Under the pieces are notes generated by a model, which searched no databases, was not told the DNA's origin, and saw only the letters and a list, made by a program, of their open reading frames with translations. The position numbers were made by a program, and so were the translations under genes. A stretch of DNA of 64,000 bases from Muricauda sp. MAR_2010_75 (GTDB lineage Bacteria; Bacteroidota; Bacteroidia; Flavobacteriales; Flavobacteriaceae): positions 1,511,501 through 1,575,500 of the forward strand of contig NZ_JQNJ01000001.1 in NCBI RefSeq assembly GCF_000745185.1, given 5' to 3'. Every line of letters begins with the position of its first letter. Within the stretch, counting starts at the first letter, position 1. Shown here one piece after another: positions 1 to 64,000 of this stretch.

Positions 1-31
1 CAGATGGAACTTTTGAATCCAATATGCCCAT
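1..31 (-). CDS. sdhA: Succinate dehydrogenase flavoprotein subunit, start only (partial)
   Basis: Only the first ten codons lie in the window, reading MGILDSKVPS. They begin two bases after the stop codon of the cytochrome b anchor gene. This opening resembles the N-terminus typical of Bacteroidota SdhA, and the order sdhC then sdhA is the usual one in this phylum. SdhA carries covalent FAD and oxidises succinate to fumarate. The identification rests on position plus ten residues, so it is probable rather than proven. Confidence 0.72.
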   Translation of the reverse strand, partial: MGILDSKVPS

Positions 32-33
32 AC

Positions 34-702
34 TTAATGTGTTATTGGGTTAAAGTGGTGATACAGGGCGATGAATGCAAAGCCCAAAGGAATGACCACC
101 GAAAATATTTTAGTGAATGTCTTTACGGCAGGCGTGTATTTGTTGTTCCATCCCATACTTTGGAACGAGGAAGCAAACCCATGCCATAGGTGAAGAGCCA
201 ACAATACAAAAGCCACTACGTAAAGAATGGTTCTCCAGAACGGCTCAAACTTTTCTACGGTTTCGTGGTAGTATCGGGTGGGATCTTCCGGGGAAACCTC
301 AATGTATTTGTAGGCCATCTCATGTACCCAGAAATCGTAGAAGTGCAATACCAAGAAAGCAAGCACCACCAATCCGGAATAGATCATGTTTCGGGAAACC
401 CAAGGTGCATTGGCACTGCCCTTGTACTTTACATAACTGCCTCCCCTGGCTTTTTTGTTCTGAATTTCAAGCGCAAAACCCATTACAAAATGGATGATTA
501 CGCCCGCAATCAAAATAGGCTGCAGTACAAATTGTACCAAAGGGTTGTATCCCATAAAATGGGACCAAGAGTTAAAAGTTTCCGGATCTATGACCGAAGT
601 AATATTAATGGTAAAATGTTGTGTGAGAAAAACAACCAAAAAAAGACCCGAAAGCGCCATTACCACTTTGCGGGCAATTGAAGATTTTATCAATCCACTC
701 AT
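34..702 (-). CDS. sdhC: Succinate dehydrogenase cytochrome b subunit (b558 type)
   Basis: This 222-residue membrane anchor of complex II has about five hydrophobic helices. It belongs to the Bacteroidota/epsilon-type diheme family in which one subunit replaces SdhC and SdhD. Histidines sit inside or beside the helices (TQHF near residue 28, HFVMGF near 67, HLWHGF near 172), in places where haem ligands are expected. It holds SdhA/SdhB at the membrane and passes electrons to menaquinone. The sdhA start follows 2 bases downstream, so the genes are co-transcribed. A good promoter lies just upstream, leaving a leader of about ten bases. Confidence 0.95.
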   Translation of the reverse strand: MSGLIKSSIARKVVMALSGLFLVVFLTQHFTINITSVIDPETFNSWSHFMGYNPLVQFVLQPILIAGVIIHFVMGFALEIQNKKARGGSYVKYKGSANAPWVSRNMIYSGLVVLAFLVLHFYDFWVHEMAYKYIEVSPEDPTRYYHETVEKFEPFWRTILYVVAFVLLALHLWHGFASSFQSMGWNNKYTPAVKTFTKIFSVVIPLGFAFIALYHHFNPITH

Positions 703-719
703 TAGTGCTGGTTTTCTGA

Positions 720-750
720 CAAATTTACGGTACGGTTAAGTTTTTAACAA
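720..750 (-). promoter_or_regulatory. Promoter of the sdhCA(B) operon
   Basis: On the minus strand there is a perfect Bacteroidota -7 element, TAaaTTTG (plus-strand 720-727). It is preceded by a TTG -33 element (plus-strand CAA at 748-750) with a 20-base spacer. Both the elements and the spacing match the published Bacteroidota consensus. Transcription would start around 713, shortly before the sdhC start at 702. Confidence 0.75.
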
Positions 751-928
751 GCTTTCAACATCGTAAAACCAGTTATTTAGACTGATTTTAAGCTTGTGCG
801 AAATTAAATCAATGAAAAGGTTTTGTTACATTGATTTGCGGAGACTATTCATTTCAAAATTAGTAGGGAAGGAATCTATTCTAGGATTTTTGACCGATAT
901 TACAGAAGATTTTAACCAACCTAATGCC

Positions 929-1819
929 ATGGACATTGCCATTTTATCCGTAAGCCTCAATGTACATTCCACAAGAAGGATAGCTCAAGAAGCACAGGAG
1001 GCGGGGCATTATATTGAAATGATCGACCACACAAAATGCTCTGTAAAGTTGGGTGCGGACAAGCCCCAAATTTATTTGGATGATGAAGACATCACCGATG
1101 AGTTTGATGCCATTATTCCTCGAATTGGCACTACGGTCACAAGACATGGCGCAGCCATTGTCAAGCAATTTGAGATGAACCATATCTTTAGTACGGCCAG
1201 GTCATTGGGAATTACCCGGGCTCGGAATAAAGTTCGGACGTTGCAGATTATGGCCAGAAAGGGAATTCCCATACCGGAAACCGTGTTTTCCATCAATCCC
1301 CATAATGTTGAAGACCAGATCAAACTTTTGGGAGGAGGACCGGTCATCATAAAATTACAGGAAGGTACCCAAGGCAAAGGGGTGATGTTGGCCGAGAGCA
1401 AGAAATCGGCAAAATCCATTATCGATACCTTATACAATATGAACACCAGTATTCTGCTACAGGAATATATTGAAGAGGCCCATGGCGAGGACCTTCGGAT
1501 TATTGTGGTGGGCAACAAAGTGGTGGCCAGCATGAAGCGGACCAGCCATATGGATGACTTCAGGTCCAATGTACATCGCGGTGCGGAGACAGAAGCGGTA
1601 AAATTGACTCCAAAAGAGAAATTCATCGCAATAAATGCCACCAAGCACTTGGGGCTTGGAGTGGCTGGGGTGGACCTTATCCGCTCCAAAAAAGGACCTT
1701 TGCTGATAGAGGTCAATGCTTCACCGGGTTTAAAAGGAATTGAAGCTGCAACCAATGTAAATGTTGCCAAACATATTATTCAGTTTGTAGAAAAGAATGG
1801 GCGCAGAAAACGAAAATAA
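929..1819 (+). CDS. rimK: RimK-type ATP-grasp glutamate ligase
   Basis: This 296-residue ATP-grasp enzyme is of the RimK type. RimK uses ATP to add glutamate residues to the C-terminus of ribosomal protein S6 or to related acceptors. An N-terminal pre-ATP-grasp region (MDIAILS) is followed by the glycine-rich ATP loop GTQGKGVML near residue 150. The C-terminal metal- and ATP-binding signature LLIEVNASPGLKGIE lies near residue 265. I chose the ATG at 929 because it gives the family's usual length of about 300 residues. The frame is open from a GTG at 794, but those extra 45 residues are not like RimK. The gene overlaps the next one by 23 bases, so the two are translationally coupled. Confidence 0.88.
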   Translation: MDIAILSVSLNVHSTRRIAQEAQEAGHYIEMIDHTKCSVKLGADKPQIYLDDEDITDEFDAIIPRIGTTVTRHGAAIVKQFEMNHIFSTARSLGITRARNKVRTLQIMARKGIPIPETVFSINPHNVEDQIKLLGGGPVIIKLQEGTQGKGVMLAESKKSAKSIIDTLYNMNTSILLQEYIEEAHGEDLRIIVVGNKVVASMKRTSHMDDFRSNVHRGAETEAVKLTPKEKFIAINATKHLGLGVAGVDLIRSKKGPLLIEVNASPGLKGIEAATNVNVAKHIIQFVEKNGRRKRK

Positions 1820-2756
1820 GACGCTGACCATAAATGGTGAAACCATTGCTCCGGGAGAAAATAAACTGTTGCAATTGAACATTGCGCGACTTCCAACCGG
1901 TACTTTGATAGATATTCCCGTGCATGTATTCAATGGCAAAAGGGCGGGGCCAACCGTTTTGGTCCAAGCGGGATTGCATGGCGATGAGATCAATGGTGTG
2001 GAGACTTTACGAAGGATGCTTCAAGAAAACAAATTCGCCATAAAAAAGGGAGCCGTGATTGTAGTACCGATTCTAAACATATTCGGATTTATCCATTTTT
2101 CTAGGGATGTGCCAGACGGGAAGGATGTAAACCGGAGTTTTCCGGGGCGGAAGACAGGATCATTGGCCAGTCGGATTGCCCATACCTACACCGAACAGAT
2201 TTTACCCCAAGTCGATTTTGGCATAGACCTGCATACGGGAGGAAGCCAACGGCACAATCATCCACAGGCAAGGTATACCTCAGGAGATGCCCAAAGTGAA
2301 GCCTTGGCCAAAGCATTCAATGCCCCATTTTATTTTGCCTCGAAATTGATAACTGGTTCTTTTCGGAAGGCCACGTATAAAATGGGAATTCCTACCATGG
2401 TCTATGAGTCAGGGGAGAGTATGCGCTTTGATGAAAATGCCATAGCCATAGGGATGCGTGGGGTGGAAAATGTGTTTCAATTTTTGGGGATGGTATCAAA
2501 AGGAAAAAAGGTAAAGCAAGAACCATCTATTCATCTGGAATCCACTCGTTGGATTCGGGCACCACGAGCTGGAATGTTTATTCCGCAAGTGGGCAACGGC
2601 GAGGCTGTGAACAAAGGTCAGGTTTTGGGACTGACCACGGATACATTTACCAAAAAGAACAAAAAAGTAAAGGCACCTTATGATGGACACGTCATCTGCG
2701 TTAACCATCAAGCCGTGGTAAACCAAGGGGATGCGCTATTCCACATAGGGCGTTAA
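1797..2756 (+). CDS. Succinylglutamate desuccinylase/aspartoacylase family zinc hydrolase (RimB-like)
   Basis: This 319-residue zinc carboxypeptidase-like protein belongs to the AstE/AspA family. The zinc ligands are visible as H61 and E64 in HGDEING, and H146 in DLHTGG. The NRSFPG segment with R113 fits the substrate-carboxylate site. The C-terminal 70 residues form the small beta domain of this family. Genes of this type sit beside rimK in many bacteria and are called rimB in some. A role in trimming or regulating RimK-made glutamate tails is inference from that pairing. The gene starts inside rimK and its 3' end overlaps the convergent gene by 21 bases. Confidence 0.85.
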   Translation: MGAENENKTLTINGETIAPGENKLLQLNIARLPTGTLIDIPVHVFNGKRAGPTVLVQAGLHGDEINGVETLRRMLQENKFAIKKGAVIVVPILNIFGFIHFSRDVPDGKDVNRSFPGRKTGSLASRIAHTYTEQILPQVDFGIDLHTGGSQRHNHPQARYTSGDAQSEALAKAFNAPFYFASKLITGSFRKATYKMGIPTMVYESGESMRFDENAIAIGMRGVENVFQFLGMVSKGKKVKQEPSIHLESTRWIRAPRAGMFIPQVGNGEAVNKGQVLGLTTDTFTKKNKKVKAPYDGHVICVNHQAVVNQGDALFHIGR

Positions 2757-3182
2757 CCCTGCTTTTTTCTCATCAATTTTTGATAGACTCCACTTAATGG
2801 CATTCTCAAGATCGGAGAATTGCCGAATGTTGTCCTTGAAGAACATTTTTTCCAGCACAATGCTGGACAACCCGCCTTTGTTGTAGGCAACAACAGAGTA
2901 AAATTCGAGTTGGTGCCTGTTCTTGTAGAATTTCAGCCAATCTGTTGGGATTACAGAGTAGTTGTGAATTCGGTTGGAAATGTAAGCGATAGGGTTGTCC
3001 TTACCAAGGATTTCATAGGCAATATTGATAATTTTTTTGGCCATGGTCCAGTTGAAGACCACCCCTTCTTTGATTTCGGAAATAACCAATCCATCAAAAA
3101 AATAGAACACACCAAAATCACACTCCCGTATTTCCCGGATGTTCTTAAAATAATCAATTTCCTTGACCGTCTTTTTCATGGC
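2736..3182 (-). CDS. Conserved hypothetical cytosolic protein
   Basis: This protein of about 148 residues starts MKKTVKEIDYF. I do not recognise a named family. It has no signal peptide or membrane helix. Alternating hydrophobic strands and helices suggest a small alpha/beta fold of the STAS/SpoIIAA-like kind (weak inference). An in-frame ATG six codons upstream, at 3200, is a possible alternative start. Its 3' end overlaps the convergent aspartoacylase-like gene by 21 bases. It has no close partner on its own strand. Confidence 0.7.
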   Translation of the reverse strand, partial: AMKKTVKEIDYFKNIREIRECDFGVFYFFDGLVISEIKEGVVFNWTMAKKIINIAYEILGKDNPIAYISNRIHNYSVIPTDWLKFYKNRHQLEFYSVVAYNKGGLSSIVLEKMFFKDNIRQFSDLENAIKWSLSKIDEKKAGLTPYVE

Positions 3183-3331
3183 GAACAAACACTTTATCAC
3201 AGCCCTTAAAATTAAGGAATCCGTTTATGATAGAAACAAAACTTTATGAACACCCGAGCTGCACTAGTGTATTGGCCATTTCAATTGACGGGGCCTGATG
3301 CAATTTGCAAATTAATAAGAAGGGATATTAA

Positions 3332-4510
3332 CTAGAGATAACTCAACCACCACTTTTGCCGGTTTGCGGTTTTGTAGGTATTGTACCATTTGCAAAGAGG
3401 GAACAGTGCCGAGGTCAGCAAAATCCAAATGAGGTAGACCACCCACAATCCAAAACCGTAGCCCCTAAGTTGCGGTTGAAGTGTTACCCATAAGTCGATG
3501 ACCATATCTGAGAAGCTAAATCCGGTTGCAATGGCAGCGACAACGGCCAACGCATGGATAACATAGATATGAACAATGTAAAAAAACATGGGAACGCGAC
3601 CAATGATCACTAATTTTTCGGCCCATCGATTTTGCACATTTTCCACCATGGCGAGGAAAATTAAGGAGGGTCCCAAAGTAATCAACAGATAGAGCAACGA
3701 TGGAGGATATTTAGTGACGTTAAAGTACGAAGCAATGGTCATGCCAAGAGAATTCTGTTGGGCCCATGCATACGGATCACCATATATGTTCAGGGTTCTG
3801 ATGACAAAAAACAGTACGGTCAATCCCAACCCCAATTGGAATAACCTTTTTATTCTGAGTTTTGAATCATACGTAGGTTTGTACAATTCTCCAAAATAAT
3901 ACCCCAAGGGCATCACAAAAATCCATGGAATTATGGGATACCCAACAAAAACTTGAAAGCTGCCCATATCCACAATATTAAACACATGCAAAAAAGTCCA
4001 AAAACCTGAGGCAACCGAATCTGTAGGCGCAATTGGGTCCAATAGATTATGACCAAAAATCACTACCAAAGCAAGCCCGATCATCAACTTTTTGGGGAGG
4101 TGTATAAATCCGGCCAAGAAAATCATGCTGATGCCCAACACCCAGATCACCTGCAGGAGTATGGTGGAATAATCCAACTTAAACATCCAAGCCAATTTTA
4201 TCACCGTTAGTTCGGCTATTACCAACCAAAGTCCACGTTTCAGCAGCCAAACGGACAATGATTTTTTATCCAGCCGTTGACCCACAAAAAAAGCAGAGGT
4301 TCCAGCAAGAAAAACAAAGACTGGAGCGCAAAAATGCGTCACAAAACGAGTCCAAAACAAGGGAACGTTGGTTTGCGAAATATCTGCTGGGTCGAACAGA
4401 TAGGCATCGGCATGAAAATAATCACGAACATGGTCTAGTGCCATGATGACCATGACAACACCACGTAGCATGTCAATGGATTTGATTCGGTTTTTGCGGT
4501 CAGATTTCAT
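3332..4510 (-). CDS. DUF1624/heparan-alpha-glucosaminide N-acetyltransferase-like membrane protein
   Basis: This 392-residue polytopic membrane protein has about ten hydrophobic segments. The start KSIDMLRGVVMVIMALDHVRDYFH is typical of the HGSNAT-catalytic/DUF1624 family; the histidine in LDHVRD corresponds to the conserved one in that family. Members may move acyl groups across the membrane onto sugars, but the substrate of the bacterial forms is mostly unknown. The gene stands alone: the next minus-strand gene upstream ends about 100 bases away. Confidence 0.85.
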   Translation of the reverse strand: MKSDRKNRIKSIDMLRGVVMVIMALDHVRDYFHADAYLFDPADISQTNVPLFWTRFVTHFCAPVFVFLAGTSAFFVGQRLDKKSLSVWLLKRGLWLVIAELTVIKLAWMFKLDYSTILLQVIWVLGISMIFLAGFIHLPKKLMIGLALVVIFGHNLLDPIAPTDSVASGFWTFLHVFNIVDMGSFQVFVGYPIIPWIFVMPLGYYFGELYKPTYDSKLRIKRLFQLGLGLTVLFFVIRTLNIYGDPYAWAQQNSLGMTIASYFNVTKYPPSLLYLLITLGPSLIFLAMVENVQNRWAEKLVIIGRVPMFFYIVHIYVIHALAVVAAIATGFSFSDMVIDLWVTLQPQLRGYGFGLWVVYLIWILLTSALFPLCKWYNTYKTANRQKWWLSYL

Positions 4511-4613
4511 AATTGCTGCGGTTTCAAATGTGTGAATGGTAACTGGTTGATGTATTGGAATTTACTAGGCCAAACTACACAAATCCCATGAAAAAATTGA
4601 CCCGAAAATTGCT

Positions 4614-5090
4614 TTATTTTATGGGGACCCAAACTTCCTCTTCGGCAGTGCTGTCGAAAGGGCTATATCCAACAGGCATAATTTCAAAATGGGGTCTTTG
4701 GTCAACACTGAACCCTGATTTTGGCATCCATTCCCCAAAAATAAAAGCAGCAGTTTTTGGAAAATTGCTTGGTAGGCCCTTATGCATAAAAACTGCATAT
4801 TTTCCTGAAACGGTTATGGTTTCCATGGCTTCGGGGACTTCGGAAAAATGTTTGGATGCAATGGCCGCCCATTTTTCAAATTCAGTATGGGGATTCATTT
4901 TCGAAGTTGTGGTATCCATATCAAAAACTTGAACAGAATACTTTTCAATCTCCTTGGAAACTTTTAACGTGATCAACATTTTTTGAAAACGCTCCCATAA
5001 CGAGCGGGTTTCATTTTTTGCGGTCGAGGTCTGTATGCGAAGGCCCACTAGTTCTGTTTGGGTTAGGTCAACAATTTTTGGGGATTTCAT
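4614..5090 (-). CDS. GyrI-like effector-binding domain protein
   Basis: This 158-residue protein consists of a single GyrI-like (AraC-effector-binding) domain. It opens with LTQTELVGLRIQTS, runs through a central helix (LWERFQKML), and ends with FEIMPVGYSPFDSTAEEEVWVPIK, the conserved acidic EEEVWVPI ending. Stand-alone members bind small hydrophobic ligands or act as hydrolases. No DNA-binding domain is present. It overlaps the stop of the upstream DUF2721 gene by four bases (5087-5090), so the two form an operon. Confidence 0.85.
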   Translation of the reverse strand: MKSPKIVDLTQTELVGLRIQTSTAKNETRSLWERFQKMLITLKVSKEIEKYSVQVFDMDTTTSKMNPHTEFEKWAAIASKHFSEVPEAMETITVSGKYAVFMHKGLPSNFPKTAAFIFGEWMPKSGFSVDQRPHFEIMPVGYSPFDSTAEEEVWVPIK

Positions 5091-5476
5091 TTTTCCATAT
5101 TTTTAAGTTGTATGCCCAAGGCCTTGGTGGAGAGCTGCACTTCCAAAAGTGAAAGGACCAATGAGATGACCAAGAACACCAAACTGATTCCAAAAATGAC
5201 ATTGGCCCAAATATCCAGTTCCACATAAATGAGAAACATGGTAATGGCGGCCAACAAAAAACTGATGATGGCCGTGGCCTGCATGTTCTTAATGATTCCC
5301 AACCGTTTGCGTAGCTGATGAATTTGTTCTTTTAAAGGCTGCGCCGAGGTTTCCTCAAACTGTTTGTGCAACTGCCGAATAAGAGCTGCAATAGCCAAAT
5401 AACGGGCATTATAGGCCAACATGGTAAGGGAAATGGCAGGGAACAATAGGGCGGGAATGCTTAGGTTGAGCTGCAT
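5087..5476 (-). CDS. DUF2721 family membrane protein
   Basis: This 129-residue protein starts MQLNLSIPALLFPAISLTML. It has one hydrophobic segment at the N-terminus and two more near residues 66-84 and 90-112. A charged loop (QIHQLRKRLGIIKNMQA) lies between the first two. This is the DUF2721 pattern, whose function is unknown. The frame is open further upstream, but those codons overlap the divergent aminopeptidase gene and are not family-like, so 5476 is the chosen start. It is coupled to the GyrI-like gene. Confidence 0.85.
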   Translation of the reverse strand: MQLNLSIPALLFPAISLTMLAYNARYLAIAALIRQLHKQFEETSAQPLKEQIHQLRKRLGIIKNMQATAIISFLLAAITMFLIYVELDIWANVIFGISLVFLVISLVLSLLEVQLSTKALGIQLKNMEK

Positions 5477-5557
5477 GTATTTTTCTTTGAACAGGGAAGG
5501 TATGAATTTGTCTTGGGGAACACAATTACCTACATTTGGGCCAACCAAATTATTCAT

Positions 5558-6850
5558 ATGAAATATTCTCCCATAGACAGTAATCTGTTTGTAAAAAATC
5601 GCAAAAAATTCACGGCACAGATGAAGCCAAAAAGTATAGCCGTGTTCAATTCCAATGATATCTATCCCATAGGTGCCGATAGTACCTTGCCTTTTGAACA
5701 GAGCCGAGACCTTTTTTACCTCTGCGGTGCCGATCAAGAGGAAACCATTTTGTTGTTGTTTCCGGATGCCATGGATCCCAAGCACCGTGAAATATTGTTC
5801 GTTAGGGAGACCAATGACCATATTGCGGTTTGGGAAGGTGCCAAACTTACCAAGGAAAAAGCCACGGAAGTATCAGGCATTGAAACTGTGTACTGGCTCA
5901 CAGATTTTGACAAGGTCCTTTTTGATTTGATGACCGAGGCGGATACCATTTATTTCAACACCAATGAGCACTACCGCCAAGCGGTGGAGACCCAGACTCG
6001 TGAAGATCGTTTTATTGAAAAATGTAAAAAGGATTTTCCTGCCCACCAATGGGCCAAGAGCAATCCCATTTTGCAACAAATTCGGGGAATTAAGGAACCC
6101 GAGGAAATTGCTATCATGCAGACCGCTTGCGATATTACCGAAAAGGGCTTCCGAAGAATTCTTGAATTTGTAAAGCCAGGGGTTTGGGAATACGAAATTG
6201 AGGCTGAGTTTTTGCATGAATTTGTTCGGAACCGTTCCAAAGGATATGCCTATGCACCCATCATTGCAGCTGGGAACAATGCCAATGTACTCCACTATTT
6301 GGAAAACAACCAACAGGTAAAAGATGGTGATATGATCTTATTGGATTTGGCTGCCGAATATGCCAATTATTCTTCGGACATGACCCGGACCATTCCTGCC
6401 AACGGCAGATTTACGGATAGACATAAAGAAGTGTACAGTGCTGTACTTCGGGTAAAAAATGAAGCTACCAAAATGTTGGTGCCTGGCGTTATTTGGGCTG
6501 AATTTCATAAGGAAGTTGGTAAAATCATGACCTCAGAACTGATTGGTTTGGGACTTTTGGATAAAGCTGATGTCCAGAACGAAAATCCAGATTGGCCTGC
6601 CTATAAAAAATACTTTATGCACGGCACCAGCCATCATATTGGATTAAACACCCATGATTATGGAGAATTAAAAACGCCCATGAAACCCAACATGGTCTTT
6701 ACCGTGGAACCTGGAATTTACATTCCAGATGAAGGTATGGGCATTCGTTTGGAGGATGATGTGGTCATTCAGGAAACGGGGGAACCCTTCAACCTGATGC
6801 GCAACATTCCTATTGAGATTGAAGAGATTGAGGAGTTGATGAATGCCTAA
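5558..6850 (+). CDS. pepP: Xaa-Pro aminopeptidase (M24 family)
   Basis: This 430-residue aminopeptidase P has an N-terminal AMP_N domain (MKYSPIDSNLFVKNRKKF to about residue 165) followed by the pita-bread M24 domain. Metal ligands are visible in order: the Asp in LLDLAAE, the Asp in SSDMTRT, the His in HGTSHHIGL, the Glu in TVEPGIYI and the Glu in IRLEDDVVI. It removes N-terminal residues ahead of proline and needs two metal ions. The start at 5558 is the first ATG giving a normal N-terminus. Its stop overlaps the ATG of the Crp-type gene by one base (TAATG), so the two are coupled. Confidence 0.93.
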   Translation: MKYSPIDSNLFVKNRKKFTAQMKPKSIAVFNSNDIYPIGADSTLPFEQSRDLFYLCGADQEETILLLFPDAMDPKHREILFVRETNDHIAVWEGAKLTKEKATEVSGIETVYWLTDFDKVLFDLMTEADTIYFNTNEHYRQAVETQTREDRFIEKCKKDFPAHQWAKSNPILQQIRGIKEPEEIAIMQTACDITEKGFRRILEFVKPGVWEYEIEAEFLHEFVRNRSKGYAYAPIIAAGNNANVLHYLENNQQVKDGDMILLDLAAEYANYSSDMTRTIPANGRFTDRHKEVYSAVLRVKNEATKMLVPGVIWAEFHKEVGKIMTSELIGLGLLDKADVQNENPDWPAYKKYFMHGTSHHIGLNTHDYGELKTPMKPNMVFTVEPGIYIPDEGMGIRLEDDVVIQETGEPFNLMRNIPIEIEEIEELMNA

Positions 6851-7410
6851 TGCATCCGCTACGAAAACATATTGAAGAACTGATTGCATTGACCGATGAG
6901 GAATTCGATATGGTTTTGAGCCATTTTGAACCCATCCAAAAACGAAAACATCAGTACATTGTCCAAGAGGGCGATTTGGTGGACAAGGAATATTGGATTC
7001 TAAAAGGATGTCTCAAAAGTTATTTTTTGGATGATGAGGGAAAAGAACACATTCTTCAATTTGGCATGGAAAACTGGTGGATCACTGATTACGAATCCTT
7101 CATCAAACACATCCCTTCAAAAATTTCAATAGACTGTATTGAGGACAGTGAACTCCTGTATATTACCTTTGAAAATAGGGAAAAACTAACGGCCCAAATG
7201 CACAAGATGGAACGCTTTTGGGCCAAAAAAAGCAAATTTGGAAGAATTGCGCTCCAAAACAGGATTCTTTCCCTCCTAAAAAATTCGGCCAAAGAGCGCT
7301 ATGATCTTCTTTTGGAACAATATCCGCAGTTGTTTCAACGGGTTCCCAAAAAACTCATCGCAGCTTATTTAGGGGTGTCGCGAGAGACCTTGAGCCGATT
7401 ACAATCCTAG
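6850..7410 (+). CDS. Crp/Fnr family transcriptional regulator
   Basis: This 186-residue protein has an N-terminal cyclic-nucleotide-binding fold (residues 1-115) and a short C-terminal winged helix. The recognition helix VSRETLSRL (176-184) keeps the Arg-Glu-x3-Arg set (R178, E179, R183) that E. coli CRP uses to read GTGA. The phosphate-binding cassette of true cAMP receptors is not obvious, so the ligand is unknown. It is coupled to pepP and lies just ahead of a perfect TGTGA-N6-TCACA site at 7424. It probably controls the tautomerase/SDR operon downstream and may control itself. Confidence 0.92.
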   Translation: MHPLRKHIEELIALTDEEFDMVLSHFEPIQKRKHQYIVQEGDLVDKEYWILKGCLKSYFLDDEGKEHILQFGMENWWITDYESFIKHIPSKISIDCIEDSELLYITFENREKLTAQMHKMERFWAKKSKFGRIALQNRILSLLKNSAKERYDLLLEQYPQLFQRVPKKLIAAYLGVSRETLSRLQS

Positions 7411-7423
7411 ACTGACTATATTT

Positions 7424-7439
7424 TGTGACCTACATCACA
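7424..7439. promoter_or_regulatory. CRP-type operator TGTGACCTACATCACA
   Basis: This is a perfect 5-6-5 palindrome matching the classical CRP half-sites. It lies 14 bases after the Crp-family gene and about 65 bases upstream of the predicted transcription start of the next operon, where a class I activator would bind. The neighbouring regulator has the recognition-helix residues needed to read this sequence. Confidence 0.72.
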
Positions 7440-7460
7440 CCAAATCTGTGATATAGGTCC

Positions 7461-7491
7461 TTCCTCAGCTATTTATCCCACCGCACCTTTG
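7461..7491 (+). promoter_or_regulatory. Probable promoter of the tautomerase-SDR-SnoaL operon
   Basis: CAccTTTG at 7484-7491 matches the -7 consensus TAnnTTTG except for its first base. A weak -33 element (TTC, 7461-7463) lies 20 bases before it. The imperfect core suits an activator-dependent promoter, in line with the CRP-type site upstream. The first gene starts at 7517. Confidence 0.5.
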
Positions 7492-7516
7492 TAGGGTAAT
7501 TTTAAATAGAGAAAAA

Positions 7517-7720
7517 ATGCCATACGTAAACATTAAGGTTACCGATGAGCAGGTAACCCCAGCCCAAAAACGGAAATTGATTGAGGGCGTTACCCAATTG
7601 TTGGTGGACGTGCTCAACAAAAATCCGAAAACCACCCATATTGTAATTGATGAGGTCCCCATTGACAATTGGGGGTATGATGGGAAACAGTATTCAGAAG
7701 CAAAAAAACAAAGTGCATGA
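7517..7720 (+). CDS. 4-oxalocrotonate tautomerase family protein
   Basis: This 67-residue single-domain tautomerase starts Met-Pro, so Pro1 becomes the catalytic base after Met removal, as in 4-oxalocrotonate tautomerase. The pattern PYVNIKVTDEQVTPAQKRKLIEGVT followed by HIVIDEVPIDNWGYDG is typical of the short 4-OT forms. The family interconverts enols and ketones of small keto acids. It overlaps the next SDR gene by four bases (7717-7720), so both are made together, probably acting on a shared carbonyl substrate (inference). Confidence 0.92.
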   Translation: MPYVNIKVTDEQVTPAQKRKLIEGVTQLLVDVLNKNPKTTHIVIDEVPIDNWGYDGKQYSEAKKQSA

Positions 7721-8460
7721 AAAACAAGACAGTGATTATAACAGGGGCGTCCACAGGATTGGGAAAGGAAACCGCCCGCTATTTTTTGGAAAGAGGCAGT
7801 AATGTGGTCATGAACTCCTCTAACGCATCAAATTTGGAAATGACATTCCAGTCGTTGGGATCACCGGACAATGCCGCGTATGTTGTTGGGGACATCAGCA
7901 TAAGGGAAACCGGAAAAAAATTAGCGGAGACCGCCTTGGAAAAATTCGGGTCCATTGATGTGTTGATCAACAATGCTGGGATTTTTGCCCCCAAGCCTTT
8001 TCTTGATGTAAATGAGGCCGACTTGGAAGCATTTTGGAAGGTGAACCTATTGGGAACTTACATTACTTCTCAAGAGGCGATACCCCACATGATTGAGCAG
8101 GGTGGCGGAGCCATTATCAATATTGGAACCGTTTTGGTGGACCATGCCATTGATGGGTTTCCAGCAACCGCTCCCTTGACGAGTAAAGGTGCCATCCATG
8201 CGTTGACAAGACAACTCGCAGCTGAATTTGGCAAGCAGAAGATTCGGGTAAATACCATTGCCCCGGGAATCATCAGAAGTCCCCTTCAAGGTAAAATTGG
8301 GGTGGAAGATGCGGACAGCCTAGCCGGATTACATCTGTTAAACCGGATTGGTGAAGCACTGGAAATAGCAGAGGCTGCCTACTATTTGGCTTCTGCGGAA
8401 TTTATAACAGGCGAGACCATTAATGTGGCCGGTGGACACACTGTGGGCCATGCCATTTAA
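7717..8460 (+). CDS. SDR family protein lacking the catalytic tyrosine
   Basis: This 247-residue classical short-chain dehydrogenase/reductase fold protein has the cofactor loop TGASTGLG (9-16) and NNAG (85-88). The usual catalytic YxxxK is changed: K157 is present, but the position four residues before it is Pro153. The usual serine of NISS is Thr138 in NIGT. The rest of the active-site frame, IAPGIIRSP and the C-terminal GETINVAGG, is intact. It may bind NAD(P) without ordinary SDR chemistry or use another residue. It is in an operon with the tautomerase. Confidence 0.88.
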   Translation: MKNKTVIITGASTGLGKETARYFLERGSNVVMNSSNASNLEMTFQSLGSPDNAAYVVGDISIRETGKKLAETALEKFGSIDVLINNAGIFAPKPFLDVNEADLEAFWKVNLLGTYITSQEAIPHMIEQGGGAIINIGTVLVDHAIDGFPATAPLTSKGAIHALTRQLAAEFGKQKIRVNTIAPGIIRSPLQGKIGVEDADSLAGLHLLNRIGEALEIAEAAYYLASAEFITGETINVAGGHTVGHAI

Positions 8461-8470
8461 AACGATTGTT

Positions 8471-8839
8471 ATGTTCAAAGAAAATAGAGAAGACATAGAG
8501 CAACTGATTTTAAATTACTTTGAAGGAATCTTTGAGGGAGATGGGGAAAAACTGGAAAAGTGTTTTCACGAAAACACTTTTTTGTATGGCGACATCAAAG
8601 GAGAGGATTACTTAAAAAGTAAATCAGCCTATATTGAAGGTGTTATGAACCGACAAAGCCCAAAGTCCTTGGGAGAGGAATGTAGAATGGGCATAATCGG
8701 CATCGATATTTTGGGAAAGGTGGCCATGGTAAAACTGCATGTGCCGTTCTCGGGATACAATTATTACGATTATCTATCCTTGGCCAAAATAGCAGGAGAG
8801 TGGAAAATTGTAAATAAGGTTTTTACTCATATTGACTAA
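8471..8839 (+). CDS. SnoaL/lumazine-binding-like (NTF2 fold) protein
   Basis: This 122-residue protein starts MFKENREDIEQLILNYFEGIF. It has the cone-shaped NTF2-fold pattern: N-terminal helices with FEGDGEKLEKCFHENTF, then strands ending in AGEWKIVNKVFTHID. It matches the putative lumazine-binding (PF12893-like) branch, which is usually not catalytically characterised. It starts 10 bases after the SDR stop and is the last gene of the Crp-linked operon. A hairpin follows it. Confidence 0.8.
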   Translation: MFKENREDIEQLILNYFEGIFEGDGEKLEKCFHENTFLYGDIKGEDYLKSKSAYIEGVMNRQSPKSLGEECRMGIIGIDILGKVAMVKLHVPFSGYNYYDYLSLAKIAGEWKIVNKVFTHID

Positions 8840-8869
8840 TTGTTGATTTTAGATGTACTGTTAGGATTG

Positions 8870-8908
8870 GAGCGGTTTGGAGAATTATCTGAACCGCTTC
8901 ACTCTTTT
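8870..8908 (+). terminator. Likely terminator of the tautomerase-SDR-SnoaL operon
   Basis: The stem GAGCGGTT (8870-8877) pairs with AACCGCTT (8892-8899, one G-U pair) across a 14-base loop. CACTCTTTT follows. It lies 30 bases after the SnoaL-like gene, as expected for an intrinsic terminator, although the loop is long. Confidence 0.5.
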
Positions 8909-8914
8909 AAATTG

Positions 8915-8922
8915 TACCTTTG
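8915..8922 (+). promoter_or_regulatory. -7 promoter element TAccTTTG
   Basis: This is a perfect match to the Bacteroidota -7 consensus, directly behind the preceding hairpin. No clear -33 TTG is present. It would start transcription near 8929, inside the longest reading of the small gene. This favours the internal ATG at 8968. Confidence 0.5.
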
Positions 8923-8967
8923 AGCATGCTGTTTGCTATACTTCAACAACCGGACATCCAGAAAAAA

Positions 8968-9096
8968 ATGGAAGAAGCCCCGGACAGTGCGTACGAAATT
9001 GGCGTGGTCATTGGCAGCTATCTCCCTTTTGTGATCTTGGCGGCAATCGCATATGTCATTTATTATTATAATAAAAAGAAACGGGGTTCTGGATAA
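8968..9096 (+). CDS. Small single-pass membrane protein (42 aa; 56 aa if started at 8926)
   Basis: The short frame has an acidic N-terminus (MEEAPDSAYEIG), one hydrophobic helix (about 20 residues including SYLPFVILAAIAYVIYYY) and a basic tail (NKKKRGSG). This gives a clear inside-positive membrane topology. An ATG at 8926 would add 14 residues, but the predicted transcription start lies at about that point. The ATG at 8968 follows an A-rich stretch typical of flavobacterial starts. I recognise no family. A coherent topology, a promoter and a flanking terminator support it as a real gene. Confidence 0.55.
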   Translation: MEEAPDSAYEIGVVIGSYLPFVILAAIAYVIYYYNKKKRGSG

Positions 9097-9135
9097 GTTT
9101 TGGTACTTATCACAAGATCAACATATAAGTGACCT

Positions 9136-9170
9136 TTTGAACAAAGTAACTATGGACGTTTGAACAAAGT
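9136..9170. repeat. Direct-repeat operator, 2 x TTTGAACAAAGT
   Basis: Identical 12-mers occur at 9136-9147 and 9159-9170, 23 bases apart (about two helical turns). The core TTTG-AA-CAAA is almost self-complementary. The second copy ends 19 bases before the -7 element of the SDR gene and covers the place of the missing -33 element. Direct repeats in this position are typical of AraC-type activators, and an AraC gene ends the same transcription unit. Confidence 0.65.
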
Positions 9171-9189
9171 TCACAGTGTTTTTCCCAAC

Positions 9190-9197
9190 TAGTTTTG
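9190..9197 (+). promoter_or_regulatory. -7 promoter element TAgtTTTG for the SDR-AraC pair
   Basis: This is a perfect -7 element with no usable -33 TTG at the right spacing, which implies activator dependence. The SDR start codon follows at 9219. Confidence 0.6.
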
Positions 9198-9218
9198 TCT
9201 CAAATAAAACCATAAAAA

Positions 9219-10214
9219 ATGAGACGAAACAATGATCAAGGCATACTTCAAAAATCAATAGGTTCTGGGTTTGATGCCAAGTCGACCACATCAGAAGTAA
9301 TTAAAGGAATCGATCTTTCCGGGAAAATCGCCATAGTGACCGGTGGCAATACAGGGATTGGACTGGAAACCACCAAAACTCTTGCAGCGGCTGGAGCGAC
9401 CGTCATTGTTCCAGCACGGGATATTAATAAGGCCAAGAAAAATCTACAAGGCATTGAAAACGTGGAACTGGAAACCATGGATTTAATGCACCCTGAATCC
9501 GTGAATGCCTTTGCCGAAAAGTTTTTGACTTCTGACAGGTCGCTACATTTGCTAATCAACAATGCAGGCATTATGTGGGTGCCGTTACGAAGGGATAGCA
9601 GAGGAATTGAGTCCCAACTCGCAACCAATTATTTATCTGTTTTTGAGCTGACAGCAAGATTGTGGCCATCATTGAAAAAAGCTAATGGGGCAAGAGTGGT
9701 GAATATTTCTTCACAAGGACATCATTTTGCCCCGTTTGACTTTGAAGACCCTAATTTTGAAAATCGCACTTATGAAACTCTTCAGGCATATGGCCAATCC
9801 AAAACAGCACTCAATTTATTCTCAATGGAAATGGACCATCGGGCGGAGAGGCATAATGTTAGGGTTTTTTCATTGCATCCCGGCTCCATTGGAGGAACGG
9901 AACTTGCACGAGAAGCTCCATTGGAACTGTTTCAGCAAATGGGGTTTTGCGATGCAGACGGGAACCTATTGCCCGAAGTCGCAGCTTCGTTAAAGACCAT
10001 TCCCCAAGGTGCGGCCACAACAGTTTGGTGTGCCACAAGCCCAACACTGAATTCAATGGGAGGCGTGTATTGCGAAGATGTGGAGATTGCCCCGTTGAGC
10101 TTGGATTTGTCAAAAGGAAGTGGTGTACATCCCTATTCTTTGGATGAGGTCAGCGCGCAACGCCTTTGGAAGTTGAGCGAAGAATTGACTGGAGTACATT
10201 TTCAAGTGGACTGA
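9219..10214 (+). CDS. SDR family oxidoreductase (retinol-dehydrogenase/WWOX-like)
   Basis: This 331-residue extended SDR has all expected motifs: TGGNTGIG (41-48) for cofactor, NNAG (114-117), NISS with catalytic serine near 165, and YGQSK with Y191 and K195. The architecture is that of the RDH/WW-domain oxidoreductase-like group, which reduces aldehydes or ketones with NADP(H). It lies 13 bases before the AraC gene, with which it shares the direct-repeat promoter. Unlike the SDR at 7717, it looks fully catalytic. Confidence 0.92.
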   Translation: MRRNNDQGILQKSIGSGFDAKSTTSEVIKGIDLSGKIAIVTGGNTGIGLETTKTLAAAGATVIVPARDINKAKKNLQGIENVELETMDLMHPESVNAFAEKFLTSDRSLHLLINNAGIMWVPLRRDSRGIESQLATNYLSVFELTARLWPSLKKANGARVVNISSQGHHFAPFDFEDPNFENRTYETLQAYGQSKTALNLFSMEMDHRAERHNVRVFSLHPGSIGGTELAREAPLELFQQMGFCDADGNLLPEVAASLKTIPQGAATTVWCATSPTLNSMGGVYCEDVEIAPLSLDLSKGSGVHPYSLDEVSAQRLWKLSEELTGVHFQVD

Positions 10215-10227
10215 TCTATGTAATTTT

Positions 10228-11061
10228 ATGCTGCACGAGCCTATGGAATTTCAACTTAAATACATAACCCCGGATATAAAGCTCTCTTCGTATGACGATA
10301 GGTTGTTTAAAACCGAGGCGGTGTTTGATCACCATATGCTTGTGTGGTTCATTTCGGGGGAGACCAAGATTATTCAGGCAGATGAAAGCCATGTTTTTAA
10401 AGCAGGAGACATTTTTCTGATTCCAAGAAATCAATTGGCGACCATCATCAATTATCCAAAGGATGGGTTGCTGCATAAATCCGTAGTGATGCACTTGACC
10501 GTGGACAAGCTCAGAACATTTTATGCTCCATTGGAGGTAGAGCCAAAAGCTACGGTTCCTGCAAAAATCTTGCGATTTAAAAACCATCCGTTGTTGGAAA
10601 GTTGTTTGGCTTCCCTGATTCCGTATTTTGATATGAAAGATGAAATTTTTCCGGAGGAAATCGCATCCCTGAAAATTACGGAGGCCATTTCCATTCTCAG
10701 AAGAATAGATAAGAACATTGACAACCTTTTGGCCAATTTTGAAGACCCATATAAAATCAATTTGACTGATTTTATGGAGAAGAACTTCATGTTCAATATG
10801 CCCTTGGAGAAGTTCAGTTATTTGACTGGAAGAAGCTTGACAACTTTTAAAAGGGATTTTAATAAAACATTCAACATGACCCCACAGCGATGGTTGACCC
10901 AAAAGCGACTGGAGCTGGCCCACTACCAACTTTCCAACCAAAATCGGAAGCCTGTTGAGGTCTATTTGGAAACGGGTTTTGAAAACCTATCGCACTTTTC
11001 CTATGCTTTTAAAAGGCATTTTGGACTGACACCGTCAGAACTCGTTAATAAAACAAAATAA
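10228..11061 (+). CDS. AraC family transcriptional regulator
   Basis: This 277-residue regulator has an N-terminal cupin-like sensor region (about 1-160) and a C-terminal double helix-turn-helix (about 175-275). The latter includes the signatures FKRDFNKTFNMTPQRWL and FSYAFKRHFGLTPSEL. An ATG at 10243 is an alternative start five codons in. It follows the SDR by 13 bases, and the pair's promoter contains a direct repeat of AraC type, so autoregulation with control of the SDR is likely (inference). Confidence 0.9.
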   Translation: MLHEPMEFQLKYITPDIKLSSYDDRLFKTEAVFDHHMLVWFISGETKIIQADESHVFKAGDIFLIPRNQLATIINYPKDGLLHKSVVMHLTVDKLRTFYAPLEVEPKATVPAKILRFKNHPLLESCLASLIPYFDMKDEIFPEEIASLKITEAISILRRIDKNIDNLLANFEDPYKINLTDFMEKNFMFNMPLEKFSYLTGRSLTTFKRDFNKTFNMTPQRWLTQKRLELAHYQLSNQNRKPVEVYLETGFENLSHFSYAFKRHFGLTPSELVNKTK

Positions 11062-11186
11062 TTAACCTTGCTCCTCAAACATCTAGTTAGAAATAGACTG
11101 TCCATACCTACCCCAATCTTGGTAGCGTCGGAACATGGAGATTTTTATTATTGGGGCTACATCGCCTTTTTCAATAAACACAAATT

Positions 11187-11206
11187 AAATCGATATATCT
11201 CGATTT
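11187..11206. promoter_or_regulatory. ArsR operator, inverted repeat AAATCGA-N6-TCGATTT
   Basis: A perfect 7-bp inverted repeat (11187-11193 and 11200-11206, spacer TATATC) lies immediately upstream of the -7 element of the ArsR gene. Binding there would block RNA polymerase, the usual ArsR mode. The left half extended (AAATCGATATAT) recurs before the next gene. Confidence 0.72.
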
Positions 11207-11213
11207 GTTGTGT

Positions 11214-11221
11214 TACATTTG
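11214..11221 (+). promoter_or_regulatory. -7 promoter element TAcaTTTG of the ArsR gene
   Basis: This is a perfect -7 element ending 4 bases before the ATG at 11226. Transcription would begin at about 11226-11228. The mRNA is therefore leaderless from 11226, or has a six-base leader if translation starts at 11232. This rules out the ATG at 11205. Confidence 0.65.
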
Positions 11222-11225
11222 CGCC

Positions 11226-11528
11226 ATGGATATGTTAGAAGTAAACAAAGTATTATCAAACCAGGTGCGAATAGACATTCTTAACTGGCTCAAAAAACCA
11301 GAGGAGAACTTTCCGCCACAGGTAAATGTCCCAGATTTTAGTGATGGTGTCTGTGTTTGCCATATTCAGGATAAAACAGGATTGTCACAATCCACCATTT
11401 CCCATTATTTGACCATGATGCACAGGGTTGATTTATTGATAGCCACCAGACATGGCAAATGGACGTATTACAGACGAAACGAAGATGAAATACGCAACTA
11501 TATAAACACATTGAAGAACGAGTTATAA
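11226..11528 (+). CDS. ArsR-family winged-helix regulator
   Basis: This 100-residue repressor starts MDMLEVNKVLSNQVRIDILNWL. The helix-turn-helix is HIQDKTGLSQSTISHYLTMM, followed by the wing RHGKWTYYRRNE. A Cys-Val-Cys pair precedes the recognition helices, much where ArsR/SmtB sensors of the alpha-3N type carry CxC thiols. It may therefore sense metal, metalloid or oxidant (inference). Its own promoter carries a palindromic operator. It leads a set with a small membrane protein and a proline-dehydrogenase-fold enzyme. Confidence 0.9.
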   Translation: MDMLEVNKVLSNQVRIDILNWLKKPEENFPPQVNVPDFSDGVCVCHIQDKTGLSQSTISHYLTMMHRVDLLIATRHGKWTYYRRNEDEIRNYINTLKNEL

Positions 11529-11552
11529 CTTTTTTTATTCATTTGAAACTAC

Positions 11553-11564
11553 AAATCGATATAT
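11553..11564. promoter_or_regulatory. Second ArsR half-site AAATCGATATAT
   Basis: This is a 12-base exact copy of the left part of the operator before arsR, ending 7 bases before the ATG of the next gene. The right half is degenerate (an AT-rich palindrome instead of TCGATTT). It could be a secondary binding site. Confidence 0.45.
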
Positions 11565-11570
11565 TTAAAT

Positions 11571-11828
11571 ATGATAGATTTAATTATTGATTTATTGGGT
11601 TGGACCAGCTCAATACTGCTAGTGACTGCTTATTGGTTAAACAGTAAAAACCCAATCAATGCCCAAACCTTACTGTACCAACTCCTAAATATAACTGGTA
11701 GCCTATCGTTGATGATAAATACTATTTATTATGGCGCATACCCTTCCAGTTCGGTCAATATCGTTTGGCTCTTCATTGGGCTTATCCATATATCAACAAT
11801 CTTAAAAAACAAACACAATACAATCTAA
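11571..11828 (+). CDS. CBU_0592-like small membrane protein
   Basis: This 85-residue protein has three hydrophobic segments. The pattern GWTSSILLVTAYWLNS, then YQLLNITGSLSLMIN, then PSSSVNIVWLFIGL is that of the CBU_0592-like domain, a small membrane domain of unknown role. It sits between the ArsR gene (42 bases upstream) and the proline-dehydrogenase-like gene (2 bases downstream), so it is part of their operon. Confidence 0.8.
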   Translation: MIDLIIDLLGWTSSILLVTAYWLNSKNPINAQTLLYQLLNITGSLSLMINTIYYGAYPSSSVNIVWLFIGLIHISTILKNKHNTI

Positions 11829-11830
11829 AG

Positions 11831-12772
11831 ATGGAACAAGAATTACTTCGTATGGGGTCTGCTGCTTTACGAAAGGCAGCCTTAAGCCATGAGGCAAAAG
11901 AATATATCCTATCCAATGAAGCACTATATAGAACAATTAAAAAGGCAGCCGACAGATACATTGGAGGAGAAACACTTGATGAGACCATACATAAGGTTAA
12001 ACATCAGAATGGAAGTGGATTTAAATGCTCCATGGAGTATATGGGCGAAAACACGCTCACAGCGGACGAAGCCAATGAGGCTACCCATGAATTCCTTAGG
12101 ATTGTGGATGAGATAAAAAATCAAAAACTCAATTCAACAGTCTCCCTGGACCTTTCCCATATAGGCTTGGCAGTTTCACATGAATTATGTTTAAACAACA
12201 TAAAATCCATAGTGGGGCAGGCTGAAAAAAATAACATTGAAGTTACCATTAGCGCCGAAGGTGTTGAAATAACGGATGCCATCATCGATATCTATAAATC
12301 AACGGCCGAGGCCTATAAAAATGCTTCAATTACCCTGCAGGCCTACTTACACCGCACCCAGGATGATTTTAAGGAGTTGAGTAAGGAAAATGGAAGGATA
12401 CGAATGGTAAAAGGAGCTTTTGAAACCCCAAAGCACCTTTCTATTCCAAGAGGTGATGCATTGGATGAAAGATATTTGTATTATGTAGACCAGTTGTTAT
12501 CCCAAAATCACAAATGCTCCATTGCAACACATCATTCCAAAATTCAGCAAGAGGCCATCAAATTGATTCAGCAACACAACCCGGACAAAAGCCTCTATGA
12601 GTTTGAAAGTTTATATGGCATCCAAACAGAACAACTTATTGCATTAAAGGAACAAGGTTATCCAACCAAGCTATACCTTGTTTATGGTAAAGAATGGTAC
12701 CTCTATCTATGCAATAGAATTGCGGAATATCCATTGTACCTGTTTCGGGCATTGAACGATATTCTCAATTGA
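11831..12772 (+). CDS. Divergent proline-dehydrogenase-fold protein
   Basis: This 313-residue protein aligns along the PRODH TIM barrel: LSLDLSHIGL-like strand near 104-112, EVTISAEGVEITD near 136-149, RMVKGAF at 191-197, and YGKEWYLYLCNRIAEYP at 285-301. Several residues that bind FAD or proline differ. The usual Lys of VSVKLS is Asp107, the DME motif reads SAE, and the Arg-Arg pair that holds the proline carboxylate is N295-R296. FAD binding is plausible, but the substrate may not be proline. Operon position behind ArsR points to induction by a small effector. The ATG at 11831 fits family length. Confidence 0.82.
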   Translation: MEQELLRMGSAALRKAALSHEAKEYILSNEALYRTIKKAADRYIGGETLDETIHKVKHQNGSGFKCSMEYMGENTLTADEANEATHEFLRIVDEIKNQKLNSTVSLDLSHIGLAVSHELCLNNIKSIVGQAEKNNIEVTISAEGVEITDAIIDIYKSTAEAYKNASITLQAYLHRTQDDFKELSKENGRIRMVKGAFETPKHLSIPRGDALDERYLYYVDQLLSQNHKCSIATHHSKIQQEAIKLIQQHNPDKSLYEFESLYGIQTEQLIALKEQGYPTKLYLVYGKEWYLYLCNRIAEYPLYLFRALNDILN

Positions 12773-12943
12773 ACCTTGACCATAGGGCGGTAAAATTAGT
12801 GGTAAACAGCAAAAACATTCTTCAATGGGTGAAGGGTTCAAGCCAATATTTGTTGGGCAATAGGCACAGGACAATCCCGTGATTTGAAACCAACGACATC
12901 CACCAACATGGCTTCCTTCGCCCTGTTTTCTTTTTAACAAACC

Positions 12944-12978
12944 TGTCCCAAACCACCAATAAATTGTCTTTTGGGACA
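12944..12978. promoter_or_regulatory. Inverted repeat TGTCCCAAA-N17-TTTGGGACA
   Basis: A perfect 9-bp inverted repeat lies upstream of the globin-fusion promoter, with half-site centres 26 bases apart. An overlapping shorter dyad, TTGTC..GACAA, includes the right arm. It could be an operator for a dimeric regulator, or a hairpin. No other function is seen in the 266 bases between 12773 and 13038. Confidence 0.5.
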
Positions 12979-13002
12979 AATGACAAAGGCAGGTCCTCCT
13001 TC

Positions 13003-13010
13003 TAATTTTG
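13003..13010 (+). promoter_or_regulatory. -7 promoter element TAatTTTG of the globin-fusion gene
   Basis: This is a perfect -7 match 28 bases before the start codon at 13039. No -33 TTG is present at the right spacing. The inverted repeat just upstream may supply activator contact. Confidence 0.6.
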
Positions 13011-13038
13011 TGTCATCAATTCATTTAAAATCAGAGTT

Positions 13039-14283
13039 ATGAAGCATTTACTCTTAATAGGTGCATTGCTGTTAAACGCAATGGTAGGTGATGCACAACA
13101 GTATGAATCAATTAAAAAGAAAAATAAGATGAACAACAAGGAAATTGCACTGGCAATCAATCAAGCAGTCCAAAATGCGGAGGCGGACAACGCCGCTGCA
13201 TTGGTCACAGAAAACTACATTCAACACACCCCAGTTGTCCCCAATGGGAGAAAGGGCTTGAAAATGCTGTTGACCAAAATTAAGAACCGAGAGATTCCCG
13301 CTCCCAAATTAAATACGGTTCGGATAATAGAGGAGGGGGATTATGTGGTCCTGCACCATGAAGCACATTGGCCCAACCGGAAGGCTATGTTCGAGATTTT
13401 CAGATTTAAGGAAGGTTTGGCAGCGGAACACTGGAGCGGTATCATGGACCATCCAGAGAAGACCGTTAGCGGCAATAGCATGTTTGATGGGGAGACACAA
13501 ATCACAGCATTGGACAAAACGGATGTAAACAAGGCTATTGTAAAATCGTTTGTGGAAACTGTATTGATAGATGGGGATTTGAAACCGGAAACGATTCAGA
13601 AGTTCTACGATACTGATATTATCCAGCACAATCCATTCGTGGATAATGGCTTGGATGGTTTTGTGCAGGGAATCACAGGCCTGCAAAAACAGGGCATCAC
13701 TGTTGAGATAAACAGGATTCATTACCTCATTGGACAAGGAAATTTTGTGTTTGCTCTTTCCGAAGGAAAGTTTGGGGAAAACGGAGGGAAACCCACTGCG
13801 TTTTTTGATTTGTTCCGATTGGAAAAGGGTAAAATTGTGGAACATTGGGATGTGCTTCAGGAGGTTCCGGAGAAAATGGCCCATGATAACGGAATGTTCA
13901 AACAATCACTTTACAAACGATTGGGCGGGTATGATGGCATAGCCGCTTATGTGGACCATGCATTTCCCCAAGTGGCTGGGCATCCTGATCTTCAGCATTT
14001 GTTCATTGGGCATTCCATGGCCACAAAAATGAGACAAAGGCAACTCATCATCGATAAATTGTCGAGCACATTGCAAGGCCCTACCATTTATTTGGGTAAA
14101 CCATTGAACGAAATCCACCAAGGACTGGAAATTACTCAGGCACAATGGGAATCGTTTATGGGAGTGATGCGCAAGGCGATGGATGAAAGAGGCATAAACG
14201 GTGAAACGAAAAAGGATTTTATACATTTATTTGAGAATTTTAGGGGAGTTACGGTGGAAGCCGAATTGGGCAAGCAGGAATAG
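13039..14283 (+). CDS. Exported fusion of two SnoaL-like domains and a truncated hemoglobin
   Basis: This 414-residue protein has three domains behind a signal peptide (hydrophobic 4-18, ending GDAQQ). The first SnoaL/NTF2-like domain (about 33-150) and a second homologous one (about 163-285) both end in HW, then MDHPE or QEVPE. The C-terminal part, 291-403, is a group I truncated hemoglobin: LYKRLGG start, GP-IYLGKPLNEIHQGL with H360 as proximal haem ligand. The B10 position, often tyrosine, is F309. A globin exported with two ligand-binding folds would act in the periplasm or at the surface. The globin assignment and signal peptide are clear; the function is unknown. Confidence 0.85.
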   Translation: MKHLLLIGALLLNAMVGDAQQYESIKKKNKMNNKEIALAINQAVQNAEADNAAALVTENYIQHTPVVPNGRKGLKMLLTKIKNREIPAPKLNTVRIIEEGDYVVLHHEAHWPNRKAMFEIFRFKEGLAAEHWSGIMDHPEKTVSGNSMFDGETQITALDKTDVNKAIVKSFVETVLIDGDLKPETIQKFYDTDIIQHNPFVDNGLDGFVQGITGLQKQGITVEINRIHYLIGQGNFVFALSEGKFGENGGKPTAFFDLFRLEKGKIVEHWDVLQEVPEKMAHDNGMFKQSLYKRLGGYDGIAAYVDHAFPQVAGHPDLQHLFIGHSMATKMRQRQLIIDKLSSTLQGPTIYLGKPLNEIHQGLEITQAQWESFMGVMRKAMDERGINGETKKDFIHLFENFRGVTVEAELGKQE

Positions 14284-14312
14284 TACTTTGATGTACTGAT
14301 ATAATCCATGAA

Positions 14313-14352
14313 AATGGGAAGCTGTCTTATGGGTTAAAGACGGCTTCCCATT
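14313..14352. terminator. Strong hairpin after the globin-fusion gene
   Basis: AATGGGAAGCTGTCTT (14313-14328) pairs with 14337-14352 over 16 positions with one G-U pair and an 8-base loop. No T-run follows, so it may act as a weak terminator or mRNA stabiliser. It lies 23 bases before the AraC-type gene. Confidence 0.6.
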
Positions 14353-14375
14353 CAACAGTATAAATTGGGAACACG

Positions 14376-15368
14376 ATGCAAAAAATTGGAATACTTGCGT
14401 ATCAAAACTGTACGGCGTCCATGCTCTATGGAGTAGCAGACATTCTTTCGTTGGCCAACGCCCAGCTTCTTGCTCAGGAAAGAGACCCTTTGTTTGCCGT
14501 GGAAATTTTTACCATGGACAATCAACCGGTAGAATGTTTCAATGGGTTGACCATTCACCCAAGCCATAAGCTGAGGACCACCCGGGGATATGACCTTCTT
14601 TATATTCCTGGATTTGTCGGGAATGAAGAATCCACGCTTGAACAAGAAGCGAAAAGTATTGAGCTAATTAGAAGCTGTTTTAGAAAAGGATCTAAACTGG
14701 CCGCTGCCTGCAATGGGAATTTTTTTCTTGCGGAGGCTGGGGTGCTCAACGGAAAAAAAGCAACCACCCATTGGGCATTAAAGGAAAAATTCCAATCAAA
14801 ATATAAGGAAGTGCGGTTACAACCAGAACATATAATCGTTGATGAGGGCAACATTATTTCTGCAGCGGGGGTTACCGCGTACTTTAACTTAGCCTTGTTC
14901 ATTGTTCAAAAATTTGGCTCCAAGGAACTTTCCACGAGCTGTTCCAAAGTGTTTCTAGTGGATTCCGGGAGGCGTATACAAACTCCTTATCAAATGTACC
15001 AAACCCCCAAGAACCATGGAGACCGAGAAGTAGTGCATATTCAGGAATGGCTGGAAGAAAATTATACGGAGGAAATCGACAATAAAAAGTTGGAATTGCT
15101 GAGCAACCTCAGCAAGAAAACCTTGGAGCGACGATTTAAAAAAGCCACGGGATACACACCTTTAAAATACCTTCAAAAAATTAGGATTGAAACCGCAAAG
15201 AAAATGCTGGAATCCCTAAAGCTGTCCTTTAATGAAATCACTTGGAAAGTGGGGTATGAAGATGTGAGCTCTTTCCACAAATTGTTCAAGGCCGATACTG
15301 GGTTAAACCCGATAGCGTACAGACGAAAGTTTTCATTGATTTATTCGAATGAGGACACGAAGCCATAG
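14376..15368 (+). CDS. GlxA-type regulator: DJ-1/PfpI domain plus AraC DNA-binding domain
   Basis: This 330-residue protein has an N-terminal class I glutamine-amidotransferase-like (DJ-1/PfpI) domain (1-195) with the nucleophile-elbow cysteine C112 in AACNGNF. The AraC double HTH lies at about 225-318, with RRFKKATGYTPLKYLQ and FHKLFKADTGLNPIAYRR. Such regulators sense small metabolites or oxidants through the DJ-1 domain. It sits 92 bases after the exported globin fusion and on the same strand, so it is the best candidate for that gene's regulator (inference). Confidence 0.92.
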   Translation: MQKIGILAYQNCTASMLYGVADILSLANAQLLAQERDPLFAVEIFTMDNQPVECFNGLTIHPSHKLRTTRGYDLLYIPGFVGNEESTLEQEAKSIELIRSCFRKGSKLAAACNGNFFLAEAGVLNGKKATTHWALKEKFQSKYKEVRLQPEHIIVDEGNIISAAGVTAYFNLALFIVQKFGSKELSTSCSKVFLVDSGRRIQTPYQMYQTPKNHGDREVVHIQEWLEENYTEEIDNKKLELLSNLSKKTLERRFKKATGYTPLKYLQKIRIETAKKMLESLKLSFNEITWKVGYEDVSSFHKLFKADTGLNPIAYRRKFSLIYSNEDTKP

Positions 15369-15441
15369 TCTATTGAACCCACTTTCAAACTCCTAACAAA
15401 ACATCCCTAATAATAAACCCAATCTTGGTACCTTTAATACC

Positions 15442-16356
15442 ATGAAAATCTACATCATTGGAGCGGGTGCCGTGGGAAAGGCATTGGCTGTATCTCTGCA
15501 TCAGGAGGGTAAACAGGTGGAGTTGATCCGTGGTCATTTGGATGACGGCACTTCGCACAACCAAAAAATTAAGGTGGACCTCAAAGAGGGTCCTAGACTT
15601 GAAGCTGAAATTACAGTGAGTACCCTGACCAACCACACCCAACTGGATGGACTTGTGGTACTCACGAGTAAATCATTTGGGAACAAGGTCTTGTCCGAAA
15701 AACTGGAACCAAAAATCGGAGATTCACCTATGATACTTCTCCAGAATGGGTTGGGGGTGGAACAACCCTTTTTGGAAAAGGATTTTCCAGAAATCTACCG
15801 CTGTGTACTTTTTATGACCAGTCAAAATGGTTCGGCCAATACTATTAGCTATAAACCAGTGGCCCCATCGCCCATTGGTGTAATTCGGCAAACGAAGACC
15901 ACTTTGGGAAACATTGTTAATGCATTGGACAGTCCCAACTTTAGGTTTATTACCGAAAAAAACATTCAACGCATCATCTGGAAAAAAGCCATTGCCAATT
16001 GCGTGTTCAATTCCATTTGCCCCCTTTTGGAAGTTGATAATGGCATATTTCATCGCAACAAGGAAGTGTTCGCCATAGCACAAAGGGTCATTGTGGAATG
16101 CGCCTTGATTGCCAATAAAAAGGGAGTTGACCTAGGCACTTCCGAACTGGAAGACCAAGTGTTGATGATCAGCCGCATGTCCGATGGGCAGCTCATTTCC
16201 ACCCTTCAGGATATCAATAATAAGAGAGAAACCGAAATAGACACTCTGAATTTTGAGATTTACCGCATGGCACACTCGATGAACCTCTCTAACAAGGTGA
16301 AAGAGACGCGATTGCTGGGGGAACTCATAAAAATGAAATCGGAATTACATCGCTAA
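15442..16356 (+). CDS. Ketopantoate reductase (PanE/ApbA) family protein
   Basis: This 304-residue protein has an N-terminal Rossmann fold with IGAGAVGKAL (6-15) and a C-terminal helical domain with WKKAIANCVFNSICPLLE, the conserved Lys/Asn region of the family. Members reduce 2-dehydropantoate to pantoate with NADPH, but several paralogues have other substrates. There is no pantothenate gene nearby, so I assign the family only. A near-consensus -7 element (TAccTTTA) occurs about 10 bases upstream of the start. Confidence 0.82.
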   Translation: MKIYIIGAGAVGKALAVSLHQEGKQVELIRGHLDDGTSHNQKIKVDLKEGPRLEAEITVSTLTNHTQLDGLVVLTSKSFGNKVLSEKLEPKIGDSPMILLQNGLGVEQPFLEKDFPEIYRCVLFMTSQNGSANTISYKPVAPSPIGVIRQTKTTLGNIVNALDSPNFRFITEKNIQRIIWKKAIANCVFNSICPLLEVDNGIFHRNKEVFAIAQRVIVECALIANKKGVDLGTSELEDQVLMISRMSDGQLISTLQDINNKRETEIDTLNFEIYRMAHSMNLSNKVKETRLLGELIKMKSELHR

Positions 16357-16372
16357 ACAATACGCTGAACAA

Positions 16373-16717
16373 ATGGGCAACCAGAATACCCTATTTTGGA
16401 TAAAGCTACTGCACACGCTTATTTGGGTGTTTTTTGTGGGTGTAATTTTCTATGTGTTGTTTTCCGGAATTACAGGAAAAATCAACACTTATACCTGGGT
16501 AGGCATTGCATTGGTGATTCTAGAAGGAGTGGTACTTTTGATTTTTAAAATGTTCTGTCCGTTGACCATTTTGGCTCGAAAGTACTCCGATTCCACCAAA
16601 GACAATTTTGATATTTTTCTGCCCAATTGGCTGGCCAAGAACAACAAGCTCATTTTCACCACACTTTATCTGATCGGTTTGGCACTCGTTTTGGCACGAA
16701 CATTTTTCGGACACTAG
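16373..16717 (+). CDS. Hypothetical membrane protein, four helices
   Basis: This 114-residue protein has four hydrophobic segments (near 12-30, 40-62, partly amphipathic, and 92-110). A CPLTILARKYSDSTKDNFD segment lies between the second pair and recalls the CPLT motif of DUF2784 proteins, but the match is too weak for a call. It lies 16 bases after the PanE-like gene, probably in the same transcript. Confidence 0.65.
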   Translation: MGNQNTLFWIKLLHTLIWVFFVGVIFYVLFSGITGKINTYTWVGIALVILEGVVLLIFKMFCPLTILARKYSDSTKDNFDIFLPNWLAKNNKLIFTTLYLIGLALVLARTFFGH

Positions 16718-16769
16718 CTTTTGTTTATTTAAAAGTAAATGGAATTAAAGTGGTATTTTTCAGTCTATT

Positions 16770-17453
16770 ATGGAAGATGTTACAATGGACAAACTAATAG
16801 AACTCCTCAAAACCCACATCCAAAATAGGGATGCGGATCAAGCTTTAGCGCTAATTAAAAACCACCCTGAAGTTATAAATCTGGAAGATGAAAACGGAAG
16901 CTCTGGATTTATGCTCGTGGCTTATAGTGGTTTTAAGGATGCCTTTGCCGAGGCCGCTTTGCGGAAGACTTCATTCTCATTTCACGAAGCTATAGTCGCA
17001 GGGAAAAAAGAAATCGTTGCACAGTATTTGAACAAGTCCGATGCCGATTGGGCCAACACCCATTCCAAAGATGGATTTGCCCCACTGTCCCTTGCCGCTT
17101 TTTTTGATCAGACCGACATTGCTGTTTTATTATTGGACAAGGGAGCCGACCCAAATCTCGCCGCTACCAACCCAACCAGAGTCAATGCAGTGCATTCCGC
17201 CGTAGCCAAGGAAAATGTTGAACTCTGTAAAATCTTATTGGAAAAAGGAGTGGATGTGAATGCCTCTCAAATGCAAAATGTAACCGCATTGCATTCCGCG
17301 GTGCATCGGGGTAATTTAGAGCTTGTAAAATTATTGGTGGGGCACGGGGCCGACCTTAGTCTTAAAATGGACAATGGCGATACGGCTCTCAGCATTGCCA
17401 ACCGGGAAGGGCATGGATTGGTGGAAGCTTATCTGTTGGAGCATCAAAACTGA
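16770..17453 (+). CDS. Ankyrin repeat protein
   Basis: This 227-residue protein has no signal peptide. Ankyrin repeats start near residue 28. They are clear at 103-131 (DGFAPLSLAAFFDQTDIAVLL), 138-165 (VNAVHSAVAKENVELCKILL), 170-197 (NVTALHSAVHRGNLELVKLL) and a last repeat. The N-terminal helices look like degenerate repeats. It is presumably a cytosolic protein-protein interaction scaffold with unknown partner. An ATG at 16785 five codons in is an alternative start. Confidence 0.88.
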   Translation: MEDVTMDKLIELLKTHIQNRDADQALALIKNHPEVINLEDENGSSGFMLVAYSGFKDAFAEAALRKTSFSFHEAIVAGKKEIVAQYLNKSDADWANTHSKDGFAPLSLAAFFDQTDIAVLLLDKGADPNLAATNPTRVNAVHSAVAKENVELCKILLEKGVDVNASQMQNVTALHSAVHRGNLELVKLLVGHGADLSLKMDNGDTALSIANREGHGLVEAYLLEHQN

Positions 17454-17570
17454 TGTCGTTTTAGGTTAGCGGATTTTAGTTGGGCCGTATGGTCAAATAG
17501 CAGGGCGTTTTTGTGTTTCAGATACCACAACACATCAATTCCTTGTGGATTTTTAAGCCCGAAAATGCTA

Positions 17571-17583
17571 ACTTCACTTATCG
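17571..17583. repeat. Outer inverted repeat, left arm (pairs with 19543-19555)
   Basis: ACTTCACTTATCG here is the exact reverse complement of CGATAAGTGAAGT at 19543-19555. An inner 9-bp pair, GTTGGCATA at 17647-17655 and its complement at 19419-19427, is nested inside. Together they bracket the globin and DUF4242-AraC genes. Confidence 0.55.
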
Positions 17584-17603
17584 GTCAATATAATTCACTT
17601 TGT

Positions 17604-17621
17604 GCTGAGCGCAGCCGAAGT
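17604..17621. repeat. Dispersed 'gagcgcagccgaa' repeat copy 1
   Basis: GCTGAGCGCAGCCGAAGT is related to copies at 27134-27153, 27170-27187 and 36612-36635. These short GC-rich intergenic repeats are common in flavobacterial genomes and are usually parts of hairpins. Confidence 0.55.
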
Positions 17622-17725
17622 ATTAAAACGAATCATTTCTTATAACGTTGGCATACATTTTATATAAAGGGGAAAAGGCTTGAAACTGATTGTCTTTAGA
17701 GCTTGGATTATTTGTAGGCAAAGGT

Positions 17726-18100
17726 TTACTTACCTATTATCATGCCTTTTAATGACCAAAGGATTTCGAGTACATCTTTTTTAGTTTGGGCATTTTTCCC
17801 GTGTTTATCAAGTACCATGAAAATATCATCCATCGTCTCCATATATTCTGCAGCACTTATGTTCATTCCTCGGTGGGTTGTTTCCATATCCCTACCAGTA
17901 TAAACCTGCGGTCCACCGCTTCCAGCTGTAAAGAAATTAACGGTATGCGTTTTAATCTTCGCCAAATTTTCTGGCTGCTCTAAATAGGGAGAAAACCTAG
18001 CGGAAATCACCGGGTTGTTCATATGTGCTTCAACCACATCATCTACAATTTTCACAATTCCTTTTTCTGCACCTAATCGTTCGAATAATGACTCTGACAT
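17726..18100 (-). CDS. Truncated hemoglobin (group I-like)
   Basis: This 124-residue cytosolic globin has the LFERLGA start, GGPQVYTGRDMETTHRGM with proximal His76, and the usual length of about 120. The B10 position is Val23 rather than the Tyr found in NO-dioxygenating TrHbN, so ligand chemistry may differ. The upstream gene on the same strand is the DUF4242-AraC regulator, but the globin has its own -7 element. Together they form a two-gene unit enclosed by inverted repeats. Confidence 0.9.
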   Translation of the reverse strand: MSESLFERLGAEKGIVKIVDDVVEAHMNNPVISARFSPYLEQPENLAKIKTHTVNFFTAGSGGPQVYTGRDMETTHRGMNISAAEYMETMDDIFMVLDKHGKNAQTKKDVLEILWSLKGMIIGK

Positions 18101-18141
18101 AATTTTGGATTTATTTACTTATTTAAGAATACATTTAATAT

Positions 18142-18149
18142 CAAATGTA
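18142..18149 (-). promoter_or_regulatory. -7 promoter element of the truncated hemoglobin gene
   Basis: The plus-strand CAAAtgTA reads TAcaTTTG on the minus strand, a perfect match, about 42 bases upstream of the globin start. No good -33 element was found. Confidence 0.5.
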
Positions 18150-18236
18150 CCTTTTGTCTTAAAGCTGTACTAACACTATCAAACCAAAAGAATGTAAATT
18201 TTGACCAAAAACAGCAATATGCTAGTGTTGGCCTCT

Positions 18237-19328
18237 TTATGAGTGAATGGCCGTCATATAATCTTTGGGAGATATTCCATACATGCTACGAAAGCACTTT
18301 GAATAATATGAGGAGCTGGAAAAGCCACATAAAAAAGCCGTTTCGGATACGGTATTCATCCCACTGTCCAGTTTATCCAATGATTTTTCCAACCTATATT
18401 TATTGAAGTATACGTTTGGTGAAAAACCTAACAAACCCACACTATTTCTATAAGCTTGAGACCTACTGTATCCAAGGCTGGAGGCAAATGCATCAATTCT
18501 TAATTTAGCATGTGAAAAATTGGCCTCCAGAAAATCAAAGAGCTTATTAAAGAAAATCATCTCAACCACACTAATCTTGGTAAATTCCATTGAATTGAGA
18601 TCGGTATCTGATTGTTCATCCTGATACAATTTCAGCACCACAGGCGACACCGAAAATCCTCTTTCCATTTCACATAATCTCCTTGAAGTTTGGATGGTTT
18701 CTTCAAATATGGATTTATTGCTCTCCACTGGTAGCCCCGCATCCAAACCTATACTCAAACTGAGATGGGGATATACATTTCCGAATGTCTCGTGAAGTAC
18801 TAGTCCACAATGCACAGCGTGTTGGGCAGTTGTTAAAGAGGCCAGCAGGTTACGGCTACCTTTCCGTACAAGTGTTCCTTGCTTATCATTGACCACTTCT
18901 ATGACCTTATGCATATAGTCTCTTATGGTTGATGCTAAACCTTTATCTTGTTTATTGTTTAACTGCCCGATTTGTATTCGAACCGATAGTAAAAAACGAA
19001 ATGCGGGTTCGTCAATTATGTTCAGTTCAGCCCCAGGCTTTACATCAGGATCTTGCATTCTTCCAAGAAATGATTCAATAAGACTTGCATCTACCTCAAT
19101 AATTGAATGAGACAACTCACCGTGTGCATGCTTGTGCATTTTGTTGACAGACTCGGCATTTGGAGCTTCTACCAAACAGAATGCGGTTTTTCGCTTATCA
19201 TCAAACCAATATGTTAACCCACGGCAATTGTACTTGTGCTGAATCTTTAGGTCTTCTTGATGTAATCGTGCAACACTTTCGGCAGTTACTTCTTGAGATA
19301 CATCATGACGATCCATGTATATTGGCAT
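18237..19328 (-). CDS. DUF4242 / degenerate nucleotide-cyclase / AraC fusion regulator
   Basis: This 363-residue protein has three parts. Residues 1-82 are a DUF4242 (nickel-binding-type ferredoxin-like) domain, with MPIYMDRHDV, LTYWFDDKRKTAFCLVEAPN and the His-rich HKHAHGE. Residues 108-235 resemble a class III nucleotide cyclase: the C-terminal LSLSIGLDAGLPVE, then TSRRLCEMERGFSVSPVV matches the RxGxxxG-AaRl-xxxVS pattern. Both metal-binding aspartates are absent (SVRIQI and GSRNLLA in their places), so it should be a sensor, not an enzyme. Residues 258-360 are the AraC HTH pair. It lies 137 bases upstream of the truncated hemoglobin, its likely target. Confidence 0.85.
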   Translation of the reverse strand: MPIYMDRHDVSQEVTAESVARLHQEDLKIQHKYNCRGLTYWFDDKRKTAFCLVEAPNAESVNKMHKHAHGELSHSIIEVDASLIESFLGRMQDPDVKPGAELNIIDEPAFRFLLSVRIQIGQLNNKQDKGLASTIRDYMHKVIEVVNDKQGTLVRKGSRNLLASLTTAQHAVHCGLVLHETFGNVYPHLSLSIGLDAGLPVESNKSIFEETIQTSRRLCEMERGFSVSPVVLKLYQDEQSDTDLNSMEFTKISVVEMIFFNKLFDFLEANFSHAKLRIDAFASSLGYSRSQAYRNSVGLLGFSPNVYFNKYRLEKSLDKLDSGMNTVSETAFLCGFSSSSYYSKCFRSMYGISPKDYMTAIHS

Positions 19329-19542
19329 AGGTACTTCTTTGAATGAATAGACAATATAAGCTTATTAAATCTGTGTTTATTTGATTATCCTCAAAAATCG
19401 ATTAAATCAAAATAACGATATGCCAACAATGGCAATAAGTAATTGCTGGTTCTTGCCTAGTTCTGAAAATCCTGCAGAATTTACAGATTGGTATATATTT
19501 GCTAAAGTTCGTACTAACCCACGCAACTACTCATAGCTGAGT

Positions 19543-19555
19543 CGATAAGTGAAGT
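19543..19555. repeat. Outer inverted repeat, right arm (pairs with 17571-17583)
   Basis: CGATAAGTGAAGT lies 8 bases beyond the end of brnQ. The inner arm TATGCCAAC is at 19419-19427. The stretch 19329-19562 otherwise holds no visible gene. Confidence 0.55.
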
Positions 19556-19562
19556 CACCAAA

Positions 19563-20834
19563 TCACTCCACCCACTTCTGCACCACATTCCCCACCACAA
19601 AAGCCACCAGAGCAGGTAACACCCATCCCAATTGATATTGGGTCAACGGCAACCATTCAGGATAATGTTCTGAAGTCAACGCAACACCAAGAGTGCCTAA
19701 AAAATCAGGAATACTAAATACAATGGTAGTGATGACTACCCACTTGAAGACCGTTGGCGAAGCCAACTTATAGGGGAGTACGTTCAACAGAATCAAAACA
19801 ATGGTAATGGGGTAAATGAACATGAGCGCTGGCAGGGCCACCGCGATAATATACCCTACATTAAACTGCCCAATGAGTACGCCCAGCACACATCCGAGCA
19901 AGGCGGTAACCCGATAGGCCAGATTGGAATCGTTGAACCGTGCTTTGATAAAATCGGAGGTTCCCGTTATAATCCCAACGGCGGTGGTAAAACAGGCCAA
20001 GCTCACCAGAAGGCTCAAAAATAGCGTGGCGGTGCTGCCCAAGGTTTCGGTACTGATACCACTTAAAAGGGCGGTTCGGGAAATATCATCTGCAAAAATA
20101 TCGCTGAACAAAGCCCCGGTTAAAATGAGTCCGGCATAGACCAAGAACAATCCCAAACCGGCCCAAAATCCCGCTTTTCTAATGAGGTCTTTTTTGGCTG
20201 CGTAACTGGCGGTCTTATCCTTAATATTGATGGAAACAATAATGACCGCCCCTACCACCACAGCTCCGATGGCATCGAAGGTTTGGTAGCCTTCCAAAAT
20301 ACCATCACTGAACGGATGTCTTAGGGTCGAAGTAGAAAAATCAAAATCCAAAGTACCTATGGCGGTAATCACAATCAGCAAAAGAATAAGAAGGATACCG
20401 GGAGTGAGCAACTTGCCCACCACATCCAAAACCTTTGACCGATTGATGGCAAATACGAAGACTAGGCTAAAGTATATAAGACTGGTTACTATGGAGGGAG
20501 AATTCCAGATGGGTTGAACGGCCATCTCATGGGTAACCGATGCCGTTCTCGGAGAGGGCAAGGCAATGGCAATGCCATAGATTAAAAAACAATACACCAA
20601 ACTGAAAGTTGGGGATACCTTTTTGGCGAAATCGAACAAGGTGCCTTGAAGCCTTGCATGGGCCAAAATGCCCAGTAAAGGAATCAACACCGCTGACAGA
20701 CAAAATCCCACCGTAACCAACCACCAAGAGTTGCCTGATTTAAATCCCAGAAGAGGTGGAAGGATGAGATTGCCAGCACCAAAAAAAAGGGAAAAAAGGG
20801 CAAACGCGGTAATTGTTAACTTTTTTTTGTTCAT
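19563..20834 (-). CDS. brnQ: Branched-chain amino acid transport carrier, LIVCS family
   Basis: This 423-residue polytopic membrane protein has about twelve helices. It opens with KLTITAFALFSLFFGAGNLILPPLLG, the hallmark of BrnQ carriers, which import leucine, isoleucine and valine with sodium or protons. The ATG at 20834 gives the standard N-terminus; an ATG eight codons upstream is less likely. The perfect palindrome TGATAATTATCA lies 8 bases upstream and could be an operator. Confidence 0.92.
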   Translation of the reverse strand: MNKKKLTITAFALFSLFFGAGNLILPPLLGFKSGNSWWLVTVGFCLSAVLIPLLGILAHARLQGTLFDFAKKVSPTFSLVYCFLIYGIAIALPSPRTASVTHEMAVQPIWNSPSIVTSLIYFSLVFVFAINRSKVLDVVGKLLTPGILLILLLIVITAIGTLDFDFSTSTLRHPFSDGILEGYQTFDAIGAVVVGAVIIVSINIKDKTASYAAKKDLIRKAGFWAGLGLFLVYAGLILTGALFSDIFADDISRTALLSGISTETLGSTATLFLSLLVSLACFTTAVGIITGTSDFIKARFNDSNLAYRVTALLGCVLGVLIGQFNVGYIIAVALPALMFIYPITIVLILLNVLPYKLASPTVFKWVVITTIVFSIPDFLGTLGVALTSEHYPEWLPLTQYQLGWVLPALVAFVVGNVVQKWVE

Positions 20835-20841
20835 AAGGTGT

Positions 20842-20853
20842 TGATAATTATCA
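20842..20853. promoter_or_regulatory. Perfect palindrome TGATAATTATCA upstream of brnQ
   Basis: This 12-bp perfect dyad is placed between the brnQ start and its presumed promoter. It recalls Fur-type AT-rich boxes, but with a shortened centre. The regulator is unknown. Confidence 0.45.
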
Positions 20854-21098
20854 TGCAATGTAGTATATTTCGAAAGCGCAGTTCAACGAAAATAATTGAC
20901 TTTTTGACGATTATAGTGTATTTCATCGAAAAAAAGTCTTTCAAAAAATCTGAGCAAAATAAAAAGTTATCAACATTCGTTGAAAAAGAAAACCATTCAC
21001 CTAAAACCAAACGTATAACCAAAAATTACTATTCATTCAACAAGGCATTTTTAACGATCCCCAAATCGCATGGATGCTCCCCAAAACACAACTGGCTT

Positions 21099-21353
21099 AT
21101 GAAAACTTCTACCACCCACCATGGCAGCAAAATTTCTTCTTTATTCTGCAACGTATTTGGACACCATTATGTGGTTTCCAAAAAAGTGACACAACACATT
21201 AAAGAATACAAGTGCATTCATTGTCAAAAGCAAGTTACCACAGATGTTAGTGGTAAACTTTCTGTGTTGACCCCCCAAATGCAGGAAATCAACAACACTT
21301 TAGAAGACATGTACAGAAAACGAAGGACAAAATTGGTTCAGCGCGTGGCGTAA
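21099..21353 (+). CDS. Small Cys/His-rich protein (DUF1660-like zinc ribbon)
   Basis: This 84-residue protein starts MKTSTTHHGSK. FCNVFGHHYVV followed by KCIHCQKQ gives a C-x(4)-HH...C-x2-C set like the zinc-binding DUF1660 pattern. The C-terminus is basic and helical. The frame continues upstream to 20838, but that portion is AT-rich and divergent from brnQ, so it looks like leader. The promoter and start were chosen by composition and the family-like length. Confidence 0.65.
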   Translation: MKTSTTHHGSKISSLFCNVFGHHYVVSKKVTQHIKEYKCIHCQKQVTTDVSGKLSVLTPQMQEINNTLEDMYRKRRTKLVQRVA

Positions 21354-21474
21354 CCTTTTGTCCTAAAGAAGTTTTTACGGTTTATCCCGAACTTAAGTAA
21401 GTACCTACTGCTATACAGGTCGCGTGCCCCAAGACCATGAAGTGGATACCCTTGAGTTTCGGGATTTTTTGTGC

Positions 21475-22521
21475 TTATCCGTTAAAGGAATTCCAACCTT
21501 GGGCCGTAAGGGGTATCTTGGTTTCGGCGCGGGTAATCAGATGTGCACCTTCGCTCTTTTGGGTCATGTGTCCAATGACGGTCAAATTGGGATTGGCTTT
21601 GATTTTTGGGAAATCCGCCTGATCAATGGTAAACAACAATTCGTAATCCTCACCACCGCCCAAAGCGATCATGGTGCTGTCCATTTGAAATTCCTCGGAG
21701 GTTGAAATGACCGTTGGGTCGAGTGGAATTTTATCCTCAAAAAGATTACAGCCCACATCACTTCGTTTGCAGAGATGGAGAATCTCCGAGGACAAACCAT
21801 CGCTAATGTCGATCATGGAAGTAGGTTTAACCTCCAGTTTTTGCAATAGTTCCACAATGTCTTTGCGTGCCTCGGGCTTTAGTTGACGTTCTACGATATA
21901 GGAATATGGCTCCAGATCTGGTTGATTCTCGGGGTTCACTTTGAAGACTTCTTTTTCGCGCTCCAACACCTGAAGTCCCAAATACGCACCCCCCAAATCT
22001 CCTGTGACTACCAAAAGGTCATTAGGTTTGCCACCACTTCGGTAAACAATATCCTTTTCCTCTGCCATGCCCAGGGCCGTAACACTGATGATCATACCCT
22101 TGTTGGAAGAGGTGGTGTCGCCCCCAACCAAATCCACATGGTAAAGTTTACAGGCAGCGGCAACTCCTTCATAAAATTCTTCCAAGGCTTCCAAGGGAAA
22201 ACGGTTGGAAACGGCCAGGGAAACCGTCACCTGAGTGGCCATGGCATTCATGGCGTAAATATCCGATAGGTTCACCATGACCGATTTGTAACCCAAGTGC
22301 TTCAAGGGGGTGTAGCTGAGGTCAAAATGTATCCCTTCAACCAACATGTCTGTGGAAACTACAGTTTTTTTCTCTTTAAAATCCAATACAGCGGCATCAT
22401 CCCCAATACCCATTTTAGAGGAAGGTTGATGCAATTCAAAGTTCTGGGTGAGGTGTTCAATCAGGCCAAACTCTCCCAATTCTTCAAGCGAAGTTCGTTG
22501 TGGATTTTTATCTTCTAGCAT
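21475..22521 (-). CDS. thiL: Thiamine-monophosphate kinase
   Basis: This 348-residue enzyme phosphorylates thiamine phosphate to thiamine diphosphate. Family marks include GIGDDAAVLD (41-50), LGYKSVMVNLSDIYAMNA, VGGDTTSSNKG, and SMIDISDGLSSEI near 237-249. The last two are the ATP/Mg and substrate sites of the PurM/ThiL superfamily. No other thiamine gene is near. A perfect -7 element lies 5 bases upstream of the start, so the mRNA should be leaderless or nearly so. Confidence 0.95.
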   Translation of the reverse strand: MLEDKNPQRTSLEELGEFGLIEHLTQNFELHQPSSKMGIGDDAAVLDFKEKKTVVSTDMLVEGIHFDLSYTPLKHLGYKSVMVNLSDIYAMNAMATQVTVSLAVSNRFPLEALEEFYEGVAAACKLYHVDLVGGDTTSSNKGMIISVTALGMAEEKDIVYRSGGKPNDLLVVTGDLGGAYLGLQVLEREKEVFKVNPENQPDLEPYSYIVERQLKPEARKDIVELLQKLEVKPTSMIDISDGLSSEILHLCKRSDVGCNLFEDKIPLDPTVISTSEEFQMDSTMIALGGGEDYELLFTIDQADFPKIKANPNLTVIGHMTQKSEGAHLITRAETKIPLTAQGWNSFNG

Positions 22522-22525
22522 GGGG

Positions 22526-22533
22526 CAAAAGTA
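22526..22533 (-). promoter_or_regulatory. -7 promoter element of thiL
   Basis: The plus-strand CAAAagTA reads TActTTTG on the minus strand, a perfect -7 match. The expected start of transcription coincides with the ATG, implying a leaderless transcript. Confidence 0.5.
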
Positions 22534-22590
22534 AACAGGATAATTTTAAATTGTATCTTTAAAAGAAAACAAACTTAATATTGCTATGTC

Positions 22591-23856
22591 ATGGGAATAA
22601 AAGCCTTACTGCCCTTTTTGGCGATTTTGTTTTTAGTGGGATGTTCAAGTGACAATGGTGGTGATTTGCCAAAAGGTGATGGAACAGGAACGGAGAACGA
22701 GGCCCCGGATATTGGCGATGGCGCAATTTATCTTGGCTTTGCCCCATGTGAAGCTGGAGTGGCCACCGTTTACCCCTGCCAAGGATACGATATGCTCTTT
22801 CAAATGCGTCTCAATGCCTTTAACGCAAATGCCGCTAACGATATTTGGGGTTGGACGGACACTTCCACAGGTAATGAATATGCTTTGATCGGTTTGGACA
22901 ATGGCACCGCCTTTGTGGATATCACCGATGCCGAAAATCCAGTCTATTTGGGAAAACTCCCCACAGCCACTGAATCCAGTATTTGGCGAGACATCAAAGT
23001 CTACAACGATTATGCCTTTATTGTGTCCGAGGCTACAGATCACGGGATGCAAGTTTTCGACCTCACAAAACTACGAGACGTTACGGATCCACCGGAAGTC
23101 TTTATAGCTGATGCCCGTTTTATCGGCATTGGAAATGCACATAACATTGTGATCAATGAAGAAATGGGCTTTGCCTATCCTGTGGGAACGGCCCGAAACG
23201 ATGACTTTAATGGCGGGGTACATTTTATTAACATCCAAACCCCGACCAGCCCTATTAGGGTGGGGGGTTATGGCGCAAACGGGTACACGCATGACGCCCA
23301 AGTAATTACCTATAATGGGCCTGATACCGATTATTCGGGTCGTGAAATTTTTATTGGCGCCAATGAAACGCAGATAGTCATTGCCGATATAACCGACAAA
23401 ACCAACCCTACCGAAATAGGGACACTCAGTTACGCAAACCGAGGATATACCCATCAAGGGTGGTTCACCGATGATCACCGCTATTACATTTTGGGAGATG
23501 AAACCGATGAGATCAATTTTGGTTTCGATTCCAGAACCTTGGTTTTTGATATGACCGATTTGGACAATCCTGTGTTGCATACGACCTACATAGGACCAAC
23601 CTCCGCAACCGACCATAATGGCTATGTAAAAGGGGATGAGTTTTTCTTGGCCAACTATTCGGCAGGGGTGCGAGTCTTGGATATTTCAGGTATTGATTCA
23701 GAAACGATTACCGAAACCGGATTTTTTGACACCCATCCTTCCAATAACGTACCTGGTTTTGATGGAGTTTGGAGTGTTTACCCGTATTTTGAAAGTGGAA
23801 AAATTATCATTTCCGATACCCAAGCTGGGTTTTTTGTGGTTCAAAAATCCAATTAA
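22591..23856 (+). CDS. Choice-of-anchor B family lipoprotein with LVIVD repeats
   Basis: This 421-residue lipoprotein has a signal peptide ending in the lipobox FLVGC with C18. The mature part contains repeated strands such as NEYALIGLDNGTAFVDITDAENPVYLG and YAFIVSEATDHGMQVFDLTKL, forming a propeller as in choice-of-anchor B proteins. Five cysteine and WGWTD positions near the start match that family. It is anchored outside the cytoplasm; the ligand is unknown. The next gene, another lipoprotein, starts 3 bases later. Confidence 0.88.
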   Translation: MGIKALLPFLAILFLVGCSSDNGGDLPKGDGTGTENEAPDIGDGAIYLGFAPCEAGVATVYPCQGYDMLFQMRLNAFNANAANDIWGWTDTSTGNEYALIGLDNGTAFVDITDAENPVYLGKLPTATESSIWRDIKVYNDYAFIVSEATDHGMQVFDLTKLRDVTDPPEVFIADARFIGIGNAHNIVINEEMGFAYPVGTARNDDFNGGVHFINIQTPTSPIRVGGYGANGYTHDAQVITYNGPDTDYSGREIFIGANETQIVIADITDKTNPTEIGTLSYANRGYTHQGWFTDDHRYYILGDETDEINFGFDSRTLVFDMTDLDNPVLHTTYIGPTSATDHNGYVKGDEFFLANYSAGVRVLDISGIDSETITETGFFDTHPSNNVPGFDGVWSVYPYFESGKIIISDTQAGFFVVQKSN

Positions 23857-23859
23857 GCC

Positions 23860-25203
23860 ATGAGAAAGTTCGGGTATTTCATCTTACTGATTTGCTTTTG
23901 GTCATGTTCGAATGATGATGCTTCTTCGACCCCAGAAATGGAAGCCCCCTTTTTGGGTGAAGTGGAATGGATTAAAAGTTTTGGGGGTTCTGGTGAGGAA
24001 GCTGGGCAATCTATTATTCAAACTATGGATGGAGGTTATGCCATTTTGGGGTACACCAACAGCACAGATGGAGATATAACAGATAAGACCATGGGCGTCA
24101 GCGACTATTGGTTGCTAAAAATGGATGCCGAGGGTACTATGCAATGGAATAAAACCTATGGGGGCAGCAAGGAAGATTTGGGTCAGTCCGTGATTCAAAC
24201 TGCAGATGGGGGCTATGCCCTAGTGGGCTATGCGATGAGTGATGATGGTGATGGCAGCAATAATGAAGGCTTCCATGATAATTGGATTCTTCGATTGGAT
24301 GCAACAGGCAACATTTTATGGGAACAGAGCTTTGGATTTGCTGGACACGATCATTCCTATGATGTGATTCAGACCGCAGATGGCGGTTTCTTTTTTGCCG
24401 GGTTTTTGGATGTGACCCTATCCAATGGCGAGGGGAATTTTGGAAAAGGAATAAGCTCGCTCACCAGACACGGAGTGGGGGAATTTTGGGGCACCAAACT
24501 GGATGCCGATGGCAATTTACAGTGGCGACGCTATTTTGGCGGAACCAACAACGATCGTGCCCATGCTGTGGTTCAAGCAGATGATGGCGGATTTGTTATG
24601 GCCGGCTTTTCAGAAAGTGATGATTATGATGTGTCCAACACCAAGGGCAGTTACGATTTTTGGGTGGTCAAAGTGGATGCAGGGGGAAACTTAGTATGGG
24701 AAAAATCCTTTGGCGGGACGGGCATTGAAGTTTCGTATGACATCAAAAAGACACCAGACGGCGCCTATGCTGTGTTGGGGCATACCTTTAGCACCGATAC
24801 CGATGTTTCCAAAAATCATGGAGAGTCCGATGTATGGCTCATTAAAATTGACGATAATGGAAACCTGCTTTGGGAAAAAACATACGGGGGAACCGAATTC
24901 GATGATGCCAAAGGTCTTGACTTGACCTTGGACGGCGGTTTTGTAATCGCTGGAAACTCTAAAAGCACGGACGGTGATTCTACTGAAAATCAAGGTGAGA
25001 ACGACCTGTGGTTCATCAAAACGGATAATGAAGGAAATTTGACCTATCAAAAATCCTTCGGAGGTTCTGGATTGGACTTCGGTTTTGATGTTGTCCATTG
25101 TGAAGATGGCTCGGTTGTTATGGTCGGAGAAGCGGCCAGCAGCGACTTTTTGGACCTTGACCCCAAGGGAATGACCGACCTCGTGGTCATTAAACTGAAA
25201 TAG
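23860..25203 (+). CDS. Seven-repeat beta-propeller lipoprotein
   Basis: This 447-residue lipoprotein has C16 in the lipobox of FWSCS. Seven tandem repeats of 55-65 residues follow, each with W-x-K-x-(F/Y)GG, a DGGYA-(I/V)-x-G strand, a D/S-rich loop and a D-x-WxxKxD strand. The count suggests a single closed seven-bladed propeller. It is coupled to the preceding lipoprotein by a 3-base gap. Such repeats are widespread in Bacteroidota surface proteins, but the function is unknown. Confidence 0.82.
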   Translation: MRKFGYFILLICFWSCSNDDASSTPEMEAPFLGEVEWIKSFGGSGEEAGQSIIQTMDGGYAILGYTNSTDGDITDKTMGVSDYWLLKMDAEGTMQWNKTYGGSKEDLGQSVIQTADGGYALVGYAMSDDGDGSNNEGFHDNWILRLDATGNILWEQSFGFAGHDHSYDVIQTADGGFFFAGFLDVTLSNGEGNFGKGISSLTRHGVGEFWGTKLDADGNLQWRRYFGGTNNDRAHAVVQADDGGFVMAGFSESDDYDVSNTKGSYDFWVVKVDAGGNLVWEKSFGGTGIEVSYDIKKTPDGAYAVLGHTFSTDTDVSKNHGESDVWLIKIDDNGNLLWEKTYGGTEFDDAKGLDLTLDGGFVIAGNSKSTDGDSTENQGENDLWFIKTDNEGNLTYQKSFGGSGLDFGFDVVHCEDGSVVMVGEAASSDFLDLDPKGMTDLVVIKLK

Positions 25204-25284
25204 CCATCCTGTTCCATAGAAAACCCCTATGAACATATTCGTTATTATAATGTTAGGAACCATGGTAAAACCCTACAGATACAG

Positions 25285-25292
25285 TATATTTG
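25285..25292 (+). promoter_or_regulatory. -7 promoter element TAtaTTTG of the suf operon
   Basis: This is a perfect -7 element 29 bases before the start of the first suf gene. No clear -33 TTG is visible, and no obvious IscR-like box was recognised. Confidence 0.6.
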
Positions 25293-25320
25293 TGGGCTAT
25301 TTAGAACAAATCCAGTTAAG

Positions 25321-25650
25321 ATGATCAAAGTTTCAGAGACAGCTAAGCAGAAAGTGGTGTCGCTAATGACCGAGGAAGGGTATGACGCAAGCACCGATTT
25401 TGTGCGTGTAGGCGTAAAAAGTGGAGGTTGCAGCGGTTTGTCCTATGAATTAAAATTTGATAAGACAGCTGCTGATACCGATAAGGTTTTTGAAGATAAT
25501 GCCGTGCGCATTATTGTAGATAAAAAGAGCTTTTTGTACCTCGTGGGCACCACATTGGAATATTCAGGAGGGTTGAACGGGAAAGGCTTTGTCTTTAACA
25601 ACCCCAATGCACAGCGCACCTGCGGTTGTGGGGAGAGTTTTTCACTATAA
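25321..25650 (+). CDS. sufA: HesB/IscA family A-type Fe-S carrier
   Basis: This 109-residue A-type scaffold/carrier has the three conserved cysteines: one in SGGCSGLSYEL near residue 39 and two in the C-terminal CGCGESF. It receives Fe-S clusters from SufBCD and passes them to apo-proteins. It is the first gene of the suf operon. The symbol follows its position; IscA and ErpA are close relatives. Confidence 0.93.
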   Translation: MIKVSETAKQKVVSLMTEEGYDASTDFVRVGVKSGGCSGLSYELKFDKTAADTDKVFEDNAVRIIVDKKSFLYLVGTTLEYSGGLNGKGFVFNNPNAQRTCGCGESFSL

Positions 25651-25689
25651 TTTTTGACTTTGAGCCTTTGAATGGCTAACTTATAAGAT

Positions 25690-27135
25690 ATGGCGTATAC
25701 TGAGGAAGAATTAAAAAAAGAACTGGAAACCAAGGAATATGAATATGGTTTCTACACAGATATAGAATCGGATACCCTGCCCAAGGGGTTGAACGAGGAC
25801 ATCGTTATTGCCATTTCCAAAAAGAAGGAAGAACCGGATTGGATGACGGCCTGGCGTTTGGAAGCTTTTAGGGCATGGGAGCAAATGAAGGAACCGGAGT
25901 GGGCCAATGTGAGATACAATAAGCCCGATTTTCAGGATATTTCCTATTATTCCGCCCCTAACAAAAAACCCAAGTACAATAGTTTGGACGAAGTAGATCC
26001 AGAATTGTTGGATACGTTCAAAAAACTGGGGATTTCATTGGATGAGCAAAAGAAATTGGCCGGGGTGGCTGTGGACATCGTTATGGACTCCGTTTCGGTG
26101 GCCACTACGTTCAAAAAGACCTTGGCTGAAAAGGGCATTATTTTCTGCTCCATTTCAGAAGCCATAAAAGAACACCCAGAGTTGGTGAAAAAATATATCG
26201 GTACGGTAGTGCCACAAAAAGACAACTTTTATGCGGCATTGAACTCTGCGGTCTTTTCTGATGGTTCATTTTGCTACATCCCAAAAGGAGTTAGATGTCC
26301 CATGGAACTATCCACCTATTTCCGAATAAATCAGGCCGGAACCGGTCAGTTTGAGCGGACCTTGGTCATTGCCGAAGAAGGTAGCTACGTGAGCTATTTG
26401 GAAGGCTGTACCGCCCCCACTCGTGATGAGAACCAATTGCACGCAGCCGTGGTAGAGCTCATTGCATTGGATAATGCTGAAATAAAATATTCAACCGTAC
26501 AGAACTGGTTCCCCGGAAACAAAGAAGGCAAAGGTGGTGTATACAATTTTGTGACCAAAAGGGGGCTTTGCGAAAATAACGCCAAGATTTCTTGGACACA
26601 GGTGGAAACAGGTTCCGCGGTAACCTGGAAGTACCCATCCTGTATTTTGAAAGGGAACAACTCCATTGGGGAGTTTTACTCCATTGCCGTGACGAATAAC
26701 TTTCAGCAAGCTGACACCGGCACAAAAATGATCCACTTGGGAAAAAACACCCGAAGCACCATTATCTCAAAAGGTATTTCAGCAGGAAAATCCCAAAACA
26801 GTTACAGAGGATTGGTACAGGTGAACAGTAGGGCAGAAAATGCACGGAACTTTTCACAGTGCGATTCCTTGTTGATGGGAAATGAATGTGGGGCACATAC
26901 TTTTCCATACATAGAAGTAAAAAATAAGACTGCACAAATAGAACACGAGGCCACCACCAGTAAAATTGGTGAGGACCAAATCTTCTATTGCAATCAAAGG
27001 GGTATCGATACGGAAAAAGCCATTGCATTGATTGTAAACGGTTTTAGCAAGGAGGTATTGAACAAACTTCCTATGGAGTTTGCAGTGGAGGCCCAAAAAT
27101 TATTGGAAATCAGCCTTGAAGGTTCAGTAGGATAG
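25690..27135 (+). CDS. sufB: Fe-S cluster assembly scaffold SufB
   Basis: This 481-residue protein is the right length for SufB. The beta-helix core shows [29 protein letters not shown], and [13 protein letters not shown]. The C-terminal helical region ends with [24 protein letters not shown]. It forms the SufBC2D scaffold on which clusters are built from SufS/SufE sulfur. It lies 39 bases after the A-type carrier. A hairpin built from two repeat copies separates it from sufC. Confidence 0.96.
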
Positions 27136-27187
27136 CTTCGACTTCGCTCAGCTATCGGTTAAAGGTTGATTGAGCGTAGCCGAAATC
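27134..27187. repeat. Paired inverted dispersed repeats between sufB and sufC
   Basis: AGCTTCGACTTCGCTCAGCT (27134-27153) and TTGAGCGTAGCCGAAATC (27170-27187) are oppositely oriented copies of one family. They can pair as a stem (about 12 of 15 positions). It is likely an mRNA hairpin that adjusts expression between sufB and sufC. Confidence 0.6.
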
Positions 27188-27221
27188 ATATAATTCAAAT
27201 TAAGAATACAACTTTTTGATA

Positions 27222-27974
27222 ATGCTAAAGATTAACAATTTACACGCTAGCGTAGACGATAAAAAAATCCTGAAGGGAATCAATCTTGAGGTCAATGCAG
27301 GAGAGGTACACGCCATTATGGGGCCCAATGGCTCCGGGAAAAGTACCTTGGCCGAGGTCATTGCTGGCAAGGAAGAATTCGAGATAAAGAAAGGAAGTAT
27401 TTCTTTGGAAGGTGAGGATTTGGAAGAAATGGCTCCTGAGGAAAGAGCCCACAAAGGAATCTTCCTATCCTTCCAATACCCTGTGGAAATTCCTGGGGTG
27501 TCGGTGACCAACTTTATCAAAACGGCCATCAACGAATCACGAAAAGCAAGGGGTATGGAAGATATGCCTGCCAATGAAATGCTGAAATTGATTCGGGAGA
27601 AATCACAATTGTTGGACATTGACCGCAAATTCTTGTCCCGTTCCCTGAACGAAGGGTTTTCGGGTGGTGAGAAAAAACGAAACGAAATCTTCCAGATGGC
27701 CATGATGGAACCCAAATTGGCCATTTTGGATGAAACCGATTCTGGATTGGACATTGATGCCCTACGTATTGTGGCCAATGGTGTGAACAAATTGCGCAGC
27801 AAGGACAACGCCATCATCCTAATTACCCACTATCAGCGTTTGTTGGAATACATCGTTCCAGATTATGTGCACGTATTGCATGATGGTAAAATCGTAAAAT
27901 CCGGCACCAAGGATTTGGCTTTGGAATTGGAGGAAAAAGGATACGATTGGTTAAAGCAAGAAGCTGCGGTATAA
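27222..27974 (+). CDS. sufC: Fe-S cluster assembly ATPase SufC
   Basis: This 250-residue ABC ATPase has Walker A GPNGSGKST (35-43), the signature FSGGEKKRNE, and Walker B LAILDETDSGLDID followed by the H-loop histidine in ILITHYQRLL. It powers conformational changes of the SufBCD scaffold. The ATG at 27222 was chosen; a TTG six bases before it is the only nearby alternative. Confidence 0.96.
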   Translation: MLKINNLHASVDDKKILKGINLEVNAGEVHAIMGPNGSGKSTLAEVIAGKEEFEIKKGSISLEGEDLEEMAPEERAHKGIFLSFQYPVEIPGVSVTNFIKTAINESRKARGMEDMPANEMLKLIREKSQLLDIDRKFLSRSLNEGFSGGEKKRNEIFQMAMMEPKLAILDETDSGLDIDALRIVANGVNKLRSKDNAIILITHYQRLLEYIVPDYVHVLHDGKIVKSGTKDLALELEEKGYDWLKQEAAV

Positions 27975-28021
27975 AAGATATATGATTTCAGATGTCAGAC
28001 ATCAGATTTCACACTGTTGGA

Positions 28022-28048
28022 AACTGACAACTGACAACTGACAACTGA
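28022..28048. repeat. Short tandem repeat (AACTGAC)x3.9 before sufD
   Basis: Three perfect 7-mers plus six bases of a fourth end 8 bases before the sufD ATG. A neighbouring dyad ATGTCAGACAT lies upstream in the gap of 81 bases. Copy-number change here could alter the sufC-sufD spacing. Confidence 0.75.
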
Positions 28049-28055
28049 ATAAAGC

Positions 28056-29372
28056 ATGGATTTAAAAGATAAATTACTCTCATCTTTTTTGGCTTTTGAG
28101 AACACCTTGGATTTGGAACACCCAGTCCACGAGGTTCGTTCGGAGGCCATAAAGAACTTTGAGGAAAAAGGGTTTCCCTCTAAAAAGGAGGAAGCTTGGA
28201 AATATACCTCGTTGAACAGTTTGCAAAAGGTGGACTTCAGTATTTTCCCGAAACAGGAGAATACCCTGGAATACAAGGACATCAAGAAGTACTTTTTGCA
28301 CGAGATAGACACCTACAAAATTGTTTTTGTAGATGGCGTTTATAGTTCATACCTATCGGAAACCACCCATGATGGGGTTGATGTTTGCCTGATGAGTTCC
28401 GCTTTCAGCAAACCCATGTTCCGTCAGGTGCTCGATGTGTATTTTAATAAAGCGGCATCAAAAGAGGAGTCCTTGACTACATTGAATACCGCTTTTTGCA
28501 AGGAAGGGGCCTATATCTATATTCCAAAGAATAAAATGCCCAAAAAGCCCATCCAAATTCTGCATTTGGCCACGGGCAATGAGTCAGCTTTGATGCTCCA
28601 ACCCAGAAACTTGATCGTTGCGGAGCAAAATGCCGAAGTGCAAATTATTGAACGCCACCAAAGTTTAACGGACAATGAGGTGTTCACCAATTCCGTGACC
28701 GAGATTTTTGCGGCCAAAGATGCCATTGTGGACTACTACAAGGTGCAAAATGATAATAACAACGCTTCCTTGGTGGACAACACCTATATTTCACAAAAAG
28801 ATAGCAGTGTGGTTCGGGTGCATACCTTTTCCTTTGGTGGAAAATTGACCCGAAACAATTTGAACTTCTATCAAGACGGGGAACGTATTGATTCTACTTT
28901 GAAAGGCGTGACCATTTTGGGCGAAAAACAGCATGTGGACCATCACACCTTGGTGCACCATGCCCAGCCCAATTGTGAAAGCCATCAAGATTATAAAGGA
29001 ATTTTCGGGGAGCGATCTACAGGCGTCTTCAACGGAAAGATCGTTGTGGACAAGATTGCCCAGAAAACAGATGCCTTCCAACAAAACAACAATATTTTGA
29101 TCAGTGATAAGGCCACTATTAACTCAAAACCCCAATTGGAGATTTTTGCGGATGATGTAAAATGCTCCCACGGATGTACCATTGGCCAGTTGGATGAAGA
29201 AGCTTTGTTCTACCTAAGATCAAGGGGAATTCCCAAAAAAGAGGCTACCGCTTTGTTGATGTATGCCTTTGCCAACAATGTGTTGGAAAGCGTTCGAATT
29301 CCAGAATTAAAGGTTCGAATCAACAAGATTATCGCCAACAAGCTTGGCGTTCGTGTTGGGTTTGAGCTGTAA
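28056..29372 (+). CDS. sufD: Fe-S cluster assembly protein SufD
   Basis: This 438-residue paralogue of SufB has the beta-helix core (YIYIPKNKMPKKPIQILHL) and a C-terminal domain with CSHGCTIGQLDEEALFYLRSRGIPKKEA, the conserved SufD signature. It partners SufB and SufC and is needed for iron entry. It follows the short tandem repeat and is 26 bases before the chosen sufS start. Confidence 0.95.
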   Translation: MDLKDKLLSSFLAFENTLDLEHPVHEVRSEAIKNFEEKGFPSKKEEAWKYTSLNSLQKVDFSIFPKQENTLEYKDIKKYFLHEIDTYKIVFVDGVYSSYLSETTHDGVDVCLMSSAFSKPMFRQVLDVYFNKAASKEESLTTLNTAFCKEGAYIYIPKNKMPKKPIQILHLATGNESALMLQPRNLIVAEQNAEVQIIERHQSLTDNEVFTNSVTEIFAAKDAIVDYYKVQNDNNNASLVDNTYISQKDSSVVRVHTFSFGGKLTRNNLNFYQDGERIDSTLKGVTILGEKQHVDHHTLVHHAQPNCESHQDYKGIFGERSTGVFNGKIVVDKIAQKTDAFQQNNNILISDKATINSKPQLEIFADDVKCSHGCTIGQLDEEALFYLRSRGIPKKEATALLMYAFANNVLESVRIPELKVRINKIIANKLGVRVGFEL

Positions 29373-29398
29373 GCATTGCAATGCATAACGGGATTTTC

Positions 29399-30625
29399 AT
29401 GATACAAACTTCACTAGATATTGCTACCATTAGAAAGGACTTCCCAATCCTCAACCGAAAGGTTAATGGGCAGCCTTTGGTGTATCTGGACAATGCAGCA
29501 ACTTCGCAAACACCGCAGCAGGTCATAGATATGATTGTGGCGTATTATCAAAGCTACAATGCCAATATCCACAGAGGGGTACACAGCCTTTCGCAAGAAG
29601 CCACGGATGCTTATGAAGTGGCCCGAAAGAAAATCCAGGCACATTTCAATATTGCGAAATCACAAGAGGTCATTTTTACCTCAGGCACCACGCATGGTAT
29701 TAATTTGGTGGCCACGGGATTCACTTCATTTTTAAAGAAAGGGGATGAGGTAGTGGTATCAGCCATGGAACATCATTCCAATATTGTGCCGTGGCAAATG
29801 TTGTGCGAGCGCACTGGGGCGAGCCTTAAGGTAATTCCGATGAATATGGAGGGTGAACTGATCATGGAAGAATACCACAAGCTGTTATCCGAAAAGACCA
29901 AGTTCGTGTTCTGCAACCATGTTTCCAACGCCTTGGGCACCATCAACCCTATTGAGGAAATTATAGAGGCTGCCCACAACGTAGGTGCCGCAGTTTTAAT
30001 CGACGGTGCTCAGGCCGCTGCCCATATTAAACCAGACTTGCAAGCGTTGAATGTGGATTTTTATGTGGTTTCGGCCCATAAAATGTGTGGTCCAACCGGT
30101 GTAGGTATGCTGTACGGTAAAGAAGAATGGTTGAAGAAATTACCGCCCTACCAAGGTGGAGGCGAAATGATCGCTGAGGTCACTTTTGAAAAGACCACCT
30201 ACGCCGATTTACCGCATAAGTTTGAAGCGGGTACGCCAAACATCTGTGGCGGGATTGCTTTTGGTGCCGCGTTGGATTATTTGAACAGCATCGGTTTTGA
30301 GGCCATTACCCAATATGAGGATGAACTCGTACACTATGCCACCGAGCAATTGCTGAGCATTGATGGGTTGCGCATTTATGGCAATGCCAAGCACAAAACT
30401 TCCGTCATATCCTTCAATATAGAAGGCATTCATCCGTACGATATTGGCACTATTTTAGACAAATTGGGTATTGCGGTTCGAACCGGGCACCATTGCGCCC
30501 AACCCATTATGGATTTTTATAAGATTCCGGGTACAGTGAGGGCCAGTTTCAGTTTTTACAATACTAAGGAAGAAGTGGACAAACTGGTAGCAGGCGTAAA
30601 ACGAGCCAAAAGCATGTTGGAATAG
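29399..30625 (+). CDS. sufS: Cysteine desulfurase SufS
   Basis: This 408-residue PLP enzyme has the Schiff-base lysine K228 in SAHKMCGPTG and the sulfur-accepting C366 in RTGHHCAQP. It takes sulfur from cysteine and hands it to SufE. I chose the ATG at 29399 over 29381 because MIQTSLDIATIRKDFP matches the family's start. The context is the suf operon. Confidence 0.96.
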   Translation: MIQTSLDIATIRKDFPILNRKVNGQPLVYLDNAATSQTPQQVIDMIVAYYQSYNANIHRGVHSLSQEATDAYEVARKKIQAHFNIAKSQEVIFTSGTTHGINLVATGFTSFLKKGDEVVVSAMEHHSNIVPWQMLCERTGASLKVIPMNMEGELIMEEYHKLLSEKTKFVFCNHVSNALGTINPIEEIIEAAHNVGAAVLIDGAQAAAHIKPDLQALNVDFYVVSAHKMCGPTGVGMLYGKEEWLKKLPPYQGGGEMIAEVTFEKTTYADLPHKFEAGTPNICGGIAFGAALDYLNSIGFEAITQYEDELVHYATEQLLSIDGLRIYGNAKHKTSVISFNIEGIHPYDIGTILDKLGIAVRTGHHCAQPIMDFYKIPGTVRASFSFYNTKEEVDKLVAGVKRAKSMLE

Positions 30626-30652
30626 CCGATTCGTTATCTTTGTCTTAAAGAC

Positions 30653-30683
30653 TTGATACGCATCTTTCCGAATTGTACTTTTG
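30653..30683 (+). promoter_or_regulatory. Internal promoter for sufE and downstream genes
   Basis: TTG (30653-30655), a 20-base spacer, and TAcTTTTG (30676-30683) match both consensus elements. A second -7-like element, TAtcTTTG, lies at 30635-30642. The sufE ATG is 15 bases downstream. This would allow sufE and sufT-like expression apart from sufABCDS. Confidence 0.65.
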
Positions 30684-30697
30684 AATAAACTTGACGC

Positions 30698-31120
30698 ATG
30701 ACCATACAAGAAATACAGGAAGAGATTATTGACGAGTTCTCCATGTTTGATGACTGGATGCAGCGTTACGAATACATGATTGAACTGGGAAAATCCCTTC
30801 CCTTGATCGAGGAACAATATAAAGTTGATGACAATCTCATAAAAGGTTGCCAGAGCAAGGTTTGGGTGCATGCCGAATTGGATGGCGACAAGTTGGTGTT
30901 CACTGCGGATAGTGACGCCATCATCACCAAAGGAATCATTGCCATTTTAATACGGGCATTCAGCAATCAGAGACCGCAGGACATTATTGATGCTGATACA
31001 AGTTTTATTGATGAAATTGGATTAAAGGAGCATTTATCACCAACCCGTGCAAACGGATTGGTGAGTATGGTAAAGCAATTGAAACTGTACGCGGTGGCTT
31101 ACCAAACACAATTAAATTAA
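30698..31120 (+). CDS. sufE: SufE family sulfur acceptor
   Basis: This 140-residue protein has the sulfur-carrying C51 in LIKGCQSKVW, and YEYMIELGKSLP near 24-35 as in SufE/CsdE. It collects persulfide from SufS and delivers it to SufB. It has its own consensus promoter and is 5 bases before the DUF59 gene. Confidence 0.95.
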   Translation: MTIQEIQEEIIDEFSMFDDWMQRYEYMIELGKSLPLIEEQYKVDDNLIKGCQSKVWVHAELDGDKLVFTADSDAIITKGIIAILIRAFSNQRPQDIIDADTSFIDEIGLKEHLSPTRANGLVSMVKQLKLYAVAYQTQLN

Positions 31121-31125
31121 AAAAG

Positions 31126-31455
31126 ATGAGCGAAGAAACCACCATAGATACCCAAGAATTGGGAGAGAAAATTGTAAAGGTCCTCAAGACCATTTATGAC
31201 CCAGAGATTCCTGTGGACATATATGAATTAGGCTTGATTTACGATGTGTTCGTGAATGAGGATTATGATGTCAAGATTTTAATGACCTTAACATCGCCCA
31301 ATTGTCCAGTAGCGGAAAGTTTACCGGCTGAAGTAGAAGAAAAGGTAAAATCGTTGGACGAATTAAAGGACGTTGAAGTAGAAATCACTTTTGATCCTCC
31401 ATGGACCCAAGAACTGATGAGCGAGGAAGCGAAATTGGAGCTGGGATTGCTTTAA
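31126..31455 (+). CDS. DUF59/MIP18 family Fe-S assembly protein (SufT-like)
   Basis: This 109-residue protein has the DUF59 pattern: KTIYDPEIPVDIYELGLIYDV, then MTLTSPNCPVAESLP with the conserved cysteine, then VEITFDPPWTQELMSEEAK. Proteins of this family help mature Fe-S enzymes and occur in suf operons of many bacteria. It is translationally close to sufE. Confidence 0.92.
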   Translation: MSEETTIDTQELGEKIVKVLKTIYDPEIPVDIYELGLIYDVFVNEDYDVKILMTLTSPNCPVAESLPAEVEEKVKSLDELKDVEVEITFDPPWTQELMSEEAKLELGLL

Positions 31456-31472
31456 ATTAGATGTTAGAATTC

Positions 31473-31521
31473 AGTATTGAGTACACAAAATTTCTCAATA
31501 CTCAAATCTCAATACTCAAAT
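31473..31521. repeat. Hairpin and 14-bp tandem duplication before the DUF2480 gene
   Basis: CTCAATACTCAAAT occurs twice in tandem (31494-31507, 31508-31521). Its first nine bases also pair with AGTATTGAG at 31473-31481 across a 12-base loop. The second copy ends 3 bases before the ATG, so it could influence ribosome access. Confidence 0.7.
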
Positions 31522-31524
31522 CTG

Positions 31525-32028
31525 ATGAGTGAAATCACAAACAGAGTAGCCCAAAGCAAACTGGTCACTTTTGACTTGGAAGAATTATATCCCAAAGGAG
31601 AGCGAAAGGTACTTGATATAAAAGATTGGTTGCTGGAAGGTATCATTTTACGAGAAAAGGAGTTCAGAAACCATGTGGATGATCACAACTGGTCTGATTA
31701 CCAAGATAGTTATGTGGCATTGCAGTGCTCAACTGATGCCATTGTTCCCGGTTGGGCCTTTATGTTGGTCGCCTCCAAATTGACCCCTTATGCCAACAAA
31801 GTGGTGGTAGGAAGTTTGGAAGATTTGGAAACAGTACTTTACCAAACCATTCTGGAAAACTTGGACGTATCTCCATATGCAGACAAGCCCGTGATCATAA
31901 AAGGATGCTCCAAAAAACCTGTTCCTGAGAACGCCTATCTTATGGCCATAGAAAAAATACAGCCCGTGGCCAAAAGTATCATGTACGGTGAGGCGTGTTC
32001 TTCGGTTCCGCTTTTTAAGAAAAAATAA
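31525..32028 (+). CDS. DUF2480 family protein
   Basis: This protein of 167 residues starts MSEITNRVAQSKLVTFDLEELYPKG. It is a soluble protein of the DUF2480 family, restricted mostly to Bacteroidota, usually found at the end of suf operons. A role in Fe-S assembly is only suggested by this link. The cysteines near KGCSKKPVPENAYL and GEACSSVPLFKKK could be functional. A perfect palindrome follows as terminator. Confidence 0.88.
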   Translation: MSEITNRVAQSKLVTFDLEELYPKGERKVLDIKDWLLEGIILREKEFRNHVDDHNWSDYQDSYVALQCSTDAIVPGWAFMLVASKLTPYANKVVVGSLEDLETVLYQTILENLDVSPYADKPVIIKGCSKKPVPENAYLMAIEKIQPVAKSIMYGEACSSVPLFKKK

Positions 32029-32057
32029 AAACCCGTATGCATGCATACGGGTTTTTT
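32028..32057 (+). terminator. Terminator of the suf operon
   Basis: A perfect 28-bp palindrome (32028-32055) with arms AAAACCCGTATGC is followed by T-rich sequence. It starts on the last base of the DUF2480 stop codon. It also works in reverse for the convergent lipoprotein gene ending at 32085. Confidence 0.9.
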
Positions 32058-32084
32058 ACTAAAAATGATATTTTAGATTCAATT

Positions 32085-33632
32085 TTACCTAATAAAAATA
32101 GAAAGGACAGTTGAATCCCCAGCTCCTTCTGTAAGTTCAAGTTCCAGAGGATTTCCATTTTTCCAAACAACGGCATATAAATTTTCACCTAGAAGTTCTA
32201 AACCTCCCACATAAACATCTTCATCATAAACGTATACTGAGGAAGCACCAGAACCCATGGAACCCATGTTAGTTGGTGTCCCATTTTTCCAAACTACCGC
32301 TTGTTGGAATGTTTCTTGACCTTCATAATAGCTGCCAGCTACATAAACATCTTGACCCATAACGAATATTGATTGAGCATCTGCATTTTGTGAACCATCA
32401 GACAAATTTGTGACCATTCCATTTTTCCAATACTTGGCGACCCAAATTCCGTTGTCATTTTCCTCATAACCTGCCACATAGATATCTGAACCTACCGCAT
32501 AAACCGAATATGCTCTACCGTGATACGTTTCATCGGTCAAATCAATTTGTGTATTATCTTCCCATAATTTTGGGGTTCCATTTTCATGTTGTACACTCTC
32601 CTCATAACCTGCAGTATAAATGCCAGTGGCGTTGACAAATATTTCAGACGCTAGGGCCCCTTCTACACTATCATCCGTTAAGGCACCAAATAAACTTCCA
32701 TTTTTCCAAATGTTGGCTATAGCAGTATCATTTTCATTGGTTTCACTACCTACCACATAAATATTTCCTTCAAAAACATAAATTGAATGCGCCACACCAA
32801 AGTTGCTCGAATCTGTAAGGGTGTATAAATGTTCTCCGTTTTTCCAAACTTGGGCAGTAGGGATATCATTTTCACCTAACACAATGCCGCATGCGTAAAT
32901 ATCACTTCCATCCACGAATACCGATGTTGCCGCACCAAATGCAGTACCATCGGTTAAATTTGTAGCAACTCCATTTTTCCAAATTTTAGCAACGGCTATA
33001 CCATTAATTTCCTCATATCCCACGGCAAAAACACTTGGGCTTACGTTTACAATACAATTAGTGCTTACCTCTTCGCTTATAAAAGCATTGATAAAGGTGC
33101 TTCCTTCTGAAACACCAGTAATTGTGCCGTTTTCATCCACAATAACCACACTTTCATCATCCGAACTCCAAACAATATCGTTGGCGCTAACATCACCTGT
33201 AAGTGTGAATGCTAGTGTCTCGGTGTCCAAGCTAAATAGGTCCACTATATTTTTATTAAGGGCAATCCCACCATCAATCGCTTTTTCTTCGGTCACCGTA
33301 AAAGTACCTCCCGTATCTGTTTTTCCACCAACGGTAACACTAATGTTCCCTGAGACGGCTCCTTCGGGGACTGTGATAAAGATTTCAGTGGCCGAGGTAC
33401 TGGTGACCGTTGCTGTGATATTTCCAATCTTTACGGTGTTGGCGGCTTTGGTGGCGCCAAAATTTGATCCCTGAATCCAAATAGTGGTACCCACAATTCC
33501 TTCAGTAGGACTAAAGCTGTTGATTTTAGGCCCTTGTTGCGTGGGTTCATTGGGGCCATTTTCTTTTGAACAGGAAAGGATGGTCAGTCCCATACAAAAC
33601 ACGATTGATGCTAAAAACGCAATTTTTTTCAT
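32085..33632 (-). CDS. Lipoprotein with IPT/TIG, BIG2 and seven-repeat propeller
   Basis: This 515-residue lipoprotein has C21 in its lipobox (LTILSCSKEN). An IPT/TIG domain (about 35-115) begins PKINSFSPTEGIVGTTIWIQG. A BIG2-like Ig domain (about 125-200) follows with WSSDDESVVIVDENGTITGVSEGSTFI. Seven repeats of about 44 residues, each with (V/I)YVAGYE, a WKNG turn, LTDG and a SV(F/Y)V strand, should close a seven-bladed propeller. The chosen start 33632 gives the signal peptide; the frame upstream is leader. It is a tandem paralogue of the next gene on the same strand. Confidence 0.85.
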   Translation of the reverse strand: MKKIAFLASIVFCMGLTILSCSKENGPNEPTQQGPKINSFSPTEGIVGTTIWIQGSNFGATKAANTVKIGNITATVTSTSATEIFITVPEGAVSGNISVTVGGKTDTGGTFTVTEEKAIDGGIALNKNIVDLFSLDTETLAFTLTGDVSANDIVWSSDDESVVIVDENGTITGVSEGSTFINAFISEEVSTNCIVNVSPSVFAVGYEEINGIAVAKIWKNGVATNLTDGTAFGAATSVFVDGSDIYACGIVLGENDIPTAQVWKNGEHLYTLTDSSNFGVAHSIYVFEGNIYVVGSETNENDTAIANIWKNGSLFGALTDDSVEGALASEIFVNATGIYTAGYEESVQHENGTPKLWEDNTQIDLTDETYHGRAYSVYAVGSDIYVAGYEENDNGIWVAKYWKNGMVTNLSDGSQNADAQSIFVMGQDVYVAGSYYEGQETFQQAVVWKNGTPTNMGSMGSGASSVYVYDEDVYVGGLELLGENLYAVVWKNGNPLELELTEGAGDSTVLSIFIR

Positions 33633-33771
33633 GATTGGACTTTTATGGTTAAGTAATCCAATTAACTGTAAATAAAGGGTATAGAGGGAAGTGAATTTAT
33701 GTATGCCCTGTTTGGGTTGACGTAACTGATTATAACGTTTTGCTATGTAGGACAAACCCTTCGTAAATCAA

Positions 33772-33795
33772 AAATCCCGACCATGGTCGGGATTT
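33772..33795 (-). terminator. Terminator between the two paralogous lipoprotein genes
   Basis: A perfect 24-bp palindrome centred at 33783/33784 (arms AAATCCCGACCA) lies 28 bases after the gene ending at 33823. T-rich sequence on both sides allows bidirectional action. Confidence 0.85.
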
Positions 33796-33822
33796 CTTTT
33801 GTTTCGGTGATTAATGGTTATA

Positions 33823-35379
33823 TTATTTTACAAAAACAGAGGTTCCAAATCCAGCTCCAAGGTCAGTTTGCACACCATTCACCCAAAGTTTTGCCATATA
33901 AACTCCATTTTCAATCTGATATCCAGCCAAATAGACATCTGAGTCATATAAGAATACAGAACGAGCTGATGAAGGACCCATTCCACCATCGGCCAATGCG
34001 GTCGGTGAACCATTTGTCCACAAGGTGGCGAATGATTGATTTTGGGCATTTGTCTGTGCACCGGCGACAAAGATATCCGTTCCATTTCCTGTTACAGATA
34101 GTGCCGTACCTTCATTAATATTGGTAAGCGCTACGGGATTGGGTTGACTACTATCCCAAAGTAGTGCCTTAAAGCCAGCAATATCTTGTTCGCCAGCTAC
34201 ATAGGTATTTCCATTTTGTACAAATACAGAATTAGCTTGGGCTTGGGTAGAACCATCAGTTAAGCCAACGACTTGGTCGTTGAACCACAGTATGGCCGCC
34301 TTGGTTCCATTAATGGATTGACTTCCCACAACATAAACATCAGTGCCATCTACATACACATCATAGGCGTATGCGTTACTGGAACCATCAGAAACTATAT
34401 TGGCCATTTGGTCTATCCATAACATAGCATCCCTTGTACCATTGTGGAGCTCATAACCTGCCACAAAGCTAGTCCCATTTTCGTTAATAAAAATGGATTG
34501 CGCTTCAGCTTCATTTGCTGGGTTGGAAAGTATGGTGGCCTTAATATTTTCACCGTCTGGTTCCCATAACATGGCAACTTTAACTCCATTGACGAATTCA
34601 TAACCAACTACGTGAACTATTCCGTTGTCGTCCACAAAGACTGAATGTGCCCTTGCGTTGTTGGTTCCATCGGTAAGATTATGCGCTTCGCCATTCTTCC
34701 ATAAAACAGCAACAACATTATTCCCAGAAAGGTCAAAACCAGCTACATACACATTGGGAACAACCGTTACAGTGGCATTTGAAGAGGACTGGGCCAAAGA
34801 GGCGGTGATTGTGGCCGTACCTACACTTACTGCAGTAACGTTTCCATCTTGGTCCACGGTGGCCACTGTCTCATTGTCCGAGGTCCAACTAACGGTAAGT
34901 CCATCAGCATTTGTAGTGGCCGCAGTGAGGATTTCGGTGTCCCCTACGAACAGTTCCAGCAATTCCTTTTGGAGAACAACGGTAGGGGAATCTGGCTCAG
35001 GCTCCACATCTTCAACGGTAATGGTAACGTTCGCATATTTACCCACAATACCATCGTGGGCCCTTACGATGATGGTATGTTCTTCGACGGATTCAAAATC
35101 AAGATTTTTTCCTTGTTTTAGACTTAAATCGCCTAATAATGAAATTTCGAAAAGATCAGAATCATCTTTATGGATGCTAAAAGTGATTTTGTGATTTTCC
35201 ACATCATCAGCTCTTACTGTTTCTATGATGTCCGTGTCGCTGATGTCTTCCCTTGCACTAAAGCTTTGATCATTAATTACAGGAGGGGTATTCAAATAGA
35301 CAGAGCCCGGTTCGTCGGGACCGCATGACCATAGGGCGACCATGGCAAAAACTCCCCAGAAAAGATTTCTAATTTTCAT
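33823..35379 (-). CDS. Lipoprotein with cadherin-like, BIG2 and seven-repeat propeller
   Basis: This 518-residue lipoprotein starts MKIRNLFWGVFAMVALWSCG with C19 as lipid site. A cadherin-like domain (about 30-130) shows FSAREDISDTD, DLSLKQGKNLDFE and VRAHDG. A BIG2 domain (about 135-210) has WTSDNETVATVDQDGNVTAV. Seven repeats follow, each with (V)YVAGYE-like, LWKNG-like, LTDG and HSVFV segments. The repeats clearly share origin with those of the gene ending at 32085, but the N-terminal domain was exchanged. Confidence 0.85.
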   Translation of the reverse strand: MKIRNLFWGVFAMVALWSCGPDEPGSVYLNTPPVINDQSFSAREDISDTDIIETVRADDVENHKITFSIHKDDSDLFEISLLGDLSLKQGKNLDFESVEEHTIIVRAHDGIVGKYANVTITVEDVEPEPDSPTVVLQKELLELFVGDTEILTAATTNADGLTVSWTSDNETVATVDQDGNVTAVSVGTATITASLAQSSSNATVTVVPNVYVAGFDLSGNNVVAVLWKNGEAHNLTDGTNNARAHSVFVDDNGIVHVVGYEFVNGVKVAMLWEPDGENIKATILSNPANEAEAQSIFINENGTSFVAGYELHNGTRDAMLWIDQMANIVSDGSSNAYAYDVYVDGTDVYVVGSQSINGTKAAILWFNDQVVGLTDGSTQAQANSVFVQNGNTYVAGEQDIAGFKALLWDSSQPNPVALTNINEGTALSVTGNGTDIFVAGAQTNAQNQSFATLWTNGSPTALADGGMGPSSARSVFLYDSDVYLAGYQIENGVYMAKLWVNGVQTDLGAGFGTSVFVK

Positions 35380-35586
35380 TTTTCTTTTTTTTGGGTTAAT
35401 ACAAAGCAAGATGGGGCATTATTATATGTTTCAAGGAGGTGATCTTACCTATACCATGTATGGGTTTATGGATGATGCTTTTGAATAAAAGCGCGAAGGA
35501 TTTTTCTGAGTGAAATCGGCATTTATCGTCACAGGGCTTTCTCTCCAGGATTGGTTTTTTTAGGTCTATAAAATGGTGACATTTCT

Positions 35587-35594
35587 TACTTTTG
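35587..35594 (+). promoter_or_regulatory. -7 promoter element TActTTTG of the DUF3078 gene
   Basis: This is a perfect -7 match 25 bases before the start codon at 35620. Confidence 0.6.
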
Positions 35595-35619
35595 GGGTCT
35601 AAACTCTAAACCTCATACT

Positions 35620-36552
35620 ATGAAAAAAATACTTATAACTGCAGGGATGTTCTTTGCTTTTGTTTCAGCGCAGGCACAGACCGCTGAAGAAATCAAAGCT
35701 GAGATGGCTCCAAAAAAAGATTCTATTGCAGCCATTCAAGGTCGGGTTGATGCGCTTCAGGCCCAATTGGATGCTCTTCCAGGTTGGAAAATAGGGGCTT
35801 TTGGTACTATTGGCGGGAGCCTCTCCAATTTTAACAATTGGTTTGCCCAAGGCATTCCCAATAACTCTTCAGGAAACATTGGTTTTACGGTAAATGCTTA
35901 TGCCAATTTGCAGGAAAAGAAGTTCTTTTGGAGAAATGCGGCCAACCTTAATCTTACTTGGGTGAAGCTGGATGATAAGGATGACCCCACTGATGATGAT
36001 AGCTTCAGGCAGGCTACGGATGTGTTCAATATTTCTTCGCTTTATGGTAGAAAGGTGAGTGAAAAATTTGCCATTTCTGCTCTGGCGGAATACAGAACCA
36101 CCATTTTGAGCAACTTTAATGATCCCGGGTACTTGGATTTGGGCATTGGTGCCACGTGGACACCGATTACGGATTTGGTAGTGGTCATGCACCCGTTGAA
36201 CTACAACTTTGTGTTCAGTAGTGAGGATACCATTTTTGAGTCTTCCATGGGTGCCAAGATTTTGGCCGATTACACCAAAAAAATAGGAGCTGTCAATTTT
36301 AAGAGTAACCTTTCCTTATTCCAAAGTTATAAGAGTGGTGATTTGAGCAACTGGACCTGGACCAACTCATTCTCATATACATTATGGAAAATGATTGGGG
36401 TTGGTTTTGATTTTGGTCTGAGAAACAACAAACAGGAAACCTTAAACTACATTGTCAACAACGCACCCACTCCAGACCCAACCGCCACATTTGATACCAT
36501 TGACAATGAATTACAAACGTACTGGACCTTGGGATTGAGTTATAAGTTTTAA
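35620..36552 (+). CDS. DUF3078 family outer membrane protein
   Basis: This 310-residue exported protein has a signal peptide ending SAQAQ. A short helical stretch (EEIKAEMAPKKDSIAAIQGRVDALQAQL) precedes the DUF3078 beta-barrel-like domain with GTIGGSLSNFNNWFAQG and alternating aromatic strands to the terminal LSYKF, an outer membrane barrel ending. DUF3078 proteins are found in most Bacteroidota; the function is unknown. A dispersed repeat and terminator follow. Confidence 0.9.
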   Translation: MKKILITAGMFFAFVSAQAQTAEEIKAEMAPKKDSIAAIQGRVDALQAQLDALPGWKIGAFGTIGGSLSNFNNWFAQGIPNNSSGNIGFTVNAYANLQEKKFFWRNAANLNLTWVKLDDKDDPTDDDSFRQATDVFNISSLYGRKVSEKFAISALAEYRTTILSNFNDPGYLDLGIGATWTPITDLVVVMHPLNYNFVFSSEDTIFESSMGAKILADYTKKIGAVNFKSNLSLFQSYKSGDLSNWTWTNSFSYTLWKMIGVGFDFGLRNNKQETLNYIVNNAPTPDPTATFDTIDNELQTYWTLGLSYKF

Positions 36553-36611
36553 TTTGTTTTACACGCCTGCCTGCTGTAGGTAGGAATAACGCAAAAGAAC
36601 TACGGTATGTT

Positions 36612-36635
36612 ACATTGAGCGCAGTCGAAATGTGA
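36612..36635. repeat. Dispersed 'gagcgcagtcgaa' repeat copy
   Basis: ACATTGAGCGCAGTCGAAATGT belongs to the same family as copies at 17604, 27134 and 27170. The ends ACATT and AATGT make it a small dyad. It lies in an intergenic space upstream of a terminator. Confidence 0.6.
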
Positions 36636-36663
36636 TAGATAAACTATCAGTAATCTAACAAAA

Positions 36664-36690
36664 AACGCCCTCAAACCTGAGGGCGTTCTT
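36664..36690 (+). terminator. Terminator after the DUF3078 gene
   Basis: AACGCCCTC (36664-36672) pairs with GAGGGCGTT (36679-36687) around the loop AAACCT. A-rich sequence lies upstream and CTT follows. Confidence 0.85.
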
Positions 36691-37067
36691 GTGGGGTGCA
36701 ATATGATTTTTACCTGTTTTTAAGTCCATGGTCAAAGTAGGTTAAGATCATAAGATAAGAGTAAGACACTAAAGGCTTAAAAACAGTTTGAAAGTAGTTT
36801 TTCTGTGGTTATACCCTAAATTTTTGTTGTGAACTGTTCAAAATATGTGGTGGCGAGACATCTTCAGGCGGTTCATCGATAAATAAAACACCTTGACCTC
36901 AACCAAAATAATAGCTTTTGATTCTTGCATGTCAGCATTTGGAACCCCAATGTTAGTTCTTGGCCATTACAAAAGGTATTCTTGCTGTGTGCTATGTTAG
37001 ACACGAATCAAAAAATGGTAATAGCAACAAAGACAATATATTAAGACCTTATTTCTTACATTTAAAG

Positions 37068-39878
37068 GTGACATTGCGCTGTTTCATAACCCTATTTCTG
37101 GTTTCGATGAGTCTGTATCCACAATCGAGGCTGGATTCCCTTTTGCCCAAATTGCCAACCATGAAAGAGGACAGCACTAAGGTACAGGCCTATTTGGATG
37201 TAGCTTGGGATTTACTGCGTAAAGATGTCCAAACCACTTTTCAATATGCAGATTCAGCGGCCATGCTTGCCAAAAAACTGGGTTTGCCCTATAAATTGAC
37301 ACGTGCCAAACGGACCAAGAGTTTTGCCTTGACCGGGATGGGCAAATATGCAGAGGCCGAAATCTTTCTCCAAGAAGCTATGGATGGCTTTGTTTCAGAA
37401 GACAATCAAACCATGATTTTGGACACCCAAATAGAATTTGGTTGGTTGAAATGGCAACAAGATTTGCTGGAAGAGTCAACGGCTTATTTTGTTGGGGGAC
37501 TGCCTTTGGCCAAAGAACTTAAGGATCAGCAGCGGGAGGCGCGTATCCACAATCATTTGGGAGGCATCTACAGGGTGCAAAAGCAATATAATAAATCCAT
37601 TGAGCACTATACCTTGGCACTGAACCTTGTGGAAGCTCTGGATTTTGTACCGGGAATTTCTGCCTGCCTTTCCAATTTGTCCGCGGCATATAGGGACATC
37701 AAGGATTATGAAAAAGCGCTTGAATATGCGAACCGAGCTCTAGCTTTTAAAGAAGAACAGGGAGATGATTTGGGAGCGGGGAGAGCGTTGAACAACATTG
37801 GGCTTATTTATAAGGACACCCAGGTTTTTGACAAGGCTGAACAGGCTTTTCAACAAGCGTATAACATCGCTGATAAAGTGGGGGATCAAAAGTTGATTTC
37901 CCATGTGGAACACAATCAGATGGTTCTAGCATTCTCCAAAAAGGAATATCCCCGCAGCATAATGCTTGGTGAAAAAATATTGAGTGGTACACAGGCACTG
38001 AGTGACATTGAGATGGTCACGGATTTGTACAAGCACCTCTCCAAGGCCCATGCTGAAATGGGGAATTATCCCGAAGCCTATCGTTATGCAGTGAAGGAAC
38101 AGGAGTTTTCAGATAGTTTGTACAATAAGAACTTGGCCACCATTACCAACGACATTGAGGCCAAATATCAGAATGAACAAAAGACCAAAGAAATTGCCTT
38201 ACTCGCTTCTGAAAAAGAACTTCAAGACCTGCAATTGACACAGCGCATAAAGGAACGCAACGTAATCATTGTTTTTGCGACACTGGCTTTTTTACTCGCT
38301 TTATTGCTTTACAATCAATATCGAATCAAGCAGAAATCCAATAAAGAGCTGCATAAATTGGATGAACTCAAATCCAATTTTTTTGCCAATATATCCCATG
38401 AATTCCGAACGCCCCTTACTTTGATCAAGGGACCTATAGAACATTTGGAACAAAATCCGGATGAACAATTGGGACGGGAAGAAATCAAAATGATCCGGCG
38501 AAACACCAATAAAGTGCTGGGTTTGGTGAACCAATTGTTGGAGCTTTCCAAAATAGATCAGGGCAAACTGCAATTGGAGCCCACCGAAGGGGATGTCTAC
38601 AAATGCCTCCGGGCCGCGGCATCCTCCTTCAACTCACATGCGGCACAACGGCATATGGACTATCGGGTACGGATTCCGAAGGAAACTCTTTGGGCGGCCT
38701 ATGATCGGGACAAATTGGAAAAGGTGGTCTACAATCTTTTGAGCAATGCCTTTAAATTTAGTGAGGACGGTGAAATGGTTGCTTTTGCGGCCCATTATCA
38801 AAATGATGAACTGACCATTCAGGTGTCCGATTCCGGAAAAGGCATTTCTGAAGACAAGCTGCCTTTTATTTTTGACCGATTTTATCAGGTGGACTACAGT
38901 TCAACCAAGGAAAGTGGTGGATCCGGCATTGGGCTGTCCCTCTCCAAAGATCTTATTGAGTTGATGGATGGGACCATTACCGTTTCCAGCGAAGCAGGGA
39001 AAGGCACCTTTTTTAAGGTGCAGTTGCCTTTGGAACGGATTAAGACACGGCATTTGGTTTCTGATAATGGTGCTGTCGATGTAAAAACGGAACCGCCCAA
39101 ACCTTTTCAACTTGCCCGAACGGATAAACGGAATCTCTCCGAAATCCTCTTGATTGAGGACAACGAGGACATGCGGCAGTTCATAAAGGGTCAATTGGTA
39201 AAGGAATATCGGGTTTTGGAAGCCATCAATGGCGAAAAAGGATTGGGAATGGCCATAGCCAAGGTTCCAGACCTTATTATTACGGACTTGATGATGCCAA
39301 AAATGGATGGGATTGAGCTCTGTAAAAAACTAAAGACCGATGTACGGACCAGCCATATCCCCGTAATTATGCTCACGGCCCGGGCAGGAATCGAAAATAA
39401 AATTGAGGGACTGGAAACGGGAGCCGATGATTATTTGACCAAACCCTTTGATGCGAAAGAACTTATGGTGCGCATCAAGAACCTGATAACACAACGGAAA
39501 CGGCTCAGGAACCATTTTGGCACTAATAATCCTGTGGTTGACCCAGCAAAGGTGACCACTACCTCATTGGACAAAAAATTTCTGGAAAGGGTACTGGACC
39601 TGTTGGAAAAGGAACATTCCAATGCTGAGTTTGGTGTTCCGCAAATGCAGGAAACCTTGGCCATGAGCAAAACGCAACTGCACCGAAAACTCAAAGCACT
39701 CACTAATGAGTCCCCTGGGGAATTACTGCGGAATTTCAGACTAAAAAGGGCTGCCCAATTACTCTCACAAGAAGCAGATACCGTTACTCAAGTGGCTTAT
39801 CAAGTTGGGTTCAATAACCTGTCCTATTTTGCCAAATGCTTTAAGGAAATGTTCGGTGTTTCCCCTTCATCTTACTGA
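37068..39878 (+). CDS. Hybrid two-component sensor/regulator with TPR, HisKA, REC and AraC domains
   Basis: This protein of about 936 residues starts with a probable GTG at 37068 that begins a signal-like segment (VTLRCFITLFLVSM). The frame extends upstream to a TTG at 36960, and no better ATG exists. TPR repeats occupy about 25-365 in the periplasm, then one membrane helix near 400-420 (NVIIVFATLAFLLALLL). A histidine kinase core follows: H444 in NISHEFRTPL, then an N-box and G-boxes. The receiver domain has D740 in ITDLMMP and K792. The C-terminal AraC HTH ends at FGVSPSSY. The layout differs from propeller-type hybrids that sense glycans; here the sensor is TPR. Confidence 0.88.
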   Translation: MTLRCFITLFLVSMSLYPQSRLDSLLPKLPTMKEDSTKVQAYLDVAWDLLRKDVQTTFQYADSAAMLAKKLGLPYKLTRAKRTKSFALTGMGKYAEAEIFLQEAMDGFVSEDNQTMILDTQIEFGWLKWQQDLLEESTAYFVGGLPLAKELKDQQREARIHNHLGGIYRVQKQYNKSIEHYTLALNLVEALDFVPGISACLSNLSAAYRDIKDYEKALEYANRALAFKEEQGDDLGAGRALNNIGLIYKDTQVFDKAEQAFQQAYNIADKVGDQKLISHVEHNQMVLAFSKKEYPRSIMLGEKILSGTQALSDIEMVTDLYKHLSKAHAEMGNYPEAYRYAVKEQEFSDSLYNKNLATITNDIEAKYQNEQKTKEIALLASEKELQDLQLTQRIKERNVIIVFATLAFLLALLLYNQYRIKQKSNKELHKLDELKSNFFANISHEFRTPLTLIKGPIEHLEQNPDEQLGREEIKMIRRNTNKVLGLVNQLLELSKIDQGKLQLEPTEGDVYKCLRAAASSFNSHAAQRHMDYRVRIPKETLWAAYDRDKLEKVVYNLLSNAFKFSEDGEMVAFAAHYQNDELTIQVSDSGKGISEDKLPFIFDRFYQVDYSSTKESGGSGIGLSLSKDLIELMDGTITVSSEAGKGTFFKVQLPLERIKTRHLVSDNGAVDVKTEPPKPFQLARTDKRNLSEILLIEDNEDMRQFIKGQLVKEYRVLEAINGEKGLGMAIAKVPDLIITDLMMPKMDGIELCKKLKTDVRTSHIPVIMLTARAGIENKIEGLETGADDYLTKPFDAKELMVRIKNLITQRKRLRNHFGTNNPVVDPAKVTTTSLDKKFLERVLDLLEKEHSNAEFGVPQMQETLAMSKTQLHRKLKALTNESPGELLRNFRLKRAAQLLSQEADTVTQVAYQVGFNNLSYFAKCFKEMFGVSPSSY

Positions 39879-39899
39879 TTTGTTCCCTTAAACCAGTTA

Positions 39900-39938
39900 C
39901 TGGCACTCTACTGTCAGTATCTGGCACTCCACTGTCAG
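39900..39938. repeat. 21-bp-spaced tandem repeat upstream of the barrel-protein gene
   Basis: CTGGCACTCTACTGTCAG (39900-39917) and CTGGCACTCCACTGTCAG (39921-39938) differ at one position. Each contains a CTGgCA...TGtCAG dyad. The second copy ends 20 bases before the -7 element at 39959 and fills the -33 place. Two copies two helical turns apart suit dimeric HTH activators such as the AraC output domain encoded just upstream. Confidence 0.7.
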
Positions 39939-39958
39939 CTTAAATTGACCCGAACGGC

Positions 39959-39966
39959 TAGTTTTG
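39959..39966 (+). promoter_or_regulatory. -7 promoter element TAgtTTTG of the barrel-protein gene
   Basis: This is a perfect -7 match with no -33 TTG. It is preceded by the tandem operator-like repeats, and the start codon is at 40009. Confidence 0.6.
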
Positions 39967-40008
39967 GATTGATTCCAAAGTACCCCGCCATTTTTAATCG
40001 TAAAACAT

Positions 40009-40581
40009 ATGATGATGAAAAAACTGATTCTTATTACAACAGTCTTGGTGTTGCCTTTTTCAATGGTGCGCGCGCAAGATGTAACCTTTGGGGCCAAGGC
40101 AGGGCTCAATTTATCAACCATTCAGCCAGATTTGGCTGATCCGGCAACGCGGACTTCCTTTCATTTGGGAGGTGTTGCAGAAATTTCGCTAACAGATGAT
40201 TTTTCCATTCAACCCGAATTGTTGTTCTCTTCTCAGGGGGTCAAAGATGAATCGGATGATGACGAGCAAGTAATTCTAAATTATTTGACCCTTCCCATTA
40301 TGGCCAAATACTATGTGGTGGATAACCTTAGTATTGAAGGAGGGCCACAAATTGGGATTTTATTGAAGGCTGAGGTTGAAGATGATGGGGAAACCATTGA
40401 CATTAAGGACAATACAAAATCAACAGATATTGGTTTTGCACTGGGGTTGGGCTACAAATTGGAGAACGGAATCAATTTTGGCGCTCGATACTTTTTCGGT
40501 TCTGACATCAACGATATCAGCGAAGACCCCGACAAGATCAAGAACCGGGTCATCCAAATATCCATTGGTTATTTCTTTTGA
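40009..40581 (+). CDS. Outer membrane beta-barrel protein (PorT/OMP_b-brl_2 type)
   Basis: This 190-residue exported barrel protein has a signal peptide ending MVRAQ. Strands follow such as VTFGAKAGLNLSTI, IQPELLFSSQGVK, GGPQIGILLKAEVE and NFGARYFFGSDIND, ending in IQISIGYFF, the aromatic C-terminus of an outer membrane barrel. It lies 130 bases after the two-component regulator gene on the same strand and is a probable target of it. Confidence 0.85.
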   Translation: MMMKKLILITTVLVLPFSMVRAQDVTFGAKAGLNLSTIQPDLADPATRTSFHLGGVAEISLTDDFSIQPELLFSSQGVKDESDDDEQVILNYLTLPIMAKYYVVDNLSIEGGPQIGILLKAEVEDDGETIDIKDNTKSTDIGFALGLGYKLENGINFGARYFFGSDINDISEDPDKIKNRVIQISIGYFF

Positions 40582-40691
40582 TACGGGATATGTAAGCTAT
40601 GAACCAGGGTCACACAAAATTTTGAAGAGGTAAAAAGATGCTTGCTTCGATTCAATATGGGAGGAAGGTACCAACTGACCGTAGTATTGCA

Positions 40692-41903
40692 TCAATACTC
40701 ATCCAAGTGCTCTGGATATAAAAAGTTATTGTACGGAAAGCGTGTTACATGGATGTCCCTGACTTCATCGTAGACACGCTTTCTAAATTCGTCCAGGTTT
40801 TCTTTGTTGAGAGCCGAGATGAAAATGGCACGATTCCCAATTTTATTAAACCAGGTATTTTTCCAATCCTCAATGGTAAAATGAGCTGTGGTTCGCTCTG
40901 TGACCAAATCATCCTCAGTAATGGTTTCGGGCTTGTACTTGTCAATCTTATTGAAGATCATGATAGTTTTCTTGTCCGAACTCTTGATTTCATCCAAAAT
41001 TTGGTTCACTGAGGCAATGTGTTCTTCAAAGTTGGGGTGCGATATGTCAACCACGTGCAACAACAAATCGGCTTCGCGGACCTCATCCAAGGTACTTTTA
41101 AAACTTTCCACCAATTGTGTAGGCAGCTTTCGGATGAATCCTACCGTATCACTCAATAAAAAAGGCAAGTTGCCAATGACCACTTTCCGAACCGTGGTGT
41201 CCAAGGTGGCAAAGAGCTTGTTTTCGGCAAACACATCACTTTTACTTATGACGTTCATCAAGGTGGATTTTCCCACGTTGGTATATCCTATGAGGGCAAC
41301 CCTCACCAAAGCTCCCCGGTTGCCTCGTTGGGTCTCCATTTGGCGGTCTATTTTTACCAACTTTTTCTTAAGCAGCGCAATCCGGTCACGAACGATACGC
41401 CTATCCGTTTCAATCTCCGTTTCACCGGGACCCCGCATTCCAATACCCCCGCGTTGCCGTTCCAAGTGTGTCCAAAGGCCGGTTAAACGGGGTAAAAGAT
41501 ATTCGTACTGGGCCAATTCCACCTGGGTACGGGCATAACTGGTCTGGGCACGTTGGGCAAAAATATCGAGGATAAGACCTGTACGGTCCAAAATCTTACA
41601 GCGCAGTATTTTTTCGATGTTGTTCTGCTGGGCCGGGGTGAGTTCATCATCAAAGATGACAGAACCAATTTCATGTTCCGTCACATATTGCCGTACCTCT
41701 TCCATTTTTCCAGTACCAATATAAGTCTTGGGATTGGGCACCTCCACGCGTTGCACAAACCGTTTTTCAACCTCACCCCCTGCGGTATAGGTCAAGAATT
41801 CCAGTTCGTCCAAATACTCGGTTACCTTCTCTTCATCTTGACTTTGGTTGATAACCCCAATGAGCACGGCTTTTTCGTACTCTATGGTCTTCTTTTCTAG
41901 CAT
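40692..41903 (-). CDS. hflX: GTPase HflX
   Basis: This 403-residue HflX has an N-terminal HflX domain (YLDELEFLTYTAGGE to about residue 190) with GGIGMRGPGETEIETDRR, and a C-terminal G domain: G1 GYTNVGKST, G3 DTVGFI, G4 NKID. HflX splits stalled 70S ribosomes after stress and resolves 100S dimers. No hfq partner lies here. A perfect -7 element sits a short way upstream. Confidence 0.96.
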   Translation of the reverse strand: MLEKKTIEYEKAVLIGVINQSQDEEKVTEYLDELEFLTYTAGGEVEKRFVQRVEVPNPKTYIGTGKMEEVRQYVTEHEIGSVIFDDELTPAQQNNIEKILRCKILDRTGLILDIFAQRAQTSYARTQVELAQYEYLLPRLTGLWTHLERQRGGIGMRGPGETEIETDRRIVRDRIALLKKKLVKIDRQMETQRGNRGALVRVALIGYTNVGKSTLMNVISKSDVFAENKLFATLDTTVRKVVIGNLPFLLSDTVGFIRKLPTQLVESFKSTLDEVREADLLLHVVDISHPNFEEHIASVNQILDEIKSSDKKTIMIFNKIDKYKPETITEDDLVTERTTAHFTIEDWKNTWFNKIGNRAIFISALNKENLDEFRKRVYDEVRDIHVTRFPYNNFLYPEHLDEY

Positions 41904-41919
41904 AGCATCAATTAAAGTG

Positions 41920-41927
41920 CAAATCTA
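41920..41927 (-). promoter_or_regulatory. -7 promoter element of hflX
   Basis: The plus-strand CAAAtcTA reads TAgaTTTG on the minus strand, a perfect match about 17 bases before the start codon. No -33 TTG was found. Confidence 0.5.
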
Positions 41928-42227
41928 AGCAATGTTTTGAAAGCTGATTTTTTACATGAGGGTTTTATGGCTTATTCGCTGCGAAAAGCAGTATTGTTTC
42001 TAGAATTATACCGATTGTGCTCCGGATTTAGCCAGTGATAGAACACAATAAAGCCATTAAATTGAGGTAAAATTCAAATGAAGGAAAAATAGCACACAAC
42101 AAAAAAGTGAATTTTCACAACAGGTTTAGGAAAAAGAAGGTGCATTTCATCGAAAAAACCCTGTTTTTTATCGATGATTTGAGGGTTCAGAAATATATTC
42201 GTAATCCAAATCTTACCTAAACTTACT
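41928..42227. other. Divergent gap between hflX and the subtilase gene
   Basis: The 300 bases hold no gene. They include AT-rich sequence and a hairpin at 42147-42177. The 14-mer TTTCATCGAAAAAA at 42145 also occurs at 20921 upstream of the small zinc-ribbon gene, probably by chance. Confidence 0.4.
42147..42177 (+). promoter_or_regulatory. Leader hairpin upstream of the T9SS subtilase
   Basis: TCATCGAAAAAAC (42147-42159) can pair with GTTTTTTATCGATGA (42163-42177) with a two-base bulge and a three-base loop. It lies 50 bases before the start codon. It may be an attenuator or a terminator-like element. Confidence 0.45.
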
Positions 42228-44423
42228 ATGGACTACAGATTTCCTACAGGGGCTAAGGCAAAAATCTTTTCCATTTTCTTTGTGGTTTTGGGCATTTGTG
42301 CTGCGACTGGTCAGTCCAAAAACGCAAAAGAACACATTAAATCTACATATAATCAAGGTAAAATGGCTTCCATTATTGCTACAATGGAAGAAGAGCATCA
42401 TGCTAAAAATCAAAAAATAGAACAAATCCTTAAAGCGAAGGGTTTGGATAGAGCTGAAAAATCCGGTAATGGTTCTGAAATTGAACTAAAAGACATCGGA
42501 ACTGATGGCACCCTGCTTTTTTATACCACGCTAAATGATCCTTCTACCCAAACGGCACGAGCACACACGCTATATGCAGATGGGCTTTTAAATTTAGGTT
42601 TGGATGGAAGCGGCATGGAAGTTGGAATTTGGGATGCTGGAGCGGCATTGCCCACACATCAAGAATTTGATTCCCGTGCCACGAATGCGGACAATACAGA
42701 TGAAATTAGTCTACACGCCACTTTGGTGACCGGTAACTTAATATCTTCAGGAATTCAAGCAAGTGCCAAAGGGGTAGCGTACGGAGCACAAGCGTTGACG
42801 CATGATTGGACCCGGGACAAGATTGAGGTTGCCGAAGCTGCTGCAAATGGACTTTTGTTGAGCAATCATTCCTACGGAATTTTGTCGGACCGGGTTCCTG
42901 ACTGGTATTTTGGCGCTTACATTAAGGTAGCCCAAGATTGGGACCGCATCATGTTCAACGCACCCTATTATTTAATGGTGACCGCAGCGGGTAACAATCA
43001 AAAATCCTTTGACAATGCCACCCCTAATTTTGGGAAAACAGCGGATGGTTTTGATTTGTTATTGGGATTCACGACCACCAAAAATGGACTTACCATTGCA
43101 GGGGCCAATACGGAAATTGGGAGTAAAGGCGAATTGAACTCAGCCACGGTTGCAGGTTACAGTAGTTTTGGACCCATGGATGACGGACGCATAAAGCCAG
43201 ATTTGGCCGGGGATGGTTCCAACATCCTTTCCACCAGTTCCGAAACCAATACAAGCTACCAGATTTCCTCAGGAACTTCCATGGCGGCCCCAGGAGTTAC
43301 CGGTTCGCTTTTGTTGCTTCAACAATATCATGAAGAACTTTTTGGTTCTTACATGAAAGCTGCAACACTTAAAGGTCTTGCCTTGCACACTGCGGATGAT
43401 GTGGATGCCCAGGGTCCCGATTACAAAATGGGATGGGGCGTAATGAACGCCAAAGCTGCTGCTGAGCTACTTCAAAACAAAGAGTACACTACTTTGATTG
43501 ATGAAAAAAGCCTAACCGAAGGTGAGACCTATTCATTTACAGTTGTGGCGAATGGTTCCGAACCCCTGGTAGCGTCACTTTCGTGGACGGACCCAGAAGG
43601 GGAGTACATCAATAGGGGAGAGATGAACAGTACAACTCCTGCTTTAAGGAATGATTTGGATATCAGAATCACCAAGGCTGGAGGAATCTATTACCCTTGG
43701 CGATTAGATCCTGCAAAAGCAAATGATGCTGCAACTCGTGGAGACAACTCCGTAGACCCTTATGAACGAGTGGAAATTGAAAATGCGAGTGGAGTATATA
43801 CGGTTACCGTTTCCCACAAAGGAAACTTAACAAATGGTTTCCAAGATTTTTCCTTGATTGTTTCCGGGGCTCAGGTTTCCCAATGTTCCATTGAAATCCC
43901 TTCGGATATCGAATTAGTGACATCCACCGACGCAGGTTCAACCATAACTTGGTCCGAAGCCACAGAAACGCTTTTTGAAGTGCAATATAAAGCTGTTTCT
44001 GAGGAGGCTTGGAGTAATGAATTAACATGGGAAAACAGTTTTGATCTTTCCAATTTAGAAATGGGCACCGTGTACGAAGTACAAGTGCGCTCCATTTGTA
44101 CCGAGAATGCTGTATCGGAGTTTTCAGATGTATTTCAGTTTGAATTCAATGGTCAAGAAACGGAAGCTTTGGTTTACGAACCCTTGAGCTATGCCCAGGA
44201 TTTTGAAGTGTCTGTTTACCCAAATCCAGCGGTGAATTATTTGTCTATAGAGGCCGAACTATCACCAGATGCTCAGTACTCCATCATCACTACTTCGGGT
44301 AATGTAATCAAAAAAGGAAAGGTTGAGGATACCATCAATGTTTCTTCTCTTGCTTCCGGGTTGTATGTGTTGCTGGTGCAGGATCATGGAGGTGCTAGAA
44401 GTACAAAGTTTTATAAGAACTGA
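42228..44423 (+). CDS. Secreted S8 subtilisin-like peptidase with T9SS sorting domain
   Basis: This 731-residue secreted protease has a signal peptide ending TGQS. Its catalytic triad is D136 in GIWDAGA, H163 in LHATLVTG and S351 in GTSMAAPG; the oxyanion Asn is N256. A middle P-type domain (about 440-560) and an Fn3 domain (about 565-650) follow. The C-terminal type A T9SS sorting domain starts at SVYPNPAVNYLSI and ends FYKN. It is exported by the type IX system and anchored or released at the surface. It is the only clear T9SS cargo here. Confidence 0.94.
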   Translation: MDYRFPTGAKAKIFSIFFVVLGICAATGQSKNAKEHIKSTYNQGKMASIIATMEEEHHAKNQKIEQILKAKGLDRAEKSGNGSEIELKDIGTDGTLLFYTTLNDPSTQTARAHTLYADGLLNLGLDGSGMEVGIWDAGAALPTHQEFDSRATNADNTDEISLHATLVTGNLISSGIQASAKGVAYGAQALTHDWTRDKIEVAEAAANGLLLSNHSYGILSDRVPDWYFGAYIKVAQDWDRIMFNAPYYLMVTAAGNNQKSFDNATPNFGKTADGFDLLLGFTTTKNGLTIAGANTEIGSKGELNSATVAGYSSFGPMDDGRIKPDLAGDGSNILSTSSETNTSYQISSGTSMAAPGVTGSLLLLQQYHEELFGSYMKAATLKGLALHTADDVDAQGPDYKMGWGVMNAKAAAELLQNKEYTTLIDEKSLTEGETYSFTVVANGSEPLVASLSWTDPEGEYINRGEMNSTTPALRNDLDIRITKAGGIYYPWRLDPAKANDAATRGDNSVDPYERVEIENASGVYTVTVSHKGNLTNGFQDFSLIVSGAQVSQCSIEIPSDIELVTSTDAGSTITWSEATETLFEVQYKAVSEEAWSNELTWENSFDLSNLEMGTVYEVQVRSICTENAVSEFSDVFQFEFNGQETEALVYEPLSYAQDFEVSVYPNPAVNYLSIEAELSPDAQYSIITTSGNVIKKGKVEDTINVSSLASGLYVLLVQDHGGARSTKFYKN

Positions 44424-44547
44424 TACAAGTTCAAGTGCAAGCCCAAGAAAATCAAGAGACAAGATGTTGGGTACCGGATGTTGGAGTCGTAATTTGAGAT
44501 AATAGTATTCGAGCTATTAGTGGAATTCGTGTCAACTCCTTAAAAGT

Positions 44548-45261
44548 TCAAACACTCTTGATTTCCTCATCCGATAAAAGCTCTTCATTCCGCAAGCGAA
44601 GAAAAACTTGGGCCGTGGTGACCACGTCCAATTCACAATACGAAATGATTCGGTCCAAATCCTTTTCCTGATAGTATACGTCCTTCACCATGCTGCCGTC
44701 CATATCTTCTTTAGGCGATGGAATCCCAAGCACATGCGCCAAGAGTTTTAGGGAAGTGTAGTGCTTGTAGTCCCCAAATTTCCAGAGTTCCATGGTGTCC
44801 AAGTGTGGTACTTCCCATGGCTTCTTACCAAAAAGGTCCAATTTGTAGGGCAGGTTGATGCCATTGATGACCATTCGGCGGGCAATGTAGGGAAAGTCGA
44901 ACTCCTTGCCGTTATGCGCACAAAGTAGGTGTTTGGTCTGACTGAAATGGTCTTTCAGCAACTGTTTAAATTGATTTAGGATATGGATTTCCTCACCGTG
45001 AAATGAGGTGACCCTAAAACTCCGAACATCGCCTTTGTGGGTAAAATAGCCCACTGAGATGCAAACAATTTTCCCAAATTCAGCCCAAATGCCGGCACGT
45101 TCGTAAAACTCCTCGGCGGTAAAATCTTCTTTTCGTTGATATTGGGATTTTTGTTCCCACAGGGTTTGGGCAACTTCGTCCAAATCGACAAAGCTTGGTT
45201 TCTGGGGCACGGTTTCGATATCCAAAAAGAGGATATGTTCCAGGTTAAGTTTGTAAAGCAT
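44548..45261 (-). CDS. PolB-type 3'-5' exonuclease (DEDD superfamily)
   Basis: This 237-residue DnaQ-like exonuclease has Exo I DIETVP (14-19), Exo II HNGKEFDFPYIARR and Exo III YCELDVVTTAQVF, giving the DEDDy metal and tyrosine set. It resembles the predicted PolB-like exonuclease domain of Bacteroidota. It probably removes 3' nucleotides in repair. The upstream minus-strand gene ogt ends 9 bases before it, so they share a transcript. Confidence 0.85.
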   Translation of the reverse strand: MLYKLNLEHILFLDIETVPQKPSFVDLDEVAQTLWEQKSQYQRKEDFTAEEFYERAGIWAEFGKIVCISVGYFTHKGDVRSFRVTSFHGEEIHILNQFKQLLKDHFSQTKHLLCAHNGKEFDFPYIARRMVINGINLPYKLDLFGKKPWEVPHLDTMELWKFGDYKHYTSLKLLAHVLGIPSPKEDMDGSMVKDVYYQEKDLDRIISYCELDVVTTAQVFLRLRNEELLSDEEIKSV

Positions 45262-45270
45262 GGTAAAATA

Positions 45271-45741
45271 TTAAAAGAGAGTGGTCTGCTTGGCAGGGCT
45301 CTCATGTTCCAACAACCATTTTTTTCTATGCAGTCCACCTGCATATCCAGTGAGGTCTCCGTTGCTCCCAATAACGCGATGGCAGGGAACCACGATCCAG
45401 AGCGGATTTTTACCATTGGCCGAGGCTACTGCACGTATGGCCTTTACATCGCCCAGTTGTTTGGAAAGTTCCAAATAAGAAATGGTTTTTCCAAAAGGAA
45501 TTTTAAGCAGGGCATCCCAAACCTTTTTTTGAAAATCGGTTCCGGATGGGTTGAGTTTGAGGTCGAATTGCTGCCGGGAACCTTCAAAATATTCCCTAAA
45601 TTGATAAACCGCATCTTCCAACACCTCAGGAATTATACCGATAGGTTTTTCATCATCCAATACGGATACTGATGCAAGTCCATCTTCATCCCCTTGAAAC
45701 TCAGCTATACCTATAGGTGTTTGTAAATAAGCAATTTCCAC
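45271..45741 (-). CDS. ogt: Methylated-DNA--protein-cysteine methyltransferase
   Basis: This 156-residue suicide DNA repair enzyme has C120 in VVPCHRVIG, the acceptor cysteine. The helix-turn-helix arginine finger (IRAVASANGKNPLW) precedes it. It takes O6-alkyl groups from guanine. Its start overlaps the CNNM gene stop by one base, and the exonuclease follows 9 bases later, suggesting a small repair operon. Confidence 0.95.
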   Translation of the reverse strand: MEIAYLQTPIGIAEFQGDEDGLASVSVLDDEKPIGIIPEVLEDAVYQFREYFEGSRQQFDLKLNPSGTDFQKKVWDALLKIPFGKTISYLELSKQLGDVKAIRAVASANGKNPLWIVVPCHRVIGSNGDLTGYAGGLHRKKWLLEHESPAKQTTLF

Positions 45742-46862
45742 TATCTTAGTTTACGCTTACCTTCAATAATTCCCAATCGCTTCGCACGGGTCTCCCAGTT
45801 CTGTCTGGCGAGCATTTGAAGGTCTTCTACGTTATCACTTTCATCCATAATCTCCAGACCCAGCAAGGTTTCAATAACATCTTCCATGGTCACCAACCCA
45901 CTTACTGATCCATACTCGTCAACGACCAAGGAAATCTGTTCTTTTTTCTCAACAAATTTTTCAAAAAGCTCTGGAATGGGAATACTTCGGTTGGATACGA
46001 GTATTTCCCTTTTTAATGTTGAAAGCTTTTGTGAACCTCTTTTATTGATGATGGCCTCCATGAGTTCATCCTTTAAAAAGAAACCGGTAATGTTGTCCAT
46101 TCGGTCTTTATATAATGGAATTCTTGAAAAGCGAAGCGGTTGATTGGCTTCAAAGAAATCGTGGATGGTTCTGTCCTCCGATGCAATTTTCATCACCGTT
46201 CTGGGAGTCATTACATCTTTCGCCAGGATTTCATCAAATTTTAAAAGGTTCTTGATGACTTTGGATTCTGATTCCTGAAAAACACCTTCTTCATGGGCAA
46301 TGTCTGTCATGGCAGTAAAATCTTCCCGACTCAACACACTGCCATCGTGTCCTTTCTTTCCAATCAGTTTGGTAAAAAGCTGTAACAACCACAATAACCC
46401 CGTCCATTTTAGCACAAAGACCATTACGGTAAGCGCCTTAGCTGTAAAGTTGGCCAGCTGTTTCCAGTAGGTGGCCCCAATGGTCTTGGGAATAATCTCT
46501 GAAGCGACCAAAATTAAAATGGTCATTAGGGTAGATACAATACCTACCATTAAATCTTCTGTAAACTGAAACCCCAAAACAGTCCGTTCCGTTGTGCCAT
46601 ACAGTTCGGCATAAGCAACCTTGGCCTGCACCCCTACCAAAATAGCACCTACGGTGTGAGCAATGGTATTAAGGGTAAGAATGGCAATCAATGGTTTGTC
46701 CACGTCTTTCTTCAAAGATTCCAGAATGGCACCGTAGTCTTTGCCCTCCTGTTTTTTTACGTTGATGAAGGTTGGGGTAATACTCAACAACACGGCTTCC
46801 AAGATGGAGCACAAAAAGGAGAAAAAAATGGAAATAAGGGCGTAGAATAGTAGTAGTCCCAT
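45741..46862 (-). CDS. CNNM/CorC family membrane protein (hemolysin-like)
   Basis: This 373-residue protein has an N-terminal DUF21 transmembrane domain (1-190) of about four helices. Two CBS domains (about 205-330) carry the DVMTPRTVM and VVDEYGSVSGLVTMEDVIETLLG signatures. The C-terminus is short and lacks the full CorC_HlyC domain. The family exports or senses Mg2+ and other divalent cations. Its gene overlaps ogt by one base. Confidence 0.92.
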   Translation of the reverse strand: MGLLLFYALISIFFSFLCSILEAVLLSITPTFINVKKQEGKDYGAILESLKKDVDKPLIAILTLNTIAHTVGAILVGVQAKVAYAELYGTTERTVLGFQFTEDLMVGIVSTLMTILILVASEIIPKTIGATYWKQLANFTAKALTVMVFVLKWTGLLWLLQLFTKLIGKKGHDGSVLSREDFTAMTDIAHEEGVFQESESKVIKNLLKFDEILAKDVMTPRTVMKIASEDRTIHDFFEANQPLRFSRIPLYKDRMDNITGFFLKDELMEAIINKRGSQKLSTLKREILVSNRSIPIPELFEKFVEKKEQISLVVDEYGSVSGLVTMEDVIETLLGLEIMDESDNVEDLQMLARQNWETRAKRLGIIEGKRKLR

Positions 46863-46939
46863 GAATCAATAGTATTGATTCAAATGTAGCTAAAATTCCA
46901 TACCCTCAATAGGTTGGAGGGTCTCATTTTGTAAATGAA

Positions 46940-47797
46940 TTACTTAATATCCAAGAAAACTCCCAAGGAGAAGGAAGGGTCAGCATATATAATGCGACCA
47001 TCCAAGGCCCCTCCATAGTTGGCCGATACTCCAAGTTTTGGACTTATGTAATAGGCAACTTCAGCACCCAAGCCCACAAATTCGACATTATTGGCGAAGA
47101 TGCTTCCCTGATTGTTTTGGGCACTTAAACTTCCGTTTTTAAGGGATTGAATCACATCCAGTTTTCCGGCAACCCAAAGTCTATTGAAAAATTGCATGCC
47201 CAACTCCGCTCCAAACCGCAATTCATCAGAGAAATTTTGGGTGCGGTTATTATAGCCTGTGTACGCTTTGGCATAGGATGGAAAGTTGGCAACAGTGAAC
47301 GGAGAGCCTGCTGCTATCCGAAGCATTTGATTGAATTCGCCGTCCCCATTTTGGTAGCTGCCATCACTCCCTCCGGAATCATTTCCTGTGGGAAGTCCAA
47401 ATAGTACTGTTACGGACATGGCCAATTTTTCTTTCTGAATCAACCCATAGGCAACCCCCAAATCAATGTCGCCAATACTATTGACCGATTCGCCTTCGGA
47501 AATGAGTTCTCCTGTGGTTCTTGAAAAAATATCATTTTGATAGGTCCGTGCGAAAAAAGGAACATAGCCAACCACGTTCCAACGGTTGGTAAGACCATAT
47601 TCGGCGTAGAGATTTACATTGAACTGCCCTCGTGTGGCATTGGGCTCAATTGCCCCCGTATCAGTATAGTGCTGGTCCGCTTCAAGGTACCATGCAGACA
47701 ATTTGTAATAACCATTGCCTTTTTCGCGGGTCCATTGTCCGAAACACAAATGGGAAAACACAAAAAATCCGAGTAGAAGGAGGTGAAATTTTTTCAT
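46940..47797 (-). CDS. Exported outer membrane beta-barrel protein
   Basis: This 285-residue protein has a signal peptide ending CFGQW. It has repeated amphipathic strands (GYYKLSAWYLE, QFNVNLYAEYGLTNRWNVVGYVPF, ELRFGAELGMQFF) like barrel proteins of the MetA-pathway/porin class. It ends SFSLGVFLDIK, a hydrophobic-aromatic strand. It lies 18 bases downstream of the BIG2-DM13 lipoprotein gene, so it shares a transcript with it. The substrate is unknown. Confidence 0.75.
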   Translation of the reverse strand: MKKFHLLLLGFFVFSHLCFGQWTREKGNGYYKLSAWYLEADQHYTDTGAIEPNATRGQFNVNLYAEYGLTNRWNVVGYVPFFARTYQNDIFSRTTGELISEGESVNSIGDIDLGVAYGLIQKEKLAMSVTVLFGLPTGNDSGGSDGSYQNGDGEFNQMLRIAAGSPFTVANFPSYAKAYTGYNNRTQNFSDELRFGAELGMQFFNRLWVAGKLDVIQSLKNGSLSAQNNQGSIFANNVEFVGLGAEVAYYISPKLGVSANYGGALDGRIIYADPSFSLGVFLDIK

Positions 47798-47815
47798 GGG
47801 TTTCTGGGTGTTATG

Positions 47816-48508
47816 TTAGTAGATCTGTCCTTCAGCCACTTTAACACTAAAAGGCTTGCACCAATACAAGAGAAATTGATAGTTATTGATGCCGGTGTTT
47901 TTAATGGTGTAGGAATGTGCGCCCACAAATACGGTAACGGGGCCTACTTCTAGGGCTCCATTGATGGAGTTAGGGTTGTTGGTAAGATATAGATAGAGTC
48001 CGGGAAGACTGGATGAGGCCACATAGTCGCTGCTTATGGAGAGTATGAGGTCGGTCCCGTTGGCTTCCAATGTAAAGCTTCCTTCCAAACTGTACCCACT
48101 GGTTGTGGCTATGGTTCCACTTTTGCTGGATTCTTCGCCACTCTCCATGGCAATTGTGGAGATACGAATCACATTTTTGGCAACAATCGAATTGCCATCG
48201 ATGAGTGCGGATGCGGTGATGGTGGCCTCTCCTTCCGCTACGGCGGTTGCAATTCCCAGTTCGTTGATCGTGACAATGGATGCATTGGAACTGACCCATG
48301 TAATTGGTACATTTTCAGGTTGACCAATGCTATTAAGATAGGTGGCCTTGTACGAATGCATGGCCGACGTCTGCAAGTTGGAAATGGGATTGGTGATGCG
48401 AAGGGTAGGTTCCACAAAATCATCCACATAATCCTCTCCAATACATCCTAGACATAAGAAAGTAGCCATAACCCAAATGAAATGGGGCTTTAAAAAAATA
48501 GAAGACAT
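47816..48508 (-). CDS. BIG2-DM13 lipoprotein
   Basis: This 230-residue lipoprotein has C22 in FLCLGC. Residues 35-117 form a BIG2-type Ig domain (ITWVSSNASIVTINELGIATAVAEGEATI). Residues 129-230 resemble a DM13 domain: SGTIATTSGYSLEGSFTLEANGTDLIL, then LYLYLTNNPN, then YQFLLYWCKPFSVKVAEGQI with the conserved Cys217. DM13 is thought to be an electron-transfer domain, based on cytochrome-like fusions. The protein is thus possibly a surface redox lipoprotein (inference). It is the first of two genes, before the barrel protein. Confidence 0.78.
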   Translation of the reverse strand: MSSIFLKPHFIWVMATFLCLGCIGEDYVDDFVEPTLRITNPISNLQTSAMHSYKATYLNSIGQPENVPITWVSSNASIVTINELGIATAVAEGEATITASALIDGNSIVAKNVIRISTIAMESGEESSKSGTIATTSGYSLEGSFTLEANGTDLILSISSDYVASSSLPGLYLYLTNNPNSINGALEVGPVTVFVGAHSYTIKNTGINNYQFLLYWCKPFSVKVAEGQIY

Positions 48509-48593
48509 TTAAGCAAATTTTTTGTCGAATACCTTCTATTAGTTAAGCAACGGCGGTAAAGCTTACAAAATCTTTTAAAAAAAGGTAAAATCC

Positions 48594-49895
48594 TTATGGA
48601 TTTGTGAACCGGGCCTTGTAGAAAACATCCATCAAGGCGGTTCTGATGTTAAGGTCATACAGATTTCTATGGTCCCGTGACGGATATACCCTATTGGAAA
48701 GAAAGATAAAGACCAATTTATTTTCGGGGTCGGCCCAAACAAAAGTGCCCGTAAAGCCGGAATGTCCAAAACTTTTGGGACTTGCCAAAGGAGAGGGGTA
48801 GGCTTCTTCCAACGGGAGTTCTGTGTTGTTGAGCAAGGGCTTGTCAAATCCTAATCCTCTTCGGTTTTCGTTTTGAGGGTATTGCACTTTGGTGAATTCT
48901 TTTACGATTTCAGCTGAAATAAGCTGTTGGCCATCCATATTGCCATAATTTTGATAGAAGAGCATCAGTTTCGCCAGATCATCCGCTGTGCCGAACAATC
49001 CCGCATTGCCTGAAACACCACCTTTTAGCGATGCATTTTCATCGTGTACCCAACCTTTTACCAAGTTTTTTCTAAAAAGAGAATCCACTTCGGTGGGAAC
49101 AATGGCATTCACATAATTGTTTTCTTTGGGCAGATATCCCAAGGTATGACAACCTAAAGGTTGATAAAAATTTTCATCCAAATAGATTTGGTAGTCGGTT
49201 CCCGTGAGTTGCTCAATCAAACTGGGGAAAATCAAAAAAGACAGTCCTGAATACACATATTTCTTTTCATCGGTAACTTTGGACCGATTGATGATTCGGT
49301 TCATCTTTCGTTCAAAACGATCATTGATGTAAAGCCCATCATAGACTTGTCCTTGAAATCGTTTATCGGATGAATCATGTATAAACCTCCTTTTGATTTT
49401 ACCATTTTTCCGAAGAACTTTTTGTAAAAATACGATGTAGGGCACTAAACCTGCTTGATGCGCCAAAATCTCCCGAAGCGTGAGGTCTTTTTTGTCCTTT
49501 CGGCGTCTCCAAGGTTTCCAATAGGTGCTGAAGGGTTTGTCCAAATCGACCTTCCCTTCATCCACCAACTTCATCAAAGCAGGGAGCGGCCCTAAAATTT
49601 TGGTGACGGATGCCAAATCGTACAAATCGTTCAGGGCAACAGGTTGGAGGCTGTCATAGCTATGGAAACCATACGCTTTATGGAAAATTACGGTATCGTT
49701 TTTGGCGACCAACAGTTGCGCTCCTGGAAATGCCAAACTATCAATGCCCATTTCCACGATAGAATCCACTTTTTGGTATATCAAAGTGCTGTCCAAGCCC
49801 AATTTGGAAGGGTAGGCGTGGATGAGCTCGTGCTGGGCAAACCCAATTTGGAAAAAAACAAATAAAAAGGAAGATGCAATAAAAAGTTTCTTCAT
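48594..49895 (-). CDS. Serine hydrolase, beta-lactamase class C family
   Basis: This 433-residue exported hydrolase has a signal peptide ending IGFAQ. The catalytic set is S96 and K99 in SVTK, YSG (Y215) in place of YxN, and HSGFTG as the third motif. Members are esterases, carboxypeptidases or D-amino acid peptidases. It follows hemB by 13 bases at the end of the haem operon. The link to haem metabolism is probably incidental. Confidence 0.88.
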   Translation of the reverse strand: MKKLFIASSFLFVFFQIGFAQHELIHAYPSKLGLDSTLIYQKVDSIVEMGIDSLAFPGAQLLVAKNDTVIFHKAYGFHSYDSLQPVALNDLYDLASVTKILGPLPALMKLVDEGKVDLDKPFSTYWKPWRRRKDKKDLTLREILAHQAGLVPYIVFLQKVLRKNGKIKRRFIHDSSDKRFQGQVYDGLYINDRFERKMNRIINRSKVTDEKKYVYSGLSFLIFPSLIEQLTGTDYQIYLDENFYQPLGCHTLGYLPKENNYVNAIVPTEVDSLFRKNLVKGWVHDENASLKGGVSGNAGLFGTADDLAKLMLFYQNYGNMDGQQLISAEIVKEFTKVQYPQNENRRGLGFDKPLLNNTELPLEEAYPSPLASPKSFGHSGFTGTFVWADPENKLVFIFLSNRVYPSRDHRNLYDLNIRTALMDVFYKARFTNP

Positions 49896-49908
49896 GAAAA
49901 GAAAGGGG

Positions 49909-50898
49909 CTATCCTAATGTTCTAACAAAATCCTTGGCAAAATAACTGGCAATGATATCCGCACCTGCTCTTTTGATGGCGGTCAATTGTTCCAACATCA
50001 CCGCATCGTGGTCCAACCAACCTTTTTCGGCGGCGGCTTTTACCATGGCATACTCTCCAGAAACTTGGTAGACTGCAACAGGCACTTCGACTTCATTTTT
50101 AATTTCCCGAACAATGTCCAAATAGCACAAACCGGGTTTCACCATAACGATATCAGCCCCTTCATCAATGTCCATTTGGGTTTCTTTAATAGCTTCATAC
50201 CGATTGGCATAATCCATTTGATAGGTTTTCTTGTCCTTCGGTACATTGGCGATATCAACAGGTGCTGAATCGAGGGCATCACGGAAAGGTCCGTAAAAGG
50301 CACTGGCATATTTAGCGGAATAGGCCATAATTCCTGTATTGATGAACCCTTCATCTTCCAAAGCTTCACGAATGGTCAGGATTCTACCATCCATCATATC
50401 GCTGGGTGCCACAAAATCAGCACCAGCTTTGGCATGGGATAAGCTCATTTCAGCCAAGACTTCAGCAGTTTCATCATTCAGGATTTGCCCCTCGGCCACA
50501 ATGCCATCATGCCCATAGGAAGAAAATGGGTCAAGGGCCACATCGGTCATCACCAACATTTGTGGACAAGCATTTTTTACGGTTTTTATGGCACGCTGCA
50601 TCAGACCATTGGGGTTTAGGGCCTCGGTTCCTTTGTTATCCTTCAGTTTGTCATCGACCTTCACGAAAAGAAGCACGGAACACAATCCCATTTTCCAAAG
50701 TTCCTTTACCTCTTTTTCAAGATTGTCCAAACTCAACCTAAAGTAGTTGGGCATAGAGGCAATCTCCTCTTTGACGGCTTTGCCTTCTACCACAAAAAGA
50801 GGGACGAGAAAGTCATCTGGAGATAAAGTAGTTTCCCGAACCAATCTTCTGATAGATTCGGACGCGCGAAGTCTTCTGTTTCGTATTAATGGATACAT
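49909..50898 (-). CDS. hemB: Delta-aminolevulinic acid dehydratase (porphobilinogen synthase)
   Basis: This 329-residue enzyme joins two 5-aminolevulinate molecules into porphobilinogen. Schiff-base lysines are K196 in AYSAKYAS and K254 in VMVKPGLCY. The metal-site segment reads DVALDPFSSYGHDG, with Asp instead of cysteines, indicating a Mg2+-dependent rather than Zn2+ form. It is the last haem gene of the operon, 29 bases after PhzF. Confidence 0.96.
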   Translation of the reverse strand: MYPLIRNRRLRASESIRRLVRETTLSPDDFLVPLFVVEGKAVKEEIASMPNYFRLSLDNLEKEVKELWKMGLCSVLLFVKVDDKLKDNKGTEALNPNGLMQRAIKTVKNACPQMLVMTDVALDPFSSYGHDGIVAEGQILNDETAEVLAEMSLSHAKAGADFVAPSDMMDGRILTIREALEDEGFINTGIMAYSAKYASAFYGPFRDALDSAPVDIANVPKDKKTYQMDYANRYEAIKETQMDIDEGADIVMVKPGLCYLDIVREIKNEVEVPVAVYQVSGEYAMVKAAAEKGWLDHDAVMLEQLTAIKRAGADIIASYFAKDFVRTLG

Positions 50899-50927
50899 GT
50901 CTTTTAAGTTTTCAGCGATGTTTTTAT

Positions 50928-51716
50928 TTATATATCGATTTCTCCTGTTAAATAAAGCACAGCTTTACCTGAAATTTTAACGCGTTCGCCCAAATATTCA
51001 CAGACCAGGTCACCTCCTCGTTTGGATAGTTGTTTGGCCGTCAATTTATTTTTGTTCAGCACCTCAGCCCAATACGGAGATAACGAGGTGTGGGCGGAAC
51101 CTGTAACGGGATCTTCGGGAATGCCACAGGCAGGCGCAAAAAAGCGTGAAACAAAATCCACCTCTTCCCCTGGTGCGGTAACGATAACCCCGCGAACATC
51201 CAATTGCGCCAACAAATGATGGTTGGGTTCAATGGCCTCAATTTCTTTTTGGGAGCGGTAGACCATCATATAGTCTGTTTTGCCCTTCAAGGTTTTTATT
51301 GGGGCTTGTCCGATTGTGCTGTCCAATTCCTCAATATTTTGAATGGCAATCAAACGGTCTGTAGGGAAATCGAGAGTTAGCCAACCATTGTCTGCCTTAC
51401 TCACGGTCAATTCTCCACTTCGGCTCGAATAAAACTGAATGGTATCTTTTTCCAGTTCATAAAAATGGAAGAGTACAAATGCTGTAGCCAAGGTGGCGTG
51501 CCCGCAAAGGTCCACTTCTATTTCTGGCGTAAACCATCGAATTTCAAATTGCCCATCCTTTTTGACAGCAAAAGCGGTTTCGGCCAAATTGTTCTCTTGT
51601 GCAATTTTTTGCATCAATTCTGGACTCAACCACGAATTCAAAATGCAGACTGCAGCAGGGTTTCCGCCAAAAGGTTGGTTGGTAAATGCATCTATTTGGT
51701 AAATTTTCTGTCTCAT
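50928..51716 (-). CDS. PhzF family isomerase
   Basis: This 262-residue protein has the double hot-dog-like PhzF fold. It starts KIYQIDAFTNQPFGGNPAAVCIL. The catalytic Glu sits in NNLAETAFAV, and CGHATLATAFVLF and GIPEDPVTGSAHTSLSPYW are family motifs. PhzF relatives isomerise small cyclic acids. It is embedded between hemF and hemB. Its connection to haem is unknown. Confidence 0.9.
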   Translation of the reverse strand: MRQKIYQIDAFTNQPFGGNPAAVCILNSWLSPELMQKIAQENNLAETAFAVKKDGQFEIRWFTPEIEVDLCGHATLATAFVLFHFYELEKDTIQFYSSRSGELTVSKADNGWLTLDFPTDRLIAIQNIEELDSTIGQAPIKTLKGKTDYMMVYRSQKEIEAIEPNHHLLAQLDVRGVIVTAPGEEVDFVSRFFAPACGIPEDPVTGSAHTSLSPYWAEVLNKNKLTAKQLSKRGGDLVCEYLGERVKISGKAVLYLTGEIDI

Positions 51717-51744
51717 AGAATTGGTTTCAGAGCAAAACTACGGA

Positions 51745-52647
51745 TTAAACCCAATTTTTAGGGTTTTGCAGTACTGCTATCAATTTTTCTTCTTCACTTC
51801 CTTTTTCGGGATGATGGTCGTATCGCCATTGTACGTGCGGGGGAAGACTCATCAAAATACTCTCGATACGGCCGTTGGTTTTGAGACCAAAAAGGGTGCC
51901 CTTATCGTGAACCAAATTGAACTCGACATAACGGCCTCTTCGAATTTCTTGCCAATCCCGTTGTTCTTGGGAATAGGGAAGGTCTTTTCTTTTTTCAACA
52001 ATAGGAGCGTAGGCATCCAAAAAACTATCTCCAACTTCGGTGACAAAATTGTACCAATCTTCCATGCTGGTTTCCGCGGTTTTCTTGCAATAATCAAAAA
52101 ACAACCCGCCTATGCCACGGGCCTCATTCCGATGCGCATTCCAGAAGTATTCGTCGCATTTCTTTTTGTAGGACGGATAGAATATTGTGTTATGGGCATC
52201 ACAAGCCTTTTTGCAAATCGTATGAAAATGTGAAGCATCTTCCTCGAACAAATAATAGGGAGTGAGGTCCTGTCCGCCACCGAACCATTGGTCCACGATG
52301 TTGCCGTCCTTATCATACATCTCAAAATAACGCCAGTTGGCATGTACGGTAGGAACCATTGGACTTTTGGGGTGAATGACCAAGCTCAAACCACAGGCGA
52401 AGAAATCAACGTCTTCCACGCCAAAATAGTTTTGCATGCTTTTGGGCAATGGCCCGTGGACTTTGGAAATATTGACGCCTCCTTTTTCAAAAACGGAACC
52501 ATTTTCAATGACACGTGTTCTACCGCCCCCGCCTTCTTCACGTTCCCAGAGATCTTGTTGGAACTTGGTGGTTCCGTCCAATTCTTCGAGTTTGGAGGTA
52601 ATGGTATCCTGTAATTGTTGAATGTATTGGTAAAACTTATCCTTCAT
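51745..52647 (-). CDS. hemF: Oxygen-dependent coproporphyrinogen III oxidase
   Basis: This 300-residue enzyme carries out two oxidative decarboxylations that form protoporphyrinogen IX. Conserved segments include ACGLSLVIHPKSPMVPTVHANWRYFE, WFGGGQDLTPYYLFEEDASHFH, and FNLVHDKGTLFGLKTNGRIESILMSLPP. It requires oxygen, so the organism makes haem aerobically. Its start overlaps the GNAT gene stop by 11 bases (52637-52647). Confidence 0.97.
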   Translation of the reverse strand: MKDKFYQYIQQLQDTITSKLEELDGTTKFQQDLWEREEGGGGRTRVIENGSVFEKGGVNISKVHGPLPKSMQNYFGVEDVDFFACGLSLVIHPKSPMVPTVHANWRYFEMYDKDGNIVDQWFGGGQDLTPYYLFEEDASHFHTICKKACDAHNTIFYPSYKKKCDEYFWNAHRNEARGIGGLFFDYCKKTAETSMEDWYNFVTEVGDSFLDAYAPIVEKRKDLPYSQEQRDWQEIRRGRYVEFNLVHDKGTLFGLKTNGRIESILMSLPPHVQWRYDHHPEKGSEEEKLIAVLQNPKNWV

Positions 52648-53164
52648 AATCTAATTCGTAAAGTTCCATATCAAGATAGGCCTCATTTGGAGCTTGATAA
52701 GCTTTTGATATCGTTTTTATCCATCGAAAGCCTGTTTTTTCTGCAACTCTGATGCTTGCTAAATTACTCTTGTGCGCGAAAATTTTTAGTTTTTTGAGGT
52801 TCAGTTCGTTAAAAGCGAATTCTGAAACAAATTTTACGGATTTTGAAACGATTCCCTTTCCTTGTTCGGCTTTATCCAGACAATAGGCCAATTCGCCTTC
52901 ACCCGAATCGAGTTTTATATCCTTCAAAATCACTAGACCAATGACAACTCCGTCTATATTTCTGATAGCAAAGGCAAACTCTGATTTAGTCTGAATTTCT
53001 TTCTTTTTTTTGGAAATATAGATTTGGGAATTTTCAACGGATTCATTTTGGGACAACGTACTTGGGAAAAAGCGTTTGAATATATCGGCATTGGAGGTCA
53101 TCATGAGGTACAGGTCTTCTGCATCAGATTCCGAAAGGTAATTTATTTTGACAGCTTCTGACAT
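52637..53164 (-). CDS. GNAT family N-acetyltransferase
   Basis: This 175-residue acetyltransferase has the acetyl-CoA core: VIGLVILKDIKL, then YCLDKAEQGKGIVSKSVKFV with the pyrophosphate loop, then ASIRVAEKTGFRWI. It looks like the RimJ/RimL branch that modifies ribosomal proteins or amines. It is embedded in the haem operon between DUF6973 and hemF and overlaps hemF by 11 bases. Confidence 0.88.
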   Translation of the reverse strand: MSEAVKINYLSESDAEDLYLMMTSNADIFKRFFPSTLSQNESVENSQIYISKKKKEIQTKSEFAFAIRNIDGVVIGLVILKDIKLDSGEGELAYCLDKAEQGKGIVSKSVKFVSEFAFNELNLKKLKIFAHKSNLASIRVAEKTGFRWIKTISKAYQAPNEAYLDMELYELDYEG

Positions 53165-53178
53165 TTCCCTTTTTGTTG

Positions 53179-53664
53179 TTATAAAGTATGTACCATTCGG
53201 TCTTTATGTTCGGAAAGTGTTGAGTTCTCGTCGATTTTAATGGACTCCAAAGTCATATTCTTCAACAGCTCAAGGACTTCCTGCTCGGACTTTTCCGTGT
53301 TTTGGGCAAAGATGAAACGCCCAACTTCGTTATTATGCAAATCCATTTCCTTTGGCAATTTTTTGTTCGGAAATGAATCCTCATGCCAATCGGTTACTTT
53401 TTTTGCCCAAGCTAAAACGGCTTCCTCATTTCTGTGCCAGTTATGACAGCGTTTCGCAATCAAATAATTCCAAAAAGCGTGTCTAAATGCATTGGCAGGA
53501 CCATTTTTATGGTGCAACTTACCATAGTTTTTGGTCGAAATGGTTATGCAATCCTTGGTGGCATTAATGGTTGGGAGTATAAGGTGTGGACGACTCAAAC
53601 CAATAAAAACACCTTTCAGCATATTTTTAAAATCGACCCGCTTTACTACTGCAATAAGGTTCAC
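53179..53664 (-). CDS. DUF6973 domain protein
   Basis: This 161-residue protein has the DUF6973 pattern: [23 protein letters not shown], then WHEDSFPNK, then [13 protein letters not shown]. The clustered His residues (near 51, 62, 74, 77, 93, 109) suggest a metal site. It overlaps hemE by four bases (53661-53664), so expression is tied to haem synthesis. The function is unknown. Confidence 0.82.
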
Positions 53665-54686
53665 TCCTTATATTCTTTTACCGCATCTATAAATGCTTTT
53701 GCATTTTCCACAGGAATATTGGGTAAAATTCCGTGGCCAAGGTTCACAATATATTTGTCCTTACCAAAGTCACGGATCATCTGTGTGACCATTTCCTTGA
53801 TTTTCTCTGGTGGCGAAAGTAAGCGGGCAGGGTCAAAATTACCTTGAAGGGTAACCTTGCCTCCCGTTAAGTATCGTGCATTTTGAGCGGAACAGGTCCA
53901 ATCGACCCCTACGGCCGAAGCCCCGGAGTTGGCCATTTCCTTAAGAGCGAACCAGCACCCTTTTCCAAAAACGATTACGGGAGCTTCGTCTTTCAATGCA
54001 TCCACGATTTGCTGAATGTATTTCCACGAAAATTCTTGATAATCCCGTGGAGACAACATACCACCCCATGAATCAAAAACCTGGACGGCATTCACACCAG
54101 CCTTCACCTTGGCCTTAAGGTATGCAATGGTGGTGTCTGTTATCTTTTGCAGCAATTCGTGTGCAGCCTTGGGTTCGGTAAAACAGAATCCTCTGGCCTT
54201 GTCAAAACTCTTGCTGCCTTGACCTTCCACGCAATAGCAAAGAAGTGTCCACGGAGAACCTGCAAACCCGATCAAGGGAATTTCATCATTCAATTTTTCC
54301 TTGGTGATGGTAATAGCATCCATTACGTAACCCAAAGTATCTTGAATATCAGGGACAACTACCTTGTCCAAATCGGTTTGCGAACGGATAGGGTTCGGCA
54401 AGTAGGGGCCAAAGTTGGGTTTCATTTCAACCTCAATGTCCATGGCCTGGGGAATCACCAAAATATCGCTGAACAAAATAGCAGCATCCATGCCATAGCG
54501 GCGAATGGGCTGTATGGTAATTTCCGAAGCCAATTCAGGGGTTTGGCATCGTGTGAAAAAGTCGTATTTTTTACGGAGTTCCATAAACTCGGGCAAATAG
54601 CGTCCCGCTTGTCGCATCATCCATACGGGTGGGCGTTCAACGGTTTCGCCTTTTAATGCTTTTAGGAACAAGTCGTTTTTTATCAT
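53661..54686 (-). CDS. hemE: Uroporphyrinogen decarboxylase
   Basis: This 341-residue enzyme decarboxylates the four acetate groups of uroporphyrinogen [19 protein letters not shown] (19-34) holds the conserved arginines, and [15 protein letters not shown] contains the catalytic Asp. The signature [16 protein letters not shown] is visible near 139. It overlaps hemD by four bases upstream and DUF6973 by four downstream, forming a continuous transcript. Confidence 0.97.
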
Positions 54687-55345
54687 AAATTTTTGAAATA
54701 ATTAATTGCCTGCACCAACACATTTTCAACTGTTGGTTTGTTGGCTGTAACAATATGTTTTGAATGTTTTTGAGCTTCGGTGGCTGTAGTTTTCCCAATA
54801 CAAAACAATGTGCTGTTCCCTAGGGTGTTTTCCAAAAGATAGCTTCTGATTCCACTTGGGCTGAAGAACAGAATACCATCGAAATCCCTTTGAAATGCTT
54901 TTGGATTTAGCTCGGTACGGTATACTTCAACCTCCTTAAATTCAATGTCGTTTTGGGTCAACAATGCTGGAAGTTCATCTCTTCTTTTATTTCCACATAA
55001 AAACAAAAAATGCTCGTTTTTATGGTTTTTTAAAATGTTTTTACCCAATTCTAAAGCATTTTCGGCCATTTTTACCACATTTAAACCATTTTCCTTCAAA
55101 AGTATTTTGGTCTTCTCTCCCACGCAAAACACATTGAATTTGGACAAGTTCGATGGCTTAACCTGATTTAAAAATGCTTTTACGGCATTTTTGCTAGTGA
55201 AAATGTAGTTGCTATAATTCAATGGGATTTCCACATTCAGGAAATCAATTTTTAGGGCATCGTATTCCACCAAACCCAAACCAGAATTCAGAAAAAGTTC
55301 CTTTTGTGAAGGGGTTAATATTTTAGTGGAGAGCACTGTTTTCAT
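54683..55345 (-). CDS. hemD: Uroporphyrinogen-III synthase
   Basis: This 220-residue cosynthase is poorly conserved, as is usual for HemD. It starts [29 protein letters not shown] near 50-60 and [12 protein letters not shown] near 158-169 are the family marks of its two domains. It cyclises hydroxymethylbilane with inversion of ring D. Its order after hemC and overlap of hemC by 23 bases confirm the call. Confidence 0.9.
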
Positions 55346-56249
55346 TTCTGATTTCTTGCATCAATTTATCGCCGCCTTTTTGCAAGACTTCTTCGGCACA
55401 TGCTTTACCCAATCCGGGGGCATCTGAAAGTTTTACTTCTTTTTTGATGTCGATTTTTTGTTTTCCATCCAAGGAGAAAACCACTCCTTCAAAATAAACG
55501 GATTCGTCTTTCACTTGAGCCAGGGCGCCAATTGGGGCGGTACATCCACCTTCCAAAGTGCGCAAAAACTCACGTTCAATGGTAGTAGCGATTTCAGTTT
55601 CTGAATGATTGAGCTTTGCCAATGCCTCTCTGGTAAATTCGTCCTCTTCTTTGGCAACCACCAACATAGCACCTTGGGCAGGAGCAGGAATCATCCAATC
55701 CAACTGAATGGCATCTTTGGGCAACAATTTGATTCTTTCCAATCCAGCTTGGGCAAAAATGGCGCCTTGCCAATCGTTTTCAATCAACTTAATAAGCCTG
55801 GTGTTCACATTTCCTCTTAAATCCACCACTTTATGGTTGGGATATTTGTTTAGCCATTGTGCTTTTCTTCGCAAACTTCCTGTTGCAATAGTAGCAGGTT
55901 GGTTGGATTCCAAAAATCCGGAACCCTTGTGAACCAAAATATCATGTGTTACCGCGCGCTCCAATACGGCCGCTTGCACAATTCCTTTTGGCAGTTGGGT
56001 AGGTACATCTTTCATGGAGTGTACGGCAATATCAATATCTCCTTTGAGTAAAGCAACATCTAGAGCTTTGGTGAAAATTCCCGTTACCCCGAGCTCATAA
56101 AGCGGTTTGTCCAACACTTGATCTCCAAGGGATTTAGTGGGCACTAAAACGGTATCGTTCCCGATTTCTTCCAGCTTTTGTTGTACGGTGGTCGCTTGCC
56201 ACATCGCCAGTTCGCTGTCGCGGGTTCCAATGCGGATGATTTTGCTCAT
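55323..56249 (-). CDS. hemC: Hydroxymethylbilane synthase (porphobilinogen deaminase)
   Basis: This 308-residue enzyme joins four porphobilinogens. It has IRIGTRDSELAMWQA near the start, ATGSLRRKAQ with substrate-binding arginines, and C236 in LEGGCTAPIGA, where the dipyrromethane cofactor attaches. It overlaps hemA by four bases and hemD by 23, so all three are translationally coupled. Confidence 0.97.
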   Translation of the reverse strand: MSKIIRIGTRDSELAMWQATTVQQKLEEIGNDTVLVPTKSLGDQVLDKPLYELGVTGIFTKALDVALLKGDIDIAVHSMKDVPTQLPKGIVQAAVLERAVTHDILVHKGSGFLESNQPATIATGSLRRKAQWLNKYPNHKVVDLRGNVNTRLIKLIENDWQGAIFAQAGLERIKLLPKDAIQLDWMIPAPAQGAMLVVAKEEDEFTREALAKLNHSETEIATTIEREFLRTLEGGCTAPIGALAQVKDESVYFEGVVFSLDGKQKIDIKKEVKLSDAPGLGKACAEEVLQKGGDKLMQEIRNENSALH

Positions 56250-57502
56250 TTGGAATGTACTTCTAGCTGAAAGACTTTTTGGATCAGTTCTAGACTGTCA
56301 TCGGTGTCTACCTCGTTACTCTTAAGATGATTGGCAAACTGCTTGGTGATTTTTTGAATGATTCGGTCTGAGATGATCTCTGCCTGAATTTGGTCAAAAC
56401 CTTCAATCTTTTTGGTCTGAAAATCGATTTCCTCGGTCTTCATGGTGTTCAGTTTGTCCTTGAGGGCATTGATCACTGGGGCAAACTTTCGGGTTTCCAA
56501 CCATTTTAGGAAGTCCTTTTTTACTTTTTCGATGATGGCTTCTGCTTTGGGAACGTATTCTTTTCTTTTGGCCAAAGTCTCATCTGTAATCTGTGAAAGC
56601 TGATCCAAATGAACCAAGGTCACGTTGTCCAGTTCCTTTACATCATCCGACACATTTTTGGGAACGGACAAATCCAAGATCAACAATGGTTTTTTGGAAT
56701 AGATCAACACTTTGGAAACCGTTGGCAATTGAGCTCCTGTGGCCACGACCAAAATATCGGCCTTCCGGATTTCCGTTTGCAGATCACCATAATCTTTTAC
56801 CGTTAAATGAAATTTGCCAGCAATGTCCTCCGCCTTTTCCCTGGTTCTGTTGATCAATGTAATGTGAGAATTGTTGGAATGCTTGATTAGGTTCTCACAG
56901 GTATTCCTGCCAATTTTTCCGGTTCCGAACAATAGGATATTCTTATTGGAAATATCTTCAACGTTGTCCAAAATATATTTTACCGAAGCAAAGGCTACGG
57001 ATGTGGCACCTGAAGAAAGTTCCGTTTCGTTTTTGATGCGCTTGCTGGCCTGAATGACCGAATTGCATAAACGTTCCAGAAACGGATTGGCCATGTCTTG
57101 TTTTTTGGCCCGATAAAACCCTTGTTTAATTTGACTGATGATTTCAAAATCACCCAAAATCTGACTGTCCAGGCCCGTGCCTACTTTAAACATGTGCGAA
57201 ATGGCATCGTGGTTTTTGTATACATAGGCCACCTCTTGAAATTCTTCAACAGTACCATGTGTCTCGTCGCAAAGCAATTTGATAAGTTGGTAGGGATGTT
57301 GTGCAAAACCATAAAGTTCGGTTCTGTTGCAAGTAGAAATGGCCAATAGGCCGTCAATTCCTATTTCCTTGGCCTTGTCCAAAATATGGTCAATGGCAGG
57401 AACATCCAGACTGAACTTTCCTCTAACCTCTGCATCCGCCTTCTTGTAACTCAACCCAATGGCGTAGAAGGAATTATGTTTTGAAATATGGTAGTCCCTC
57501 AT
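56246..57502 (-). CDS. hemA: Glutamyl-tRNA reductase
   Basis: This 418-residue enzyme makes glutamate-1-semialdehyde from Glu-tRNA, the first committed haem step in the C5 pathway. C58 in STCNRTELYG is the nucleophile, and LLFGTGKIGRNTCENL is the NADPH loop. The ATG at 57502 was chosen as it gives the standard MRDYHISKHN-type start; upstream codons overlap the promoter. It is the first gene of the haem operon. No hemL is in the window. Confidence 0.96.
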   Translation of the reverse strand: MRDYHISKHNSFYAIGLSYKKADAEVRGKFSLDVPAIDHILDKAKEIGIDGLLAISTCNRTELYGFAQHPYQLIKLLCDETHGTVEEFQEVAYVYKNHDAISHMFKVGTGLDSQILGDFEIISQIKQGFYRAKKQDMANPFLERLCNSVIQASKRIKNETELSSGATSVAFASVKYILDNVEDISNKNILLFGTGKIGRNTCENLIKHSNNSHITLINRTREKAEDIAGKFHLTVKDYGDLQTEIRKADILVVATGAQLPTVSKVLIYSKKPLLILDLSVPKNVSDDVKELDNVTLVHLDQLSQITDETLAKRKEYVPKAEAIIEKVKKDFLKWLETRKFAPVINALKDKLNTMKTEEIDFQTKKIEGFDQIQAEIISDRIIQKITKQFANHLKSNEVDTDDSLELIQKVFQLEVHSK

Positions 57503-57522
57503 AAAGGATATAAATCGCAGCA

Positions 57523-57530
57523 CAAAAATA
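57523..57530 (-). promoter_or_regulatory. -7 promoter element of the hem operon
   Basis: The plus-strand CAAAaaTA reads TAttTTTG on the minus strand, a perfect match. A TTG -33 candidate (plus CAA at 57545) has a spacer of only 14 bases, too short. The hemA start is at 57502. Confidence 0.55.
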
Positions 57531-57659
57531 ACAGGCTTATAGGTCAAAAAATAACGCTAGAGGAACTATAAATAATCGCTACTATCATTTTATGTGTTAT
57601 TTTTGATGAAAATCAGGGGAAACGTTATTATTATTGATTAATTAGAAGGTCTAAAACAC

Positions 57660-57680
57660 AATTTAGAGTGATTCTAAATT
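57660..57680. promoter_or_regulatory. Inverted repeat AATTTAGA-N5-TCTAAATT before the AraC gene
   Basis: A perfect 8-bp inverted repeat (57660-57667 and 57673-57680) lies 14 bases before the AraC start and about 130 bases from the hem promoter. It could be an operator or a leader hairpin. Confidence 0.5.
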
Positions 57681-57694
57681 GAAAATTGAATGAA

Positions 57695-58591
57695 ATGAAA
57701 CCAAATATAGCTATTGAAAATATCGCCAAAGGTTCCTATGATGAGATTTTGGTGGAAGATGGATTTTATATCCTTAAAATTCAGAACGATACAAAGGATT
57801 TTCAGATGATTGAACGGGATATTGACAGTTCCTTTATCCAATTTCATTTTTGTTTGAAAGGTAGATCCCTGTTCAACTTCAATGAAGGACATTACCAGTT
57901 AGAAGTTACCGAGGAAAACTCATTGTTGCTCTACAATACCCAAAAGGATCTACCCCTTAACCTAACCGTCTCCCCAAACTCATGGCTACTTTCCGTGGTC
58001 ATGACCATTCGTAAATTTCATTCCCTATTTTCCAATGAGGCCGATTACATCCCATTTTTAAGTGGGGAAAATCAGGAAAAAAAATACTATTCCCAAGAAG
58101 TGGTGTCACCGGCCATTGCGGTGGTGTTGAGCCAGTTGATGAATTACAACCTGCATCCCTCCATTAAAAAACTGTACGTCAAAGGCAAGGTTTATGAACT
58201 TATCTCACTCTATTTCAACAAAACCGAGGAGGCCGATTTGGAACAATGCCCCTTTTTGGCCGATGAAGATAATGTTCGCCGGATTAAAATGGCCAAGGAA
58301 ATCATGATTTCCCGGATGGCCGAACCGCCTACCTTGGCCGAACTTTCTGCCGAAATAGGGTTGAGCTTGAAAAAGTTGAAAGAAGGATTCAAGCAGATTT
58401 ATGGTGATTCGGTCTATGGTTTTTTGTTCGATTACAAGATGGAATATGCCCGGAAAATGCTGGAAACGGGAAAACACAATGTCAATGAGGTAGGGTTAAA
58501 AGTGGGCTATAGCACGGCCAGCCATTTTATCACTTCTTTTAAAAAGAAATACGGTACAACGCCAAAAAAATATTTAACTTCAAACACATAA
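57695..58591 (+). CDS. AraC family regulator divergent from the hem operon
   Basis: This 298-residue regulator starts with the ATG at 57695 (MKPNIAIENIAKGSY). The TTG at 57686 is an unlikely alternative. An N-terminal sensor region spans about 1-180 and a C-terminal AraC double HTH about 200-298, with LKEGFKQIYGDSVYGFLFDY and HFITSFKKKYGTTPKKYL. It is divergent from hemA, and such AraC genes are commonly placed by hemA in flavobacteria. A role in haem or iron control is inferred from position. Confidence 0.9.
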   Translation: MKPNIAIENIAKGSYDEILVEDGFYILKIQNDTKDFQMIERDIDSSFIQFHFCLKGRSLFNFNEGHYQLEVTEENSLLLYNTQKDLPLNLTVSPNSWLLSVVMTIRKFHSLFSNEADYIPFLSGENQEKKYYSQEVVSPAIAVVLSQLMNYNLHPSIKKLYVKGKVYELISLYFNKTEEADLEQCPFLADEDNVRRIKMAKEIMISRMAEPPTLAELSAEIGLSLKKLKEGFKQIYGDSVYGFLFDYKMEYARKMLETGKHNVNEVGLKVGYSTASHFITSFKKKYGTTPKKYLTSNT

Positions 58592-58602
58592 AAATCAAGA
58601 CA

Positions 58603-59364
58603 ATGAGATTTCTTTTTTCATCCTTACTGGCAATTTGCTTGGTGGTTACAACTTTTGGACAAGACACGCCCAAAACCACAGAAACCGATAGTGTAAAAAT
58701 GCCCGAACTGGTGATGGTTTTTACCAAAACTGTGGGATACCGGCACCAGTCCATTGAAAAAGGGGTGCAAACGTTGCGGGAATTGGGCCGGAAAAACGGG
58801 TTCATTGCACTGCAGACAGAATCCTCGGAGGATTTTACACCACAGAATCTGGCCAACTACAAATTGGTGGTTTTTTTGAGCACAACCTTGGATGTGCTGA
58901 ACGACCAACAACAGCGAGCCTTTGAAAGTTATATAAAAAATGGTGGGGCTTATTTGGGAATTCATGCAGCATCTGATACGGAATTTGATTGGCCCTGGTA
59001 TGGTACGTTGGTAGGAGGATATTTTGTGAACCATCCCAACAACCCCAATGTGCGAAGTGCAAAAATTAAGGTGGTGGATAAATCGCATCCTTCAACATCC
59101 CATCTTCCAGATGTATGGTCCCGCAATGATGAATGGTACAACTTCAAGGATCTAAACCCAAATGTAACCGTATTGATGAACTTGGATGAAACCACTTATG
59201 AGGGAGGGACCAATGGAGCCAACCACCCTATTGCCTGGTACCACGAATTTGATGGCGGTAGATCCTTTTACACCGGAGGGGGGCATACCAATGAATCCTT
59301 TGATGAGCCCAATTTTAGACAACATTTATTAGGGGCCATCGAATGGTGCCTAAAACGAAAGTAA
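58603..59364 (+). CDS. Exported ThuA domain protein
   Basis: This 253-residue exported protein has a signal peptide ending TTFGQD. The ThuA (trehalose-utilisation) glutamine-amidotransferase-like fold shows VFTKTVGYRHQSIEKG, AYLGIHAASDTEFDWPWYG, and the C-terminal PIAWYHEFDGGRSFYTGGGHTNESF. It may hydrolyse or bind sugars outside the cytoplasm. It follows the AraC gene by 11 bases and overlaps the convergent DUF1460 gene by 15. Confidence 0.9.
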   Translation: MRFLFSSLLAICLVVTTFGQDTPKTTETDSVKMPELVMVFTKTVGYRHQSIEKGVQTLRELGRKNGFIALQTESSEDFTPQNLANYKLVVFLSTTLDVLNDQQQRAFESYIKNGGAYLGIHAASDTEFDWPWYGTLVGGYFVNHPNNPNVRSAKIKVVDKSHPSTSHLPDVWSRNDEWYNFKDLNPNVTVLMNLDETTYEGGTNGANHPIAWYHEFDGGRSFYTGGGHTNESFDEPNFRQHLLGAIEWCLKRK

Positions 59365-60237
59365 GGTGGGTCTAGCCACAATGATCCCGATATTGCTTTT
59401 GATGTTTTTGAGATAATCTGCTAGGGGCAATTCTGAAATTTCCACTTCCCCATTTTTGCTTGATGCGTGGAGCAAATGCAATCTTCCATCAGGTTGATGG
59501 ATGGCGATGCCAGTGTGGGTCACATCCAGGCCTTTTATAGAGGTGGCCAACGCGATAATATCTCCCGATTGGATCAGGTGCTCTTTACTTTCAATCTGAT
59601 CTTGTGGCAAATAACAAAGCTCTTCGTGGGCCAGTTCCTTTTCCACTTGAAGCATGGCTTCAAAATTTTCATCATTCGTTAAAAAAGGATAGAGTGAACG
59701 ATGTGTTCCCATAAAATTGATAGGTTTGTTTAGTAACACACCACCCAATTCCGAGGTGATATCCTTGACCAAACCCTTCTTCTGATTGTTTCGAATCCAC
59801 TCCGTAAAATAATGTAAACGTGAAGGATAGCTTTTTAAAATACCATCCCTATACCGAATGGTTTTTAAATTTTCTGCAAATGCATTAAAAGTTTCTTGCT
59901 CGTTCTTGAGCATTAATCCAAAAGCCAGCACATTTTCAACAAAAGTGGTGCAATCCAATCCCGAAAAATTCACAACAAGGGTTTCTGTTTCCCCAACTTC
60001 AAGGGTCTTTTCCACATACGCTGTTCCCATAAACGACCTTCCTACCTGCACAAGTGTATCTCCCAAATTGGATGCCTGGATTTCTTGAAGTTCATCCATT
60101 TTGGATTCAAAAAGAGACTTGTCCTCAGGAGAACATGTGATTTGTTGGGCAAATGCAAAAGATGATATCGCCAAAACGATGAGTAGACTAACAATAGGGT
60201 TAAATAGATTTTTAATGGTAAAATCTAAAAATTTCAT
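59350..60237 (-). CDS. DUF1460 (N-acetylmuramoyl-L-alanine amidase-like) protein
   Basis: This exported protein of 295 residues starts MKFLDFTIKNLF. After the signal peptide (ending FAFAQQ) the NlpC/P60-like DUF1460 fold has the catalytic Cys in FSGLDCTTFVENVLAF and His in LDVTHTGIAIHQPDG. Members hydrolyse peptidoglycan peptides. An upstream ATG at 60246 (MIH) is less likely. It overlaps the next lipoprotein gene by 26 bases. Confidence 0.9.
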   Translation of the reverse strand: MKFLDFTIKNLFNPIVSLLIVLAISSFAFAQQITCSPEDKSLFESKMDELQEIQASNLGDTLVQVGRSFMGTAYVEKTLEVGETETLVVNFSGLDCTTFVENVLAFGLMLKNEQETFNAFAENLKTIRYRDGILKSYPSRLHYFTEWIRNNQKKGLVKDITSELGGVLLNKPINFMGTHRSLYPFLTNDENFEAMLQVEKELAHEELCYLPQDQIESKEHLIQSGDIIALATSIKGLDVTHTGIAIHQPDGRLHLLHASSKNGEVEISELPLADYLKNIKSNIGIIVARPTLLSF

Positions 60238-61519
60238 GTGAATCATAAATTGCTTTTAGTTCGGGCTCAATAAACTCTTGATGTATTAAATCAGGATAAG
60301 AAAGAAAATCCAAATGCAAAGAAGTTGAGATCAAATTTAAATTACCAACCCTTAAATTAGGGTAAGTCTGTTGTATTTCTTCAGGAATTTCACCAATAGT
60401 CCCAGAAAAATAAGGAGAAGAAATAACGTTCCATGTTGTTTGAATTCTATTAACAAGAGGCACACCTTCTTTTACTTCCCATTGAACATCTTTCATTTGA
60501 TAATCGAGGTTTGTTATAAATTGATAATTAGAAAAGGACTGGTCGGCTATTGTAAACGAGGCATTTTTTGGTATACTTATATTCTCTGGTTTGACCCCAT
60601 ATTTTTCATAATCATACTCATAAACGTCACTTCCAAAACTAAATCGTGTTCTATATCTACTATACAAATCCAAATATCCAATTTTTATAGGATTAGGTGC
60701 TAGTGCACTGGTATCTATTAATGTAGTATAAATTCCACCTCCAATTGAATACGACTGATTATCCTCAAATGCTTGAACAACTACATATAAGTTATAGGCT
60801 ACAGGGTTTGAAATTGGAATATCTACCTCAAGATAATAATCATAAAAATTAAATTCAGAGTAGTCTACTTCTATGATATCTTCATCTGAAATGTCTTCAA
60901 TAAAAAAATACTTCGATTCATTATCTGAGTCATAGAAAGTATAAAATATATTATTATACTCATTTAATCTTACATCAAGATGAGAAACCTGATCTTTAAC
61001 ACCGTTATCAAGACCTTGTTTTGTATAGATGTGACCATCTTTGTCCGAAAATGTTTCATATCTAGGTGAAACTGCATTATTAACAGAGATGTCAAAACTT
61101 CCTGTTTGATCTCTAAATGTAACAGGATCATATTCTGGATAAGGTCCAAAATTCCAATTGGAGCCAATTTGTATTTCAGGATAAGATTTAATAGTATGTC
61201 TCATATTCCCAAAAGAACTATTGTCATAAGTGAACAAACTTATTGTTAAGTTGTCAGGTAATTTCTTTTCTTGAATATCAAAAATTAATGAGTCCCCTGC
61301 TTCAAATTCTCTGTAATCCAATAGTTCGCCATCTTTATCATGAATAATAATCCAATTGTCAGTTTCTGCTGTGGATAGAGCAACTTCGAAAGTAAAGTAG
61401 GTTACCATTTCTGGTTCTTCATCACCTGTTGGATCGGGATTAGGTTCTTCAGATTCATCTTTTGAGCATCCATAAAAAATGAAAAGGAATCCCAATAACA
61501 TTGGTTTTAAGTTTTTCAT
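60212..61519 (-). CDS. Hypothetical lipoprotein
   Basis: This 435-residue lipoprotein has C18 in the lipobox IFYGCSKDE, followed by an acidic tether rich in Glu, Pro and Asp. The rest is rich in aromatic beta-strand sequence without a family I recognise. Adhesin-like folds are plausible. The DNA of this gene is AT-richer than its neighbours, suggesting faster divergence or transfer. It overlaps the DUF1460 gene by 26 bases. Confidence 0.8.
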   Translation of the reverse strand: MKNLKPMLLGFLFIFYGCSKDESEEPNPDPTGDEEPEMVTYFTFEVALSTAETDNWIIIHDKDGELLDYREFEAGDSLIFDIQEKKLPDNLTISLFTYDNSSFGNMRHTIKSYPEIQIGSNWNFGPYPEYDPVTFRDQTGSFDISVNNAVSPRYETFSDKDGHIYTKQGLDNGVKDQVSHLDVRLNEYNNIFYTFYDSDNESKYFFIEDISDEDIIEVDYSEFNFYDYYLEVDIPISNPVAYNLYVVVQAFEDNQSYSIGGGIYTTLIDTSALAPNPIKIGYLDLYSRYRTRFSFGSDVYEYDYEKYGVKPENISIPKNASFTIADQSFSNYQFITNLDYQMKDVQWEVKEGVPLVNRIQTTWNVISSPYFSGTIGEIPEEIQQTYPNLRVGNLNLISTSLHLDFLSYPDLIHQEFIEPELKAIYDSHEIFRFYH

Positions 61520-61595
61520 CTTGACAGTTTTTTAAGATAGACGTCCAATTAAAAAAACGAAGAAATTTCTGATAAATTGAAAAGCTGTATTGAAT

Positions 61596-62669
61596 TTATG
61601 AGCCGTTTTGATTTTCATCTTTATGTTCAATCGTCAACCTTGTTGTACGTGCAATGCTTTCAGGATAATTTTCTTGCAAGTATACAATCAATTTTTCCCG
61701 AACATGAACTCGTAAATCCCAAGCAGTAGGTGAATCCTTAGCACTCATTAAGGCACGTACCTCCACATAATTGGGCTTAGACTCGGTGACTTGTAGCACA
61801 TTGACCTCACCATCCCACAACTTGGTGTTGTTCAAGATTTGGGTTAATTCTTCCCGTAACTTATCAAAAGGGACGTTGTAATCCACATATAAAAAAACAG
61901 TTCCCAAAATAGCGGATGAGGTCTTAGTCCAGTTTTGAAAAGGTTTCTCTATAAAATAGGGCGTGGGTACGATCAATCGGCGTTTGTCCCAAATGGCTAC
62001 CACCACATAGGTCAGGGTAATTTCTTCAATACGGCCCCATTCCCCTTCCACGATCACCACATCGTCCAGTTTTATGGGCTGGGCTATGGCAATTTGGATG
62101 CCGGCCAATATGGTTCCGATAAGTTTTTGGGCCGAAAAACCAATGATAATACCCGCCACACCGGCTGAAGCAAAAATACTTATACCTAATTCTCGAATTT
62201 CTTGAAAACTCATCAAGGCTAAACCAAGAGCCAGAAGAATGACAACAAAGATGATAATGCGTTCCAAGATGGTAAATTGGGTATAGATTTTTCGGGCCTT
62301 TAGATTATCCGTTTCACCTACATCATAGTTTCTAAGGATGACCTGTTTTACAATCTTCAAAAGAGCGATTACCAGCCAGGTCATGGCAAAGATAAACAAG
62401 AGGGTACTTGACTTTTTAAACCAATACTCCGATTCCTCAAGACTTAAAACGTTGCGCAGGGCATTAATCCGTAGGATGACGGAGACAAAAATCAAGATCA
62501 ACGGTAGCGCCAATTTTTTAAAGGAACCATCGGGCAAGAGGTATTTCGGGTTTTTGCCCAAACGTTTCAACAGGATGGATATGGCCCAATATACAAAGAC
62601 CAGGCAGAAAAGGGTAATCCCTAAATAAATCAGTGATTCTTTTGAAACGTTGTCGTAAAAGGACTCCAT
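61596..62669 (-). CDS. MscS family mechanosensitive channel
   Basis: This 357-residue protein has four or five hydrophobic segments in residues 1-185. The MscS pore region and beta domain follow: GISIFASAGVAGIIIGFSAQKLIG, IQIAIAQPIKLDDVVIVEGEWGRIEEITLTYVVV, then DKRRLIVPTPYFIEKPFQNWTKT. It should release solutes at low osmolarity. Divergent from hemH; a consensus promoter lies 6-34 bases upstream. Confidence 0.93.
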   Translation of the reverse strand: MESFYDNVSKESLIYLGITLFCLVFVYWAISILLKRLGKNPKYLLPDGSFKKLALPLILIFVSVILRINALRNVLSLEESEYWFKKSSTLLFIFAMTWLVIALLKIVKQVILRNYDVGETDNLKARKIYTQFTILERIIIFVVILLALGLALMSFQEIRELGISIFASAGVAGIIIGFSAQKLIGTILAGIQIAIAQPIKLDDVVIVEGEWGRIEEITLTYVVVAIWDKRRLIVPTPYFIEKPFQNWTKTSSAILGTVFLYVDYNVPFDKLREELTQILNNTKLWDGEVNVLQVTESKPNYVEVRALMSAKDSPTAWDLRVHVREKLIVYLQENYPESIARTTRLTIEHKDENQNGS

Positions 62670-62674
62670 AGTAA

Positions 62675-62703
62675 CAAAAATAGGGGAGAAAACTATACAT
62701 CAA
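62675..62703 (-). promoter_or_regulatory. Promoter of the MscS channel gene
   Basis: The plus-strand CAAAaaTA (62675-62682) reads TAttTTTG on the minus strand, with a TTG -33 element (plus CAA 62701-62703) and an 18-base spacer. Both elements are perfect matches. It lies very close to the start at 62669. Confidence 0.65.
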
Positions 62704-62794
62704 GGAATAGTACTCTCCGTTTTTGGATTGAATTTCATTATTTCTCCATAAGAAAGTATTTTGAAAGGGAAAATACAAAGTCAGAGTCAAGTTG

Positions 62795-62802
62795 TATTTT
62801 TG
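62795..62802 (+). promoter_or_regulatory. -7 promoter element TAttTTTG of hemH
   Basis: This is a perfect -7 element 21 bases before the GTG start of hemH. No -33 TTG at the right distance. Confidence 0.55.
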
Positions 62803-62822
62803 AACTCTAAAACAAAAAAGCT

Positions 62823-63869
62823 GTGCCAAAAGGAGTTTTATTGGTCAATTTGGGCTCACCCGATAGCCCCACCCCTAAAGATGTTAAACCCTATTTAGAT
62901 GAATTTTTGATGGATGAGCGTGTTATAGACGTGAATCCAGTCCTTAGGAACATTATTGTTAGGGGAATCATTCTAAATACACGCCCTAAGCGCTCTGCGG
63001 AAGCCTATGCCAAAATTTGGTGGGATGAAGGCTCTCCGCTCATTGTCATTTCAGAACGTTTCACGGAAAAAGTACGCCAAAAGACCGATCTTCCCATTGC
63101 TTTGGGTATGCGCTATGGGTCAATGACCATTAAAAGTGCCCTTAAAGAATTACAAAAAAAAGGGGTGGATGAGGTGCTGCTTGTGCCTTTGTATCCCCAC
63201 TATGCCATGTCTTCCTATGAAACGGTAGTAGTTAAGGCCATGGAAGCACAACAAGAACACTTCCCTGAGATGCACCTGACCACCTTGCCCGCTTTCTATA
63301 GCAATCCAGAGTATGTGAAAGTGCTCTCAAAAAGTATTGCGGAAGGATTGAAAGGTTTTGAATATGACCATATCTTGTTTTCCTATCATGGGATTCCGGA
63401 GCGACACATTAAAAAATCGGACCCCACCAAATTCCACTGCAAAATAGATGGGCAATGTTGCAAGACGAACTCCGTTGCACATCATACTTGCTATAAGCAT
63501 CAGTGCTTGGATACCACGGAACTGGTGAAGAAAGCGTTGGATTTGGATGACGCCAAAGTCAGTTCATCGTTCCAATCCAGATTGGGGAGCGACCCATGGT
63601 TGCAACCATTTACCGACGAAGAATTTGAACGCTTGGCCCAAGAAGGAAAAAAACGATTGGCGGTGATCACCCCAGCATTTGTGAGTGATTGCTTGGAGAC
63701 TTTGGAAGAAATAGCGATGGAAGGGAAACATCAATTTGAAGAAGCGGGAGGAGAAGATTATATCCACATAGCCTGTTTAAACGACAGAGACGACTGGGCT
63801 GGATTAATGGCAGCGTGGATCAAGGAATGGCAAGAAAATGGAAAACTTCCTGAAACTAGGGTTCAGTAG
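62823..63869 (+). CDS. hemH: Ferrochelatase
   Basis: This 348-residue enzyme inserts iron into protoporphyrin IX. H189 in LFSYHGIPERH is the conserved catalytic histidine, and FVSDCLETLEEI near 287-298 carries the conserved Glu. It starts with GTG at 62823, supported by the family-like KGVLLVNLGSPDSP. A cysteine-rich segment (C206, C212, C213, C223, C228) resembles the internal Cys cluster of some [2Fe-2S] ferrochelatases. It is transcribed separately from the main hem operon. Confidence 0.96.
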   Translation: MPKGVLLVNLGSPDSPTPKDVKPYLDEFLMDERVIDVNPVLRNIIVRGIILNTRPKRSAEAYAKIWWDEGSPLIVISERFTEKVRQKTDLPIALGMRYGSMTIKSALKELQKKGVDEVLLVPLYPHYAMSSYETVVVKAMEAQQEHFPEMHLTTLPAFYSNPEYVKVLSKSIAEGLKGFEYDHILFSYHGIPERHIKKSDPTKFHCKIDGQCCKTNSVAHHTCYKHQCLDTTELVKKALDLDDAKVSSSFQSRLGSDPWLQPFTDEEFERLAQEGKKRLAVITPAFVSDCLETLEEIAMEGKHQFEEAGGEDYIHIACLNDRDDWAGLMAAWIKEWQENGKLPETRVQ

Positions 63870-63917
63870 GAAACCAAAAAACTAAAAAACAGCAAAGCGA
63901 ATTTGATAAAGGTATTG

Positions 63918-63925
63918 TAGTTTTG
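63918..63925 (+). promoter_or_regulatory. -7 promoter element TAgtTTTG upstream of the last gene
   Basis: This is a perfect -7 match about 50 bases before the partial coding sequence at 63975. Confidence 0.5.
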
Positions 63926-63974
63926 GGGACACCATACTGCATACAGATTTCACTCTCAAAGCACAAGCATTGGC

Positions 63975-64000
63975 ATGGCCAAAGTAACCTCTGAAGAACT
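63975..64000 (+). CDS. Start of a coding sequence cut by the window end
   Basis: Eight codons and two bases, starting MAKVTSEEL if completed, are open to the end. A perfect -7 element lies upstream. The product cannot be identified from this. Confidence 0.4.

Follow-up and report, generated by a model that had tools for sequence, protein, structure and literature searches.

Among the activators of the AraC/XylS family, AraC of E. coli senses its ligand through an arabinose-binding cupin and occupies araI1-I2, i.e. two direct half-sites that adjoin the promoter with a spacing of 21 bp. Class III cyclases, in turn, work as dimers, and mycobacteria possess cyclase-HTH fusions such as Rv0386, in which the DNA-binding part is of the LuxR-type and an ATPase part is present. 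SCO4226 of Streptomyces coelicolor is a standalone protein of only 82 residues. According to its description (PMC4186839), SCO4226 is a nickel-binding protein whose gene is nickel-induced; Asp43, Ser46 and His76 form the Ni-1 site, and five ligands are conserved in Streptomyces.

We analyzed a window of 64,000 nucleotides from the genome of Muricauda sp. MAR_2010_75, whose minus strand carries at 18237..19328 an ORF for a regulator of 363 aa. By Pfam and ORF analysis, this protein joins an SCO4226-like (DUF4242) domain (residues 4–79; 19092..19319, minus strand), a degenerate class III cyclase-homology domain (approximately residues 106–260; 18549..19013, minus strand), in which R117 and R159 replace the metal aspartates, and an AraC-type helix-turn-helix domain (residues 282–358; 18255..18485, minus strand). 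The latter was recognized by Pfam as the double helix-turn-helix that marks the AraC/XylS family. The DNA-binding domain is common to the regulator and E. coli AraC and the geometry of the predicted half-sites is alike, but an SCO4226-like and a degenerate cyclase domain stand in place of the cupin as sensor, and the predicted promoter is of the Bacteroidota type, unlike that of E. coli AraC. As in Rv0386, a cyclase-homology domain and a DNA-binding domain reside in one protein, whereas the DNA-binding domain is AraC-type rather than LuxR-type and is accompanied by an SCO4226-like domain rather than an ATPase part. The class III adenylyl cyclases Ma1120 and Rv1900c possess a domain homologous to that of the regulator, which differs from them by arginines in place of both metal aspartates and by its fusion to AraC. 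Of the three Ni-1 ligands reported for SCO4226 (PMC4186839), the regulator retains one. No published description of a DUF4242-cyclase-AraC architecture was found in the literature searched, which leaves out most subscription papers, and the search likewise returned no paper on DUF4242 together with AraC, or on truncated hemoglobin and the AraC family in Bacteroidetes.

Domain composition and conservation of the regulator

The SCO4226-like domain matched PF14026 with 73.7 bits (cut-off 28.5) over profile positions 1–76 of 76, and structure prediction of the regulator yielded a mean pLDDT of 82.6 and a pTM of 0.77. The relationship of the middle domain to class III cyclases was visible by profile and structure comparison only. 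An earlier note on this DNA had proposed the succession of DUF4242, pseudo-cyclase and AraC domains with loss of both metal-binding aspartates, allowing that domain searches might reveal no cyclase relationship; Pfam, profile and structure comparison bore out the architecture, the cyclase relationship held, and both positions are indeed occupied by arginines (R117, R159).

Homologues of the regulator were numerous (2,863 proteins at E ≤ 1e-3), and PF14026 and the AraC domain were present in all 120 homologues among the matches listed. A search with the middle domain by itself retrieved 20 close relatives. Within the genus Muricauda, a near full-length match was found in 8 of 30 genomes, the window genome counted. 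Across the phylum, the middle-domain profile exceeded 80 bits in 15 of 395 genomes, one of them being the genome that carries L132 (see below). Tandem pairs of DUF4242-cyclase-AraC regulators occur in loci L129, L130, L131 and L133, and several of these proteins retain both metal aspartates.

The best conserved part of the regulator is the SCO4226-like domain, in which D6, H8, H23, D26, F50, C51 and H65 are invariant across all 152 aligned sequences; conservation is lower in the middle domain. Alignment with L132 placed R117 and R159 at the metal aspartates and Q213 at the Asn position, and revealed retention of the Arg residue as R217. For the 126 core sequences, which comprise 46 sequences of alignment A1 and 80 from the loci and may include some organisms twice, the first metal aspartate was found in one, the second in 33 and both in one, i.e. 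at least one of them is missing in 125 of 126; R217 is retained in 108. Beyond this core, both aspartates are retained in nine of 26 further sequences (L132, L125, L134, both proteins of L129 and of L131, and one of the two in each of L130 and L133). Taken together, these counts indicate that the metal aspartates were lost gradually.

L132 (1423-2250, minus strand) encodes a distantly related protein of 275 aa that combines PF14026 with PF00211 (64.5 bits) and looks like an intact class III cyclase, as it carries the sequences FTDIVGS, TGDGF and VNLAAR, which we take to be the catalytic cyclase motifs. Pfam detected no AraC domain in it. Judging from this single protein, a DUF4242-cyclase of the L132 type without AraC domain is a plausible ancestor of the regulators. 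In the family to which its genome G385 belongs, no other intact DUF4242-cyclase protein was found among 27 genomes. An active cyclase was rejected for the window regulator because R117 and R159 occupy both metal aspartate positions; its cyclase domain is predicted to be catalytically dead.

A conserved site with a predicted Bacteroidota promoter

A common sequence 3' of the regulator was first seen by reading the DNA of 17 loci. For the operator model, a 40-position weight matrix was employed and every locus was scored by a matrix built without that locus. All counts describe a set of 81 loci, i.e. the best 80 of 240 confirmed in a scan of named genomes plus the window. Within this set, the site reached at least 14.3 bits and was top-scoring in the whole locus in 69 of 81 cases. 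The other 12 loci had no match above 10 bits in the stretch used for training, but nine of them carry a strong site elsewhere, scoring 29.0 to 39.3 bits. When whole loci were scanned, a strong site (>15 bits) was present before the adjacent target gene in 78 of the 81 loci (best 80 of 240 plus the window), with none detectable in L011, L069 and L077; L066 has the site, with no target within 500 nt. In all six loci in which the target precedes the regulator (L023, L030, L046, L052, L059, L079), the site precedes this upstream DUF4242 gene, and in the other three of the nine loci with a strong site outside the training stretch (L010, L031, L034) it overlaps the end of the regulator gene. Additional, weaker matches of 9.0 to 16.4 bits were found in 8 of the 78 loci.

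Several controls addressed robustness of the model. With a matrix derived from the other 69 sites, the sites of the window's clade ranked first in 9 of 9 loci, and in a held-out test the predicted operator ranked first among 6,378 positions in L002. Following redundancy reduction, the site was kept in 41 of 42 classes at 70% identity and in 24 of 25 at 60%; at 50% only four classes were left, three of which had the site. When motif searches were started from random seeds in the true region, the number of loci recovered at rank 1 varied from 5 to 69 of 81 between ten runs, many of which missed the site; in the two control regions it was 5 to 14 (of 80 loci) and 3 to 16 (of 74 loci). The spacer and the 15 bases before the site contain at most 0.27 bits per base, versus up to 2.2 inside the site, and common descent of the region therefore does not explain the match. 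An RNA element in place of a DNA operator was also considered and rejected: at E ≤ 1, Rfam returned one match only, which is sub-threshold (20.7 bits; gathering cut-off 64) and located on the plus strand at 19252-19351, away from the site.

In the window, the weight matrix predicts a 40 bp operator at 18168..18207 (minus strand) with half-sites at 18207..18190 and 18186..18169, 21 bp apart. Among offsets 5 to 29, self-similarity of the matrix peaks at 21 bp with 0.223, the second-best value being 0.066 at 22. Inverted self-similarity is weaker, with 0.147 versus 0.223 for the direct repeat, but an inverted arrangement of the protein on the site would also be compatible with the matrix. Downstream of the site lies a putative -7 promoter box, TACATTTG (18142..18149, minus strand), which was located by its fixed offset from the site and corresponds to the Bacteroidota consensus TAnnTTTG (PMC6847099). 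Across the 78 sites, this box begins at one fixed offset, 58 bp after the first base of the site; T59, A60, T63, T64 and T65 each occur in 90% or more of the sites, and 44 of them have an exact TANNTTTG at this position. Using the numbering of PMC6847099, transcription of the globin gene would start near 18137 (minus strand). Relative to this predicted start, one half-site spans approximately -70 to -53 and the other -49 to -32. The conserved site with its predicted Bacteroidota -7 promoter, which follows the target gene from locus to locus, is new here.

For genome-wide searches we used R1, a sequence-only model of the 78 sites including the promoter; the genomes G005 and G009, which encode more distant regulators, were left out. 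In the window genome, the globin promoter was the best match with 29.3 bits, its site being part of the training set. A wider regulon in this genome was considered and dropped: the second match is partial (18.9 bits) and the remainder is weaker. In eight of the nine other genomes with regulator, the best match in the genome was located within about 0.6 kb of the regulator; in the ninth (G414), the locus breaks off inside the regulator, presumably at a contig end. By eye, seven of these sites differ from every row used for training. Four of five genus genomes without regulator contained nothing above 18.1 bits, and the fifth (G004) has a partial match inside an ORF, which scored 26.0 bits as compared to 26.7 bits of G001, and 10.9 by the matrix. 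The window genome also encodes a standalone DUF4242 protein (L001, 1468-1740, minus strand), and none of the 17 site matches of the genome is near it.

The globin and the other target genes

The gene behind the predicted operator encodes a group 1 truncated globin of 124 aa (17726..18100, minus strand; PF01152, 42.5 bits), and the solved structures closest to it are likewise of group 1 truncated hemoglobins (7tt9, E 7.7e-27; 8ugz, E 1.8e-26). In an alignment of 41 sequences, H76 at position F8 and H26 at B13 are found in 41 of 41, and H52 at E10 and F36 at CD1 in 40 of 41. 8UGZ is SbHbN of Shewanella benthica, a member of the little-studied subgroup N-2; for SbHbN, PMC11904497 reports lack of reversible O2 binding and hints at roles in redox balance and detoxification of reactive oxygen. 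In our own reading of the alignment with SbHbN, B10 is V23, E7 is I49 and E11 is T53. Subgroup N-2 is marked by hydrophobic residues at B10, E7 and E11; the window globin, with SbHbN as a near solved relative, shares with it the hydrophobic B10 and E7 but has T53 at E11, and is a candidate for this subgroup. The proteins further share the unusual His residue at B13, but differ at E10 (His versus Met in SbHbN) and CD1 (Phe versus Tyr in SbHbN). Since the E10 residue may coordinate iron according to PMC11904497, we propose, as a guess, that the window globin could be a bis-His redox globin using H52. A second globin in the window also adjoins an AraC-type regulator: a protein of 414 aa (13039-14283, plus strand) comprises two SnoaL-like domains, a C-terminal truncated globin and, by eye, a possible signal peptide, and is directly followed by a DJ-1/PfpI + AraC regulator (14376-15368, plus strand). 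This SnoaL-globin fusion has 865 homologues at E ≤ 1e-30, and most of the 120 listed display an identical set of three Pfam families.

Within 3 to 3.5 kb of the regulator, a globin was found in 41 and an FAD/BBE-type flavoenzyme in 38 of the 81 loci (best 80 of 240 plus the window), followed by cupin c4 and a standalone DUF4242 protein (15 each), cupin-like c5 (10) and MddA (3). At least one of these kinds of neighbor is present in 77 of the 81 loci, and all gene clusters other than the regulator are confined to 41 loci or fewer. Neighbors were identified by testing one representative per kind: the flavoenzyme resembles EncM along its length (E 1.8e-101), MddA was assigned as methanethiol S-methyltransferase by NCBIfam (347.8 bits; cut-off 270), the DUF4242 protein, cupin c4 and SnoaL were identified by Pfam, and c5 stayed under the cut-offs. 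A link to nitric oxide through an "NnrU" target was dropped, as the tested representative is MddA.

The first gene after the site in the 78 loci is the globin in 37, cupin c4 in 12, the flavoenzyme and the DUF4242 protein in nine each, c5 in three, and SnoaL, a double DUF4242 protein and MddA in two each; one locus has an acyl-CoA-dehydrogenase-like gene (by eye) and one has none. The double DUF4242 target was recognized in L035, with that of L072 being similar by eye. When mapped onto a quick, unrooted tree built from the 81 regulators (77 labelled rows), the nine kinds of target need 20 changes (minimum 8), as compared to a mean of 37.5 with shuffled labels, which never gave a value as low as 20 in 200 trials; the window's clade of nine loci has globin targets throughout. 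By this measure, the targets cluster on the regulator tree and yet appear to have been exchanged repeatedly. The globin had been proposed as the partner of the regulator, with its absence from homologous loci as the opposing case. It is adjacent in the window and belongs to the regulator's vicinity in 41 of the 81 loci (best 80 of 240 plus the window), but being first after the site in 37 of 78, it is not a dedicated partner.

Two further observations concern individual loci. L061 has an open frame of 52 codons between operator and cupin target, which by eye resembles the start of a globin and is perhaps a decayed one. The cupin target of L016 (6466-6948, plus strand) weakly matches a solved DMSP lyase (E 3.9e-4), behind BacB (1.4e-4). 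Since MddA is found among the other targets, the match is a possible hint at organosulfur chemistry.

Predicted mode of action and alternatives

Based on these comparisons, we consider the regulator likely to be a ligand-responsive transcriptional activator of the globin gene. The signal would be received by the SCO4226-like domain, as its conservation suggests, and the dead cyclase domain would, to judge from its fold, hold the dimer and pass the change on. The two AraC domains of the dimer could then occupy one half-site each, at a spacing of 21 bp and with the half-site closer to the promoter ending beside the -33 region, and the bound regulator would help RNA polymerase at the -7 promoter. 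In the relatives, the same regulator and site may control a different gene or short operon, taken from a limited repertoire. Repression from the same operator with release by ligand appears unlikely. The sign of regulation is not readable from sequence and a protein bound near the -33 region could block polymerase, but the two half-sites are found upstream of the -7 box, always at the same distance from it, and this is where AraC-type activators usually sit. It is highly improbable that a different regulator uses the site and that the neighborhood was inherited without regulatory link: the patchy distribution (8 of 30 genus genomes) would permit the genes to travel together, but the site tracks the target gene rather than a fixed position, the best site adjoins the regulator in eight of nine genomes with regulator, and other gene clusters are limited to at most 41 of the 81 loci (best 80 of 240 plus the window).

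As to the signal, binding to the degenerate cyclase domain, perhaps of a nucleotide, is rather unlikely. Retention of R217 in 108 of 126 core sequences and of both aspartates in nine of 26 further sequences would be in favor, whereas the first aspartate is left in only one and the second in 33 of the 126, and the domain is conserved less than the SCO4226-like domain. A nickel-responsive regulator, as suggested by the PF14026 fold and by the nickel binding and nickel induction reported for SCO4226, is very unlikely. His23 and Asp43 are retained of the five ligands conserved in Streptomyces, but of the Ni-1 site only D43 is kept, Ser46 being R46 and His76 being I77, and Glu74 is replaced by S75; I77 and S75 were placed by our own extension of the alignment, and all these assignments refer to the ligands named in PMC4186839. 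Moreover, the NCBIfam nickel-binding model NF033706 scored 44.3 bits, below its cut-off of 125, and no nickel transport or nickel enzyme family is among the named kinds of neighbor. Nickel sensing by homology was accordingly demoted from leading idea. The SCO4226-like domain probably binds something, with nickel as one candidate among others. Of the control of the globin through a metal and a nucleotide, as envisaged in the earlier note, the regulatory link gained a conserved site with predicted promoter, while both modes of sensing are unsupported: the Ni-1 site described in PMC4186839 keeps one ligand of three, and 125 of 126 core sequences miss at least one metal aspartate.

Returning to ligand-dependent activation through the SCO4226-like domain, the mixture of targets suggests a reactive small molecule as inducer. 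The globin would have a protective role and might conceivably carry out redox reactions at its heme with the inducing compound or with products derived from it. More tentatively, and somewhat against the odds, the locus may represent a plug-in cassette: a DUF4242-cyclase enzyme would have lost catalysis and gained an AraC domain, giving rise to a one-operator switch, in which sensor and operator stay and the outputs (globin, EncM-like flavin oxygenase, cupins, MddA, SnoaL, DUF4242 proteins) are exchanged, all of them answering one shared small-molecule signal that DUF4242 proteins bind or convert.

In this protein, a cyclase domain has been preserved although it lacks the residues that synthesis of a cyclic nucleotide requires. 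The Bacteroidota regulator family gains a concrete predicted DNA site and promoter, by which its function becomes testable in many genera. The locus also provides a handle on little-studied truncated globins, as apparently the same switch calls a globin, a flavin oxygenase, a cupin or a methanethiol methyltransferase, depending on the species.
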